A stretch of DNA of 64,000 bases from an uncultured Pelagibacteraceae bacterium (lineage in GTDB: Bacteria > Pseudomonadota > Alphaproteobacteria > Pelagibacterales > Pelagibacteraceae). Positions 1 through 64,000 of this stretch are shown in pieces (position 1 is the first letter of the stretch; every line of letters starts with the position of its first letter). The translations under genes and the position numbers were made by a program. The stretch spans positions 1-64,000 of the forward strand of contig CACGPY010000003.1 in assembly GCA_902575095.1 (NCBI GenBank). The letters run 5' to 3'. The notes beneath the pieces are model-generated. The model was not told the DNA's origin and searched no databases. It saw only the letters and a list, made by a program, of their open reading frames with translations.

Positions 1-639
1 TCCATCTTCAAGATCATGACTATTGTAAGCTATATCATCTGATAATGAGGCAATCTGAGCTTCGAGAGATGTATTCATAGAAAAATTAATTTTTTTTTTG
101 AAAAAATTATTACCCAAGATTCTATTAAATTTAGTCAAATTTTTAACTGGTCCATTGTGTTTGATTAAGCCATCTAATGTTTCGATAGAAAGATTGAGAC
201 CTTTAAAATCATAATATCTATTTTCTAAAATTGTTATAATTCTCAAAGTTTGTATATTGTGATCAAATCCACCGTAATTTTTCATACAATCATTAAGAGC
301 TTCCTCTCCAGCGTGTCCAAATGGGGTGTGACCTAGATCATGTGCCAAACTTAAAGTTTCAGACAAATCCTCATTCAAATTAAAATATTTAGAAAGAGTT
401 CTAGCTATTTGAGATACTTCAAGAGAATGTGTAATTCTTGTTCGAAAATGATCGCCAGATGTATTTACAAAAACTTGTGTCTTATGCTTTAATCTTCTAA
501 ATGCAGTAGAATGTATAATTCTATCCCTATCACGTTGAAAATCATTCCTTAAATCTGTTTTTTTTTCTTTAAATAGACGTCCTTTAGATACTAAGGGAAC
601 TGCAAATTTTGATAGTTTTAGAATTGATTTTTTTTGCAT
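1..639 (-). CDS. dgt: Deoxyguanosinetriphosphate triphosphohydrolase-like protein (partial, C-terminus off window)
   Basis: Reverse-strand translation from ATG at 639: [57 protein letters not shown]...[17 protein letters not shown]...[19 protein letters not shown]-domain dGTPase motifs. Open at left edge, so not in ORF track. Confidence 0.93.
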
Positions 640-677
640 GCTTACTACATAGATTATATACTAGATATATATCGTTT

Positions 678-992
678 ATGGAAAAGAAATTAAATTTTAC
701 TGATCAAGCCTTAAATCAAATAAATTTGATAACTAAAGGTGATGAGAAAAAATATTTTAGAATCACCGTTCAAGGCGGTGGGTGTTCTGGCTTCAAATAT
801 AATTTTGGTTTTGACTCAAAATCAAGTGGAGATGACGTGATATTTGGAAAAGCAATTATTGACAGATCTTCGCTTGAAATAATTTCTGGATCTATTGTAG
901 ATTTCAAAAAAGAGATGATTGGAGAGTCATTTGTGATTAAAAATCCTAAAGCTACTGCTTCATGTGGTTGTGGCCTTTCTTTTTCTGTTTAA
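678..992 (+). CDS. erpA: Iron-sulfur cluster insertion protein (ErpA/IscA family)
   Basis: Inside ORF 609..992; likely start MEKKLNFTDQALNQI (ATG 678); conserved GGGCSGFKY and C-terminal CGCG motif. Confidence 0.88.
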   Translation: MEKKLNFTDQALNQINLITKGDEKKYFRITVQGGGCSGFKYNFGFDSKSSGDDVIFGKAIIDRSSLEIISGSIVDFKKEMIGESFVIKNPKATASCGCGLSFSV

Positions 993-1768
993 TGAAAATT
1001 ATATCTTGGAACGTCAACTCTGTAAGAGCAAGGATAGAAAATATTAAAAATTATATTAAAGACTCTGCGCCTGATATTCTCATGCTGCAAGAAATTAAAA
1101 CTCAAGACGAAAATTTTCCAAATGATGAATTTAAAAATTTAGGTTACATATCATATGTATTCGGTCAAAAAAGTTACAACGGTGTTGCTATTATCTCTAA
1201 ACATGAATTAGTTAATACTAATAATAACTTTATAAAAGATGATCTAAATCAATCACGAATTATTACTGCAGAGTTGAAATTAAAAAAAAAGATTATACAA
1301 ATGATAAATATTTATGTTCCTAATGGAAATCCTGTAGATACGGAAAAATACGAATATAAAAAAAACTGGTTAAAAAAATTTATATCAAATGTAAAAAAAA
1401 AAATTCAGAAAAATTCAAATATTCTTATTGCTGGTGATTTTAATATTATTCCTGAAGAAATAGATGTGCACGATTTTAAAAGATATGAAAACGATGCTTT
1501 AGGTAGATTAGAAATAAGAAAAAAATATAGGGAACTAATTAATTTAGGTTTTAAAGATGTGTATCGTTTAAAAAATAAAACTAAACAAGAATACACTTTT
1601 TGGGACTACTTTGCTGGCTCGTGGCAAAAAAATTATGGTATGAGAATAGACCATTTTTTAATTTCAAATAGTCTTGTTGAAAATATTAAATCAATTAATA
1701 TAAATAAAAAACCAAGATCTAAAGAAAAACCATCTGATCACACACCGATTGAATTAGAAATTATTTAA
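992..1768 (+). CDS. xthA: Exodeoxyribonuclease III
   Basis: ORF 962..1768; likely start MKIISWNVNSVRARI (ATG 992, TAATG overlap with erpA); LQEIKTQDENFP, AGDFNIIPEEIDVHD, SDHTPI motifs. Confidence 0.93.
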   Translation: MKIISWNVNSVRARIENIKNYIKDSAPDILMLQEIKTQDENFPNDEFKNLGYISYVFGQKSYNGVAIISKHELVNTNNNFIKDDLNQSRIITAELKLKKKIIQMINIYVPNGNPVDTEKYEYKKNWLKKFISNVKKKIQKNSNILIAGDFNIIPEEIDVHDFKRYENDALGRLEIRKKYRELINLGFKDVYRLKNKTKQEYTFWDYFAGSWQKNYGMRIDHFLISNSLVENIKSININKKPRSKEKPSDHTPIELEII

Positions 1769-2963
1769 CTCTACCATATATATCTTGATATCTAATAATA
1801 TCTGTTTCTTTTAAAATTGAGCCTAATTGAGCTTCGATGATCTTCACTGGTTTGTTATAAGGATTTTCAATCCTGTGTTTAGATTTTAAAGGAATAAAAA
1901 TAGTTTCATTAGGTTTTAAAATAAATTTTTTTTTATTAAGGGTGATTTTTGGAGTTCCTTGAGTTACAACCCAATGTTCTGAACGATGAAAATGTTTTTG
2001 AAGACTTAAAACTCCTTTGGGTTTTACATAGAGTTCCTTAATTAAAAAATTTTTACCATTGTACAAGTTAGTATATCTACCCCAAGGTCTATAAAAAATA
2101 TTTTTCTTTTTTTGATATTTAGCCTTTAATTTATCGTAAACTTTACAAATTTCTTTCCAACTACCTAGATCAGACCAAGGTATATTTACGTTGATAGCAT
2201 ATATATCTTTTGATTTTTCCAAAATAGCATAATCGAAAGAAATTGTCTTACATTTTAAAAAGTCTTTTTTATTAAGATGATAAATATTATTTTTATATTT
2301 TGATTTATTTACAGAATTTAAACAATGATTAAAGTTTCTGTTTTGGTACTTTTTAAAGTTATTAATTATTGATTTTTTAGTTAGAAAAAACATTCCTGAA
2401 TTCCAATAAGCATTTCTTTTAATGATTTTTTTCGCTTTTTCTAAATTAGGTTTTTCAATAAATTTGGTAACCTTGTATTTATTTCTTACCCGTTTTGATA
2501 AAAAATAACCGAACTCAGATGAAGGATTTGAGGGCTTAATACCAAATATGAAGACATTTTTATCTGTCAAGTATTTTTGGTGTTGTTTAATAGATTTATT
2601 AAATAATTTTGTTTTCTCAATTAAATGATCTGATGTTAAAAAAATTAAGGGCTGGCTCTCAGGTATTTCTTTTATTAATACTGAACTGAGTATAGCAGGA
2701 GCAGTGTTTCTTTTTGTTGGTTCAAGAATAATCTTATATTTATTAAAATCTTTTAATCTTAAATGTTTTTTAATTTCTCTTACATATTTTTTATTAGTAC
2801 TTATTATTGGATAATCAAATATCGCATTTTTTATTCTTTCTAAAGTTTTTCCAAATAATGTCCAATTACCAAAATCAATAAACTGTTTTGGTTGATGATG
2901 TTTTTGATCAGACCAGAGTCTTGTACCAGAACCGCCACATAAAATTACTGGACGTATTTTCAT
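1761..2963 (-). CDS. manC: Mannose-1-phosphate guanylyltransferase (with cupin-type mannose-6-phosphate isomerase domain)
   Basis: [24 protein letters not shown]-terminal cupin region HFHRSEHWVVTQGTP. Confidence 0.9.
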   Translation of the reverse strand: MKIRPVILCGGSGTRLWSDQKHHQPKQFIDFGNWTLFGKTLERIKNAIFDYPIISTNKKYVREIKKHLRLKDFNKYKIILEPTKRNTAPAILSSVLIKEIPESQPLIFLTSDHLIEKTKLFNKSIKQHQKYLTDKNVFIFGIKPSNPSSEFGYFLSKRVRNKYKVTKFIEKPNLEKAKKIIKRNAYWNSGMFFLTKKSIINNFKKYQNRNFNHCLNSVNKSKYKNNIYHLNKKDFLKCKTISFDYAILEKSKDIYAINVNIPWSDLGSWKEICKVYDKLKAKYQKKKNIFYRPWGRYTNLYNGKNFLIKELYVKPKGVLSLQKHFHRSEHWVVTQGTPKITLNKKKFILKPNETIFIPLKSKHRIENPYNKPVKIIEAQLGSILKETDIIRYQDIYGRVK

Positions 2964-4681
2964 TAAATTTTTGAATATTCTTTAACTTCTTTTTTCTTGC
3001 CTGGATGTGTTGGGGCACCGAGATAAGCAGGTCCTACTGTTTGAGCATATTTCCAAATTGTTCCAGACCCAAAACTTGATTTTTTTTCTTTCCACTTTTT
3101 TTTTCTAGCTTTTAATTGTGCACTAGTAAGCCTAACATTAATTGATCCTTTTTTGGCGTCTATATCTATTACATCTCCATTTTTAAGAAGTGCAATTGGG
3201 CCGCCCATTGCAGCCTCTGGACCAACGTGACCAACACAGAAACCTCTGGTAGCTCCTGAAAACCTACCATCAGTTATGAGTGCAACTTTTTCACCCTTTC
3301 CTTGTCCATAAATTGCTCCAGTTGTTGAAAGCATTTCCCTCATTCCTGGTCCACCTTTTGGACCTTCGTATCTAATTATTATTACATCACCGTCCTTATA
3401 TTTTTTTGTCTGTACTGCTTTCATTGCATCTTCTTCATTATCAAAACATCTAGCTTTACCTGTGAATTGTAACTTTTTTAGTCCTGCAATTTTTACAATT
3501 GCTCCGTCTGGAGCTAAATTACCTTTTAATCCAACAACTCCACCATCTGGAGAAAGAGGGTTATTATATTCTCTTAAAACTTTTTGATTAGGATTAAACT
3601 TAATATTGGCTAAATTTTCTTTCATAGTTTTACCTGTAACTGTCATACACTCGCCATGAATATATCCTCCGTCATATAAAGTTTTTAATAACATAGGAAC
3701 GCCGCCAGCTTCCCACATGTCTTTTGCAACGTATTTTCCTCCAGGTTTTAAATCAGCAAGATAAGGGGTTTTTTTAAATATTTTTGCAACGTCCATTAAG
3801 TCAAATTTTACTCCTATCTCATTAGCAAGTGCAGGTAAATGAAGGGCAGCATTAGTAGAGCCTCCAGTTGCGGCCACAATTGTTGCTGCGTTTTCTAAAG
3901 ATTTTTTAGTAACTATTTCTCTTGGTTTAATTTTTTTTTCTAATAAATTCATTACTGCTTGACCACTTTCATAAGCATATTTATCTCTTTCCTCGTAAGG
4001 AGCTGGCGTCCCAGCTGAATAAGGTAAAGCCAATCCTATCGCTTCAGATACACACGCCATTGTGTTAGCTGTAAATTGACCTCCACAAGCCCCAGCACTT
4101 GGACAAGCTACTAATTCTAATTCTCTTAATTCTTCAGAAGACATTTTACCTGAGGAATGTTTGCCTACTGCCTCAAACACATCTACAACTGTAACATCTT
4201 TTCCTTTAAATTTTCCTGGCAAAATTGATCCACCATAAATGAACACACTTGGTACATTCAATCTCAACATAGACATCATTAAGCCTGGAAGAGATTTATC
4301 ACATCCAGCGATACCAACTAATGCATCATAACAATGTCCTCTCACTGTCAGTTCAGCTGAGTCGGCTATGACTTCTCTGGAAATTAAAGATGATTTCATT
4401 CCCTCATGACCCATGGCAATACCATCTGTTACGGTTATAGTGCAAAATTCTCTTGGTGTTCCACCAGATTGTTTTACTCCTTTTTTTACGGACTGTGCTT
4501 GACGCATTAAAGCTGTATTGCAAGGTGCGGCTTCGTTCCAAGTGGATACTACTCCTACAAACGGCTTCGCTACATCCTGTTCAGTCTCTCCCATTGCATA
4601 GTAAAAAGATCTATGTGGAGCTCTATCTGGGCCTAAAGAAGTATGACGACTTGGTAGTTTTTTTTTATCAATTTTAGTCAT
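2963..4681 (-). CDS. ilvD: Dihydroxy-acid dehydratase
   Basis: 572 aa; [41 protein letters not shown] motifs. Confidence 0.96.
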
Positions 4682-7330
4682 TTAATTAATACTAGATACA
4701 ATACTTCTTAATTTTCCATCTTCAATAGTTAATTCTTTAACTAAATTTTTATCATTTTGTACTATTTCTTTAGGTGCATTTGTCACATAAGCCTTATTTT
4801 TTAACTTATTATTTAAAGTAGTTATTTGTTTATTAATTCTATCAATTTTTTCTAAAATTCTCTCTTTTTGAGATCCTAAGTTTACGTCCTCATTAAAATT
4901 TAATGAAAGTTTTTCTTTAAGAACTAAGATATCTATTGAATTTTTATCTCTTATCTTTTTTGTAAGGACTCTATTTATTCTACCAACCTGTTTTATCAAA
5001 TTTATATTTTTATTTACCAATTTCTTTAATTTCCCTGATTTATCATCAAAAAATATGTCACAATATAATTTTGGAGTAATTTTTAACTCTGCTTTAGTAG
5101 ATCTTATGTTAGAAATTATTTCAATTAAATCATTTACATTATTTTGATTTTTACTAAACTTATTAATTACCTTAAAATTTGGCCAACTGGAACTAATTAA
5201 ATAATTATTGAAAATCTTTTTATAAGCATTTAAAGACCACAAGTTCTCAGTAAAAAAAGGGATAAAAGGATGAAGAATTCTGAGAATATTTGCCATCATA
5301 AATGACGAGAAAGCTTTAGCTTCTTCAATTTCACTTTTATTTTTTGAATTAAAAATAGGTTTTAAGAACTCTAAATACCAATCGCAATAAGAATGCCAAA
5401 CAAATTGATATGCATACTTAGCAGCCTCGTCGAACCTAAATATTTCAATATTTTTTGTAATTAAATTTTGTGTTTTTATAAATTCATTATAAATCCAATG
5501 GTTTATTGGAAGTTTAATTGAGGTCAAATTTATTTTTTTTTTTAATTTACAATTATTAAGTTTTAAAAAATTATTTGCACTCCAAATTTTTGTAATAAAG
5601 TTTCTGTTTCCAGTAACTCTATCTTTTGATAATTTTACATCTCGTCCTGGAGAGGCCATCGAAATTAAAGTAAACCTTAAACTATCTGCTCCATATTGAT
5701 TTATTAAATCTAATGGATCAATCACATTACCTTTTGACTTTGACATTTTCTGCCCCTTTTCATCTCTTACCAAGGCATGAACATATACTTTATGAAATGG
5801 TGTATTTTTTCTAAAATAATTTCCCATCATCAACATCCTTGCTACCCAAAAGAAAATTATATCAAAACCAGTAACAAGAACTGAAGTTGGATAAAATTTA
5901 TTAAGTTCTTCAGTTTTGTTTGGCCATCCAAGAGTCGCAAAAGGCCATAAAGCTGATGAAAACCAAGTATCTAAAACATCTGTTTCCTGCCTTAATCTAA
6001 ATTGTTTATTTTTATTTTTTTTCTTTGCGAGTTTTAATGCATCTTTTTCATTCTCAGCTACAAAAATATTTCCATTTTCATCATACCAAGCAGGTATTCT
6101 ATGACCCCACCAAATCTGCCGAGATATGCACCAAGGTTCAATATCGTTCATCCATTGAAAAAATGTCTTTGACCAGTTGCTTGGAAAAAAAGTAGTTTTG
6201 CCCTCTTTAACTATCTTAATTGATTTTTTTGATAATTTTTTGGCATCAACAAACCATTGCTCTGTTAAGAGGGGTTCGATTATTGTGTTTGATCTATCTC
6301 CATATGGAACTTTATTTTTGATATTTTCGATTTTTACAAGAGAACCATTGTCCTTTAATTTTTTAATTAAAAGTTTTCTTGCTTCAAATCTGTCTAAACC
6401 ATGAAACTCTTTAATCCCATTTTTGTTTATTTTACCATTCTCTTCAAAAATATTTATTATTTCTAATTTATTTCTCTTGCCTACCTCATAGTCATTGAAA
6501 TCATGTGCTGGTGTAATTTTTACCGCTCCTGAACCTTGTTCCGGATCAGCGTAATTGTCAGAAATAATTTTGACAGTCCTATTAACAATTGGAATAAGAA
6601 CATTTTTTCCAACTAAATTAATATATCTTTCATCATTTGGATTTACAGCAACCGCGGTATCTCCCATCATTGTTTCTGGTCTGGTAGTAGCGATAGTGAT
6701 TTTTTGATCTGAGTTCTCTATCGTATAATCAATGTAATACAGTTGAGATTGAACGTCTTTTTGGTTTACTTCCAAATCAGAAATAGCAGTTTGAAGTTTA
6801 GTATCCCAGTTGACTAATTTTTTATCCTTGTAAATTAGCTTGTTTTTATGAAGATCAACAAATACTTTAATTACAGCTTTTGAAAGATCCTTATCCATAG
6901 TGAACCTTGTTCTTGACCAATCACACGAGCAACCTAATTTCTTAAGTTGATCTAAGATTATTCCACCAGATTCCTCTTTCCAATCCCATATTTTTTTGAT
7001 GAATTTTTCTCTTCCTAAATCATTTTTTTTAATTCCTTCTTTTAAAAGGTTATTTTCAACAACTGCTTGTGTTGCAATTCCAGCATGGTCTGTACCTGGC
7101 TGCCACAGAGTTTCGAGGCCTTTCATTCTATTAAATCTAACTAAAACATCTTGTAGACTATTGTTTAGAGCATGTCCCATATGTAATCTGCCGGTTACAT
7201 TAGGTGGAGGAATTACTATAGAAAATTTTTTATTTGATTTATTTTTTTTTGGTTTGAATAAGTTTTTTTTAATCCAAAAATCCGAGATTTTTTTTTCTTC
7301 TATACTATGATTGTATTTTTTAAATTCCAT
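4682..7330 (-). CDS. valS: Valyl-tRNA synthetase
   Basis: 882 aa; PPPNVTGRLHMGHALNN, GTDHAGIATQ, KMSKSKGNVIDP. Confidence 0.97.
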   Translation of the reverse strand: MEFKKYNHSIEEKKISDFWIKKNLFKPKKNKSNKKFSIVIPPPNVTGRLHMGHALNNSLQDVLVRFNRMKGLETLWQPGTDHAGIATQAVVENNLLKEGIKKNDLGREKFIKKIWDWKEESGGIILDQLKKLGCSCDWSRTRFTMDKDLSKAVIKVFVDLHKNKLIYKDKKLVNWDTKLQTAISDLEVNQKDVQSQLYYIDYTIENSDQKITIATTRPETMMGDTAVAVNPNDERYINLVGKNVLIPIVNRTVKIISDNYADPEQGSGAVKITPAHDFNDYEVGKRNKLEIINIFEENGKINKNGIKEFHGLDRFEARKLLIKKLKDNGSLVKIENIKNKVPYGDRSNTIIEPLLTEQWFVDAKKLSKKSIKIVKEGKTTFFPSNWSKTFFQWMNDIEPWCISRQIWWGHRIPAWYDENGNIFVAENEKDALKLAKKKNKNKQFRLRQETDVLDTWFSSALWPFATLGWPNKTEELNKFYPTSVLVTGFDIIFFWVARMLMMGNYFRKNTPFHKVYVHALVRDEKGQKMSKSKGNVIDPLDLINQYGADSLRFTLISMASPGRDVKLSKDRVTGNRNFITKIWSANNFLKLNNCKLKKKINLTSIKLPINHWIYNEFIKTQNLITKNIEIFRFDEAAKYAYQFVWHSYCDWYLEFLKPIFNSKNKSEIEEAKAFSSFMMANILRILHPFIPFFTENLWSLNAYKKIFNNYLISSSWPNFKVINKFSKNQNNVNDLIEIISNIRSTKAELKITPKLYCDIFFDDKSGKLKKLVNKNINLIKQVGRINRVLTKKIRDKNSIDILVLKEKLSLNFNEDVNLGSQKERILEKIDRINKQITTLNNKLKNKAYVTNAPKEIVQNDKNLVKELTIEDGKLRSIVSSIN

Positions 7331-7361
7331 TTTTTTGATATCTAGAGATATATATCAGATT

Positions 7362-8624
7362 TCAATAACTATTAAGTTTAAAATCAAGGTATAAGGCAGC
7401 AGTCCAAGAAAAATTTTTAGCACCCATTCCTAAACCTGACTTACAACTGTAATATTCTCGAAATTTTTTTTTTTCGACTAAATTTAAGGTCTTTTTTCTT
7501 ATTAATTCTGCGAACTTCTTATCTTTATTTTTTAAACCTTGATATATAATCCAATTGCAATTCACCCATACCGGTCCTCTCCAGTAACGTTTTTCTTCGA
7601 ATGATGCATGTTTAGAATTTATTGAAGGAAAAAGATATTTATTATTTTTATTATATTTTTTTAAACTTTTTATTAATGATCTATTAATTGAATTATTATT
7701 TAAATCAGCAAATAGCATAAAAAAATTAGTTATTGAAGGTATAGCTACTAAACTATTATTTCTTATATCTTTATTATTAAATGTCATTTTTTTTGAATTA
7801 AATAATTTTACAAGTTTGCTCTCATTTAAAAGAATATATTTTTTTATGGAAGAATTTTTTTTATCTATACATCTAAGTAAAAAATCGATATCTTTTAAAG
7901 CTTTTAGAAAAAGTGAATTAAATCCAACATCTACAACGTTAAATTTTGATTTGAAGTAAAGTTTTTTTGGATCATAATTCATTTCCTTTAAATGATTTTT
8001 AATAGTTACGTATCTATCATAATCAATTTTTAAAGGTCTTTGGCTTTGATCAACAATTTTATTATCCTTTCTCTTGTAATCAAGATTTAATTCTGTTTTG
8101 ATTTTACTCATCGGTTTGTCCCATAAAGGAGAGTTATCATAACCACTTTCCCATGGGTGAAGTATAGAAATTAAACCAGTGCTTTTTGGATCTCTGTATC
8201 TAATAAACCATTCTAAATATTTTTTAATCTTTAAAATTAAAGGCTGATATTTTTTTATTTCTTTTTTAGAAAACTTTTGTCTCTCAATAATTATCCTTAA
8301 AATACTTGCCATTATCGGTGGTTGAGTTATTCCAGATGAGGAAACTTTTTTACCACAATTCCAAGCTTTATAGTTAGGAGTATAATTTAAATCTTTAATA
8401 TGAAAAAGAATGTGCGGTATCATTCCGTCATCCCATTGTCCTGAAATCAGAGTTTCAAGTTCTTTAAATGAATAGTCTAAATTGAAATTAGAATATCCTA
8501 AAGCAATAAAAGCTGAGTCCCAATTCCATTGGGCTGGATAAAGGTCAGTATTAGTCGGTAAAGTGTAATTTAATCTTCTGTTGTTTATTAGGGTTCTCAT
8601 TGCTTCTTTAATTGAGTTATTCAT
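7362..8624 (-). CDS. Glycoside hydrolase, GH63/mannosylglycerate-hydrolase-like (trehalase-like alpha/alpha barrel)
   Basis: LYPAQWNWDSAFIALGYS, GQWDDGMIPHILFH, YWRGPVWVNCNWIIYQGL; adjacent to sugar ABC transporter genes. Confidence 0.75.
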   Translation of the reverse strand: MNNSIKEAMRTLINNRRLNYTLPTNTDLYPAQWNWDSAFIALGYSNFNLDYSFKELETLISGQWDDGMIPHILFHIKDLNYTPNYKAWNCGKKVSSSGITQPPIMASILRIIIERQKFSKKEIKKYQPLILKIKKYLEWFIRYRDPKSTGLISILHPWESGYDNSPLWDKPMSKIKTELNLDYKRKDNKIVDQSQRPLKIDYDRYVTIKNHLKEMNYDPKKLYFKSKFNVVDVGFNSLFLKALKDIDFLLRCIDKKNSSIKKYILLNESKLVKLFNSKKMTFNNKDIRNNSLVAIPSITNFFMLFADLNNNSINRSLIKSLKKYNKNNKYLFPSINSKHASFEEKRYWRGPVWVNCNWIIYQGLKNKDKKFAELIRKKTLNLVEKKKFREYYSCKSGLGMGAKNFSWTAALYLDFKLNSY

Positions 8625-9832
8625 TATCCTTTAACACTTCCAGCTGTTAAACCGCTTACTAAATATTTTTCAAAATATATGAAAATTAAAAGTATTGGTA
8701 AAGTAACTACCACAGATCCAGCCATTAGATATTGCCGTGGTGTTTCGGCATCACCAGTTAAATGATTTATAGCTCTAGATAATGTGAATGTTTTTGGATT
8801 ATCCAAAAACATAAGAGAAAATAAAAATTCATTCCAAGCTATCATAAAAACATATAATGATACTGAAGCGATAGCAGGTAAACTAAGAGGTATTATAATC
8901 TTTATAATTATCCCAAACCAATTTTGTCCATCTATAAGTCCCGCCTCCTCAATTTCTTTAGGTATGCTTTTAAAGTATCCCTGGAGCATATATATGGCTA
9001 CAGGTAAAGTAGTTGCTGTGTAAACTATAAGTAAGCCTTCCACAGAATTCCTCAAACCTAGTTGACTAAAAACAGTGTATAAAGGAATTACTAATACTAT
9101 TGCTGGAAACATATAAATTATTAATATTGATGTTGAAAGAAATGTCTTGCCAAAGAAATTTAATCTTGCAACAGCGTACGCTGCGGGGATAGCAAATAAT
9201 AAGGTTATTAAAACAGTACCAACTGATACATACGAGCTTGTAAGAATATATTTACCAAAATCATATGTTTTGAAAATAACAAAGTAAGACTTGAATATCT
9301 CAAAAATATTTTTTGAAAAATCAATGCTTAGATCAATAGGGTTAATTAATAAAGCTGTTTGCGTTTTAAAACTGGTAACAAACATTATGTAAAATGGAAA
9401 CAATATAATTAATGCAAAAAATACTATTGCAAATAAAGATAAAAACTCGAACACAATTTTTTCAGATATAAAATCCTGATTTAAATATTTTAAGTCATAT
9501 TTTTTCAATTTATTTGTAAAAAATAAAATTAGTAAAAAAATACCTGCTGAAAACCACATAGGGGAGTTTTCATTTAGAAATGTATATAAAATTGTAAATG
9601 ATAGGGATAATATAAATATTTTTAAGTTATGATTAAACTTTTTTCCAATAAATACACAAGTTATAACTAATCCGAGTGATAATAATAGATTTAGATTAAA
9701 GTTAAGATTTGTAAAACTTAAACCTTGTAAAGTTGCCAATATTTTCCATATACAAATTATTATTGTAAGAAAAATTGACGATGCAAGTAAAGTTATTATC
9801 AAAGATTTAAATTTCATTTGCCTTTTTTCCAA
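8624..9832 (-). CDS. Carbohydrate ABC transporter permease (MalG-like, extended N-terminus)
   Basis: C-terminal half is a typical MalG-family permease with EEAGLIDGQNWFGIIIKIIIPLSLPAI (EAA motif); about 130 aa of extra N-terminal hydrophobic segments. Real start may be internal (MKFKSLI). Confidence 0.88.
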   Translation of the reverse strand: MEKRQMKFKSLIITLLASSIFLTIIICIWKILATLQGLSFTNLNFNLNLLLSLGLVITCVFIGKKFNHNLKIFILSLSFTILYTFLNENSPMWFSAGIFLLILFFTNKLKKYDLKYLNQDFISEKIVFEFLSLFAIVFFALIILFPFYIMFVTSFKTQTALLINPIDLSIDFSKNIFEIFKSYFVIFKTYDFGKYILTSSYVSVGTVLITLLFAIPAAYAVARLNFFGKTFLSTSILIIYMFPAIVLVIPLYTVFSQLGLRNSVEGLLIVYTATTLPVAIYMLQGYFKSIPKEIEEAGLIDGQNWFGIIIKIIIPLSLPAIASVSLYVFMIAWNEFLFSLMFLDNPKTFTLSRAINHLTGDAETPRQYLMAGSVVVTLPILLIFIYFEKYLVSGLTAGSVKG

Positions 9833-11066
9833 TTAATTTGAAATAAATAATCATAAAAATTATTAATAATAATACGATTACTATTGAAACAGCTGAACCC
9901 ATACCAATATTTGATATTGCAAATCCTTGTTGATACACGCTTATTGGTAACGTTAAAGTACCCGAAGCACCGCCTGTTAATAAAAATATATCTTCAAATT
10001 TGTTAAAGTTCCAAATAAATCTAATCATGAATAATATTGATAAAATCGCTGTGATTTGTGGAAGTGTAATATAAAAGAATTTTCTAAATGGCCCAGCCCC
10101 ATCTACATCCGCTGCCTCATAAAGATCCCTTGGAATGGCTTGTAGTCTAGCTAATATAAATAAAAAGGCTAAAGGGAAATATCGCCAAATCTCAAAAAAT
10201 ATAACCGTAGTTAATGCTAATCTAAGTTTAAACTCAAATCCTAAAATATTAATAATTAAATACTTTTGTCCAAGTAAATTTATAGGTTTTTCGATTACTC
10301 CATAATTTACTAGAAGAGAATTTATTGTACCGCTATTAGGATCTAAGAGTAAAGTCCAAGTATAAGCCAAAGCAACCACGGGACCTACATAGGGAAAGAG
10401 CAGTATACTTCGCATAAAAGTTCTTCCATAAAATTTTTGATTTACAAGTTGGGCAGCAAATATGCCAAGTAAAATAGCTCCAAGTGTTCCAAAAAAAGTA
10501 AAGTAAAAAGTCGTCATTAAAAGCTCAAAAAAATTGTTATTCATGAAGACTTTTTTAAAATTTTTAAGAGTAAAATCTGTAGTTAATAAGATATTATTTG
10601 ATTTTCCATTTAAATCTGGGTTATAAGATTTTATATCATTATTATTTATAGCATTGTTATTTACGTCTTTTACAAAAATTTCAAAATTTTCACGATAACC
10701 TGCTTCCCAATTTCCAAAGAAACATTTAATTTTTTGTGAATTAAATTTACATCTTTTATCCAAATTAACTGGTTCAATATTTTTAGGTAATTTATCTGAA
10801 AATCTAACTTCTCTAATATCTTGGATTAAAGAACTATTTCTTAATTTATAGATAATTTTTAATTCAAAATTGCTATCTTGTATATTTTTTACAATTTTTT
10901 TTGCCCTAGGCTCAGGAATTCTTATATCTTTAAGTCCAACTTCTTTGAAACTAATCCATACATTTGCAAAAATTGGAAATAAAATTATTGCAAAAACCAA
11001 GCATACAGCAGGTAAAAGAAGTGTATATGCTGTCCTTTTTTCTATTTTTGATAGTGAAGTACTCAT
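9807..11066 (-). CDS. Carbohydrate ABC transporter permease (MalF-like, with periplasmic insertion)
   Basis: YEAADVDGAGPFRKFFYITLPQITAIL (EAA motif); insertion of about 110 aa after TM1. Confidence 0.88.
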   Translation of the reverse strand: MSTSLSKIEKRTAYTLLLPAVCLVFAIILFPIFANVWISFKEVGLKDIRIPEPRAKKIVKNIQDSNFELKIIYKLRNSSLIQDIREVRFSDKLPKNIEPVNLDKRCKFNSQKIKCFFGNWEAGYRENFEIFVKDVNNNAINNNDIKSYNPDLNGKSNNILLTTDFTLKNFKKVFMNNNFFELLMTTFYFTFFGTLGAILLGIFAAQLVNQKFYGRTFMRSILLFPYVGPVVALAYTWTLLLDPNSGTINSLLVNYGVIEKPINLLGQKYLIINILGFEFKLRLALTTVIFFEIWRYFPLAFLFILARLQAIPRDLYEAADVDGAGPFRKFFYITLPQITAILSILFMIRFIWNFNKFEDIFLLTGGASGTLTLPISVYQQGFAISNIGMGSAVSIVIVLLLIIFMIIYFKLIGKKANEI

Positions 11067-11101
11067 TTAAAAGCGGATAATATCTTATTATCCGCTTTTA
11101 A
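11067..11101 (-). terminator. Perfect 15-bp stem-loop between sugar SBP gene and permease gene (intercistronic hairpin)
   Basis: ttaaaagcggataat-atctt-attatccgcttttaa: 15-bp perfect inverted repeat, 5-nt loop. Confidence 0.75.
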
Positions 11102-11113
11102 GAAATATATTTG

Positions 11114-12436
11114 CTAGAATTTTGCTAATTCTGCGTTAATTTTTTTAACTGCTTCATCGACTGATATCTGATCGTCAATGTATTCCCTTGTAATTCTATT
11201 TAAGAATTGAGCATTAATGATTTTTGATGCTCTAGAAAGTTCGCCTTCTTTTACTCCCCATCTGTTTGCAGTATCTAATCCTGCAACGATGTTGTTAATT
11301 ACATCTGGTGAATAAAGTTCAGTTAACGGTTTTTTTCTATCAACACCAACTGGTAGCTTACTCCAAGCTTTTGTAAATGCAGCAGGATCTGAAGAATTTC
11401 CTCTTCTAACAGGGAATTTTCCTTCAGGCGCAATCGCCAAAGTGCTTGTGTATCCTTCATCCATAGAGTACTCAACAAACTTTTTTGCTTCGTCAGTATC
11501 TGCGTCAGCAGTGATACCAAAATATCTTACATCTGCCCAAGCAGCACCCTTCTTATTGTTAGGTCCACTAAAATTAGTGATGAACCCAGTTTTGGATGCA
11601 AGTTCAGGTGATGTAGGATCACTGTTGATTGTTGGAGGAGCTGAGTCTCTTAGTCCAGCTAATTCATCCATAATAAACGGTGACCAAATTATCATTGGTG
11701 TTTTTCCTGCAAAATAAAGTTCTCTGGATTGTTTCCAGAATAATTCTCCTGGAGGACTTGCTTTAGCTATAACTTTATAAAATTCTAAAGAGTTTTTTAG
11801 AGCTTTACCTTGTTTTTTTGTTCCGCCCTTTTTAACAAAGTTTACTCCGTTAGCTAAAAGAACATGCTCAAGAACTTGGCTCATAAAGTTCTCATCAGTT
11901 TTGGTTGCAGCTACAAATCCAAACATGTCTCCGCCTGAGAGAGCCTTCACAGCTTTTACAATATTCTCGTAACTTGTTGGTGGTTCAAGACCTGCATTTT
12001 TGAATAAGTCTTTCCTATAAACTACCATTTGCGTCCATCCATCAACTGGTACAGCAGCAATTTTTCCACCTTTTTTTGCCATGTTCAATGCACCTGGAGC
12101 AAAAGTTTTTTTTCCTAAACTTTTAACTACGTCATTGTTAGCATTTACATCAAGTATCCCTGCTTCGGCCCAAGGTAAAACATATTGAAGAGTGTGATAT
12201 ATTACATCAGGGAGATTTCCTGCAGCTGCAGCTGCAGTGGCTCTAGACCCTAAATCTTTTTCCTCAACTGGAATTACTTCAACTTTAATACCAGTTTTGG
12301 ACTCAAATGACTTTGCCATCTCCATTTGTTTTTCCATTCTTGCTGGCTGAACTTCAGTAGTCCAAAAAGTAATATCTGCAAAACTATTAGACGTTAATAA
12401 AGTTAAAGCAAAAATGAATCCTGTAATTTTTTTCAT
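11114..12436 (-). CDS. Extracellular carbohydrate-binding protein (ABC transporter SBP, family 1)
   Basis: Signal peptide MKKITGFIFALTLLTSNSFA; ITFWTTEVQPARMEKQMEMAKSFESKTGIKVEVIPV; GLEPPTSYENIVKAVKAL. Confidence 0.9.
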   Translation of the reverse strand: MKKITGFIFALTLLTSNSFADITFWTTEVQPARMEKQMEMAKSFESKTGIKVEVIPVEEKDLGSRATAAAAAGNLPDVIYHTLQYVLPWAEAGILDVNANNDVVKSLGKKTFAPGALNMAKKGGKIAAVPVDGWTQMVVYRKDLFKNAGLEPPTSYENIVKAVKALSGGDMFGFVAATKTDENFMSQVLEHVLLANGVNFVKKGGTKKQGKALKNSLEFYKVIAKASPPGELFWKQSRELYFAGKTPMIIWSPFIMDELAGLRDSAPPTINSDPTSPELASKTGFITNFSGPNNKKGAAWADVRYFGITADADTDEAKKFVEYSMDEGYTSTLAIAPEGKFPVRRGNSSDPAAFTKAWSKLPVGVDRKKPLTELYSPDVINNIVAGLDTANRWGVKEGELSRASKIINAQFLNRITREYIDDQISVDEAVKKINAELAKF

Positions 12437-12544
12437 TTTTCCTCCTATTAATTAATTAAATAATGTTTTAAGTTTAACAATAAGGTTGAAAATTTATCTA
12501 TGATTAAAATGCATATGAGGTTTGAATTAACTAAAATTTAAAAA

Positions 12545-13600
12545 ATGCCTTTTTTAGAATTTGAAAATATAGACAAATCTTTCGGTGAAAACCACGTAAT
12601 TAGTAAATTTAACCTAGAAGTTGAAAAAGGTAAATTTATAGTTTTACTAGGACCATCTGGATGCGGAAAATCTACACTACTAAGGATGATAGCTGGTTTA
12701 GAAAAAATAGATAAAGGGAAAATCTTTTTAGAAAATAATCTTCTTAATGATTTGTTACCTTCTAAAAGACAAATTGCAATGGTTTTCCAATCATATGCTT
12801 TGTATCCCCACATGAATGTTTTTCAAAATATCTCTTTTGGCCTTAAATCTGAAAAAATTTCAAAAAATGAAATTAAAGATAAAGTAATTGAAGCAGCAAA
12901 AATTTTAAAAATTGAGGAACTTTTGGATAGAAGACCAAAGGAACTTTCAGGAGGACAGAGGCAGCGAGTTGCTATTGGAAGGGCTATAACTAGAAATCCT
13001 AAATTATTTTTATTTGATGAACCTCTTTCTAATTTAGATGCAGCCCTAAGGTCAGAGATGAGAGTTGAAATTTCAAAATTACATAAGAAACTTAAAAGCA
13101 ATATTGTATACGTAACTCATGATCAAATTGAGGCTATGACTTTAGCTGATAAAATTGTGATAATGAATAAAGGAAAAATTGAACAATTTGGAACCCCTGA
13201 CGAAATTTATGATAACCCAAACAATATTTTTGTAGCTGAATTTATTGGAAACCCTAAAATGAATATCTTTAAGGTCAAATCTGAAGATATTATTAATAAG
13301 AATACGTTTAAATTATTCAATAAAGAAATTAAATTTGAAAATTCAAAATTTGAAAATGAGTTTTATGTAGGTATCAGACCAGAACATTTATCTTTAGATA
13401 ATAAAAGTGAAATTGCAGCTGAAATTAAAATCGATCTTATTGAAAATTTAGGTTCCGAAAAAATCATTTACACACATATAAATGGAACAGAAATAAGAAT
13501 AAAAAGTACTAAAAATATTAAAGATAAAAATATTATAATTTACTTACCTAAAAATAAGTTATATTTATTCGATAATAATAAAAATAGATTAAAAACGTGA
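12545..13600 (+). CDS. Carbohydrate ABC transporter ATP-binding protein (MalK/UgpC family)
   Basis: GPSGCGKSTLLRMIAGL Walker A, LSGGQRQRVAIGRA signature, LFLFDEPLSNLD Walker B, C-terminal TOBE-like region. Confidence 0.93.
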   Translation: MPFLEFENIDKSFGENHVISKFNLEVEKGKFIVLLGPSGCGKSTLLRMIAGLEKIDKGKIFLENNLLNDLLPSKRQIAMVFQSYALYPHMNVFQNISFGLKSEKISKNEIKDKVIEAAKILKIEELLDRRPKELSGGQRQRVAIGRAITRNPKLFLFDEPLSNLDAALRSEMRVEISKLHKKLKSNIVYVTHDQIEAMTLADKIVIMNKGKIEQFGTPDEIYDNPNNIFVAEFIGNPKMNIFKVKSEDIINKNTFKLFNKEIKFENSKFENEFYVGIRPEHLSLDNKSEIAAEIKIDLIENLGSEKIIYTHINGTEIRIKSTKNIKDKNIIIYLPKNKLYLFDNNKNRLKT

Positions 13601-13627
13601 TTCTAATCATAATTCAATCTATAGAGT

Positions 13628-13701
13628 GGCCACGTGGCGGAATGGTTACGCAGAGGATTGCAAATCCTTTTATCCCAGTTCGATTCTGGGCGTGGCCTCC
13701 A
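13628..13701 (+). tRNA. tRNA-Cys (GCA)
   Basis: Acceptor ggccacg/cgtggcc, anticodon loop ttGCAaa, T-arm ggttcgattc-like (cagttcgattctgg), encoded CCA. Confidence 0.95.
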
Positions 13702-13749
13702 AAAAATTAAGTTGTTTTATATACTTAAAAAAAGTATGTTGCGAACTAT

Positions 13750-13825
13750 TCCTCGGTAGCTCAGTTGGTAGAGCAGTTGACTGTTAATCAATTGGTCGCA
13801 GGTTCGAGTCCTGCCCGAGGAGCCA
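13750..13825 (+). tRNA. tRNA-Asn (GTT)
   Basis: Acceptor tcctcgg/ccgagga, anticodon loop ctGTTaa, T-arm caggttcgagtcctg, encoded CCA. Confidence 0.96.
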
Positions 13826-13826
13826 A

Positions 13827-14192
13827 CTATCCAACTTTTTCAAATTTAGATGTATTATTTAGTATCTGTAAAATCTTTTCTTTCTGTAATTTAGATAATG
13901 AAGAAAAAGTTCTACTTAAAAATGAATAGTTTAAATCTTCATTGGTCTCATCACTACTATTAACATCTTTAAATTCTTTATAATCTTCAAAAAAATAAAT
14001 GATTGGAACTTTTAAAAATTGAGATAATTGCATCAATCTATTTGAGCTTACACCATTAGTGCCTTTTTCATATTTTTGAATTTGTTGGAATGTAACGTTT
14101 ATTGCTTGAGCTACTTTTGTTTGAGTAAGACCTAATGAAAGTCTTCTCATTCTTAATTTTTTTCCTAAGTGAATATTGAAATTTTCTTCCAT
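13827..14192 (-). CDS. XRE-family HTH transcriptional regulator
   Basis: LGKKLRMRRLSLGLTQTKVAQAINVTFQQIQKYEKGTNGVSSNRLMQLSQFLKVPIIYFFED. Confidence 0.88.
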   Translation of the reverse strand: MEENFNIHLGKKLRMRRLSLGLTQTKVAQAINVTFQQIQKYEKGTNGVSSNRLMQLSQFLKVPIIYFFEDYKEFKDVNSSDETNEDLNYSFLSRTFSSLSKLQKEKILQILNNTSKFEKVG

Positions 14193-14335
14193 TAGAACTC
14201 CCCTTTTTTTTTAATAAAACCTCAATTTGGACATTTTAGCAATACCCAAAAATAAAAAATTTAGACCTAAAAAAACATCAAAATTAATGATTTTAAGTGT
14301 TGACTAATACTCAAAAAAAATGACCAAAAACAAAA

Positions 14336-15019
14336 TTAATTAACTTTTTTTAACCTATATTCCCAATAACCAGTTTTTTCGAAGGCTGCTTTAACCCAAA
14401 GATATGTATCTTCCTCATACCAAATATCTGTATTTAATTTTTTACTATCAGGAAGTGACTCATCAGAAGATTTAAAATTAAAACGTAAAGTTTTATAAGA
14501 TTTATCTCCTATTTTAACAGTCTCTTTCCCAACAAATGTCACTGATTGATATATTATTCTGCCGGAAATGCCACTAATCTGAGCTTTAGCTTTAACTATT
14601 TCATGGTTCCACCAAGTACCAACTATAAATTCTTTGTCAGCTTCACCTGTATAAGACGATCCCTCTATATTCAGATGTTTATTACTAGTATCAAGTTTTA
14701 TATTTACAAATCTATTTTTTTTATTTTGCTTTGTTTTAGATGAATAGCTTTTGAAGACACCTTTTTCGTAATTTTCCTCACTTTTTGCAAAATATTTATA
14801 TAAATCAACACCTAGTTTTGTGATTTTAAAACTTACTTCACTTAAAATTGATAAATTATCACCATCTCTTTTAAAATCATATTTATGATACCCAATGGAG
14901 TCATTGTTTCTATATAACTCATATTCTAAATAGTTATATTTTGCATAATGTTCAACATGAGCATGAGAATGGATACTAACCAAAAAAAATATTGCAATTG
15001 AAAGTATAATTTTTTTCAT
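14336..15019 (-). CDS. Secreted hypothetical protein (YceI/DUF6134-like beta-rich, uncertain)
   Basis: 227 aa ORF with signal peptide MKKIILSIAIFFLVSIHSHA; no motif recognised securely. Confidence 0.75.
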   Translation of the reverse strand: MKKIILSIAIFFLVSIHSHAHVEHYAKYNYLEYELYRNNDSIGYHKYDFKRDGDNLSILSEVSFKITKLGVDLYKYFAKSEENYEKGVFKSYSSKTKQNKKNRFVNIKLDTSNKHLNIEGSSYTGEADKEFIVGTWWNHEIVKAKAQISGISGRIIYQSVTFVGKETVKIGDKSYKTLRFNFKSSDESLPDSKKLNTDIWYEEDTYLWVKAAFEKTGYWEYRLKKVN

Positions 15020-15031
15020 ATATTTAATGAT

Positions 15032-16021
15032 ATGGACACAGTTTTAAATCAGATTGGAAATACACCATTAGTCAAATTAAAACAAGCCTCAGAATTAACT
15101 GGATGTAATATTTATGGTAAAGCAGAATATTTCAATCCTGGAGAGTCAGTTAAAGATAGAGCTGCCTTATTTATTGTTCAAGATGCGCTTAAACGTAAAT
15201 TGATATCAAAAGGTGGGACAATTGTTGAAGGTACGGCTGGAAACACAGGAATTGGTTTAGCTATTGTTTGTAAGGAATATGATTTAAAGCTAAAAATAGT
15301 CATACCTAAAACCCAATCTGTTGAAAAAAAAGACACATTAAGAAAGTTGGGAGCTGATTTAATTGAGGTTGACGCTGTTCCTTATTCTGATCCTAAAAAT
15401 TATATTAAACAATCTAGAAAAATAGCTGAAGATTTAAATAAAGATAGTTCTAATGGAGTTTACTGGGCTAATCAATTTGATAATGTCGTCAATTCTGAGG
15501 CTCATATTCAAACAACTGCAGAAGAAATTTGGAGTCAAACAGCAGGTACAATTGATGGTTTCACTTGTGCAGTTGGAACAGGTGGAACATTAGCTGGTGT
15601 TTCAATAGGATTAAAAAATAAGAATAGAAATATTAAGGTTGCTTTATCTGATCCATTAGGATCTTCTCTTTATTCTCATATTAAACATAATAAACTTGAA
15701 AGTTCTGGAAATTCAATAACTGAGGGCATAGGAACAGGCAGAATAACAAAAAACTTTGACAAAGCTTTAGTTGATGATGCTTTTCAAACAGATGATGTGG
15801 AGGCTTTAAATTTGGTTTATGATTTAATTGAAAAACAAAAGATAGTTCTAGGTGGTTCATCTGGTATAAATATAGCTGGAGCAATTAAACTTGCAAAAAA
15901 ATTAGGGCCTGGAAAAACCATTGTAACAATACTTTGTGATCACGGCAAAAGATATGCTAGTAAAATTTTTAATAAAGAATTTTTAAAAAGTAAAAATTTA
16001 CCGATACCTAAATGGTTATAA
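15032..16021 (+). CDS. cysK: Cysteine synthase A / PLP-dependent beta-replacing enzyme
   Basis: [11 protein letters not shown] (PLP lysine), [28 protein letters not shown]. Confidence 0.88.
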
Positions 16022-16747
16022 AATTTGACTTAAGAAAAGTTTTGTTCTTTCAGATTTTGGATTTTCAAAGAACTCTTTTGTTTTAGCTCTCTCGACAATT
16101 TTACCTTCATCCATAAAAATCATATAGTCAGCAACCTCTTTAGCAAAACCCATTTCATGAGTAACTACAATCATCGTCATTCCGCCTTTTGCTAAATCAA
16201 CCATCACATCTAAAACCTCTTTAATCATTTCTGGGTCCAATGCGGATGTTGGTTCATCGAATAACATTATTTTAGGTTCCATACACAAAGCTCTTGCAAT
16301 TGCAGCACGCTGTTGCTGACCTCCTGAAAGCTGTCCAGGGAATTTCAAAGCTTGATCATCAATTTGAACTCTTTTCAAATTATTCATTGCTATTTCTTCT
16401 GCTTGTTTTTTTGGAAGTTTTTTTACCCATATGGGTGCCAAAGAGCAATTGTCCAAAATAGATAAGTGAGGAAATAAATTAAATTGTTGAAATACCATTC
16501 CAACTTCAGCTCTTATTTTTTCAATATTTTTTGTACTCTCAGAAAGTTCAGTTCCATCAACAATAATATTTCCTTCTTGATGTTCTTCCAATCTATTAAT
16601 ACATCTTATTAATGTTGACTTACCAGATCCAGATGGCCCACATATAACAATTTTTTCTTGTGGAGCTACATCAAGATCAATGTCCTTTAGAACCTGAAAC
16701 TTATCAAACCATTTATTTACATTTTTAAGCTCAATTATTTTTGACAT
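16016..16747 (-). CDS. aapP: Amino-acid ABC transporter ATP-binding protein
   Basis: [52 protein letters not shown]. Confidence 0.93.
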
Positions 16748-16749
16748 TG

Positions 16750-18006
16750 TTATCTTTCTGTACTTAATTTTTTCTCTAAGTTCTGACTATATCTACTCAT
16801 TGCATAACATATTACCCAAAAAACTAAACCTGCAAATACATAGCCTTCCATAGCCATTCCAAGCCATTTAGGATTAGTTTTTGCTAAACCTATCATACCT
16901 GCTAATTCCATCAACCCTACAACAAAAATTAATGGAGTATCCTTTACAAGTGCTAAAAGAGTGTTTGCTATTCCAGGTATTACTAATTTAAGTGCTTGAG
17001 GCAATATTATAAGAGCATTCATTCTCCAATAGCCCATTCCTAAAGACTTAGCGGCTTCATATTGACCTTTTGGTAAAGCTTGCAGTCCACCTCTAACAAC
17101 CTCTGCCATGTATGCGGCTTCAAACAATGTGATAGCTATAAGCACTCTTATTAATTTATCAATGAAAGTTCCATCAGGTAGAAACATAGGAAACATCACA
17201 GCCGACATAAATAAAACTGTAATTAAAGGAACTCCTCTCCAAAGTTCTATGAAACCTATAGAAATATATTTGATTGCTGGTAAAGAAGATCTTCTTCCTA
17301 ATGCTAAAATTACGCCTATTGGAAAACAAAAAAGTATTGCAAAAGCAGAAATAATAAAAGTTAATGAAAGCCCGCCCCAAGCTGCACTTTCAACATATTC
17401 AAGACCAAAGCTACCTCCAGAAATTAGTTTAATTCCTAAGAATGGAAAAACAAAAACTAGAAATAAAATGAAGTATTTCTTAAGTTTTTCAGATACGAAA
17501 AATGAAATTCCCACAATAGCAAATAAGATTAAAAAGGCTGTATTAATTCTCCATTGCTCTGCGTCAGGGTAAAGGCCATACATGAACCTATTGAACCACA
17601 CTTTTATAAAAACCCAGCAAGCGCCATCACCTGTACAATCATCTTTTGAATTGCCTGCAAAATTAGCCTCTAAAATAAACCAATCAAGCATTGGAGGAAT
17701 AGATTTTATAATAATAAAAATTGTGAAAAGTGTTAATATAGCATTTAGATTATTAGAATTAATATTTTTATTTAAAACGTCCAAAAAACGAACACCACTA
17801 AATTCAATTCTGATAAGATAAAATCCAATAAAACCTAATATCAATGGTAAGAAATAGTTTAATTTAGAAGGCAAAAAGCCCATTAAATTTAAATTAAAAA
17901 AGGCATTAACAAAAACATCTAAAAAACTTAAAGAGACAAAAAATAAACCTATTGGAACATAAGTTTTAATATTAGCTTTTGAGGGTTTTGCAATTAAATT
18001 CATCAT
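16750..18006 (-). CDS. aapM: General L-amino-acid ABC transporter permease
   Basis: [60 protein letters not shown]. Confidence 0.9.
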
Positions 18007-19178
18007 TTTTCCTTTATCGCCATTTTTTTATTGTACCAATTCATAAATATTGAAATTGAAATACTTAAAGTTAAATAAGTTAGCATAGTGATAGAAATTA
18101 TTTCAATTGCTCTACCAGTTTGCATTAACGCAGTTCCCGCAAAAACTAATACTATATCCGGATAAGCAATAGCGGCTGCTAATGAAGAATTTTTTGTTAA
18201 ATTTAAATACTGATTTGTAGTTGGAGGAATAATTATTCTCAATGCTTGAGGCATCACTACGAGTTTTAAAATTTGATTTTTATTTAATCCTATGCTTGCT
18301 GCAGCTTCTTTTTGACCTTTGCCGACTCCCAAAATTCCAGCTCTTACATTTTCAGCAATGAATGTAGCTGTGTACATTGATAAAGCTAAAGCTAATGCAA
18401 TTAATTCTGGAATAATGCTAACACCACCAGCATAAGTAAAGACTGTTGGAGAAAGTTGTTTTAAAACAGGGTATTCAAAAGTAAGTGAAACTCCAAGAAA
18501 AAGAAATGTGATTAAAGGTATTAATATTAATGTTACTAAAGAAATAATAGTAGTTGGTATTTGTTTTCCAAATTGTTCTCTTTGTTTAGTTGCATAAGAA
18601 TAAATAAAATAAATTGCTATAAACGCTGCTATTACAGATAAAAGAAATATATTAAAATTTGTCCATATAAATTTTGGAACATACCAACCTTTAATTGTTA
18701 AAAATGAAATATCATAAAAACTTATACCATTTTCAGGTAAAGGTAATGCTCTTAGTGCTGCAAAATACCAGAAAAATATTTGTAAAATTAAAGGAATGTT
18801 TCTAAAAATTTCTACGTACCACTCTGCTACTTTAGCAATTAAATAGTTATCTGATAGTCTAGATATACCAACTACTACTCCCAAAATTGTTGCAAAAAAT
18901 ATTCCTATTACTGAGACTAAAATTGTATTTAATAAACCTACTAAAAAAGCTCTCCCGTATGAGTGTGAGCCATCATACTCTATCATTGAAAATGTAATAT
19001 CAAATGATGCTTCTTGATTTAAAAAACCAAATCCAAAAGATATTCCTCTATTGCCCATATTAATTTGAGCATTAGTTGCAAAATAAATAATAACAGAAAG
19101 TAAAGCTAAAACAGTTAATGCTTGAGGAATTAAATTTCTTATTTTCTTATTTTCTATATTTAGTTTTTTAAGACTCAT
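18003..19178 (-). CDS. aapQ: General L-amino-acid ABC transporter permease
   Basis: FRNIPLILQIFFWY; ENVRAGILGVGKGQKEAAASIGLNKNQILKLVVMPQALRIIIPPTTNQYLNL. Confidence 0.9.
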   Translation of the reverse strand: MSLKKLNIENKKIRNLIPQALTVLALLSVIIYFATNAQINMGNRGISFGFGFLNQEASFDITFSMIEYDGSHSYGRAFLVGLLNTILVSVIGIFFATILGVVVGISRLSDNYLIAKVAEWYVEIFRNIPLILQIFFWYFAALRALPLPENGISFYDISFLTIKGWYVPKFIWTNFNIFLLSVIAAFIAIYFIYSYATKQREQFGKQIPTTIISLVTLILIPLITFLFLGVSLTFEYPVLKQLSPTVFTYAGGVSIIPELIALALALSMYTATFIAENVRAGILGVGKGQKEAAASIGLNKNQILKLVVMPQALRIIIPPTTNQYLNLTKNSSLAAAIAYPDIVLVFAGTALMQTGRAIEIISITMLTYLTLSISISIFMNWYNKKMAIKEK

Positions 19179-19194
19179 TTAAATTGAGATTAAA

Positions 19195-19224
19195 AAAAAG
19201 GGCCAGATTAATCCAGCCCTTTTT
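19195..19224 (-). terminator. Intercistronic hairpin between aapJ and aapQ
   Basis: aaaaagggc-cagattaatcca-gcccttttt; 9-bp arms, transcript-strand T-run. Confidence 0.7.
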
Positions 19225-19238
19225 AATTTTATTAGCAA

Positions 19239-20285
19239 TTATCTTGCTGGTGGTACGTAAAGAATTCCACCTTTAGTCCATAATTGATTTGGACCTCTGT
19301 TAGGTAAAATTCCAGTATCAGCTATGTGTTTTTTATAGCTTTCGCCGTAGTTACCAACTTGCTCGATAATTCTTAAGCTCCAGTCATTATCTAGACCAAA
19401 AGCAGCACCTAATTCGCCTTCAGAGCCAACTAACCTCTTAATAGCAGGGTTCTCTGAATCTTTTAGGCTAGAAGCGTTTGATGAATTAACACCATACTCT
19501 TCTGCTTCGATCATAGTATTTAGAGACCATCTTACGATATCTTCCCATACTGCATCCCCTTGTCTTACAACAGGACCTAATGGCTCTTTTGAGATGGTTT
19601 CAGGTAATACTTTATGCTCATCTGGATTTGACATTTTAGTTCTTTGTGCCGCTAAACCAGATTTATCTGTAGTATAAGTATCACATCTTCCAGCATCATA
19701 AGCTGCAACAACTTCGTCTGCTTTTTCAAACGCAATTGGTTCGTAACTTATGTTTTTAGAATTAAAGAAGTCTCTCATGTTAAGCTCGGTAGTCGTACCT
19801 GTATTTGTACAAGCAGAAATACCGTTTTTGAAATCATTCACAGAATTAATTCCTGAATTTTTTCTCACCATGAAACCTTGACCATCATAAAAGTTTACAC
19901 CAACAAAAGTTAAACCGATGTCAGCATCTCTTGACAATGTCCAGGTAGTATTACGTGCAAGTACATCGATTTCACCTGATGTTAATGCCGTAAATCTTTC
20001 TTTAGCACTTAACGGAGTATATTTAACTTTGTCTGCATCACCTAATACAGCTGCAGCAACAGCTCTACATACGTCTACGTCAATACCAGACCAGTTTCCT
20101 GCTTCATCAGCATTAGAGAAACCAGGAAGACCTTGCGAAACTCCACATTTCACAAAACCAGCTTTCTTAGTATTGTCTAAAGTTTTAGATTTTTTTGAAC
20201 CAGCTCCTCCTCCGCCTTGGCCGCAAGCGACTAAAAGCAAAGATGCAAATCCAACTAAAATCCAAGTTTTGATTGATTTGATCAT
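19239..20285 (-). CDS. aapJ: General L-amino-acid ABC transporter substrate-binding lipoprotein
   Basis: Likely start MIKSIKTWILVGFASLLLVACGQGG (lipobox LVAC) at 20285 within ORF 19239..20345; GFVKCGVSQGLPGFSNADEAGNWSGIDVDVCRAVAAA. Confidence 0.92.
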   Translation of the reverse strand: MIKSIKTWILVGFASLLLVACGQGGGGAGSKKSKTLDNTKKAGFVKCGVSQGLPGFSNADEAGNWSGIDVDVCRAVAAAVLGDADKVKYTPLSAKERFTALTSGEIDVLARNTTWTLSRDADIGLTFVGVNFYDGQGFMVRKNSGINSVNDFKNGISACTNTGTTTELNMRDFFNSKNISYEPIAFEKADEVVAAYDAGRCDTYTTDKSGLAAQRTKMSNPDEHKVLPETISKEPLGPVVRQGDAVWEDIVRWSLNTMIEAEEYGVNSSNASSLKDSENPAIKRLVGSEGELGAAFGLDNDWSLRIIEQVGNYGESYKKHIADTGILPNRGPNQLWTKGGILYVPPAR

Positions 20286-20326
20286 ATTATTATAATCCTC
20301 TTTAGTTTTATTATTGTTAACAATAT

Positions 20327-20347
20327 TTTTGAAACGATGTTTCAAAA
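20327..20347. promoter_or_regulatory. Perfect 9-bp inverted repeat with 3-nt spacer upstream of aapJ (operator or leader hairpin)
   Basis: ttttgaaac-gat-gtttcaaaa. Confidence 0.55.
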
Positions 20348-20453
20348 CGGGTGAATTATTATCTACTTTGGTTCGAATTACAATTTTAAGCAGGTACTAA
20401 ATATAGCTTGTTTTAAAGAGGGTTTTCAACATATATGATAATTCTACTTAAAA

Positions 20454-21491
20454 TTAGGGACTTTTGGTCATCTCAGACATTCTGCTAATAGTTCTCTTAA
20501 AAACTTCAGAATGTTTATTTGATGAGCTTAAATTATTTAAATTTTCTTCAATAGTTAAAGTTAGTCTAATTTTTTTTTCATAAAATATATCAATCATAGT
20601 AATAAATCTAAGTTGTTGATTAGAATTTTCATTATTAAATTTTGGGATCTCTTCTATAAATATATGTTTGCAAACTTTTGAAATATTTATGTAATCCTCA
20701 GCTCCTAAATTATTATCGCACAAATCTTTAAACTTAAATCGAGCAATACCAGAGTAAAAATTATTAATAACAAAATTTCTTCCTTTTGTTGTTACTATTT
20801 TATTCTCTTTATTAATGTTTTTAGTGAATTCACGAAATTTCTGATTTATTCTAAAAGAATTTTTCTCATTTAATGGAAAAAAAATATGTTGAAATTTTTT
20901 ATTATTTTTTGTTCTATAATCGTCTTTTATTTGTAATTCCTTTTGAATAGAAAAATTTTCTATAATTGAAATAAATGGTAAAAATTGATCTCTTTGAAGT
21001 CCATCTTTATAAAGATCATGTAGTTTTGTATTGGTAGTAATTATAATTTTTATATTTTCTTCAAAAATTACTTCAAACAATTTGCCCAATATCATTGCAT
21101 CAACTATATTAGTAACCTGAAACTCATCTAAATATATTAAATCATATTTTTTCTTTATTTCTTTCACAAAAGCGGTTATCGTATTATTATCTTTCTTTTG
21201 GTGTCTAAAATTATGAAAATTTATCATAAACTCGTTAAAGTGTTGTCTAAATTTTCTAATTTTTAACCTATCAAACGCAAAATTTAATAACATCGTTTTA
21301 CCTACCCCTACTTCGCCATAAAGATAAAAACAAAGTTTTTCTTTTTTTTTAATAAATCTACTTAAGATTGTTTTTCTATTATCTAAAAATTTTTCTAGTG
21401 ACCTTATGATTTTTACTTGCTGTGCGTTTAGTTCGAGCTTATTTATTTCACAAAATTCTTTAAATGAATCTTGTAAGAATATTTTAGACAT
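20454..21491 (-). CDS. zapE: AFG1-family ATPase ZapE
   Basis: CFYLYGEVGVGKTMLLNFAFD Walker A; DLIYLDEFQVTNIVDAMILGKLFEVIF. Confidence 0.9.
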   Translation of the reverse strand: MSKIFLQDSFKEFCEINKLELNAQQVKIIRSLEKFLDNRKTILSRFIKKKEKLCFYLYGEVGVGKTMLLNFAFDRLKIRKFRQHFNEFMINFHNFRHQKKDNNTITAFVKEIKKKYDLIYLDEFQVTNIVDAMILGKLFEVIFEENIKIIITTNTKLHDLYKDGLQRDQFLPFISIIENFSIQKELQIKDDYRTKNNKKFQHIFFPLNEKNSFRINQKFREFTKNINKENKIVTTKGRNFVINNFYSGIARFKFKDLCDNNLGAEDYINISKVCKHIFIEEIPKFNNENSNQQLRFITMIDIFYEKKIRLTLTIEENLNNLSSSNKHSEVFKRTISRMSEMTKSP

Positions 21492-22559
21492 TTAATTTAT
21501 GTTGGATAGAACTGCTTTTGCGCACTGCGCTGTATTACTTGAGCCGTGAAGGTCTTTTGTTCGATTTTCTTTAACTGATAAGGTTTTTTCAATTGAGTTT
21601 AAAATAGATTTTGCTGCTTCTTTTTCTCCTAAATGATCAAGCATTAATGCACCTGACCATATTTGCCCAATAGGATTTGCTATACCTTTTCCAGCAATAT
21701 CTGGAGCTGAGCCATGAACAGGCTCAAATAATGAGGGATACTTATTTTCTGGATTAATGTTTCCAGATGGAGCAATGCCAATGGTGCCGGTACAAGCTGG
21801 ACCTAAATCTGATAAAATATCTCCAAATAAATTCGATGCTACAACTACATCAAACCACTCTGGAGTTAAAACAAATCTAGCAGTTAAAATATCAATGTGA
21901 AATTGATCCGTTTTGATTTCAGGATAATTTTTTTTCATAATATCAAACCTCTCATCCCAAAATGGCATTGTAATTGAAATACCATTCGATTTTGTTGCAT
22001 TAGTAACTTTTTTTCTTCCTTTAGATTTCGCTAATTCAAATGCATATTTTTGAACTCTATCAACACCCTGTCTAGACATTATTGTTTCTTGAACGGCAAT
22101 TTCTCTTTCTGTATCTTTGTACATTCTACCGCCGACAGAGGAATATTCTCCCTCAGTATTTTCTCTTACTATTAACATATCTATGTCACCTGGTTTTTTG
22201 TTTGCTAAAGGACAAGGTACTCCATTAAATAATTTCACAGGTCTTAAGTTCACATATTGATCGAACTCTCTTCTAAATTTTAATAAAGATCCCCATAAAC
22301 TTATATGATCAGGGACTTTTGAAGGATCTCCCACTGCGCCAAAAAAAATTGCATCATGCGATCCAATTTTTTCTTTCCAATTATCAGGAAGCATTTTTCC
22401 ATGCTTTTTGTAGTAATCACATGAAGCAAATTCAAACTCATCAAACTGAATTTTAAATTGATGTTTTTTGGCCGTTTCTTTTAAAATCTTTAAACTTTCT
22501 GGTAGCACCTCTTTACCAATACCGTCTCCTGCAATTGATGCTATTTTGTAGTTTTTCAT
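21492..22559 (-). CDS. Tartrate/D-malate dehydrogenase (isocitrate/isopropylmalate dehydrogenase superfamily)
   Basis: DGIGKEVLPE, DHISLWGSLLKFRREFDQYVNLRPV, NLFGDILSDLGPACTGTIGIAPSGNINP; closely resembles DmlA/TtuC. Confidence 0.88.
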   Translation of the reverse strand: MKNYKIASIAGDGIGKEVLPESLKILKETAKKHQFKIQFDEFEFASCDYYKKHGKMLPDNWKEKIGSHDAIFFGAVGDPSKVPDHISLWGSLLKFRREFDQYVNLRPVKLFNGVPCPLANKKPGDIDMLIVRENTEGEYSSVGGRMYKDTEREIAVQETIMSRQGVDRVQKYAFELAKSKGRKKVTNATKSNGISITMPFWDERFDIMKKNYPEIKTDQFHIDILTARFVLTPEWFDVVVASNLFGDILSDLGPACTGTIGIAPSGNINPENKYPSLFEPVHGSAPDIAGKGIANPIGQIWSGALMLDHLGEKEAAKSILNSIEKTLSVKENRTKDLHGSSNTAQCAKAVLSNIN

Positions 22560-23536
22560 TTATTTAATTTTTGTTCCCAAACTATACAGCTTTTAACAAT
22601 TTTGCCCAAATCGTTAAATTTAGGTTTCCAATTAATGAATTTTTTTAAATTATTGTTAGAAGCTATTATCTTTATTAAATCATTACTACGCCTTTTAGTC
22701 TCGATAATATTAACTTTTTTTGAAGATTGGCGTTCAAATTCTTTAGCAACTTGCAGGACAGAGATTCCTTCATTATATCCACAATTTAATATTTTCGATA
22801 TATTTAATTTATTAATTTTTTCTAAAACTAGATAGTGAATTTCTGCAATATCAGAAACATGAATAAAATCTCTTATGCAAGATCCATCTTTAGTTTTATA
22901 ATTTGTTCCATAAATCTTTAATTTTGGTTTCTTTTTTAATATTTCTATGGAGTAATTCTTAAATAAATGGTCGCTATTTTTATTGATTAAACCTATTTTA
23001 CCTGATGGGCTAGAACCCGCGATATTAAAGTATCTTAATATTCCATAGTTGATTTTATTTTTTTTTGTAAAATTTTTAATTAAATTTTCAGCTTTAATTT
23101 TTGTTTTACCATATATGCTTTTTGGCTTAATTTTAGATTTTTCAGAAACTTTATATTGACCCTCTTTGTAAATAGCTGCTGTAGAAGAAAAAATAAAATT
23201 TTTTACAGTAGTGTCTTTACACGCATCGAGTAAATTTTTAGTTCCTAAAACATTATTTTTGAAATATTTTTTTGGTTTCCTTTGACCTTCACCAATGATT
23301 AAATTGGCTGCTAGATGAATTATTGAGTCAATTTTGCTTTTTTTAATTATTTTTCTTACTTTATCTTTTCTATGAATATCTAATTTGAAAAATTTTGCTT
23401 TTTTGTTAATTAATTTACGATGTCCTGTAGATAAATTATCTATTAAAAAAACTTTTTTATCCTTCTTTAAAAGAATTTCAGTTATATGCGATCCGATATA
23501 ACCGGCACCACCTGTAATTAAAATATTTTTAACCAT
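22556..23536 (-). CDS. galE: UDP-glucose 4-epimerase
   Basis: ILITGGAGYIGSHITEILL; SIYGKTK; LRYFNIAGSSPSGKIG. Confidence 0.92.
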   Translation of the reverse strand: MVKNILITGGAGYIGSHITEILLKKDKKVFLIDNLSTGHRKLINKKAKFFKLDIHRKDKVRKIIKKSKIDSIIHLAANLIIGEGQRKPKKYFKNNVLGTKNLLDACKDTTVKNFIFSSTAAIYKEGQYKVSEKSKIKPKSIYGKTKIKAENLIKNFTKKNKINYGILRYFNIAGSSPSGKIGLINKNSDHLFKNYSIEILKKKPKLKIYGTNYKTKDGSCIRDFIHVSDIAEIHYLVLEKINKLNISKILNCGYNEGISVLQVAKEFERQSSKKVNIIETKRRSNDLIKIIASNNNLKKFINWKPKFNDLGKIVKSCIVWEQKLNK

Positions 23537-23547
23537 ATATTGTAGAT

Positions 23548-23624
23548 TGGCGCGCCCTGAAGGATTCGAACCTACGACCCTCGGTTTAGAAAACCGATGC
23601 TCTATCCAGCTGAGCTAAGGGCGC
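23548..23624 (-). tRNA. tRNA-Arg (TCT)
   Basis: Reverse strand GCGCCCTTAGCTCAGCTGGATAGAGCATCGGTTTTCTAAACCGAGGGTCGTAGGTTCGAATCCTTCAGGGCGCGCCA; cloverleaf with anticodon TCT and encoded CCA. Confidence 0.96.
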
Positions 23625-23643
23625 CAAATAATATTATATTTAC

Positions 23644-24714
23644 TTAAAAACATACTAAATGGTCAATATAAATCGGAGACTGAACGCCGAATTTTTCATT
23701 CTCCTCATGCTGATGGATATGATGAGAATGTACAAAAACAGGCAAATGTTCACCGTTTTTAGTTTTTAAAGTATATATAAAATTTGTTCCTCTAAACTTT
23801 CTATCCACTACCTCTAATTTTAATTTGCTTTGATCATCATGAATTAAATCTTCAGGTTGTAACAACAATCTGGCTTTAGATCCTGAAGGAAACTTATTTG
23901 ATAATTTACCCCTGATTTCACCTAGCTCTGCATGTTTTAACTTATGCACTGCACACTCACTATCAATTATTTCAACATCAATAAAAACACCTTTATTAAG
24001 AAAATTCGCAACCTCAATTGAATTTGGTTCGTGATGTACATTATACGGTACATCATATTGTTTTAATTTTTGATTAAGAATTATCCCACATTTGTCAGCC
24101 ATTGAGAAAGCTTCGTAAGAGTCATGCGTGACAATAATAGTTGTTAAATTAATTCTTTTTAAAAGTTTTTTTACTGACACTTGTATCTCATCTTTTAAAC
24201 TTTGATCAATATTTGAAAATGGTTCATCCAATAAAAGTAAATCCGGTTTTGAAAGAAGAGATCTAGCCAAAGATACTCTTTGGGCCTCACCAGCACTTAT
24301 TTGATGAGGAAACTTTTTTAAAATCGGTTCTATGTGTAATATGTTTATAATTTCTGAGGCATCTAAAAATGAACTATTTCCGTTCAATCTTTTTTTTCCA
24401 AAATTAATATTATCTATTACACTATAATTTGGAAATAAAGAATTATCCTGAAAAGATAGAGCTATATTTCTATCTTCTGGTTCAATGTGTATACTAGGAG
24501 ATGATAAGGTTTTTCCTTTTAAATTAATAAGTCCTTTTGAAAGTTTTTGTAATCCAGCAATAGTTCTTAAAATAGTTGTTTTTCCAATTCCAGAAGGTCC
24601 TAGTAGTGAGATTATTTCTCCTTGTTTTTTAATTATTAAGTTTACATCATTTACTTTATTTTTTTCACTGGCAGTAAAGTTGCCGTTTTGAATTTCAAAA
24701 AAATTCTCTGACAT
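23644..24714 (-). CDS. fbpC: Fe(III) ABC transporter ATP-binding protein
   Basis: LLGPSGIGKTTILRTIAGL; ISAGEAQRVSLARSLLSKPDLLLLDEPFSNID; adjacent to Fe-type permease. Confidence 0.88.
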   Translation of the reverse strand: MSENFFEIQNGNFTASEKNKVNDVNLIIKKQGEIISLLGPSGIGKTTILRTIAGLQKLSKGLINLKGKTLSSPSIHIEPEDRNIALSFQDNSLFPNYSVIDNINFGKKRLNGNSSFLDASEIINILHIEPILKKFPHQISAGEAQRVSLARSLLSKPDLLLLDEPFSNIDQSLKDEIQVSVKKLLKRINLTTIIVTHDSYEAFSMADKCGIILNQKLKQYDVPYNVHHEPNSIEVANFLNKGVFIDVEIIDSECAVHKLKHAELGEIRGKLSNKFPSGSKARLLLQPEDLIHDDQSKLKLEVVDRKFRGTNFIYTLKTKNGEHLPVFVHSHHIHQHEENEKFGVQSPIYIDHLVCF

Positions 24715-24726
24715 TTAAAGATTATA

Positions 24727-26343
24727 TTAGTTTTTTTTAGAAAGTATATATTTAGATGAGAGTAGTATTAATATTGTGGACCAGAATATAAGGAAGAGGG
24801 ACGGTAAAGCAGCTGCCTCAAGTAAATCTTGGGATGCATAAATATACGCCTGTGTAGCAAATGTTTCAAAATTAAAAGGCCTTAATATTAAAGTAATCGG
24901 CAATTCTTTTATCACTTCTAATGAAATAAGAAGCATTATTAAAATAATATTTGTTTTTAAATAAGGTATATGAATTTTTAAAAAAGTTTTAATTTTTGAA
25001 TATCCAAGAAGATAAGCGCTTTCATCAATTGAATTATTAATTTTTTCGTAACTTGATTTAATTCCATTAAAAGAAAGTGAGAAAAATCTAATAAAGTAAG
25101 CTAAAATTAATCCTAAGATTGATCCAATAAAAATACTTTTGGTGCTTTTTAAACTAAAATTATCAGAGATAAAATCGCTTAGGTTTGAAAAAAATGTAAT
25201 GAAAGCAACAGCGAGAATAACACCTGGTATTGCGTATCCAGAAATTGAAAAGTTTGTTAGATAAGTCAAAATTTTACTTTTTGAGATCCGGCTTCCATAA
25301 TTAATGAAAAGAGAAATAATAATAATTGATATGCTAGCCAACAACACTAAAATTAAAGTGTTAATATTAATATTAATTATATTTATATCCTGTAAGTATT
25401 TAGGAAATTTTACTGTCCAATAAATCATTTGAGTTACTGGAAATAAAAAACTTAAAAATAAAATTAATGAACAGACAATAAATGGTAAAAAGGCCTTTTT
25501 ACCATTTAATTTGATTTTAGTAATAGGCTTAAACCCCCTACCAGGTTGATGATATTTTGCTTCTTTTCTTGAATAAATTTCTATTGAAAATAAAAAGAGA
25601 ATAAATAATAGCAATATAAAAGATATCTGATTTGCAGTATTTAAATCATCAAAAGACAACCAAGAGTTATAAATTCCTGTTGTTAAAGTATTAATACTGA
25701 AAAAAGATACTGTTCCAAAATCAGATAAACACTCCATCGATACTAAAGCGAGACCAGCAATTATGGCCGGTCTAGCAGAAGGTAAAATTATTTTAAAAAA
25801 AGTTTCTTTAGAGCTTAGACCTAAATTCTTTCCAACTTCAATATAATTATTAGACTGAAAATGAAAAGAAGCTCTAGTTAAAACATATACATATGGAAAA
25901 AGTGAAAAAGAGATTGCTAAAATTGCCCCTACAATTCCGTCAATTTTAGGAATAATTAAGTTATAATTATTTTCCCCAAAAAAGTAAGTTAATATTGAAA
26001 ATGCAGTCCCGTAGTTTTCAAAAAATGCAATTATCGAAAAAGCATAAATATATCCTGGTACTGCAAATGCTAATATCAAAGCCCAACTAAGAAAATTAGA
26101 AAAAGGGAAAATGTAAAATGAAACAAAATATGCTGAAAGAACTCCTAAAACAAAAGTGATTATAATCACAAAAAATAATATTATTATTGAATTAAAAATA
26201 TAGTCATACAGAAATGTCTCTTTTAAAACTGTGTAATAATTACTTGTTTCGTTAAAAAAACTGAAAAAAACTGTTATTATTGGTAATGCAACGATTAGTG
26301 CTATTAATACGGAGCTAAAAAACCAAATATTATACTTTGTCAT
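24727..26343 (-). CDS. fbpB: Fe(III) ABC transporter permease (fused two-domain FbpB/SfuB type)
   Basis: 538 aa, two permease modules with EAA loops (EVGKNLGLSSKETFFKIILPSARPAI; ESAYLLGYSKIKTFLKIHIPYLKTNI). Confidence 0.9.
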   Translation of the reverse strand: MTKYNIWFFSSVLIALIVALPIITVFFSFFNETSNYYTVLKETFLYDYIFNSIIILFFVIIITFVLGVLSAYFVSFYIFPFSNFLSWALILAFAVPGYIYAFSIIAFFENYGTAFSILTYFFGENNYNLIIPKIDGIVGAILAISFSLFPYVYVLTRASFHFQSNNYIEVGKNLGLSSKETFFKIILPSARPAIIAGLALVSMECLSDFGTVSFFSINTLTTGIYNSWLSFDDLNTANQISFILLLFILFLFSIEIYSRKEAKYHQPGRGFKPITKIKLNGKKAFLPFIVCSLILFLSFLFPVTQMIYWTVKFPKYLQDINIINININTLILVLLASISIIIISLFINYGSRISKSKILTYLTNFSISGYAIPGVILAVAFITFFSNLSDFISDNFSLKSTKSIFIGSILGLILAYFIRFFSLSFNGIKSSYEKINNSIDESAYLLGYSKIKTFLKIHIPYLKTNIILIMLLISLEVIKELPITLILRPFNFETFATQAYIYASQDLLEAAALPSLFLIFWSTILILLSSKYILSKKN

Positions 26344-26368
26344 GATTTGCTTTTACTATCATAATTAA

Positions 26369-26423
26369 TTCCCTGGCTAAAGTGGCTTGAGTGTAGAATT
26401 CAGCTAGCATTTAAACCAGGGAA
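26369..26423 (-). ncRNA. Intercistronic structured element (8-bp closing stem, 39-nt interior) in the fbpB leader
   Basis: ttccctgg (26369-26376) / ccagggaa (26416-26423); lies in the 95-nt gap between the small ORF 26439..26609 and fbpB. Identity not recognised. Confidence 0.45.
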
Positions 26424-26438
26424 ATTGACGTCAAACTT

Positions 26439-26609
26439 TTAATTTTTTTTAAACATAGAAGAAACAATTTCTTTTACTTCCTCAATTTTAATTTCAGAGA
26501 CTTTTCTATTTGAAATTTTTTTATCCATTTTTTTAGCTTCTGACATACAAGGCGAACAACCCGTCTTTAACTTGTTTAAGTTAATACTATTTTTGTTTGT
26601 TCGCCTCAT
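26439..26609 (-). CDS. Small 56-aa CxxC protein in iron operon (not in ORF track)
   Basis: Translation MRRTNKNSINLNKLKTGCSPCMSEAKKMDKKISNRKVSEIKIEEVKEIVSSMFKKN; starts 16 nt after the SBP stop. Confidence 0.6.
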   Translation of the reverse strand: MRRTNKNSINLNKLKTGCSPCMSEAKKMDKKISNRKVSEIKIEEVKEIVSSMFKKN

Positions 26610-26625
26610 ATTAATTAATTAACAA

Positions 26626-27645
26626 CTACTTCCAACCTGCTTCTGTCATTACTTCTAAAGCGTCTGCTTGTCTTTTTCCGTAATTTACAACTTTTGTTTT
26701 TAGATCTTGTTTGAAATCTAATCCCATGTTTACAACAAGTGGATGTGGAGACACACCTTTTATCATTGGATACTCAAAAGTATTATTTACAATATGATTT
26801 TGAGCTTCTTCGCTTAATAAAAACTCAACTAACTTTATTGCATTAGCTTTATTCGGTGCTCCTTTTACAAGTCCTGCACCACTTATATTCATATGAGTTC
26901 CTCTTCCATCTTGATTAGGAAAAAAAGGTTTTACTTTTTTAGCAGCTGCTTGCTGTTCTGGTCCTTTTTTTCCAGAAAGCATAAGTGCCAAGTAGTAAGT
27001 ATTAGCTACAGCAATATCAGCTTCTCCTGCGGCAACAGCAAGTATTTGCGCTCTGTCGTTGCCTTTAGGAGATCTAGCCATATTAGCTACCATTCCTTTA
27101 GACCATTCTGCAACTTTGCCTTTTCCATTATTTTTGATTAATGAAGCTACAAGTGATTGGTTGTAGATATTATTAGAAGCTCTTATCACCAATCTACCTT
27201 TCCATTTTGGATCAGCTAAACTTTCATAAGTTAAACCTGCTAATTCTGAACCGCTAACTCTTTCTGGTGCAAAATATACAATTCTTGCTCTCTTCGCTAT
27301 TCCAGTCCACTTTGATGTTCTAAAGTTGGTTGGAACAGCTGATTTAATAGCTTTACTTGTAAGTCCGCCTTGAAGGTTAGACTCAAAGGCTCCTAGTCTT
27401 CCAGCATCTGCAGTTATGTAAAGATCTGCTTTACTATCTGCTCCTTCTTCAATTATTCTTTTTTCAAGTGCACCAGATTTTCCTGAAACAACATTTACAT
27501 TTATTCCTGTTTTTGCAGTAAATTTTTCATAAAGTTGAACATCAGAGTCATAATGCCTTGCGCTAAATATGTTTACTTCATTTGCAAACAAGCTCCCGGT
27601 GAATGCATATAATAACATATAAGTAAGTATCGTTATTTTTCTCAT
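26626..27645 (-). CDS. fbpA: Fe(III) ABC transporter periplasmic binding protein
   Basis: Likely start MRKITILTYMLLYAFTGSLFANEVNIFSARHYDSD; NTYYLALM near C-terminal half (Tyr-Fe ligand-type motif). Confidence 0.93.
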   Translation of the reverse strand: MRKITILTYMLLYAFTGSLFANEVNIFSARHYDSDVQLYEKFTAKTGINVNVVSGKSGALEKRIIEEGADSKADLYITADAGRLGAFESNLQGGLTSKAIKSAVPTNFRTSKWTGIAKRARIVYFAPERVSGSELAGLTYESLADPKWKGRLVIRASNNIYNQSLVASLIKNNGKGKVAEWSKGMVANMARSPKGNDRAQILAVAAGEADIAVANTYYLALMLSGKKGPEQQAAAKKVKPFFPNQDGRGTHMNISGAGLVKGAPNKANAIKLVEFLLSEEAQNHIVNNTFEYPMIKGVSPHPLVVNMGLDFKQDLKTKVVNYGKRQADALEVMTEAGWK

Positions 27646-27663
27646 AAATTTCCGTCGCTTATT

Positions 27664-27680
27664 GATAATGATTATCATTT
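27664..27680 (-). promoter_or_regulatory. Fur box 1 upstream of fbpA
   Basis: Reverse strand AAATGATAATCATTATC, 16/17 match to the corresponding part of the classical GATAATGATAATCATTATC consensus. Confidence 0.82.
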
Positions 27681-27690
27681 ACAACAAAAT

Positions 27691-27707
27691 GAGAATGATT
27701 ATCATTT
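27691..27707 (-). promoter_or_regulatory. Fur box 2 upstream of fbpA
   Basis: Reverse strand AAATGATAATCATTCTC, 15/17 match to the same consensus portion. Confidence 0.75.
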
Positions 27708-27785
27708 GCAATAATGACGCACCTTTTTTAGATAAAAAAAACACGTATTAGTTGCTAGCTAAATAAAAATAGAGTTAAATTAAGT

Positions 27786-28001
27786 GTGCATCAAATAAAT
27801 CCCAAAAAATTTAAAGAAATCAAAAATAAAACTATACCTAACCCGCTTAGACCAAAATTCAGGCAAAAGGCACAATCTAATATTTATTTTCTTTCTCAAA
27901 GAAAAGTGAGCGAAGAGAAAAAAAATAAAATTATCAAAAATACTAAATTTATAATTATTTTACTTCTAATAATTGTTGGTGGATATTTATTGTCTAATTA
28001 A
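27786..28001 (+). CDS. Small protein with C-terminal TM segment, unknown function
   Basis: 71 aa: basic N-terminal half then FIIILLLIIVGGYLLSN; divergent from fbpA. Confidence 0.6.
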   Translation: MHQINPKKFKEIKNKTIPNPLRPKFRQKAQSNIYFLSQRKVSEEKKNKIIKNTKFIIILLLIIVGGYLLSN

Positions 28002-28770
28002 TCTTAGTTGATACACTTCCAATTTTATTAATAACGCCTTTATAGATACCTTTAGCTAAGATAGGCACAACCCCAACAGAAGATCCAGTAAAGACATAAA
28101 AATTTTGATTGAGCTTAATCTTATCTTTTTGTAATTTAATTAAAACAAATCTTAGTGAATTTAATGGATCAATATAAACAGTATTTGTGTTACCAAATAC
28201 CGATTGATTAATTTTTTTGTTGAAAATATTTGTTTTAAGGTTTTTAACATTTTGATTTTTGAATTTTTTTTTAGCTCCAATAACAAATTTTACGTTTGCT
28301 CCAAAATCAGAACATAAATCGCCAAGACTTTTAATTCCTTTTTTCTTTTGCCTGTAACCAACGACTTCAATACATGGCGCAATATGAGTTATAAATTTTT
28401 TTATATTTTTTTTTGTTAGTTTTTGTTTAAAATCAAAAAAATTTTTTTTAATTAAGTAACAAACCTCTAATTCAATGCCCATAGTAAATTTATTTATTTT
28501 TACAGTTTTTTTATTTTTTAATACGTTATGCTTATATACAGTTGCGTAAAATGGTTCTTTTTCTTTTAATTTTTTCAAAACAGGAATGCCTGTTCCAGCT
28601 GCCTTAAATCCACTTATAGGTTTTTTAATTTTGCTTTCGCATAATATTCTTAATTTTTGGGCTTCAGAAATTTTTTTAGTGTATCTTGATGGTAAGGGTG
28701 AAATAATTTTATTTTTCAGAAATGCGTTTACTAGTCTATTCGCATACTTATTTAAATTTTTATTAGTCAT
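27994..28770 (-). CDS. 2-keto-4-pentenoate hydratase / fumarylacetoacetate hydrolase-family protein
   Basis: GFKAAGTG, MGIELEVCYLI, HIAPCIEVVGYR, TGSSVGVVPI. Confidence 0.78.
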   Translation of the reverse strand: MTNKNLNKYANRLVNAFLKNKIISPLPSRYTKKISEAQKLRILCESKIKKPISGFKAAGTGIPVLKKLKEKEPFYATVYKHNVLKNKKTVKINKFTMGIELEVCYLIKKNFFDFKQKLTKKNIKKFITHIAPCIEVVGYRQKKKGIKSLGDLCSDFGANVKFVIGAKKKFKNQNVKNLKTNIFNKKINQSVFGNTNTVYIDPLNSLRFVLIKLQKDKIKLNQNFYVFTGSSVGVVPILAKGIYKGVINKIGSVSTKIN

Positions 28771-29858
28771 TAAATTTCATCTCCAATATAAATGTCTAAA
28801 GATAACGCAGTTTCTACTAAAGAGTCTTTTCTTTCAACATTTTTGTACGTGCTAATACCTTCATCAATAGGAACGTCTACTACTTTTCTATCTTTCCAAG
28901 CTACCATTCTATCAAATTTTTTTTGATTTAATAAATCAACAGCATAAACCCCAAATGCACTTGCTAAAATTCTATCACTTGCAGTTGGTGGTGCTCCTCG
29001 TTGCACATGTCCCAATGAGGTTACTCTACATTCAACGTCAGTTTTTTTCATTATTTCTTGTGCTATATAATCTCCTATCCCACCTAATCGTTGTTCTCCG
29101 TCCATATACTTATGCAAAACTGTGCTACCATCTTCTTTTTTTACTGCTTCTGCGACAATGATAAGAGAGTGTTGTATGTCATGTTTTTTCATTGAATTGA
29201 GTTTTTTAATTATCCCATCTATTGAATATTTTATTTCAGGAATGAGTATTACGTCAGCACCGCCGGCTATACCTGCATTCAAGGCTATATGACCTGCGTC
29301 TCTACCCATTACTTCTAATATCATAGATCTTCTGTGGCTTGCCGCAGTTGATTGAAGGTTATCTAAAGCTTGAGTTGCGACATCAACTGCTGTGTGAAAA
29401 CCAATAGAACTCTCGGTTGCTCCAACATCATTATCTATAGTTTTCGGTATAGCTACAATTTTCATGTCACCCTCTTTAGCTAATTTTTTTAAAATTTGCA
29501 TACTACCGTCACCACCAATTATTATAAGACCATCTAATTTCATTTGATGATAACCCTCTATTATTTCTTTTGATCTATCAACATATTTCCCGTTTCTTGT
29601 AGGTAATTTAAAAGGATTCCCTTTATTTGTAGAACCAAGAAATGTACCTCCTTGCCTTAAGAGATATCCACCAAAAGTCTTATGTGTTAATTGAACAGCT
29701 GCAACTGGTCTTTTCATTAATCCGGCAGTTCCATCTTTAATACCAAAAACATCCATATTATATTTATTTTTTGCTCGGTAAAAAATTGATCTAATTGCAG
29801 CGTTAAGCCCACCACAATCTCCACCACTAGTTAAAATTCCAATTTTTTTATTAGCCAT
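28770..29858 (-). CDS. pfkA: 6-phosphofructokinase
   Basis: ILTSGGDCGGLNAAIRS; IIGGDGSMQIL; IPKTIDNDVGATESSIGFHTAVD; EVMGRDAGHIAL. Confidence 0.92.
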   Translation of the reverse strand: MANKKIGILTSGGDCGGLNAAIRSIFYRAKNKYNMDVFGIKDGTAGLMKRPVAAVQLTHKTFGGYLLRQGGTFLGSTNKGNPFKLPTRNGKYVDRSKEIIEGYHQMKLDGLIIIGGDGSMQILKKLAKEGDMKIVAIPKTIDNDVGATESSIGFHTAVDVATQALDNLQSTAASHRRSMILEVMGRDAGHIALNAGIAGGADVILIPEIKYSIDGIIKKLNSMKKHDIQHSLIIVAEAVKKEDGSTVLHKYMDGEQRLGGIGDYIAQEIMKKTDVECRVTSLGHVQRGAPPTASDRILASAFGVYAVDLLNQKKFDRMVAWKDRKVVDVPIDEGISTYKNVERKDSLVETALSLDIYIGDEI

Positions 29859-29906
29859 TAAATCTTCTTTTTTTGAGGTAAAATGTTATAACATAAAAAT
29901 TTCATA

Positions 29907-31319
29907 ATGGAAAAAAAAGCCAAAATCATAGCTACTTTGGGACCAGCGATTTATAGCTCAACTAAACTTAAACAACTTGTAAATCTTGGAGTTGACGCTT
30001 TTAGAATTAATTTTAGCCATAACACTCATGGGATTAATAAAATTGTTTCAAAAATTAGAAAAATAGAGAGATCTACAAATAAAAAATTAGCTTTGATAGC
30101 AGATCTTCAAGGAGTAAAGCTTCGCGTGGGTAACATTAAAGGAGATAGTCAAAAAATTAAATACAATCAAAAATATATTTTTGATGCAAAAAGAAATATT
30201 GGCGATCATTCGAGAATTAATTTTCCTTATCCAAAAATTCTTAAAAAATTAAAAAAAGGTAACAAGATTTTAATTGATGATGGAAAGTTTACTTTTGTAG
30301 TTACTAAAAAAAAAGGAACAATCGTTACAACTATTTGTAAGAGTCAAAACTGCTTTATGAAAAGTAACAAAAGTGTTCATATTCCAAATTTTGATATTTC
30401 TTTTAACAAATTAACTTCTAAAGATAAAAAAGATATTAAAACAGCAATCAAACTTGGATGTAATTGGATAGCGCTATCATACCTTCAAAGTGAGAAATTA
30501 ATAATTGAAGCAAGAAAATTGATTAAAAAAGATATGGGTATTATTTCTAAAATTGAAAATAAACATGCATTGAAAAATATTATTAAAATAATTAAAGCTA
30601 CAGACTCAGTTATGATTGCCCGTGGTGATTTAGCAATAGATATCGGTCATAGTGAAGTTCCAAAAGTTCAATTAAGTCTTATAAAAAAATGTTCTCAATT
30701 TTCTAAATCTGTAATTGTCGCTACTCAAATGCTGGAAAGCATGATAGAAAATAATATAGCTACTAGAGCTGAAATAAACGATATTGCTTCAGCAATATTT
30801 CAAGGTGCTGATACTGTAATGTTATCGGCTGAAGCAGCGATTGGCAAATTTCCTACGCAAGCTGTTTCTACAATGACTGAAACGATACTTTCAACTGAAA
30901 AATATAAAAGAGAACATATAGAAGATTTTAAAAATTCTATAATTGCAAATAAAGATCCAGTTAAATCAATTCTTCTATCTGTAAAAGATATGGCGTATAA
31001 TTCAAATGTTAAGGCTATAATAGTATTTTCTAATTCTGGAAAGTCAGCTAAACTTGTTTCTGCTATGCGTCCAGCAGCTAAAATAGTAACTATTTCTCCC
31101 AATATAAACGTAAGTAGACAAGTGTCATTACTTTGGGGTGTTCAATCCGTTAATAGTAGAGATGCTAATGGATGGAAAGATATGATGTCTATATCAAAAG
31201 AAATAATAAAAAAGCTTAAATTTATTAAAAAAAATGATTTTGTTGTGATTACAGCTGGTTTGCCTTTTGGAAAAGCGGGTATGACAAATATGGTAAGACT
31301 TTATAAGGTAGGTACGTAA
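29907..31319 (+). CDS. pyk: Pyruvate kinase
   Basis: KIIATLGPA; FRINFSH; VMIARGDLAIDIG; VIVATQMLESMIEN; DTVMLSAEAAIGKFP. Confidence 0.95.
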   Translation: MEKKAKIIATLGPAIYSSTKLKQLVNLGVDAFRINFSHNTHGINKIVSKIRKIERSTNKKLALIADLQGVKLRVGNIKGDSQKIKYNQKYIFDAKRNIGDHSRINFPYPKILKKLKKGNKILIDDGKFTFVVTKKKGTIVTTICKSQNCFMKSNKSVHIPNFDISFNKLTSKDKKDIKTAIKLGCNWIALSYLQSEKLIIEARKLIKKDMGIISKIENKHALKNIIKIIKATDSVMIARGDLAIDIGHSEVPKVQLSLIKKCSQFSKSVIVATQMLESMIENNIATRAEINDIASAIFQGADTVMLSAEAAIGKFPTQAVSTMTETILSTEKYKREHIEDFKNSIIANKDPVKSILLSVKDMAYNSNVKAIIVFSNSGKSAKLVSAMRPAAKIVTISPNINVSRQVSLLWGVQSVNSRDANGWKDMMSISKEIIKKLKFIKKNDFVVITAGLPFGKAGMTNMVRLYKVGT

Positions 31320-31489
31320 TGCAAAATAATTATAGTGTGGATGAAATTTTGAGTGCTATTGATGATCTTCAAAAAATTAAGAAAGAAAAAAAAATAATTC
31401 CAATTAAAAATACTCCTAAGTCTGATATATCGAGTATTCCAAAAGATACTTTGAAGCTAATTGAGGAAGCTGAAAAAAATAAAAGCTAA
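31319..31489 (+). CDS. Small 56-aa protein translationally coupled to pyk (not in ORF track)
   Basis: TAATG overlap with pyk; MQNNYSVDEILSAIDDLQKIKKEKKIIPIKNTPKSDISSIPKDTLKLIEEAEKNKS. Confidence 0.6.
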   Translation: MQNNYSVDEILSAIDDLQKIKKEKKIIPIKNTPKSDISSIPKDTLKLIEEAEKNKS

Positions 31490-32490
31490 ATCAAGCCAGC
31501 AATTTGAATAGTAGTATCACACATTCTGTTTGAGAAACCCCACTCATTATCGTACCAAGAAAGTACCCTGCTAAATTTTCCTTTGATAACTTGAGTTTGA
31601 GTTAAATCAAAAATTGAACTGTGTGGATTGTGATTAAAGTCTTTAGAAACTAATGGTGCTGAATTTGTTGCTAAAATACCTTTTAGTGGACCATTTGCGG
31701 CTTTACTCATTGCATCATTTATACTTTCAGCTGTTACTTCTTTGATTGGTACAAAAGTAAGATCAATTAAAGATACGTTAGGAGTTGGTACTCTTATTGC
31801 GGTACCGTCTAATTTGCCTTTTAAACTTGGTAAAACAAGACTCATTGCTTTTGCAGCACCAGTAGATGTCGGTATCATTGCGTCTCCTGAAGCTCTGGCT
31901 CTCCTTAGATCTTTATGAAGAGTATCTAATAATTTTTGATCACCAGTATAACTATGAATTGTAGTCATGTAGCCGTACTCAATTCCAAAAGTATTTTCTA
32001 AAACCATAGCTACTGGAGCTAGACAATTGGTTGTACACGATCCATTTGAGATTATATTATGTTCTTTTTTTAATTCTTTGCTATTAACCCCTTGTACAAC
32101 AGTAAAATCTACCTCTTTAGCGGGAGCTGAGATAATTACTTTTTTAGCACCAGCTTTGATGTGTTTTCCAGCTGAAGTTTTATCTAAAAAGAAACCTGTG
32201 CACTCTAAAACAATATCAACACCAATTTTACCCCATGGAAGCTTAGCAGGATCTCTTTCAGCAAAAACTTTAATTTTTTGATCACCGATTTGAAATCCTT
32301 CGGTTGAAGTTTTAACCTCTTGGGTTAAAGTGCCGTGAGTACTATCAAATTTTATTAAATGCGCATTGGCTTCGATTGAACCAAGATCGTTAATTCCAAC
32401 AATTTGTATTTTACCTTTATAGTTTTCTAGAAGAGCTCTTAAAATTAATCTTCCTATTCTTCCAAATCCGTTTATTCCAACTTTGATCAT
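31486..32490 (-). CDS. gap: Glyceraldehyde-3-phosphate dehydrogenase, type I
   Basis: INGFGRIGRLILRA; ISNGSCTTNCLAPVA; SWYDNEWGFSNRM. Confidence 0.97.
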   Translation of the reverse strand: MIKVGINGFGRIGRLILRALLENYKGKIQIVGINDLGSIEANAHLIKFDSTHGTLTQEVKTSTEGFQIGDQKIKVFAERDPAKLPWGKIGVDIVLECTGFFLDKTSAGKHIKAGAKKVIISAPAKEVDFTVVQGVNSKELKKEHNIISNGSCTTNCLAPVAMVLENTFGIEYGYMTTIHSYTGDQKLLDTLHKDLRRARASGDAMIPTSTGAAKAMSLVLPSLKGKLDGTAIRVPTPNVSLIDLTFVPIKEVTAESINDAMSKAANGPLKGILATNSAPLVSKDFNHNPHSSIFDLTQTQVIKGKFSRVLSWYDNEWGFSNRMCDTTIQIAGLI

Positions 32491-32492
32491 TT

Positions 32493-32849
32493 TTATACGT
32501 ATTTAAATACAATCACAAAATATGCAACACAAATAATAGTTGCTATCCACAACATGCTACCTACTAAACCAAGCCATGCTAAATGAATAAATGCGCTTCC
32601 CAATAAAGAAACAAAAAGTCTGTCACCTCTAGTGGTATCTAATCCTAAAATTCCTTTTCTAGGACTCCCTCCTGGAGAATATTTTTCCCAAATTAACATT
32701 ACTGTTATGCAAAGAGCTATGAAGATAAAAAATGAGGCTGTTTGCCAAGTCCATGCCATCCACGAAAATAAATCAAAATCAAAAAAACCCTTTTCTTTAG
32801 CTTTTCCAACATCACCCCAAGTAGCTGCGTGTAATTTTTTAAAAATCAT
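32493..32849 (-). CDS. DUF2160-family small membrane protein of glycerol ABC transporter
   Basis: 118 aa, WEKYSPGGSPRKGILGLDTTRGDRLFVSLLGSAFIHLAWLG; position in glp cluster. Confidence 0.85.
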   Translation of the reverse strand: MIFKKLHAATWGDVGKAKEKGFFDFDLFSWMAWTWQTASFFIFIALCITVMLIWEKYSPGGSPRKGILGLDTTRGDRLFVSLLGSAFIHLAWLGLVGSMLWIATIICVAYFVIVFKYV

Positions 32850-33646
32850 ACTCTGCCCATCGCAAACCCTTTGGCAATATAATTTCTAACAAAGTAAATT
32901 ACTATTGCTCCAGGAATTATTGTTAAACTTCCCGCTGCTGCAAGAAGACCTAGTTCGTATCCAGAGGTGCTCGCTGTTCTTGTCATCGTTGCTGCTATTG
33001 GTTTCGCTTCTGTTGCTGTTAAAGTTTTAGCCAATAACAACTCAACCCAAGAAAACATAAAACAGAAAAACATTGTGATACCTATTCCTGCAGCTATTGT
33101 AGGAATAAATATTTTGAAGAAAAATCTATTGAAAGAGTAACCATCTACATAAGCTGTTTCATCTAACTCTTTTGGTACAGCTGACATGAATCCCTCTAAA
33201 ATCCATACAGCTAACGGAATGTTGAATAAACAATGTGACAAAGCTACAGCGATATGAGTATCAAATAAATTTACTGATGAATAAAATTGAAAGAATGGTA
33301 GAGCAAATACAGCAGGTGGTGCCATTCGGTTAGTTAAAAGCCAGAAGAATAAATGTTTGTCCCCTAAAAATTTATATCTAGAAAAAGCATAAGCTGCAGG
33401 CAAAGCAGCTGCAACTGATATAACCGTATTAAAAACCGTGTAGGTAATTGAGTTCACGTAACCCATATACCAAGTGCTATCTGTAAATATCTTTACATAG
33501 TTCTCAGTCGTAAATTCTCGTGGCCATAAAGAATAAGTATTTATAATCTCAGTCGTTGTCTTAAAAGACATGTTGATTAACCAATAAATTGGCAGCATTA
33601 AAAAAAGAATATAAAGCGTTGGCACTAACCACTTATATTTCTTCAT
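32846..33646 (-). CDS. glpQ: Glycerol ABC transporter permease
   Basis: MalG-type permease, ELDETAYVDGYSFNRFFFKIFIPTIAAGI. Confidence 0.88.
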   Translation of the reverse strand: MKKYKWLVPTLYILFLMLPIYWLINMSFKTTTEIINTYSLWPREFTTENYVKIFTDSTWYMGYVNSITYTVFNTVISVAAALPAAYAFSRYKFLGDKHLFFWLLTNRMAPPAVFALPFFQFYSSVNLFDTHIAVALSHCLFNIPLAVWILEGFMSAVPKELDETAYVDGYSFNRFFFKIFIPTIAAGIGITMFFCFMFSWVELLLAKTLTATEAKPIAATMTRTASTSGYELGLLAAAGSLTIIPGAIVIYFVRNYIAKGFAMGRV

Positions 33647-34509
33647 GACTTAACCTCATTTTTCATCATTAAACTGTAAAATACCCAACATACTAATAAA
33701 ACTATAAAGAAATATATTAATGACATTGCAGCTGCAGGGCCTAAATCAAATTGACCTAATGCCATCTTAACTAAATCTATTGATAAAAATGCTGTAGCAT
33801 TTCCTGGACCGCCACCTGTTAATACGAATGGTTCAGTGTAAATCATAAAGCTATCCATAAATCTTAAAAGAATAGCTAAGGTTAAAACTTTTTTCATTTT
33901 TGGAAGTTCAATGTATCTAAAAGTAGCCCAGCGACTTGCGCCATCAATTTCTGCAGCTTGATAATAAGCTGGTTGAATTGAATTTAATCCCGCATAAGAT
34001 AAAAGGACTACAAGTGATGTCCAGTGCCAAACATCCATTAATATAGTGGTAAACCAAGCATCACCAGGTTGTTGAGTAAAATTAAAATCAAACCCAATAG
34101 CATTAAGTGAATATCCTAAAAAACCTATGTCAGGTAATGCAAATATATTCCACATTGCACCAACAACATTCCACGGAATCAAAAGAGGCATCGACATTAG
34201 AATTAAACATACTGGAACACCCCAACCTTTTTTTGGCATTGTTAAAGCTATTCCAATACCAAGTGGTATTTGAATTAACAAAATTATAAATGTGAAAGCG
34301 ATTTGCCTACCTAAAGCGTCATGAAATCTTTCTGATAACAAAATTTGTTTAAACCATCTTGTTCCTTCCCAAGCAAATACGTTATTACCAAAAGTCTCTT
34401 GAAAAGAGTAATTGACAACAGTCATCAATGGAATAGCTGCATTAAATGCCACTAGTACAAAGACGGGAACAACAAAGAACCAAGCTTTTTGATTAATAGT
34501 TTTATTCAT
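33643..34509 (-). CDS. glpP: Glycerol ABC transporter permease
   Basis: MalF-type permease, YQAAEIDGASRWATFRYIELPKMKKVL. Confidence 0.88.
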   Translation of the reverse strand: MNKTINQKAWFFVVPVFVLVAFNAAIPLMTVVNYSFQETFGNNVFAWEGTRWFKQILLSERFHDALGRQIAFTFIILLIQIPLGIGIALTMPKKGWGVPVCLILMSMPLLIPWNVVGAMWNIFALPDIGFLGYSLNAIGFDFNFTQQPGDAWFTTILMDVWHWTSLVVLLSYAGLNSIQPAYYQAAEIDGASRWATFRYIELPKMKKVLTLAILLRFMDSFMIYTEPFVLTGGGPGNATAFLSIDLVKMALGQFDLGPAAAMSLIYFFIVLLVCWVFYSLMMKNEVKS

Positions 34510-35570
34510 TATTCAATTATCCAGTTATCTCCATAAACAAAAGTATATTTTTGATCGAAATTAATATGTGCGCTTCCGCTAGGAATTTCTGTAGAGGCAT
34601 TTGATAAAACTTTAATTGTTCCTCCTCTACACTCTGTATCAATAATTTTGTGTCTTCCAGTATTGCTAACTCTTTTTATTTTGACTGGAATACCTTTGTC
34701 AGAAAAATTAATAAATTCTGGTCTTATTCCTAATTGTGTTTTTTGAAAATTATTTTTCTTAATATTTGAATTACTTTGTATTTCTTGTCCTGCAAAATTT
34801 ATTTGCCCATTTTTTATTTGGCAAGGTAAAATGTTCATACCTGGAGACCCGATAAAGTGACCAACAAAAGTATGTTTCGGCTTCTCGAATAATTCTACGG
34901 GAGTTCCAGTTTGAACTATTTGTCCTTCATGCATAACAACAACTTGATCTGCAAAAGTTAGGGCTTCGGTTTGATCATGAGTAACGTAAATCATTGTCCG
35001 ATTTATTTTTTGGTGTAATTCTTTTAATTTAGATCTTAAAATCCATTTAAGATGTGGGTCAATTACAGTTAAAGGTTCATCAAACATAATTACATTAACA
35101 TCTGATCTGACTAATCCTCTTCCCAACGAAATTTTTTGTTTACCGTCTGCTGTCAAACCAGAGGCTCTATTGTCTAATGTTGATGTTAATTCTAGCATTT
35201 CTGCTATTTCTCTAACTTTAGAGTCAATTTCTGTATCAGAAAGATTTCTATTTTTTAAAGGAAAAGCTAAATTGTCATAGACTGTCATCGTGTCATAGAT
35301 GACAGGAAATTGAAATATTTGAGCTATATCTCTTTCAACTGGGTTCAAAGACGTTACATTTTTATCATCAAATAATATATCCCCTTTAGAAGGTTTAATT
35401 AATCCTGAAATGATATTTAAAAGTGTTGTCTTTCCACAGCCAGAGGGGCCTAATAAAGCGTAAGCTCCTCCATCTTTCCAATCAATGTTTACATCTCTTA
35501 ATACTAAATCTGCATCAGTATAGTTAGAAACATAACTGTGGCTTAAATTATTTAGTGTTATTTTAGCCAT
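34509..35570 (-). CDS. glpT: Glycerol ABC transporter ATP-binding protein
   Basis: GPSGCGKTTLLNIISGL; degenerate signature GLTADGKQKISLGRGLV; MFDEPLTVIDP. Confidence 0.88.
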   Translation of the reverse strand: MAKITLNNLSHSYVSNYTDADLVLRDVNIDWKDGGAYALLGPSGCGKTTLLNIISGLIKPSKGDILFDDKNVTSLNPVERDIAQIFQFPVIYDTMTVYDNLAFPLKNRNLSDTEIDSKVREIAEMLELTSTLDNRASGLTADGKQKISLGRGLVRSDVNVIMFDEPLTVIDPHLKWILRSKLKELHQKINRTMIYVTHDQTEALTFADQVVVMHEGQIVQTGTPVELFEKPKHTFVGHFIGSPGMNILPCQIKNGQINFAGQEIQSNSNIKKNNFQKTQLGIRPEFINFSDKGIPVKIKRVSNTGRHKIIDTECRGGTIKVLSNASTEIPSGSAHINFDQKYTFVYGDNWIIE

Positions 35571-36627
35571 GGTTTACCAATCTGTTATTCTCATCAAAAT
35601 ATAAAAATTCATCTATATTCATAAATAATTTTGTATTTTCACCTATATTTTTTTGTTGAATACCATTGGATAAAGAAACCCAATTTAAGTTTCCGTTAGT
35701 AAAATGTATTAAACTTTCTGAGCCACTAAGCTCAGAAATTAAAACTTTACCATTAATTTCAACGGTATTATTTCCCTCTTTGTAGGTCGTTATGTTATGA
35801 GGTCTAATTCCTATTTTATAATTTCCATCTTTTATTTTTACATTAGATTTCCACTGAACATTGTTTTCAGTTAACTTGCAAATGTCTCCACTTTTAGAAA
35901 TTTCTGCAATATTCATTGGTGGATCACTGAAAACTTTTGCTGACGTTAAATTTTCAGGTTTATTATAAACATCTAAAGTCTTTCCATATTGAATAATTTT
36001 TCCTTCTAGAATAGTTGCTGTATTACCGCCAATCATAAGAGCATCGGATGGTTCAGTTGTTGCGTAAACAACAATACATTCTCTATCTTCAAATAATTTT
36101 GGAAGTTCTTCTCTTAATTCTTCTCGAAGTTTAAAATCTAAATTAGCTAAGGGCTCGTCTAATAAAATTAAATCTGAGTCTTTTACTAATGCTCTTGCTA
36201 AAGCTGTTCTTTGCTGCTGTCCTCCAGATAATTCGTCGGGTTTTTTATTAAGCATTGCAGATAATTTTAATAATTCTGCAACCTTTCCAACTCTTTCTTT
36301 TATCTCATCTGAATTAACACCGGTTATTTTTAAAGGTGATGCTATATTTTCATATACTGTAAAACTTGGGTAATTTATAAATTGTTGGTAAACCATAGAT
36401 ACATTTCTTTTTTGAACTTGTTTACCAGTAACATTTTCTCCATTGAACCAAACCTCACCATTTGTTGGTTTGTCCAAGCCTGCCATGATTTGCATTAAAG
36501 TTGTTTTTCCAGCTAACGTTGATCCAAGAAGTACGTTGATGGTATTTTTTTCTAATTTGATATTTGTAGGATAAATATGAGTTTCTATTCCAACTTTTTT
36601 TTCAACATTTTTTAATTCTAGGCTCAT
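35563..36627 (-). CDS. glpS: Glycerol ABC transporter ATP-binding protein
   Basis: Likely start [56 protein letters not shown]. Confidence 0.88.
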   Translation of the reverse strand: MSLELKNVEKKVGIETHIYPTNIKLEKNTINVLLGSTLAGKTTLMQIMAGLDKPTNGEVWFNGENVTGKQVQKRNVSMVYQQFINYPSFTVYENIASPLKITGVNSDEIKERVGKVAELLKLSAMLNKKPDELSGGQQQRTALARALVKDSDLILLDEPLANLDFKLREELREELPKLFEDRECIVVYATTEPSDALMIGGNTATILEGKIIQYGKTLDVYNKPENLTSAKVFSDPPMNIAEISKSGDICKLTENNVQWKSNVKIKDGNYKIGIRPHNITTYKEGNNTVEINGKVLISELSGSESLIHFTNGNLNWVSLSNGIQQKNIGENTKLFMNIDEFLYFDENNRLVNHG

Positions 36628-36649
36628 AATTTGTAATTTAGTTTTAAAA

Positions 36650-36674
36650 AAAGGGGGCAGCAAGTGCCCCCTTT
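36650..36674 (-). terminator. Intercistronic hairpin between glycerol SBP gene and glpS
   Basis: aaagggggca-gcaag-tgcccccttt; perfect 10-bp stem, 5-nt loop. Confidence 0.75.
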
Positions 36675-36694
36675 AAATTTAGATTAACCTATTA

Positions 36695-38425
36695 CTATTT
36701 CCAAGCTTTCGCGTATGGAACAGTTTTTCCTTGAGGTTTCTCGTTACGTTTTGCTTTTGGTGAACCTTTTTTATTTAACCAATAAGAAGCTTCTCTTGGT
36801 TTATTAAGTCTAGGTCCACATCCACCGTATGCGTTACTACCTTTATCAGCAGCTTCCATACGAGACATAACTAAGTCCATCTCTTCTGCAAGACGATCCA
36901 TAGCTTGTTGTGGAGTAAACGCACCTGAGTTTACATCTCCAATTTGTTGCCACCAGATTTGTGCTAACTTCGGATAATCCGGAACGTTAATACCTGTTGG
37001 TGACCAAATGTTTCTGTTGTCAGATCTGTAGAATTCTACAAGTCCACCTAATGCATCAGCTCTTTCAGTGAAAGATTTGTGATCGATTGAACTATCTCTA
37101 ATGATAGTTAAACCAACGTGACTTTTCTTAAGGTCTACAGTTTTTGATACAACGAATTGAGCGTACAACCATGCAGCTTTTCTATTTTTAACTGGTGTAG
37201 ACTTAAATAAAGTCCATGATCCAGCATCTTGATATCCAAGCTTCATTCCTTGTTCCCAATAAGGTCCTTTTGGTGATGGACCCATTCTCCATAACGGCTT
37301 ACCATCCTTATCAACAACTTTATTGTTAGGATTTTTTCCTACTAAAGATGCTGTGAATGCAGTGTACCAGAAGATTTGCTGAGCAACGTTTCCAGAAGAT
37401 AGAGAAGGTAAAGACTGATAAAAGTCCATAGCCGCTGCTCCTGGAGGTGCATAGTTTCTTAACCACTCATCCCATTTTCTGATTGCATATACTGCAGCTG
37501 GACCGTTAGCGGCTCCACCTCTTGTTACAGAAGCGCCAACTGGGTTACAAGAACCTTTTTCCATTCTTATTCCCCACTCGTCCACTGGTATACCATTAGG
37601 TTTCCCAACGTCACCTGCGCCAGCCATAGACAACCACGCGTCAGTCATTCTCCAACCTAAGTCAGGAGCTCTTTTACCGTAGTCCATGTGACCGTAAATT
37701 TGAACACCATCAATTGTCTTCACATCTTCTGAGAAGTATTTTGCGATGTCTTCATAAGCAGACCAGTTTAAAGGAACACCTAAGTCGTATCCGTATTTCG
37801 CTTTAAAACCTTTTTTAATTTCAGGTCTGTCAAACCAATCTTTTCTAAACCAGTAAAGGTTAGCAAATTGTTGGTCAGGTAATTGATATAAGTCTCCATC
37901 CGGTCCAGTTGTAAACTGTTTACCGATGAAATCATCAATATCCAAAGTTGGTAAAGTTACATCTTTACCTTCTCCAGCCATCCATTTTGTCAAATTAACT
38001 GCTTGTTGCATTCTAGCGTGAGTACCAATCAAATCAGAGTCATTGATATACGCATCGTAAATACTTACGTTAGTTTGCATTTGTGTTTGCACAGCCATTA
38101 CAACATCACCTTCACCAAGTAACTGGTGATTAACTTTAATCCCAGTGATTTCCTCAAAAGCTTTTGTTAAAACTTTTGACTCATACTCGTGCGTTGGAAT
38201 AGTTTCAGACAATACTTTAATTGACATTCCTTTGAATGGCTTTGCAGCATTGTGGAACCACTCTAGTTCTTTCTCTCTTTCTTTTGCAGATAAAGTTGAA
38301 AGACTAAATTCTCCATTAGACCATTTCTTGATTGCAGCCATGTGACCGTCTGCAAATGCACTAGAAATAGTTACGATTGAAAATGATACAGCAACAGCTA
38401 AGAAAGTTTTTAATGTTTTAAACAT
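36695..38425 (-). CDS. glpV: Glycerol ABC transporter substrate-binding protein
   Basis: Likely start MFKTLKTFLAVAVSFSIVTISSAFADGHM signal peptide; EITGIKVNHQLLGEGDVV; cluster context. Confidence 0.9.
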   Translation of the reverse strand: MFKTLKTFLAVAVSFSIVTISSAFADGHMAAIKKWSNGEFSLSTLSAKEREKELEWFHNAAKPFKGMSIKVLSETIPTHEYESKVLTKAFEEITGIKVNHQLLGEGDVVMAVQTQMQTNVSIYDAYINDSDLIGTHARMQQAVNLTKWMAGEGKDVTLPTLDIDDFIGKQFTTGPDGDLYQLPDQQFANLYWFRKDWFDRPEIKKGFKAKYGYDLGVPLNWSAYEDIAKYFSEDVKTIDGVQIYGHMDYGKRAPDLGWRMTDAWLSMAGAGDVGKPNGIPVDEWGIRMEKGSCNPVGASVTRGGAANGPAAVYAIRKWDEWLRNYAPPGAAAMDFYQSLPSLSSGNVAQQIFWYTAFTASLVGKNPNNKVVDKDGKPLWRMGPSPKGPYWEQGMKLGYQDAGSWTLFKSTPVKNRKAAWLYAQFVVSKTVDLKKSHVGLTIIRDSSIDHKSFTERADALGGLVEFYRSDNRNIWSPTGINVPDYPKLAQIWWQQIGDVNSGAFTPQQAMDRLAEEMDLVMSRMEAADKGSNAYGGCGPRLNKPREASYWLNKKGSPKAKRNEKPQGKTVPYAKAWK

Positions 38426-38526
38426 TTTTATTTCCCCCATTGTTGTTTTTAATGAAGTATTATTGAACCAAAATTAACCCAAAGTGTACAGAGGTTTATT
38501 AGTTTATTATACAACTTGAAGGTGTA

Positions 38527-40008
38527 TTAATTGCTTAAAGTTTTTTTGATAGCCGCCGACCATCCTGTTAAAAGTTTATTTCTAAAAGGATTTTTCATTT
38601 TAGGATAGAATTTTTTATCTAAGTGCCAATTTTTAGAAATATCTTTTAATGATTTATATACTCCAATTTGTAAACCTGCCATAAAAGCTGCGCCAAGGGC
38701 TGTGGTTTCTTGAACTTTTGGTCTTAAAACTTTTACATTAACTATGTCAGATAAAAATTGGGAAAACCAATTATTCATAACCATTCCACCATCAACTTTT
38801 ACTATTTTAGGTCTTAAACCATCGTGTTTCATTGCTTCAAATAAATCATAAGTTTGATAGGCAACAGCTTCTATTGTAGCTCTTACTATTTCTTTTGGGC
38901 TTGTATCCCTAGTTATACCACTTAAAACCCCTCTTGCGTTTGCATCCCAGTAAGGAGCTCCTAGCCCAGTAAAAGCTGGCACTAGGTAAATATTGTTATT
39001 ATCTTTTAAAGATTTTACAATTTTTTCTGTTTCTGGGGCTTTCTTAAAAAATTTCATTCTATCTCTAAGCCATTGAACACCTGCACCTGCTATAAATATT
39101 GATCCTTCCATAGCATATGTAGTTTTACCATTTATTCTATATGCAATTGTAGTAAGTAATCTATTCTTTGAATAAATCTTTTTACTACCTGTATTGAGTA
39201 AAACAAATGCACCCGTACCATACGTGCTTTTTAGAGATCCTGGTTCAAAACAACATTGACCAATAGTAGCTGATTGTTGGTCCCCTACTACGCCATTTAT
39301 AGGGATAGTTTTACCTGTAATAGATGAATGGGTTTGACCATAATCATCGGCACAATCTTTTACTTCAGGAAGAATGTGTTTTTTAATTTTTAAAAGATTT
39401 AGAATTGTATCATCCCATTTATTTGAACTAATATTATAAATCATTGTCCTGCTAGCATTTGTAGCATCAGTCGCGTGTATCTTTCCTCGAGTTAATCTCC
39501 AAATTAAAAAGCTATCAACTGTTCCAAACAATAATTGTTTTTTATTCATTAGTTGTCTTGCTTTAGAAACATGGTCTAATATCCATTTAATTTTTGTTCC
39601 TGAAAAATAAGAATCAATTAAAAGACCTGTTTTGTTGAAGATCATAGTATCTTTATTTTGTTTTCTTAATTTTTTACAAAATTCCTCTTGTCTACGATCT
39701 TGCCAAACAATTGCATTGTAAACAGGCTTACCTGTTTTTTTGTCCCACAAAACAGTAGTTTCTCTTTGATTTGTGATACCTATGCTTAAAATTTCACCTT
39801 TTAATCTTTTTGCTTTTTGAATAGCATCTTTTAAAGTTTTTAAAGTTGTTCTCCAAATTTCCTCTGGATTATGCTCTACCCAACCACTTTTTGGAAAATA
39901 TTGTGTAAATTCTTTTTGCGAAGAAAAAACTGGTTTACCTTTCAAGTCGAATAATATTGTTCGATTTGAAGTAGTCCCAGCATCAATTGAAATAATAAAT
40001 TTCTTCAT
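38527..40008 (-). CDS. glpK: Glycerol kinase
   Basis: IISIDAGTTSNRTILFD; WVEHNPEEIW; NQRETTVLWDKKTGKPVYNAIVWQDRR; GDQQSATIGQ. Confidence 0.96.
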   Translation of the reverse strand: MKKFIISIDAGTTSNRTILFDLKGKPVFSSQKEFTQYFPKSGWVEHNPEEIWRTTLKTLKDAIQKAKRLKGEILSIGITNQRETTVLWDKKTGKPVYNAIVWQDRRQEEFCKKLRKQNKDTMIFNKTGLLIDSYFSGTKIKWILDHVSKARQLMNKKQLLFGTVDSFLIWRLTRGKIHATDATNASRTMIYNISSNKWDDTILNLLKIKKHILPEVKDCADDYGQTHSSITGKTIPINGVVGDQQSATIGQCCFEPGSLKSTYGTGAFVLLNTGSKKIYSKNRLLTTIAYRINGKTTYAMEGSIFIAGAGVQWLRDRMKFFKKAPETEKIVKSLKDNNNIYLVPAFTGLGAPYWDANARGVLSGITRDTSPKEIVRATIEAVAYQTYDLFEAMKHDGLRPKIVKVDGGMVMNNWFSQFLSDIVNVKVLRPKVQETTALGAAFMAGLQIGVYKSLKDISKNWHLDKKFYPKMKNPFRNKLLTGWSAAIKKTLSN

Positions 40009-41051
40009 CTAAATGACTCCCAATCGAGTTCTAGCTTTTTATCATCTACAATAGCATTGATCATACCAAGCATTAAAGGTAATTTTTTTTGATCAAAATC
40101 CTCGTTTACTTTTTTTGCTATTTCTTTAGCAAGATCTGCTCCTTCAACCGTAACTTTTTCCATTTTAGTTTTTTTGGCTTCCGAAAATGTTAATCCCTCT
40201 CCGATATAAGATCCCATTTTTGCATTTCTTCCACCACCTGAACTGACGTAAAGATCTCCTAAACCTGCAAGCCCTTTAACAGTCTCCTTTTTACCTTTTA
40301 AGTGTTCAACAAAAACTTCCATTTCATGAATAGATTGTTTAATTAAAGCAGATGCTGTATTTAGATAATTTTTTTCTCTGACTTCATTAGAAATATTTTT
40401 ACTACATAAGCCTTTAGCTGCTCCCACAGCCATTGAGAATATATTTTTTATTGCTGCAGAAACCTCAACTCCATTAAGATCGTTTGAATGAGATGTATGA
40501 TAATAATTGGTATTTAGCATGTCAGCAATTTTTTTTGCTACTTGTATATCTTTGTTTGCGATTACAACACTACTATGCACTCTATTAGCCAGACCTGCAG
40601 CTAAACAAGGGCCACCTACTGCAGAAATATCAGCTTTTTTTATTCCTCTATCTGCCAATAATCTTTCAAGTTTATCTACTAATAATTCATATTGATTTTT
40701 ATAAATACTAAGACCTTTTGTTAACATTAATAATTTCGGTATTTTTCCATTTTTATATAAGTTGCTTAGTTGATCAGAGACCCATTCTATACCTTTGGAA
40801 CTAATACCAAGAACTATTAAATCAACATTTGATTTTAATAACTCATTAAATTTTTCAAATTTAAAAATCTTAATTTCTTGAGGCAACAAAGTATTTAATC
40901 CGGGATGTAAGTTTTTATTTTTTTTTAATTGATCGATAAACTCATTCTCTAAATGAGTTCCCACAATGTTAACATCATGATTATTATCTAAACAGGGCAA
41001 AGCAAAAGCTGAACCCATAGCACCTGCACCAATAATCACAATTTTTGACAT
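40005..41051 (-). CDS. gpsA: NAD(P)-dependent glycerol-3-phosphate dehydrogenase
   Basis: IVIIGAGAMGSAFALPCL; GPCLAAGLA; EVSAAIKNIFSMAVGAAKGL; GLAGLGDLYVSSGGGRN. Confidence 0.9.
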   Translation of the reverse strand: MSKIVIIGAGAMGSAFALPCLDNNHDVNIVGTHLENEFIDQLKKNKNLHPGLNTLLPQEIKIFKFEKFNELLKSNVDLIVLGISSKGIEWVSDQLSNLYKNGKIPKLLMLTKGLSIYKNQYELLVDKLERLLADRGIKKADISAVGGPCLAAGLANRVHSSVVIANKDIQVAKKIADMLNTNYYHTSHSNDLNGVEVSAAIKNIFSMAVGAAKGLCSKNISNEVREKNYLNTASALIKQSIHEMEVFVEHLKGKKETVKGLAGLGDLYVSSGGGRNAKMGSYIGEGLTFSEAKKTKMEKVTVEGADLAKEIAKKVNEDFDQKKLPLMLGMINAIVDDKKLELDWESFR

Positions 41052-42463
41052 TAATCCTTAAATAGTATTTTTTTGAAAATTAAAAAAATCGATATTAACT
41101 CAATTTTTCCAATTATCATAAATAAAATTAAACTAATTTTTGAAGATGTTAATAGATTAACAAAGTTTAAATTTTGTAAATTGAACATTTCAGAGTTAAC
41201 TGTATTTGTTAAAGTTAATATCGATAATTTAAATGATTTTTCAAATCCAATGTTATCGACTATTAAAAGACTAGATAAAATAAAAAGACTTAAAAAAAAT
41301 GAAATAAATATCAAAAAAGATATCTTCACATGATCGTCTGATATGTTTTTATCAGATCCAAATATAGTTTTATTAATAATACTGTTAGGACTTATAAGCT
41401 TAATGATTTCTAAAGAGGTCATTTTTAATAAAATGTAAAATCTAGTGAGTTTTATCCCTGATGAATTAGAAATTAATGAGCCTCCAATTATTGTAATTAA
41501 TAAAAAATATAAACTCAAATTGTTATCTGGTTTCATTAGAGTAAGCCCAGAATTAGCTAAACTACTTGTAACACTTATAATTATGTCTAATCCATTATAA
41601 TTATTAAAATATATTAAAAAACAAAAACCGATTAATAAAATTAATAAATATAGATCTTCTTTATGTTCTTTAAATAAAGTATTTTTGTTCCACAAATTAA
41701 AAACTAAATAAAAATTAAGCATAGAAACAATTAATGAAAAAATTAAAATTATTTTTTGAAAATTTGTAGAAATTATTCTATTTAAACTTTCTGTTGGTAG
41801 AAAGCCACCTCCTGAAACAAGTGTCATACTTAAATTTAAAGAATTAAATAATCTAATTCCAGAGAAACTAAAAAAGCTTAAGATTCCTATACTTAATACA
41901 GAATAAATTATAAATATTCGTAATAGATTATCTTTAATATTATTCTCAGACCTAAAATTATTATCTCCTGAATAAGTAAGATTTGTCATTTTAAAATTAA
42001 AGGATTTATTTGAGAATACTATTAGTAAAAAAAATAAAAAGAATAAACCACCAAGCCATTGGGAAGAAGATCTCCAAAGAATAAGAGTTGGGTCAAGATA
42101 TTTTATATCTTTAAAAATTGAAAATCCTGTTCCTGTTAATCCAGAAATTGACTCGAACATAGAGTTTAAAAATGAAACTTGATAATTGCTTAAGTAAAAA
42201 GGGATAGAAATTAAAATAGAAGTTAAAATGTATGCAGAGATAATTAAAATTAATTGTTCAACAAAATTTATAATTTTTGAGCTTTTTTTGCCATAAAACA
42301 AAAAACTTAATCCAATAATTAATGACACCCCTAATGTGATAAAATATGTTTCAATACTTAAAAAATAATTAAAATAGGAAGCATATAAAATATTTATAAA
42401 AGAAAGAAAACAAACAGGAAAGCAAAACAAGCTTAAATAAAAACTAATTCTTTTAAAATTCAT
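41051..42463 (-). CDS. trkH: Trk/Ktr potassium transporter membrane subunit
   Basis: 470-aa polytopic protein, SISGLTGTGFSIFKDIKYLDPTLILWRSSSQWLGG; adjacent to trkA. Confidence 0.9.
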   Translation of the reverse strand: MNFKRISFYLSLFCFPVCFLSFINILYASYFNYFLSIETYFITLGVSLIIGLSFLFYGKKSSKIINFVEQLILIISAYILTSILISIPFYLSNYQVSFLNSMFESISGLTGTGFSIFKDIKYLDPTLILWRSSSQWLGGLFFLFFLLIVFSNKSFNFKMTNLTYSGDNNFRSENNIKDNLLRIFIIYSVLSIGILSFFSFSGIRLFNSLNLSMTLVSGGGFLPTESLNRIISTNFQKIILIFSLIVSMLNFYLVFNLWNKNTLFKEHKEDLYLLILLIGFCFLIYFNNYNGLDIIISVTSSLANSGLTLMKPDNNLSLYFLLITIIGGSLISNSSGIKLTRFYILLKMTSLEIIKLISPNSIINKTIFGSDKNISDDHVKISFLIFISFFLSLFILSSLLIVDNIGFEKSFKLSILTLTNTVNSEMFNLQNLNFVNLLTSSKISLILFMIIGKIELISIFLIFKKILFKD

Positions 42464-42468
42464 TAATT

Positions 42469-43842
42469 TTAAATTGTGCCTAAACTGAAGATGCTCTCTA
42501 CAGCTTTCAATTCTTCTCTCTTGGCTAGAAATACAACAAGGTCATTTTTTTCAAAAATAAAATTAGATCTAGGAATTATGACCTTTTCCTTTCTTATAAT
42601 TGCACCAATTCTTATATCTTCAGGTAAGTTAGAGTCCCTAATTTTTTTGTTAGCTAATTCTGATTTTTCGGAAATTCTAGCTTCAATAAACTCATACTCT
42701 CCATCTAATAGAGAATATACTGTGCCAATACTTCCTCTATGTACTTGCTCCATAATTCTTGACACCGTAGTCATTCGTGGATCAACTAAATCATCAATAT
42801 TTAGTGAGTCTTGTAAAAGATTGTAATTAGTTTTGTTCACTATTGCGATAGTTCTTTTTTTAAGTCCTGTTTTTTCCGCTAAAACACATACCATCATATT
42901 GTTTTCATCATCGTTTGTTAAAGCTAAAACTGTTTCTGATCCCTCTAGATTAGCCTCTTTCAATATTTCTTCATCTAGCGCGTCCCCATTTATTACTATT
43001 GAAGAAGATAGTTCGTTTGCAATTTCTTCTGCTCTTTGTTTATTTTTTTCTATTATCTTAACTCTTACATCTTCAAAATTCTCTTCAAGCATTTTGGCAA
43101 GCTGTAAACCAATATTTCCTCCGCCTATAATTAGTACATTTTTTGCGATTTTTTCATCATGTCCGAAAGCTTTAAGTATTGGATTTAATTGATCACTACT
43201 TACTACAACGTAGACATTATCATTTTCTAACATCTGATCATCTTTTTTTAAGTAAATAAATTTTTCTTTTCTTAAAGCCCCTAATATGTTTGCTTTAAAA
43301 TCTGGAAATTTTTCAGTTAATTTTTTTAATGGTATGTTTTTAATTGGACAATTCTTTTCAATTGAAATTTCTAACATTTTTACTTTATTTTTTCCAAACG
43401 GAACATTGTCTAATGCGCCTGGAGCCTCTAATCTTCTGTATAAGGATTTTGCTACTTCACGCTCTGGAGAGATAATAACATCAATAGGTATATTTGATTT
43501 GTTATATAATTTCCCCCATTTACCCTCTAAAAAATCTTTAGTTCTTATTCGTGCAATTTTTTTTGAAACATTAAAAAGCGAACTTGCTAACTGACAAACA
43601 ATCATATTTGTTTCATCATTTCTTGTTACTGCAATTATCATGTCTGCTTTTTCTGCACCTGCATTCTCTAAAACAGTAGGTAGAGTAGCTCTTCCAACAA
43701 TCCCCTTAACATCTTGTGTGTCATTAATCTTTTTAATATCCTCAGAAGATTGGTCAATTATAGTCACAGAATGTCCTTGAGCCGATAGTTGCTTGCTTAT
43801 TGAGAAGCCTACTTTACCGGCTCCACATATAATTATATTCAT
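42469..43842 (-). CDS. trkA: Trk potassium transporter NAD-binding subunit
   Basis: Two RCK domains: IIICGAGKVGFSISKQL and VLIIGGGNIGLQLAKML. Confidence 0.95.
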   Translation of the reverse strand: MNIIICGAGKVGFSISKQLSAQGHSVTIIDQSSEDIKKINDTQDVKGIVGRATLPTVLENAGAEKADMIIAVTRNDETNMIVCQLASSLFNVSKKIARIRTKDFLEGKWGKLYNKSNIPIDVIISPEREVAKSLYRRLEAPGALDNVPFGKNKVKMLEISIEKNCPIKNIPLKKLTEKFPDFKANILGALRKEKFIYLKKDDQMLENDNVYVVVSSDQLNPILKAFGHDEKIAKNVLIIGGGNIGLQLAKMLEENFEDVRVKIIEKNKQRAEEIANELSSSIVINGDALDEEILKEANLEGSETVLALTNDDENNMMVCVLAEKTGLKKRTIAIVNKTNYNLLQDSLNIDDLVDPRMTTVSRIMEQVHRGSIGTVYSLLDGEYEFIEARISEKSELANKKIRDSNLPEDIRIGAIIRKEKVIIPRSNFIFEKNDLVVFLAKREELKAVESIFSLGTI

Positions 43843-43843
43843 T

Positions 43844-45211
43844 CTAATTAATTCCTTTAATTCCTAGAGATTTTAATTTTCTATGAAGCGCTGATCTTTC
43901 CATTCCAATAAAATCAGCCGTTTTTGAAATATTTCCATGATGTTTTTTTAATTGAGTGGTTAAATATTCTTTTTCAAAGTGTTCTCTTGCTTCTTTTAGT
44001 GGAGATTGAAATGATTGTTCAAGAATCTTATTATTGTTGGAAATTTGTGAAGATGACATTAAAATATCATCGATAACTTTATTAATTTTTTGTTTACTCT
44101 CATTTGATGATAAAATAGTTAATCTCTCTACTAAATTTCTTAATTCTCTTACATTTCCAGGCCAATTATAAGTATAAAAATTATCGTTTTTAATATCTAT
44201 ATCAGGGACTTGTACACCATTCATATCTGCAAGTTTATTTTTGAAATAATCTATTAATAAAGGAATATCCTCTGTTCTTGATGATAATGAAGTAAGTTCA
44301 ATAGGCATTACATTTAATCGATGAAAAAGATCTTCTCTAAATTCATTTTTTAATACTAGCTCATTTAATTTTTTGGAAGTCGAAGATATAAGTCTAATAT
44401 TTACATTGATATCTTTTGATCCATTTATTCTTTTAAACTTTTGATCTATTAATACTCTTAAAACATTTGCTTGAGTTTGATAGGGTATTTCTGAAACCTC
44501 ATCGATTAAAAGAGTCCCCTTATTAGCTCTTTCAAGAGCGCCAAATGAAATATTGCCATCTTCAAATTCTTCACCAAATAATTCTTTCTCATAAGTTTTT
44601 TCTTTAAGTAATGCGGCATTAATAATTATAAAAGGTTCCTTATGTCTTGATGAATTTTTATGAATTTTTCTTGCAACAAGTTCTTTACCAGAACCTGTGG
44701 GCCCTGAAATTAAAACTCTACTTTCGGATGTTGAGAGTTTATCTATAATTTTTTTGACTTTAACTATTGCTTGACTTTTTCCTATAAGCTCAAAAGAATG
44801 AAATAATTTATCTTCTATAATATCTTTTTCTTTTTTGAGAGCAGCTGACTCTAAAGCTCTATTAACATAATTTAATATTTTTTCTTTAGAAAATGGTTTT
44901 TCAATAAATTCATACGCTCCAAGCCTTATGGCTTCAACAGCTACTTGGACAGTAGCGTGTCCTGAAATCATTATTATTGGTGTAAGTTTATTCTTTTTGT
45001 TTAATATTTTTAGAAGATCAATTCCGTCTTTATCAGGTTTATCTAATTTTATATCTATAATTGCTAAATCTGGTAGTCTTTTATTTATTTCTAAGATTGC
45101 TTGATCATAATTAGCTGCTGATCGAACTTTGTAGTTTTGCTCCTGTAAAATATTACAAATTAAAAAACGTATATCTGGATTATCGTCTATAACTAAAATT
45201 TCTTTATGCAT
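43844..45211 (-). CDS. ntrX: NtrX-type response regulator (AAA+ / Fis HTH)
   Basis: REC domain ILVIDDNPDIRFL; GPTGSGKELVARKIH; LFGEEFEDGNISFGALERANKGTLLIDEVSE; C-terminal HTH. Confidence 0.92.
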   Translation of the reverse strand: MHKEILVIDDNPDIRFLICNILQEQNYKVRSAANYDQAILEINKRLPDLAIIDIKLDKPDKDGIDLLKILNKKNKLTPIIMISGHATVQVAVEAIRLGAYEFIEKPFSKEKILNYVNRALESAALKKEKDIIEDKLFHSFELIGKSQAIVKVKKIIDKLSTSESRVLISGPTGSGKELVARKIHKNSSRHKEPFIIINAALLKEKTYEKELFGEEFEDGNISFGALERANKGTLLIDEVSEIPYQTQANVLRVLIDQKFKRINGSKDINVNIRLISSTSKKLNELVLKNEFREDLFHRLNVMPIELTSLSSRTEDIPLLIDYFKNKLADMNGVQVPDIDIKNDNFYTYNWPGNVRELRNLVERLTILSSNESKQKINKVIDDILMSSSQISNNNKILEQSFQSPLKEAREHFEKEYLTTQLKKHHGNISKTADFIGMERSALHRKLKSLGIKGIN

Positions 45212-46982
45212 ATTTTGGTAACGAGATTTTTATTATTGTTCCATTCTTATCTTTTTTATTTTTGATTGAAAAATTACCAGAATGTTCATTGATAATTTTT
45301 GTAACTATAGGTAGACCTAACCCTGTGCCAGTTTTTTTGGTTGTGAAGTAAGGGGTCATTGCTTTTTTTGCATCTGTAATTCCAGTGCCATTGTCGATTA
45401 TTCTTAAGAATATATAGTCATTATTATCATCTATTTCTATGTCAATATTTCCTTTAAAATCAGGGTCTTTTTGATTTTTTTCTAAAAAAGACTCCTCTGA
45501 ATTCTTAATTAAATTAATTAAAACTCTATTCAGCTGATCTTCGTCTCCATTAATATATTTAAATTTAGACTTTATCTTTAAATTAAAAGAATTCTGTGAG
45601 CTTAATTTAATAAAATCTAAAGATTGGTTAACTAATTTTATTAAATCTATCTTTTTTAATATAGGACTAGGCATTCTTGCAAAATTTGAAAATTCATTTA
45701 CTAATTTTTCTATATCTTTAATTTGCCTGTTGATCGTTTCTAAATATTTTTCAAAATCTTTTCTCTCGTGAGCTAATTTTTCTTTATATTTCTCTCTTAA
45801 GCTATCAATTGACAATTGAATAGGAGTAAGAGGATTTTTAATTTCATGCGCTAATTTTCTTGCAACATTTTCCCATGCTTCATATCGTTCTGTAATTAAT
45901 AATTTATCTTGCTGTTCTTTTAGCCGCTCAATCATTTGATTAAAGTTTTGATTAAGTAGTTTAAATTCTTCATCAGTATCCAATTCTGGGACTTTAACAT
46001 CTAATGCTCCTTTACTTATAGAGTCGGATGCGCCTATTAAATTGATTATTGGTTTTGTGAGTCTAGAGGCAAACGAGATTGCAATAGAAGTTGATAAAAA
46101 TAATAATAAGGTTACTACAATAATATAAATTATAGCAAATGTAACTTTTATTCCTGTTTGACTATTTTCAACTGAATAATAAAAACTAACTGCTTCCTCT
46201 GTCTCATTTAAATACCTTAAAATTTCAGGGTCGATATTTCTTGAAATATACAAATAAGTGTCAACTAAAGTATTTAATTTTGTCATTACAGTGGTTTTAT
46301 TTTCTAAACTGTCGGTAATAAAAACTGGCTTTCCCTCAATGGCTTGATCATAATCTTCATCTGATGGAATTATAAATTCCTCTGAAATATCTCTAACATC
46401 TGATAGTAAAATATTTCCTAAACTATCAATTAAGTAAACATCATCTACTTTTCGTAAAATTTTTTCTGATCTTATAATATTTTTAAATCTATTCGGATTA
46501 GAATAATAAAAACTGGAGGCACGGTTCAGCCCTACACTCATTAAAATAACATCTGATAAAACATTCTCTTTGCTTTCCTCTAAATAATTTTTTGCTACAT
46601 CAAATGAATTGTTGACTGCTTTTGTGATCTGTTTATCAAAATAATTTTGTACGCCAAAGTTAAAGATGAATAATGAGAAAATTGCAACAATTAGAGATGG
46701 TATCACGGTAAAAAGAGAAAAAACAGAAATATATTTTAGATTTGTTTGAGCGCCTTTTTTATTTTTTTTTCCTGTATAGTAAAATCTGTAGAAATTTCTA
46801 AAAATTAAAGTAAAAAAAATTAATAGTAATAAAATATCTATAATTAGTAATGTCTGTAAATTTTTATCTGTTAATGGTACAAATCCCTCGTTAATGAAGG
46901 TTAAAAAAGTTACTATACCCATAAAAATACATAAAAATGAGGATAAAATAATCCAGTTGAAATTTTTAATTATTTTGAACAT
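45204..46982 (-). CDS. ntrY: NtrY-type sensor histidine kinase
   Basis: HAMP region; AWENVARKLAHEIKNPLTPIQLS H-box; TKKTGTGLGLPIV. Confidence 0.93.
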   Translation of the reverse strand: MFKIIKNFNWIILSSFLCIFMGIVTFLTFINEGFVPLTDKNLQTLLIIDILLLLIFFTLIFRNFYRFYYTGKKNKKGAQTNLKYISVFSLFTVIPSLIVAIFSLFIFNFGVQNYFDKQITKAVNNSFDVAKNYLEESKENVLSDVILMSVGLNRASSFYYSNPNRFKNIIRSEKILRKVDDVYLIDSLGNILLSDVRDISEEFIIPSDEDYDQAIEGKPVFITDSLENKTTVMTKLNTLVDTYLYISRNIDPEILRYLNETEEAVSFYYSVENSQTGIKVTFAIIYIIVVTLLLFLSTSIAISFASRLTKPIINLIGASDSISKGALDVKVPELDTDEEFKLLNQNFNQMIERLKEQQDKLLITERYEAWENVARKLAHEIKNPLTPIQLSIDSLREKYKEKLAHERKDFEKYLETINRQIKDIEKLVNEFSNFARMPSPILKKIDLIKLVNQSLDFIKLSSQNSFNLKIKSKFKYINGDEDQLNRVLINLIKNSEESFLEKNQKDPDFKGNIDIEIDDNNDYIFLRIIDNGTGITDAKKAMTPYFTTKKTGTGLGLPIVTKIINEHSGNFSIKNKKDKNGTIIKISLPKYA

Positions 46983-47030
46983 CTTAAATAACCATTAAAT
47001 ATCTATATAAATATAATATAAACTAATACC

Positions 47031-48176
47031 ATGAGTTTTTGTTTAATTATTCTTGCTGGAGGCAATAGTCATAGATTTAAATCTAATGTTAGTAAACCTT
47101 ATCAAAAAATAGCCGGCAAATCATTAATTGAAATAAACGCCATTAAAGCACTTAAATTTAAAGAAATTAAAAAAATAATTCTAGTCTACAATAAAAAAGA
47201 CTCAAAACGAGTCAAATCTCTTAAACTAAAAAATATAAAATTAATTATCGGAGGAAAAAGCAGACAACAATCTACGTTAAACGCTCTTAGGTATTTAATT
47301 GGCCAAAAAGGAACACCAAAAGTTTTAATTCATGATGTTGCTAGACCTAATTTTTCAATAAAACTTTTAGGTTCTATATTAAAAAATATTAAAAATGCCA
47401 GAGCTGTAATTCCAAAGATTAAGGTTCAGGATGCTGTAAAACAAATAATCGATTCCAGTAAAGAGGAGTATATTATTAGCAAAAAAAGGGAGAATTTATT
47501 TTTAACCCAAACACCTCAAGCTTTCGATTTAAAAGAAATTTATCATTTACATAAAACTAATTCCGGTAAATACAAAGATGACGATATCTCATTATATATG
47601 GATCTAAATAAAGTTAAATTCATTGAGGGTGAAAAAAATAACTTTAAAATTACAGACAAATCAGATTTTGAAAATTTAAGGAATATTTATAAATCTAATC
47701 AAAGAGTTGGAATAGGATTTGATGTTCATAAATTAGTGCCAAAAAGAAAACTTTATTTAGCTGGCTTAAAAATTAAGTCAAAATTAGGCACGCTTGGTCA
47801 CTCCGATGGTGACCCAGTTCTTCACTCGGTAACTGACGCTATTTTAGGTGCTTGTAAAATGGGCGACATTGGCCAAATGTTTTCTGATAAAAATAAAAAA
47901 TTTAAAAATATAAGATCCACAATTTTGCTTCAAAGAGTTATAGAACAAATTAAATTTAAAGGTTATTTCATAAATAACATTGATATTAATATTATTACTC
48001 AAACACCTAAAATCAAAAATTATAAAAACAAAATGATCAATAATATTTCTAAGCTATGTGAAATTTCGAAGGACCAAATAAATATTAAAGGGAAAACTAC
48101 TGAAAAACTTGGTGTGATAGGTAAAGAAAAGGCAATAGCATGCGAAGTTATATGTTCAGTAATAAAATATGATTAA
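47031..48176 (+). CDS. ispDF: Bifunctional IspD/IspF isoprenoid biosynthesis enzyme
   Basis: N-terminal IspD (LAGGNSHRF, HDVARP) fused to IspF (GIGFDVHKL, LGHSDGDPVLHSVTDAILGA). Confidence 0.95.
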   Translation: MSFCLIILAGGNSHRFKSNVSKPYQKIAGKSLIEINAIKALKFKEIKKIILVYNKKDSKRVKSLKLKNIKLIIGGKSRQQSTLNALRYLIGQKGTPKVLIHDVARPNFSIKLLGSILKNIKNARAVIPKIKVQDAVKQIIDSSKEEYIISKKRENLFLTQTPQAFDLKEIYHLHKTNSGKYKDDDISLYMDLNKVKFIEGEKNNFKITDKSDFENLRNIYKSNQRVGIGFDVHKLVPKRKLYLAGLKIKSKLGTLGHSDGDPVLHSVTDAILGACKMGDIGQMFSDKNKKFKNIRSTILLQRVIEQIKFKGYFINNIDINIITQTPKIKNYKNKMINNISKLCEISKDQINIKGKTTEKLGVIGKEKAIACEVICSVIKYD

Positions 48177-48672
48177 AACTTTCAATTATTTATTTGTAAC
48201 ATGTTTTGGTATTGGATCAATTAGATTTGCTCCGGGGACAATAACGTCTCTTATGACAACTATTTTTCTATACAGCTTATTTCATATAATTAATTTACCT
48301 AACATCACAATTTTGATTATTTTACTAATAGTTTTTATTTATTCTTTTTATGCAGTGTCTGAATATATAAAATATAATGAGAACAAAGATCCTAAAGAAG
48401 TTGTTGTAGATGAATTCATCGGGCAATCTATTCCAATTTATCTATATGAAATCGCTCATGGAAGTTCGAAAGACTCAAATGAAGCAGCTCTGTTTTATTT
48501 ATATATTTTTATTTTGTTTCGATATTTTGATATCAAAAAACCTTTTCCGGTGAGTTTTTTTGATAAAAAATTTAAAAATAGTTTTGGTGTAATAATAGAT
48601 GATGTAGTTGCTGGTTTATACGTAGTTCTTACATTAATAATTTTTATGGTAATTAAATCAAAATTTTTCTAA
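48169..48672 (+). CDS. pgpA: Phosphatidylglycerophosphatase A
   Basis: GIGSIRFAPGTITSL; VVVDEFIGQ; FDIKKPFPVSFFDKKFKNSFGVIIDDVVAGLY. Confidence 0.9.
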   Translation: MIKTFNYLFVTCFGIGSIRFAPGTITSLMTTIFLYSLFHIINLPNITILIILLIVFIYSFYAVSEYIKYNENKDPKEVVVDEFIGQSIPIYLYEIAHGSSKDSNEAALFYLYIFILFRYFDIKKPFPVSFFDKKFKNSFGVIIDDVVAGLYVVLTLIIFMVIKSKFF

Positions 48673-49151
48673 TGAGTTTGAATAAAAACATAATTTCATT
48701 AATCAAAAGAAAAAAGATGAAACTTGCAATTGCGGAGTCTTGTACTGGGGGAATGCTGTCTAGTGCTATTACCTCTGTAAGTGGCTCATCAAAAGTATTT
48801 TCGATGGGATTAGTTACTTACTCAAATCAAGCCAAAATAAGTATTTTAAAAGTGCCTCAAAAAATAATTAAAAAGCATGGTTCGGTTAGTGTTCAATGTT
48901 GTTTGGCTATGGTAAATAACCTCGTTAAAATTAGTAAATCAAAAGTCTGCGTTTCAATAACAGGAATAGCTGGTCCTAAGGGCGGCTCAAAACAAAAACC
49001 AGTTGGTTTGGTTTACATTGGAATAAGAGTTGGAAAAAAGGTAATTGTTAATAAATGTAATTTTAAGAATAAAGGTAGGACTCACATTCAAAAACAAACG
49101 GTAAAAAAATCTCTTAATTTGTTATTAAGATTAATTAAACAGGATAACTAA
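48672..49151 (+). CDS. pncC: CinA C-terminal-domain nicotinamide-nucleotide amidase
   Basis: LAIAESCTGGMLSSAITSVSGSSKVFSMGLVTYSNQAK; GIAGPKGGSKQKPVGLVYIG. Confidence 0.92.
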   Translation: MSLNKNIISLIKRKKMKLAIAESCTGGMLSSAITSVSGSSKVFSMGLVTYSNQAKISILKVPQKIIKKHGSVSVQCCLAMVNNLVKISKSKVCVSITGIAGPKGGSKQKPVGLVYIGIRVGKKVIVNKCNFKNKGRTHIQKQTVKKSLNLLLRLIKQDN

Positions 49152-49446
49152 ATTCCGGGTTAACAATAAAATTCAGCAAATGAGCCGTAAAACTATTTAA
49201 TAATAAAAATATTCCAAAAGCGTTAAGATAAAGAATAAAAACTAAGAAATTTCTTGCTCTTTTTTTTGCTAAAAGATTTTTATTTTCAGGCACCCAATCT
49301 TTATTTGGTGATTTGAAATCATAAGAAAACATCCAGTAAGTTATATCGCTTTCATTAGGATCACCGGTTCTAATTTTTTTAATATATGAGGCTAAACTTT
49401 TGAATGTAAAAATAAAAACTACCAATAAGACTGTTATTACTAACAT
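49135..49446 (-). CDS. Small membrane protein, unknown
   Basis: 103-aa ORF with two hydrophobic segments, start abuts ratA stop. Confidence 0.7.
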   Translation of the reverse strand: MLVITVLLVVFIFTFKSLASYIKKIRTGDPNESDITYWMFSYDFKSPNKDWVPENKNLLAKKRARNFLVFILYLNAFGIFLLLNSFTAHLLNFIVNPEFSYPV

Positions 49447-49889
49447 TATTTATATAACCGTACTGCCCTTTCCTCAAAAGCTTTGGCAATTTTATTTAAA
49501 CCAAGCTCAAACGATTTTTTCATTATTCCATTTAAGATTGGATTTTTCAATTCAAAATCAATAAAAAATTCCAATTGTGTATTGTTATTTATTTCTTTGA
49601 AGTGCCATTCGTTTTTTAAGTGTTTTAAAGGACCATCTAAATTCGTAACAATAATTTTATCAGTTTCCTTATGATAAGAAACATGGCTTGAAAAAGTTTC
49701 ATTTAAAATACTTTTACCGACTTTCAAATCTCCATTGAAAGTAATTAGATCTGAACTTTCATTCTTATCGAAAATCTTACCTTCTAAGCACCAAGGTACA
49801 AATTCAGGATATTTTTCAATATCTAGAACCATTTCTATAAGTTGATCTTTTTTACAAGGAATAATTTTTTTTAATGTTGCGGATGACAT
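49446..49889 (-). CDS. ratA: RatA/Coq10-type START-domain protein
   Basis: [37 protein letters not shown]. Confidence 0.88.
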
Positions 49890-50815
49890 TCAAGCTTTTT
49901 ATTTCTTGCGTCCTGTAATCTTCTAAAATCTTCATCAGCATGGTAAGATGATCTAGTCAATGGTGATGAAGAGACGAGTAAGAAGCCTTTTGTTTTTGCA
50001 ATATTTTCAAATTCTTTAAATTCATCCGGATGATAATATCGATCTAAAGGATGATGTTTTGCTGAAGGTTGGAGATATTGACCTATTGTAATGAAATCAA
50101 CTTCTGCTGATCTTAAATCATCCATTACTTGTATTACTTCCTCTTTTGTTTCTCCTAAACCAACCATAATACCTGATTTAGTGAAAACTTTTTTATTAAA
50201 TGCCTTTGCATTTTTAAGTAGTTCTAGCGAAGCAAAATAACGAGCTCCAGGCCTTACTTTCGCATAAAGTCTTGGGACTGTTTCTATGTTGTGATTGAAA
50301 ACATCTAAGTCTGCTTCCAAGACTTTTTTATAAGCATCACCTTTTCTTAAAAAGTCTGGTGTTAGAACTTCAATAGAAGTTTCAGGGTTTTTTTCTCTTG
50401 TAGCTTTAACAACTTTATAAAAATGTTCTGACCCTCCATCTTCAAGATCATCTCTATCAACAGATGTAATTACTACATGTTTTAAATTTAGATCTTTTAC
50501 TGCTTTAGATATTTTTGTTGGCTCAAAAATATCAAGATCAGTTGGTTTACCCGTTTTAACATCACAAAATGCACAAGCTCTAGTACACGTATCTCCCATA
50601 ATCATAAATGTTGCATGTTTTTTACTCCAACATTCAGTAATATTTGGACAATTTGCTTCTTGGCAAACTGTTACAAGACTATTTTGGTTTACTACTTTTT
50701 TGGTTTGAAAAAATACTTGAGAGTCTACAATTTTAGATCTTATCCAATCAGGTTTTTTCTTAATTGGGTTAATCGGTTTGTTTACTTTTTCTGGATGTCT
50801 TGGTTTTTCGCTCAT
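49871..50815 (-). CDS. lipA: Lipoyl synthase
   Basis: [36 protein letters not shown] radical-SAM motifs. Confidence 0.97.
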
Positions 50816-51105
50816 TTTAATTTTATTATTATTTCATCTTCAGTCACATAGTTAAATTTTTGCCTATATAACATATCTAAATAATCTGGATCATTTTTGT
50901 TAATCAATGAAATTTTATGATCTAAATCTTTTAATTTTGCAGTCAAAACTTTTTCCTCTTCAATCAATTTCTCATAAATATTTTTTTTATCAAAAAAAGA
51001 GATCAATCCTCTTTCGCCTCCAATCAGATTAATACTTATATAAAGAGCAAAAAATATATTAAATAAAATAAATTTCTTTTTTTTTAAACTTTCAATTAAT
51101 TTCAT
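50812..51105 (-). CDS. ftsB: FtsB/DivIC septum formation initiator family
   Basis: 97 aa, N-terminal [39 protein letters not shown] coiled coil; eno neighbour. Confidence 0.87.
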
Positions 51106-51108
51106 TAA

Positions 51109-52365
51109 TTAGATTCTAGTCATTTTAGCTTTATTGCCAAGTTCTTCTTCGACGCGTAATAATCTATTGTATTTAGCTACTCTTTCGGATCTTGCTAATG
51201 AACCTGTTTTTATTTGGGAAGACATAGTGGCTACCGCCAAATCAGCTATAAAAGTGTCTTCTGTATCTCCAGATCGATGTGAGATGATAGTGTTGAAATT
51301 TGCTTTTTTTGCAATTGAAATTACTTCTAGGGTTTCAGTCAAAGTTCCAATTTGATTAGGTTTAACTAAAATACTATTAGCAGATTTTTCTCTAATACCT
51401 TTTTCTAATCTTTTAGAATTCGTTACAAATAAATCATCTCCAACAATTTGAACATTATTCCCAATTGCAGAAGTAATTTTTTTCCATGATTGCCAATCTT
51501 CCTCAGAAAATGGATCTTCAATAGATTTGATCGGGTAGCTGGATGTTAATTTTTTGTAATAGTTTACAACATCATCTACAGACAGAAAATTAGATGATTG
51601 AACTGAATATTCTCCTTTTTCATTCATGAGTTCATTTGCAGCTACATCCAAACAAATTACAATGTCATTGCCTGGTTTTAATTTTGATTTTTCAATAGCT
51701 TGAACTATTAGGTCTAAAGCTTCTTCATTTGAATTAATTGATGGAGCAAATCCACCTTCGTCTCCAACATTCGTTAACATTTTTTTAGATTGTAATAATT
51801 TTTTTAAATTTTGTATTACAAGAAAGCATTTTTCTATGGCATCTGTAAAATTTTTTGCAGAGTCGGGTCTAATCATAAATTCTTGAATATTTAAATCATT
51901 ATCAGCATGTGCACCTCCATTAATAATGTTCATCAATGGAATTGGTAGAGAATAAGAATTACCTAAACTTTTATAAAGTGATTGTTTATTTGCGATTGCT
52001 GTGCACTTTGCATAAGCTAATGAAACTGCTAACGTTGCATTTGCACCTAAGTTAGTCTTATTTTCACTGCCATCTAACTCTATTAAAATTTTATCGATTT
52101 TTTCTTGCTGATTGAAGTCTAGGTTTTTAAGTTTATTTGAAATTTTACTATTTATATTTTGAACTGCAGTATTAACACTTTTACCTAAAAATTTATTTTG
52201 TTCTTTGTCTCTTAATTCGTGAGCTTCGAATGCGCCGGTAGATGCACCAGATGGCGAAATTGCAGTAGCTGAAGAGCCGTTATCTAAAAAAATTTCTGCT
52301 TCTACAGTAGGATTTCCTCTACTATCAAAAACTTGTCGTCCTTTAACACTTTCGATTTTTGCCAT
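51109..52365 (-). CDS. eno: Enolase
   Basis: GRQVFDSRGNPTVEAE; SPSGASTGAFEAHELRD; NVGDEGGFAPS; SHRSGDTEDTFIADLAVA. Confidence 0.97.
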   Translation of the reverse strand: MAKIESVKGRQVFDSRGNPTVEAEIFLDNGSSATAISPSGASTGAFEAHELRDKEQNKFLGKSVNTAVQNINSKISNKLKNLDFNQQEKIDKILIELDGSENKTNLGANATLAVSLAYAKCTAIANKQSLYKSLGNSYSLPIPLMNIINGGAHADNDLNIQEFMIRPDSAKNFTDAIEKCFLVIQNLKKLLQSKKMLTNVGDEGGFAPSINSNEEALDLIVQAIEKSKLKPGNDIVICLDVAANELMNEKGEYSVQSSNFLSVDDVVNYYKKLTSSYPIKSIEDPFSEEDWQSWKKITSAIGNNVQIVGDDLFVTNSKRLEKGIREKSANSILVKPNQIGTLTETLEVISIAKKANFNTIISHRSGDTEDTFIADLAVATMSSQIKTGSLARSERVAKYNRLLRVEEELGNKAKMTRI

Positions 52366-52369
52366 TCTT

Positions 52370-53190
52370 TTATTTAACTAACTTATCTATTTCAGTTAAT
52401 TTTTTTAATAACGGTTTTACTTCATTTAATGGCACCATATTTGGACCATCTGATGGCGCATTGTCTGGATCTTCATGGGTTTCCATAAAAATTGCTCCAA
52501 CTCCTACAGCTATTGCAGCTCTAGCTAAATATGGAACAAACTCTCTTTCTCCACCACTTTTTTCTCCCATGCCTCCTGGTTGCTGAACTGAGTGTGTAGC
52601 ATCAAACACAATTGGAAAACCAAATCTTGACATTATTGGTAAAGCTCTCATATCCGATACAAGTGTGTTGTAACCAAAACTTGCTCCTCGCTCTGTAATT
52701 AAAATATTTTTATTTCCTGAGTCTTCGATTTTTTTTATTACATTAGCCATATCCCATGGTGCAAGAAACTGACCTTTTTTTACATTAATTATTTTTTCTG
52801 TTTTTGCAGCAGCAATTAATAAATCTGTTTGGCGGCAAAGAAACGCTGGGATTTGTAAAACATCAACATGATCAGCTACTATTGAACATTGCTCCGCTGT
52901 ATGAACATCAGTTAAAACAGGTAGACCAACTTCTTTTCTTATTTTATCAAAAATTGGCAATGATTTTTCTAAGCCCATACCTCTCTTACCTTTAAGACTT
53001 GTTCTGTTGGCTTTATCAAATGAAGTTTTATAAATTAAATTAATTCCAAGATCGGTAGTGATTTTTTTTAATTCTGAAGAAATTTTTAAAGCATGTTCTT
53101 CATTTTCTAACTGACAGGGGCCTGCAATCAAAGTAAAAGGCTTGTCGTTAGCTATTTCAAAATTAGAGCATTTTACTTTATGAATTGTCA

Positions 53191-53191
<1 letters not shown>
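52370..53191 (-). CDS. kdsA: 3-deoxy-8-phosphooctulonate synthase
   Basis: [33 protein letters not shown]. Confidence 0.95.
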
Positions 53192-54822
<1,631 letters not shown>

Positions 54823-54857
54823 TTATACTTTATATTATCTTAAACTCAAAGTCTTAA

Positions 54858-55157
54858 TTACTTAGATTGAGGTATTTGTGGAAGGTTTGGATTCTCCTCT
54901 TCTTGTTTTTCAAGAACTGATTGTGTTTCACGAAACTCATCTCGTGAAATAGCAACTATAGCGATGCTGCAAATTATAAATAAAGTAGCTACTATAGACG
55001 TTAATTTTGTAAGAAAAGTTCCAACTGATCTTGCAGAAGTGAAATTATCTTGTGAAACACCTAAACCTAAAGCACCACCTTCAGATCTTTGTAATAAAAT
55101 GATAATCACTAAAATTACCGCTAAAACAATGTTAACAAAGATAAGTAAACTTTCCAT
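54858..55157 (-). CDS. secG: Protein translocase subunit SecG
   Basis: ILLQRSEGGALGLGVSQ motif. Confidence 0.92.
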   Translation of the reverse strand: MESLLIFVNIVLAVILVIIILLQRSEGGALGLGVSQDNFTSARSVGTFLTKLTSIVATLFIICSIAIVAISRDEFRETQSVLEKQEEENPNLPQIPQSK

Positions 55158-55162
55158 GATGC

Positions 55163-55906
55163 TTATCTATAGTAATTCTTTATTATATCAATAAATTTTT
55201 TTGAGGTTTTTGATGCTCCTCCTATTAAAAAACCATCTATTTCTTTAATTTCCTTAAACATTTTGACATTACTACCATCTACAGAACCACCATATAGCAC
55301 CGCTGGACTATTTTTTTTAAATATTCCTTTTAAAACTTTTTTAATATGAATTGTGGTTTTTTGTAATTCATTTGCAGTTGGAATTTGTCCTGTACCTATT
55401 GACCAAATAGGCTCGTAAGCAACAATAATATTTTTTTTGTTAAATTTTTTTTCAAGCACTTTCATCAGTTGTCTCTTTAATACGTTCAGTGTTTTTTTAT
55501 TTTTTTTCTCAGTTTTATTTTCGCCAATACAAAAAACTACTTTTAAATTATTCTTTAGTGCATATCTAACCTTATCTTTAAGCATTGTATCATTGTCGCC
55601 TTCACTACGATTATCTGAATGTCCAATTAAAGTATATTTAGCACCCACACTTCTTAGCATGTAAGAACTAATAGCAGCAGTATTTGAAGAGAATTGATCT
55701 TTTTGATAACAATTCTGGGCTCCTATCGAAATACTCTTATTTTTAAAATATTTGGAATAGCTTTCAATTAAAGTGAACGGTGGTGTAATTATTACTCTAT
55801 ATTTGTTTCTATTTTTGTCTTCAGAGTAAAATAAATTAATTTTATTAAGGATATTGACAGATTTGGGCACACCGAACATTTTCCAATTACCAATAAAATA
55901 CTTCAT
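55163..55906 (-). CDS. tpiA: Triosephosphate isomerase
   Basis: GNWKMFG; YTLIGHSDNR; VAYEPIWSIGTGQIPT; LYGGSVDGSN. Confidence 0.96.
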   Translation of the reverse strand: MKYFIGNWKMFGVPKSVNILNKINLFYSEDKNRNKYRVIITPPFTLIESYSKYFKNKSISIGAQNCYQKDQFSSNTAAISSYMLRSVGAKYTLIGHSDNRSEGDNDTMLKDKVRYALKNNLKVVFCIGENKTEKKNKKTLNVLKRQLMKVLEKKFNKKNIIVAYEPIWSIGTGQIPTANELQKTTIHIKKVLKGIFKKNSPAVLYGGSVDGSNVKMFKEIKEIDGFLIGGASKTSKKFIDIIKNYYR

Positions 55907-55969
55907 AATTTGCCTTAATTTAAATTTTAATTTATAGGTGTATAATTTTAAAATTAATAGATTAATATA

Positions 55970-57424
55970 ATGACAACATCAATAGGTAAATTATCAAAAT
56001 CTTTTTTTCTGAAAGTTCTAGTTGGAATAATCATTCTACCTTTTGTCTTCTGGGGAATGGGTGACGTTTTTAGAGGTGGAAATCAAAACGTGATTGCAAC
56101 AATTGACTCAGAAAAAATAAGCACTCAGGATTTTATGAATTATGTAAACAGACTCAATCTAAACGATGACCAAATTAAAAACTTAGCTAAAACAGATTTA
56201 ATAGAGCAGATTTTATCGGATTTTATTGGAAAAAAAGTTATGTCATTAGAAATTGAAAAACTTGGTATAGTTGTAAGCGATAATGCTTTGAGAGATTTAA
56301 TTAAAAATGATAAATTATTTTTTAAAAATAAAAAGTTTTCAAGAACTGAGTATGAAAAATTTTTAATTACAAGTGGATTAACAGCTCCTCAATTCGAGTC
56401 CAATATAGTTGAGCAAGAAAAAAGGAGGCAGTTTTTGAGTTCTTTAGCAGGAGGAATAGTTATTCCTGAAATTTTAGCAGAAAAAGAATTTAGAAAAGAA
56501 AATCAAACTAAAATAATTCAGTATATAGATTTAGATAAATATCATTCAAAAAATAAACCAACGCAGAAAAGTATCAAAGAGCTTTATGAAAGAAATAAAA
56601 GTGTTTTTTTGATTGAACTCAAATCAATAAGATATGCTGAGATTAAACCAGAATTAATTAGTGGAAGTAAAGATTATAACGAAAATTTTTTTAAACAATT
56701 AGATGTTATTGAAAATAATATTTTAGATGGACAATCTTTTGAAGAAACTACAAAAGTAAATAATTTAAAAACTGTTGAATTTAATAAAATCAATGCAAAA
56801 AAAGAGAACGTAACAAAAGATAAAATAGAAAATCTGCCTGATAATCTTTTTAAAAAGATATATAATTTGAAATCACCTCAATCTCCCGAAGTTATAAATT
56901 TAAATAATAAATATTATTTAGCGGAGATTAAAGATGTGGAAAAAAAGAATAGGTCAATGAATGATCCTGAAGTTTTAGAAGCACTTACCGCTCAATTAAG
57001 TTTTAAAGAAAAAATTGAGAATAATACATCAATTGCTAAAGATATAAGTTTAGGTGCTTTTGATGGTGATAACTATAAAAAATTTGCCGATGATAATGGC
57101 TTAGTAGTCAAAGATTACAAAATATCTAATTTAAAACAAAACGATGTATTTGAAGAAAATTTGGTTAAGCGAATTTTTTTAACTAAAGATGGTGACATTA
57201 ATCTTTTAACTAATAATACGCTGACTAAAAGTTTTTTAATATATACAAAAAAAACTGAATATAAGAAATTAGATAAAAATGGTAATGAATTTGAGCAATA
57301 CGAAGCTAAGGCACGCTTAAACTTGATTAATAAAATCTATCAATTATATGATGAGAGTGCTAATCAGAAGTATAAAGTTGAAATTAATCAAAGAACTATA
57401 GATCGTGTTAAAAATTCGTTTTAA
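55970..57424 (+). CDS. SurA/PpiD-type periplasmic peptidyl-prolyl isomerase/chaperone
   Basis: N-terminal TM (FFLKVLVGIIILPFVFWGMGDVFRGG) then SurA_N-like domain IDSEKISTQDFMNYVN. Confidence 0.85.
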   Translation: MTTSIGKLSKSFFLKVLVGIIILPFVFWGMGDVFRGGNQNVIATIDSEKISTQDFMNYVNRLNLNDDQIKNLAKTDLIEQILSDFIGKKVMSLEIEKLGIVVSDNALRDLIKNDKLFFKNKKFSRTEYEKFLITSGLTAPQFESNIVEQEKRRQFLSSLAGGIVIPEILAEKEFRKENQTKIIQYIDLDKYHSKNKPTQKSIKELYERNKSVFLIELKSIRYAEIKPELISGSKDYNENFFKQLDVIENNILDGQSFEETTKVNNLKTVEFNKINAKKENVTKDKIENLPDNLFKKIYNLKSPQSPEVINLNNKYYLAEIKDVEKKNRSMNDPEVLEALTAQLSFKEKIENNTSIAKDISLGAFDGDNYKKFADDNGLVVKDYKISNLKQNDVFEENLVKRIFLTKDGDINLLTNNTLTKSFLIYTKKTEYKKLDKNGNEFEQYEAKARLNLINKIYQLYDESANQKYKVEINQRTIDRVKNSF

Positions 57425-58881
57425 TGAAATTAAATTTAAGTTTTAAAGAATTTAAAAGTAATCACTCTAAAAAAAAACATCAAATTTTATTTAGAGCCAG
57501 ATCTTGTAATCAATATGATAAAGTTGAAAACTTATTTAGATTTCTTTTAGCTGAAAAAAATAGCTTTATTTTTGAGTCAGTCGAAAAAGGAACAATTAAA
57601 GGTCGCTATACCATAATTGGTCTAAATCCTGATAGAATATGGGATATTAGAAAGAATATTATTACGCTTAATAGCTCAGATAAAAGTACTAAAATAAAAT
57701 CTGATCCATTAAAATATATAAACAAACTTATTAAGGAATTTAAGATTAAAATCCCAAATCAATTACCTTCAATGTCATCGATGGTTGTGGGTTATTTTTC
57801 TTATGATGTTATTCGTTATATAGAAAAAATACCAAATAATTGTAAAGATGATCTTAAAATACCTGATGTTAGATTATCGAGACCTAAAAATTTAGTAATT
57901 TATGACAATGTTAAAAAAAAAATTTTTTATGTAGAAAATGTTTATGCTGATACAAAAATTAAAAATTATGAAGAAGAATATCATTCGATAATTAAAAGAT
58001 TTGATTTGTACGAAGATTTTGAGAATATTAAACTTCCTGAACAATTCACATTTAAACCCAACAAGTATTTAATAAAATCAAATATCTCAAAAGAAAAATT
58101 CAAATCGCTTGTTAAAAAAGCAAAAACATACATAGAAAAAGGGGATATTTTTCAAGTTGTTATAAGTCAGAGGTTTGAAAGAAAAATAAATAAAACACCG
58201 ATAGAAATTTATAACTATTTAAGAAAATCTAATCCCTCTCCTTTTATGTTTTATTTTAATTATAAAGATTTTAACATTTTAGGTAGCAGTCCAGAAATAT
58301 TGGTAAGACTTAGAAGTGGAGAGGTAACAATAAGACCAATCGCTGGCACTAGACCAAGAGGAAAAAACAGCAGAGAAGATAAAAAATATGAATTAGATCT
58401 TTTAAAAGATAAGAAAGAATTAGCAGAGCATTTAATGTTATTAGATCTTGGAAGAAATGATGTTGGAAAAGTATCCAAAGTAAATACAGTTAAAGTTACT
58501 GAAAAGTTTAAAGTTGAAAGATATTCTCATGTAATGCACATAGTTTCAAATGTAATAGGAAAATTTAATAATAAATTTTCATTATTTGAAACATTATTAT
58601 CTGGCTTTCCAGCGGGCACAGTAAGTGGCGCTCCCAAAATTAGAGCTATGGAAATCATTGATGAATTAGAGAAAAATAAAAGGAAATTATACGCGGGTGG
58701 CATTGGTTATTTCACTCCTAATGGTGAATTTGACACCTGTATAGCTTTAAGAACAGCTCTAATTAAAAATAAGAAATTTTATGTACAGGCTGGTGCTGGT
58801 GTAGTAGCGGATAGTAAACCTGAAAAAGAGTACGCTGAAACGGTCAATAAAGCTAAAGCTTTATTGAGAGCGGTAGATTAA
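57424..58881 (+). CDS. trpE: Anthranilate synthase component I
   Basis: QVVISQRFER; GSSPEILVRL; GFPAGTVSGAPKIRAMEIIDELE. Confidence 0.96.
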   Translation: MKLNLSFKEFKSNHSKKKHQILFRARSCNQYDKVENLFRFLLAEKNSFIFESVEKGTIKGRYTIIGLNPDRIWDIRKNIITLNSSDKSTKIKSDPLKYINKLIKEFKIKIPNQLPSMSSMVVGYFSYDVIRYIEKIPNNCKDDLKIPDVRLSRPKNLVIYDNVKKKIFYVENVYADTKIKNYEEEYHSIIKRFDLYEDFENIKLPEQFTFKPNKYLIKSNISKEKFKSLVKKAKTYIEKGDIFQVVISQRFERKINKTPIEIYNYLRKSNPSPFMFYFNYKDFNILGSSPEILVRLRSGEVTIRPIAGTRPRGKNSREDKKYELDLLKDKKELAEHLMLLDLGRNDVGKVSKVNTVKVTEKFKVERYSHVMHIVSNVIGKFNNKFSLFETLLSGFPAGTVSGAPKIRAMEIIDELEKNKRKLYAGGIGYFTPNGEFDTCIALRTALIKNKKFYVQAGAGVVADSKPEKEYAETVNKAKALLRAVD

Positions 58882-59448
58882 ATGAAAATATTACTAATAG
58901 ATAACTACGATAGTTTTACTTACAACTTATATCACTATATCTCTAATTTTATAAAGAATGTTGAGGTAGTTAGGAATGATAAAATTGATGGTAAAACAAT
59001 TATAAGAAAAAAATATAATAAAATTGTTATCTCGCCTGGACCAGGTAATCCAAATCAAGCTGGTAATTGTTTAAAAATAGTTAAAGAAATTCATAAAAAA
59101 ATACCTATTCTTGGAGTATGTTTAGGTCATCAAATCATTGGTCAGGTTTTTGGTGGAAAAATAGTGAGAGCTAAGAATTTAATGCATGGAAAAACTAGTA
59201 AAATAAAACATCAAAGGAAAGGTCTATTTAAGAATATCCAAAATAATTTTGAAGCAACGAGATATCACAGCCTTGTAGTTGATAGTAAAAAATTCCCAAA
59301 AGACTTAATAATTACCGCAGAAACTAAAAATAAAACAATTATGGGGTTGATGCATAAAAAATATAATATTCACGGATTTCAATTTCATCCTGAGAGTATA
59401 AGTACTAAAGTGGGTATGAAATTAATTAAAAATTTTATCACTAATTAA
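58882..59448 (+). CDS. trpG: Anthranilate synthase component II
   Basis: LLIDNYDSFTYNL; GVCLGHQ; GFQFHPES. Confidence 0.96.
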   Translation: MKILLIDNYDSFTYNLYHYISNFIKNVEVVRNDKIDGKTIIRKKYNKIVISPGPGNPNQAGNCLKIVKEIHKKIPILGVCLGHQIIGQVFGGKIVRAKNLMHGKTSKIKHQRKGLFKNIQNNFEATRYHSLVVDSKKFPKDLIITAETKNKTIMGLMHKKYNIHGFQFHPESISTKVGMKLIKNFITN

Positions 59449-59449
59449 C

Positions 59450-60445
59450 ATGTCTGATTTAGCAGCTAAATTAAAACAAGGTCAAAATCTTTCTTTTGAG
59501 GAAAGCAAGTCTCTATTTTCAGAACTAATGGAGGGCAAAAAGGAGGAAAGTCAAATTATTGAAATTCTCGAGGCTTTGATAAAAAAAGGTGAAACAAAGG
59601 ATGAATTAGCTGGAGGCATATTTGTTCTAAGAGAAAAGGCAACAAAAGTTTCAGCAGATCCAAATACTATTGATACTTGCGGAACTGGAGGAGATGGTCA
59701 AAACTCTTTAAATATTTCAACTGCAGCTGCAATAGTTTTAGCGAGCATGGGTGTTAAAGTTGCTAAACACGGAAATAAAGCTGTTTCATCTAATTGTGGT
59801 TCAGCTGATGTATTAGAAGCATTAAAAATTAATATCAATCTTAAGCCAAATGAAGCAGAGGAAAGTATTAAGAATTTTAATTTTGCTTTTATGTTTGCAC
59901 CAAATTTCCACTCAGCGATGAAACATGTAGGTCCTGCTAGAAAAAAAATGGGTAAGAAAACTATTTTTAATTTAATTGGCCCTTTAAGTAGTCCAGCTCA
60001 AGTAAAAAGACAAATAATTGGAGTTTTTGATAAAAAATGGATGAAACCTTTCGCTGAAGCTTTAAAAGAAAACAATGTTGTTCATGCTTATATTGTTCAT
60101 AGTGACGATGGCATGGATGAGATTTCACCTTTTGCAAAAACTAATGTTGTAGAATTAAAGGATGGTAAAATAAATGAATTTATTATTGATCCTAAAGAGC
60201 AAGGTATAAATTCAGGTAATAAAGAAAATTTAAAAGGAAAAAACGCAGAGTACAATTCTAAAAAAATTATAGAAATATATAAAGGAACCTTTAACGAATT
60301 TTCACAGTCAGTTGCTTTAAATACTGCTGCTGGATTAATTGTTGCAGGAAAAGAAAATGATTTTAAAAATGCTTTTAAGAAAGCTTCGGAACATCTAAAT
60401 TCTGGAAAAGTGTTTGAACATTTGACAAAATTACAATCGAAATAA
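59450..60445 (+). CDS. trpD: Anthranilate phosphoribosyltransferase
   Basis: DTCGTGGDGQNSLNIST; KHGNKAVSSNCGSADVLEAL. Confidence 0.97.
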   Translation: MSDLAAKLKQGQNLSFEESKSLFSELMEGKKEESQIIEILEALIKKGETKDELAGGIFVLREKATKVSADPNTIDTCGTGGDGQNSLNISTAAAIVLASMGVKVAKHGNKAVSSNCGSADVLEALKININLKPNEAEESIKNFNFAFMFAPNFHSAMKHVGPARKKMGKKTIFNLIGPLSSPAQVKRQIIGVFDKKWMKPFAEALKENNVVHAYIVHSDDGMDEISPFAKTNVVELKDGKINEFIIDPKEQGINSGNKENLKGKNAEYNSKKIIEIYKGTFNEFSQSVALNTAAGLIVAGKENDFKNAFKKASEHLNSGKVFEHLTKLQSK

Positions 60446-61239
60446 TGACTAATGTTTTAGATAAGATTATCGAAGACAAAAAAGAGTCTTTGAGAAATAT
60501 TAAAAAGAATAATTCTTTAGTTTCTCTTGAAAATACTATCAAATCTTTAAATAGCTTTTTAAATTTTAAAGATGCTATATCAAATAATAAAGGTATTTCA
60601 CTTATTACAGAGATAAAAAAAGCAAGTCCATCTGCTGGAGAGTTGGTAAAAGATTTTAATCATTTAAATATTGCAAAAATGTATTTAGATAACGGCGCTA
60701 CTTGCCTTTCAGTTTTGACTGAGGAAAAACATTTCTTTGGAAAACTTGATTATATAAAAGATATTAAAAATAAGTTTAAAATACCTGTTCTAGCAAAAGA
60801 TTTCTTTATAGATCCTTACCAAATCGCATTATCTAAAAGTTTTGGCAGTGATTGTATTTTAATTATTGTTGCTGCACTAGATGAGAAGTTAGCAGATGAA
60901 ATTTACGCTGAAGCAAAAAGATACAAACTGTCAGTAATAGTAGAGGTTCATGATAACAAGGAAGCTGAGACTGCTTTAAAGTATGAAGATGCTTTAATTG
61001 GAATTAATAATAGAAACCTAAAAACATTAGACATATCTATAAACAATACGATTTCTATTTTTGAAACTTTAAAAGAGCATAAGGGCCCTATCATTTCAGA
61101 AAGTGGGATTAAAAATGAAACTGATGCTAAATATATTTATGAAAAGACAGGAATTAAAAATTTTCTTATCGGTGAATCACTTTTAAAATCTGACAATCCA
61201 GCAGAATTATTAAAAAAATTTAAGCAAATAACTCAATAA
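60445..61239 (+). CDS. trpC: Indole-3-glycerol-phosphate synthase
   Basis: LITEIKKASPSAGEL; VLAKDFFIDPYQI; GINNRNLKT; SESGIK. Confidence 0.96.
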   Translation: MTNVLDKIIEDKKESLRNIKKNNSLVSLENTIKSLNSFLNFKDAISNNKGISLITEIKKASPSAGELVKDFNHLNIAKMYLDNGATCLSVLTEEKHFFGKLDYIKDIKNKFKIPVLAKDFFIDPYQIALSKSFGSDCILIIVAALDEKLADEIYAEAKRYKLSVIVEVHDNKEAETALKYEDALIGINNRNLKTLDISINNTISIFETLKEHKGPIISESGIKNETDAKYIYEKTGIKNFLIGESLLKSDNPAELLKKFKQITQ

Positions 61240-61272
61240 AATAAGGGTTTATTTCAAGTTGTAATTTAAATA

Positions 61273-61287
61273 GAACTTTTATAGAAC
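61273..61287 (+). promoter_or_regulatory. Alphaproteobacterial SOS (LexA) box
   Basis: GAAC-ttttata-GAAC (reverse complement of GTTCN7GTTC), 23 nt upstream of lexA start. Confidence 0.85.
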
Positions 61288-61309
61288 ATAGATGTACGAG
61301 GTTTGTTCT

Positions 61310-61984
61310 ATGCTTACGAAAAAACAAAAAAACTTACTTATATTTATTAATAAGAAGATTAGATCTTCTGGAATTTCCCCTTCTTACGAGGAAATGAAAA
61401 ATTCACTCAACCTTAAGTCGAAATCAGGAATTCACAGATTAATCTCAGCTTTAGAAGAGCGTGGATTTGTAAAAAGGCTGGCTCACAAAGCCAGAGCATT
61501 AGAGGTAGTAAAATTACCAGAAAACGCTAGTGCAAACGATATTTTTAATACTTTTACACCAAGTGTAATTAAAGGTGGTCTTGATAAAGAAAAGACAAAA
61601 TCAACTGATGTTTCTGTTTTAGGAAGTATAGCTGCAGGAACACCTATTGAAGCAATTCAACAAGAAGTTGATAGAGTAGCTTTACCTGAAGATTTACAAA
61701 ATAATGGTGAACATTATGGTTTAAAAGTTAAAGGTGACTCTATGATTGAAGCAGGTATTAATGATGGTGATACTGTTATCGTTAAGAAAACTTCAAACGT
61801 AGACAGTGGTCAAATCGCAGTTGTTTTAATCGATGATCAAGAGGCAACTTTAAAAAGAGTAAGAAAAAAAGGAAATACTATTGCACTAGAAGCCGCTAAT
61901 AGAAATTACGGTACAAAAATTTACGCTGCAAATAGAATAAAAATTCAAGGTAAATTAGTTTCTTTATATAGAAACTTTCACTAA
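61310..61984 (+). CDS. lexA: LexA repressor
   Basis: Likely start MLTKKQKNLLIFINKKIRSSGISPSYEEMKNSLNLKSKSGIHRLISALEERGF; VLGSIAAGTPIEA cleavage region; KGDSMIEAGINDGD catalytic Ser region. Confidence 0.96.
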   Translation: MLTKKQKNLLIFINKKIRSSGISPSYEEMKNSLNLKSKSGIHRLISALEERGFVKRLAHKARALEVVKLPENASANDIFNTFTPSVIKGGLDKEKTKSTDVSVLGSIAAGTPIEAIQQEVDRVALPEDLQNNGEHYGLKVKGDSMIEAGINDGDTVIVKKTSNVDSGQIAVVLIDDQEATLKRVRKKGNTIALEAANRNYGTKIYAANRIKIQGKLVSLYRNFH

Positions 61985-62003
61985 AATAGTCTAATTAGTA
62001 TAA

Positions 62004-63392
62004 ATGTCTTTTAATTGTAGGTTTGCGCCCTCTCCTACTGGGCCTCTTCATATTGGTGGTGTTCGAACGGCATTATTTAATTGGCTTTTAGCTAAGAAAA
62101 ATAAAGGTAAATATTTCTTAAGAATTGAAGATACAGATAAAGAAAGATCAAAAGACGAATTTAAAAAACAAATTATTACATCATTATCATGGCTGGGGAT
62201 TGAACATGATGGTGAAGAATATATTCAATCTAAAAACATTAATAAACATGTTGCAGTTGCTGAAGAGCTTATTAAAAAAGGTTTTGCTTATGAGTGTTAT
62301 TGCTCAGAAAAAGAAATAAATGAACAAAAAGAGAAGTGTAAAAAACAAGGTATACCGTACGTTTATAATAGAAAGTGGAGAGATGCTAAAGACCTTAAAA
62401 TTCCAGAGAACGTGAAACCGGTAATTAGATTTAAGAGTAAAATTTCAGGGAATACAATTATAAAAGATTTAGTTCAAGGAGAAAGAAATATCTCAAATTC
62501 TACAATTGAAGATTTTGTAATATTAAGAAAAGATAAATCACCAACATATCAATTATCAGCAACAGTTGATGATCATGAGATGAAAATTACTCATGTAATA
62601 AGAGGTGACGATCATATGATTAATTCTTTTAAACAAAAACAAATCTATGATGCCATGGGTTGGGATGTTCCGAACTTTGCTCACATTCCATTAATTCATA
62701 GTGAAAAAGGAAAAAAATTATCTAAAAGGGATAATGCATCTACCCTTGAAGATTATGTTAAAATTGGAATTATTTCAGACGCATTAAGGAATTATTTATT
62801 AAGATTAGGATGGTCTTATAAAGATAAAGAGATTTTTACTAAGCAAGAAAGCATTGAGTTATTTGATTTAAGTGGTGTCGGTAAATCACCTTCAAAACTT
62901 GATATGAATAGGATTTATTCAATAAATGAAACATATATAAAAACAATAGATGAAAAAGATCTATTTAATTTCTTCAAAGAGTATGTTTCAAAATATAAAA
63001 AACCTATAGATCAAGCAAAAGAGAATATACTTTTAAAATCAATGGGTTTCTTAAAGAACAAAGCAAAAACCCTAGGGGATATTTGGAATAATGCTCAATA
63101 TATTATTAATGATAAAATTGAGATTGGTGCAGATGATAAAAAACTAATTGATGATTTATCAAAAAAGGTAATTAACGACTTTATTAGTGAATATGAAAAA
63201 CTATCCTCTTTATCTAGAGAGGTTTTAGAACCTATAATTAAATCCTTGATAGATAAACATAAGACTAATTTTAAAGGTGTGGGTCAGCCTCTAAGAATAG
63301 CGCTTGTTGGTTCAAGATTTGGGCCAGGTCTATATGATGTTATTTTATCTTTAGATAAAGCTGAAGTAGTTAAAAGACTAAAACAAATTTAA
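62004..63392 (+). CDS. gltX: Glutamyl-tRNA synthetase
   Basis: RFAPSPTGPLHIGGVRTALFNWLLA; EKGKKLSKRDNA. Confidence 0.97.
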   Translation: MSFNCRFAPSPTGPLHIGGVRTALFNWLLAKKNKGKYFLRIEDTDKERSKDEFKKQIITSLSWLGIEHDGEEYIQSKNINKHVAVAEELIKKGFAYECYCSEKEINEQKEKCKKQGIPYVYNRKWRDAKDLKIPENVKPVIRFKSKISGNTIIKDLVQGERNISNSTIEDFVILRKDKSPTYQLSATVDDHEMKITHVIRGDDHMINSFKQKQIYDAMGWDVPNFAHIPLIHSEKGKKLSKRDNASTLEDYVKIGIISDALRNYLLRLGWSYKDKEIFTKQESIELFDLSGVGKSPSKLDMNRIYSINETYIKTIDEKDLFNFFKEYVSKYKKPIDQAKENILLKSMGFLKNKAKTLGDIWNNAQYIINDKIEIGADDKKLIDDLSKKVINDFISEYEKLSSLSREVLEPIIKSLIDKHKTNFKGVGQPLRIALVGSRFGPGLYDVILSLDKAEVVKRLKQI

Positions 63393-64000
63393 ATGAAAGA
63401 CGCTGTATCTTTCAGAACTAGAAAAACATCCATTTACGATAAAAAATCAAACACCCCTTTTAAAATAAGTAGGTCTAAATTTTTCAATTTTCTTAGTTGT
63501 AAACGATGCTTTTATTTAGATCGGGTAAAAGGCCTAAAAGAATTATCATCTCCACCCTACACATTAAACAATACTGTTGATGAGTTATTAAAAAAAGAAT
63601 TTGATCAATATAGAAAAAAACAAAAACCACATCCAATAATGGTCAAACATAATTATAATTTTGTACCATTCCAACACAATGATTTAGATAAATGGAGAAA
63701 CTCTTTAAAAGGAGGAATTTCATATTTAGATAAAAAAACTAATCTTATTATTTATGGAGGTATTGATGATCTTTGGTTTGATTTAAATGAAAAAAAATTA
63801 ATCGTTGTAGATTACAAAGCACAGTCAACAAATTATCCAGTTACAGTTTCTTCATACCTCGACGCAGAATGGCATCAAAGTTATAAATTTCAAATGGATA
63901 TTTATGTTCATATTTTAAGAAAAATGAATTTTAGTGTTTCAGACCGAACATTTTTTTATGTTTGTAATGGAGAAAAAACAAGCGATAAATTTGATAACAA
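63393..64000 (+). CDS. PD-(D/E)XK nuclease superfamily protein (Cas4/RecB-like), partial
   Basis: Open at right edge; TAAATG after gltX; translation MKDAVSFRTRKTSIYDKKSNTPFKISRSKFFNFLSCKRCFYLDRVKGL...IIYGGIDDLWFDLNEKKLIVVDYKAQS...QMDIYVHILRKM; D...DYK motif. Confidence 0.72.
   Translation, partial: MKDAVSFRTRKTSIYDKKSNTPFKISRSKFFNFLSCKRCFYLDRVKGLKELSSPPYTLNNTVDELLKKEFDQYRKKQKPHPIMVKHNYNFVPFQHNDLDKWRNSLKGGISYLDKKTNLIIYGGIDDLWFDLNEKKLIVVDYKAQSTNYPVTVSSYLDAEWHQSYKFQMDIYVHILRKMNFSVSDRTFFYVCNGEKTSDKFDN

Follow-up and report, generated by a model that had tools for sequence, protein, structure and literature searches.

The iron-uptake operon and its intercistronic gap

In the analyzed window, a 64,000-nt stretch of DNA from an uncultured bacterium of the Pelagibacteraceae (SAR11, abundant in the ocean), the gap in front of the permease gene of an iron-uptake operon contains a perfect 8-bp inverted repeat, which raises the question of whether it encodes a structured RNA and what such an RNA might do for the neighboring genes. 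The operon occupies the reverse strand in the order fbpA, a small CxxC ORF, the gap, permease and ATPase. The fbpA/sfuC-type Fe(III)-binding protein gene (26626–27678) was assigned by phmmer similarity to FutA/FbpA-type proteins (E-values down to 1.8e-91) and by Pfam SBP families, and the PDB relatives of its product include iron-transport proteins (E 1.2e-90). It is followed by the fbpB/sfuB-type permease gene (24727–26343; Pfam BPD_transp_1) and the fbpC/sfuA-type ATPase gene (23644–24714; Pfam ABC_tran above the cut-off and TOBE_2 slightly under it). Two tandem palindromes (TGATAATGATTATCATTT, 27663–27714, without strand assignment) at the 5' end of fbpA form a 25-nt direct repeat with 88% identity and are taken to be Fur-box-like. 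They overlap the first ATG annotated for this gene. The true start is probably an ATG downstream of 27678, giving MRKITILTYMLLYAFTGSLFA, a signal peptide.

The CxxC ORF (P0001, 56 aa, 26439–26609, reverse strand) has no Pfam family. Its identities at the three codon positions (0.88/0.90/0.67) and a homologue in another genus (55% identity over 42 aa) argue that it encodes a real, conserved small protein. Members of this family, 54–57 aa long and likewise without a Pfam match, are conserved between fbpA and fbpB in the SAR11 genera g1, g3 and g4. A second hairpin, H1 (26545–26611, reverse strand, z-score -5.7), is located directly 3' of fbpA and covers the start codon of the CxxC ORF. Nine of its pairs have double changes among 70 homologues (0 of 500 shuffles), a strong covariation despite its position in coding sequence, and the g3 ORFs possess similar arms of other sequence (e.g., GCGCGC/GCGCGC).

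The 95-nt gap (26344–26438) exactly fills the interval bounded by the start of the permease gene (26343) and the stop of the small ORF (26439). The sequence-only reading had placed in it, upstream of fbpB, a perfect 8-bp stem of the arms ttccctgg (26369–26376) and ccagggaa (26416–26423) around a 39-nt interior (26377–26415). These coordinates are exact, although the conserved unit reaches beyond the stem: on the operon strand, an invariant UUUGACGUCAA(U) is followed by a bulged hairpin. The unpaired 5' motif UUUGACGUCAAU (26424–26435, reverse strand), invariant by identity over 39 homologues, begins 3 nt past the small-ORF stop codon. The hairpin (26369–26423, reverse strand), delineated by covariation, folding and identity, consists of the closing stem UUCCCUGG/CCAGGGAA, an inner core AAAUGC..GCU / AGCC(G)CUUUA and a variable apical loop, and the permease start codon (26341–26343) is located 25 nt 3' of it. 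The consensus of the 39 homologues reads UUUGACGUCAAU, a short spacer and YCUCUGGY-UU-AAAUGC-NN-GCU-loop-AGCC-GC-UUUA-RCCAGAGR. Within 26424–26435, UGACGUCAA matches what we take to be a conserved 9-mer of 16S rRNA, probably by coincidence.

Covariation and conservation of the element

Folded as a single sequence on the operon strand, the element is only mildly more stable than chance (the z-score is -2.6 over the 55 nt of the element and -2.0 over 111 nt), and the decisive evidence is comparative. A DNA search of 151 genomes of the same genus found the region conserved in dozens of them, and the fbpA–fbpB gaps extracted from these genomes yielded an alignment of 39 distinct homologues. Standard pairs make up 97.9% of the paired cells in this alignment, compared with 26–58% when the structure is slid by one to three columns. 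Five pairs are changed on both sides (18 double-changed cells), a level reached in none of 500 shuffles. Two further basal pairs, hidden by the gap placement of MAFFT, also changed on both sides (UA to CG in five sequences and UA to AU in eight), which brings the total to seven stem pairs. Read on the operon strand, G-U pairs outnumber A-C combinations 22 to 9, indicating that the operon transcript is the selected molecule.

Conservation is unevenly distributed along the element. The mean pairwise identity of the UUUGACGUCAAU motif is 0.967; the unpaired 5' flank and inner core together show 0.96–0.97, whereas the apical loop (0.59) and the 3' flank (0.52) drift. The motif and core are thus more conserved than the first and second codon positions of either the CxxC ORF (0.88/0.90) or fbpB (0.69/0.81). 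Together with the covariation, this argues that the gap holds a genuine structured RNA under selection, biased to the transcribed strand. The sequence-only reading had proposed a structured RNA in this iron operon that would fall if homologous SAR11 gaps lacked conservation or compensatory substitutions; the homologues displayed both.

The same data bear on two readings that deny such an RNA. The first, a chance hairpin or the inert remnant of a repeat, would suit the modest single-sequence z-score and the repeated loss of the element described below, but conservation above that of coding positions, seven covarying pairs and a single strong copy per genome leave it close to negligible, and by our reading covariation and conservation already appear to refute it. 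The second, a DNA-level site, makes the palindrome TTGACGTCAA the target of a dimeric transcription factor within the operon or a part of an internal promoter. As DNA, TTGACGTCAA is indeed perfectly palindromic, and TTGACG is similar to a -35 hexamer; however, the compensated stem and the one-strand G-U excess indicate RNA, no other exact copy exists in the genome, and the spacing to any -10-like hexamer changes from one hairpin to another. We rejected the internal promoter because of this variable -35/-10 spacing, and regard the DNA-site reading as a whole as very improbable.

Distribution and novelty

At gathering score, Rfam 15 identified nothing in the window except tRNAs elsewhere, and at E<=10 only implausible eukaryotic and viral matches appeared. 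The sequence-only reading had recognized no known riboswitch, and no Rfam family explains the element away. A previous survey of SAR11 structured RNAs reported rpsB, rpsL, ffh and methionine-associated motifs and four weaker ones (Meyer et al. 2009, PMC2704228). The present element is not among the motifs in the text of that survey; it resembles them as a cis RNA in a SAR11 gap found by comparison and covariation, but none of them was described from the sfu gap that separates binding protein from permease (PMC2704228). The literature that we searched contained no prior description of the motif or of hairpin replacement between sister genera. As a general kind, regulatory hairpins between the genes of ABC operons are known.

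A covariance model detected the element in 56 of 169 genomes of the same genus, with one strong copy in each. Exactly one match was found in 55 of the 56, the second match in G091 being weak (25.5 bits), and the genome of the window (0.94 Mb) has one copy; the element is thus not a multi-copy repeat of the REP/PU palindrome type. The model did not find the element in other genera of the family, and its weak matches in g4 were dismissed as chance: those that were hit repeatedly (L132, L135 and L137) seem to represent a single dnaA-like coding site that is conserved, and the others are unrelated to one another. A two-part sequence pattern, searched over a collection of 84,980 species, retrieved 44 Pelagibacteraceae/Pelagibacterales records and five unrelated ones. 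The latter, in other phyla (L146, L151, L154, L155 and L187), were discarded, since about 3.4 such matches are expected by chance and the covariance model matched none of them. The viral contigs searched did not contain the element. The named records that carry it are Pelagibacteraceae single-cell genomes and MAGs.

The element is missing from about two thirds of the genomes of the genus, many of which are incomplete. G161 retains a degraded copy, and L050 shows an apparent clean deletion between AACTTT repeats. On the fbpA tree, where inner support is mostly weak and recombination is likely, the element turns up in deep as well as shallow branches, switching between presence and absence about 22 times, a pattern that we read as an element ancestral to the genus and repeatedly lost or exchanged.

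Anchoring to the end of the CxxC ORF

Across the genomes examined, only 0–3 nt separate the CxxC stop codon from the invariant motif, and L069 even takes its UGA stop from the motif. A few ORFs, among them L017 and L023, have a disrupted frame towards the end. Between the element and fbpB the spacing ranges over 9–29 nt, and seven genomes have a flavodoxin gene in between (Pfam Flavodoxin_1; E 1.7e-25 in the single case that was tested). Because of this close spacing to the ORF stop, the variable distance to fbpB and the intervening gene, the element appears to be anchored to the ORF and to belong to the junction between the ORF end and the next gene rather than to fbpB alone. The original description as an fbpB leader thus holds for the location upstream of fbpB, but the anchor is the CxxC stop codon, and the next gene is either fbpB or flavodoxin. 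Flavodoxin insertions between the CxxC ORF and fbpB were seen at L016, L019, L027, L031, L033, L035, L037 and L054, with the element present in all but L054; such insertions are consistent with an iron-starvation operon. In element-less genomes, the ORF stop usually overlaps the fbpB start or lies within about 20 nt of it, which is a coupled arrangement.

The same gap in other SAR11 genera

In other Pelagibacteraceae genera, the gap often holds strong hairpins of unrelated sequence, as would be expected if a hairpin function, and not one ancestral sequence, were selected at this position. Pairing of the apical loop with the ribosome-binding site of fbpB is possible in g2, g8 and part of g4, for example CUCCUCC with GGAGGAG, UCCUCUAA with UUAGAGGA and UAUUACCC with GGGUAAUA. 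In a shuffled-loop test, 5 of 32 sequence clusters reached p<0.05 (1.6 expected), and eight have at least seven consecutive Watson-Crick pairs; within g2, the loop and ribosome-binding site vary too little for a formal covariation test. These data are suggestive, without being proof, of a pseudoknot that would sequester the fbpB Shine-Dalgarno sequence in the sister genera. Loops complementary to the fbpB ribosome-binding site were noted at L227, L231, L235, L238–L247, L273, L293 and L315–L325. Translational off-switch pseudoknots of the preQ1/SAM-II type rely on pairing between a loop and the Shine-Dalgarno sequence. The gap hairpins of these other genera resemble them in this respect; unlike in that type, the pairing implies no ligand here and is not seen in the genus of the window.

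Four genomes of g2 (L251–L254) possess a g1-like fbpA with 89–93% identity to that of the window, compared with about 73% for the others, which points to an exchange of the operon between genera. Three of the four have a further hairpin (GATTGTG/CACAATC type) before fbpB.

Within the genus of the window, the shuffled-loop test revealed no conserved pairing between the loop and the ribosome-binding site. One subclade (L041, L043, L046, L064 and L073) carries AGAGG or a similar sequence in the 3' arm, 9–14 nt before the AUG, which is a possible Shine-Dalgarno sequence. We also considered and rejected a pseudoknot joining the loop of the hairpin to the 5' motif: on inspection of the 39-homologue alignment, the loop UCAA of one subclade is not conserved in the others.

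Candidate mechanisms

The element, its structure, strand and position and its conservation across the genus being established, we favor, at about an even chance, a cis-acting intercistronic RNA that separates fbpA and the small ORF from fbpBC by protecting the upstream mRNA, by insulating translation of the permease, or both. The covariation, the strand bias, the position at the ORF stop, the coupled ORF/fbpB arrangement of element-less genomes and the unrelated hairpins of the other genera, in several lineages with a loop complementary to the fbpB Shine-Dalgarno sequence, lead us to this preference. The element would lie within one iron-repressed fbpA-orf-fbpB-fbpC transcript. With the foot of the stem about 13–19 nt past the ORF stop, a terminating ribosome could reach the foot without melting the stem. 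The hairpin would then mark the 3' border of a stabilized fbpA-orf segment, while ribosomes leaving the ORF would be kept from running into the permease gene, and the binding protein would be produced in excess over the permease and ATPase; some factor may recognize the invariant UUUGACGUCAAU.

This arrangement has known parallels. Where the segments of an E. coli ABC operon decay at different rates, it is invariably the binding-protein gene that is stabilized (PMC5927463). Like the intercistronic hairpins of E. coli malE-malF and Rhodobacter puf, the element follows the binding-protein segment and precedes the channel genes, and an excess of binding protein is the expectation that it shares with the malE-malF type (PMC5927463). 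A stable hairpin is indeed found between the binding-protein and channel genes, with the small ORF between fbpA and the hairpin. It differs from the malE-malF and puf hairpins by its invariant unpaired 5' flank and core, the extra small ORF, a single copy per genome and the tie to a stop codon. In the SAR11 strain HTCC1062, iron limitation raised the mRNA of sfuC 16-fold, of sfuB 10-fold and of sfuA 5-fold, and only SfuC clearly rose in both mRNA and protein (PMC2864753).

Several findings speak against the intercistronic reading. A plain stabilizing hairpin needs neither the invariant 11–12-nt unpaired flank nor the near-invariant core, which point to a specific binder; it is for this reason that we leave some weight to a sensing RNA, a processed sRNA and a DNA site. 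The absence from about two thirds of the genus and the frequent changes of state mean that the element is dispensable or often exchanged, and the genus of the window also lacks a conserved pairing of loop and ribosome-binding site.

A conserved non-helical core, as is typical of riboswitches, is present in the flank and core, and UUUGACGUCAAU with the inner core could form the binding site for a metal, an iron-sulphur related metabolite or an RNA-binding protein (e.g., CspE/CspL) that alters expression of the downstream gene. Every member is located in an iron-uptake operon, before fbpB or flavodoxin, and cold-shock RNA-binding proteins track iron in HTCC1062 (PMC2864753). Yet the element is confined to one locus in one genus, unlike most riboswitch classes, and resembles no Rfam family even at E<=10; the window has no terminator, most members have no Shine-Dalgarno sequence inside the stem, and the possible one near the AUG is limited to a single subclade. 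A ligand- or protein-sensing RNA is thus doubtful in our estimate. Attenuation by a terminator, raised in the sequence-only reading, finds no support in the window, where no U tract follows the hairpin as an intrinsic terminator would have it; U-rich 3' flanks occur in only a few relatives (e.g., L064).

The missing U tract, in the window and in most members, also weighs against a processed sRNA released from the gap with UUUGACGUCAAU as its seed. SroC and MalH originate in the same way inside the binding-protein/permease operons gltIJKL and malEFG (PMC9438474), and an invariant unpaired 5' segment followed by a hairpin would suit such a molecule. However, an exact TTTGACGTCAA occurs nowhere in the genome but in the element, and sites with one mismatch (14/13) are not in excess over the reversed-pattern control (14/15), which argues against a regulon of full-length complementary targets. 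Unlike SroC and MalH, the element therefore has neither a terminator U tract nor target enrichment, and the free RNA is putative. The absence of further exact copies and of any excess of near-exact ones weakens both the sRNA and the DNA-site readings, and we consider the former improbable.

Implications for iron acquisition in SAR11

Iron can limit growth in the habitat of SAR11. Under iron stress in HTCC1062, the sufA-E transcripts rose without a rise in the proteins, which the authors ascribed to post-transcriptional control (PMC2864753). The intercistronic element that we favor probably sets the permease output relative to the iron-binding protein. A more far-reaching proposal, which we regard as unlikely, is a new class of RNA regulators of iron uptake, in which a protein or ligand that depends on the iron state would recognize UUUGACGUCAAU and the inner core; the element would then rank among several independently evolved RNA devices, including the loop/ribosome-binding-site pseudoknots of the sister genera, that control the Fe(III) permease at a single gap. 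The element adds a new family to RNA catalogues, and an RNA element in a Fe(III)-uptake operon, with different hairpins in sister genera, provides a testable candidate for a post-transcriptional layer of the iron response.
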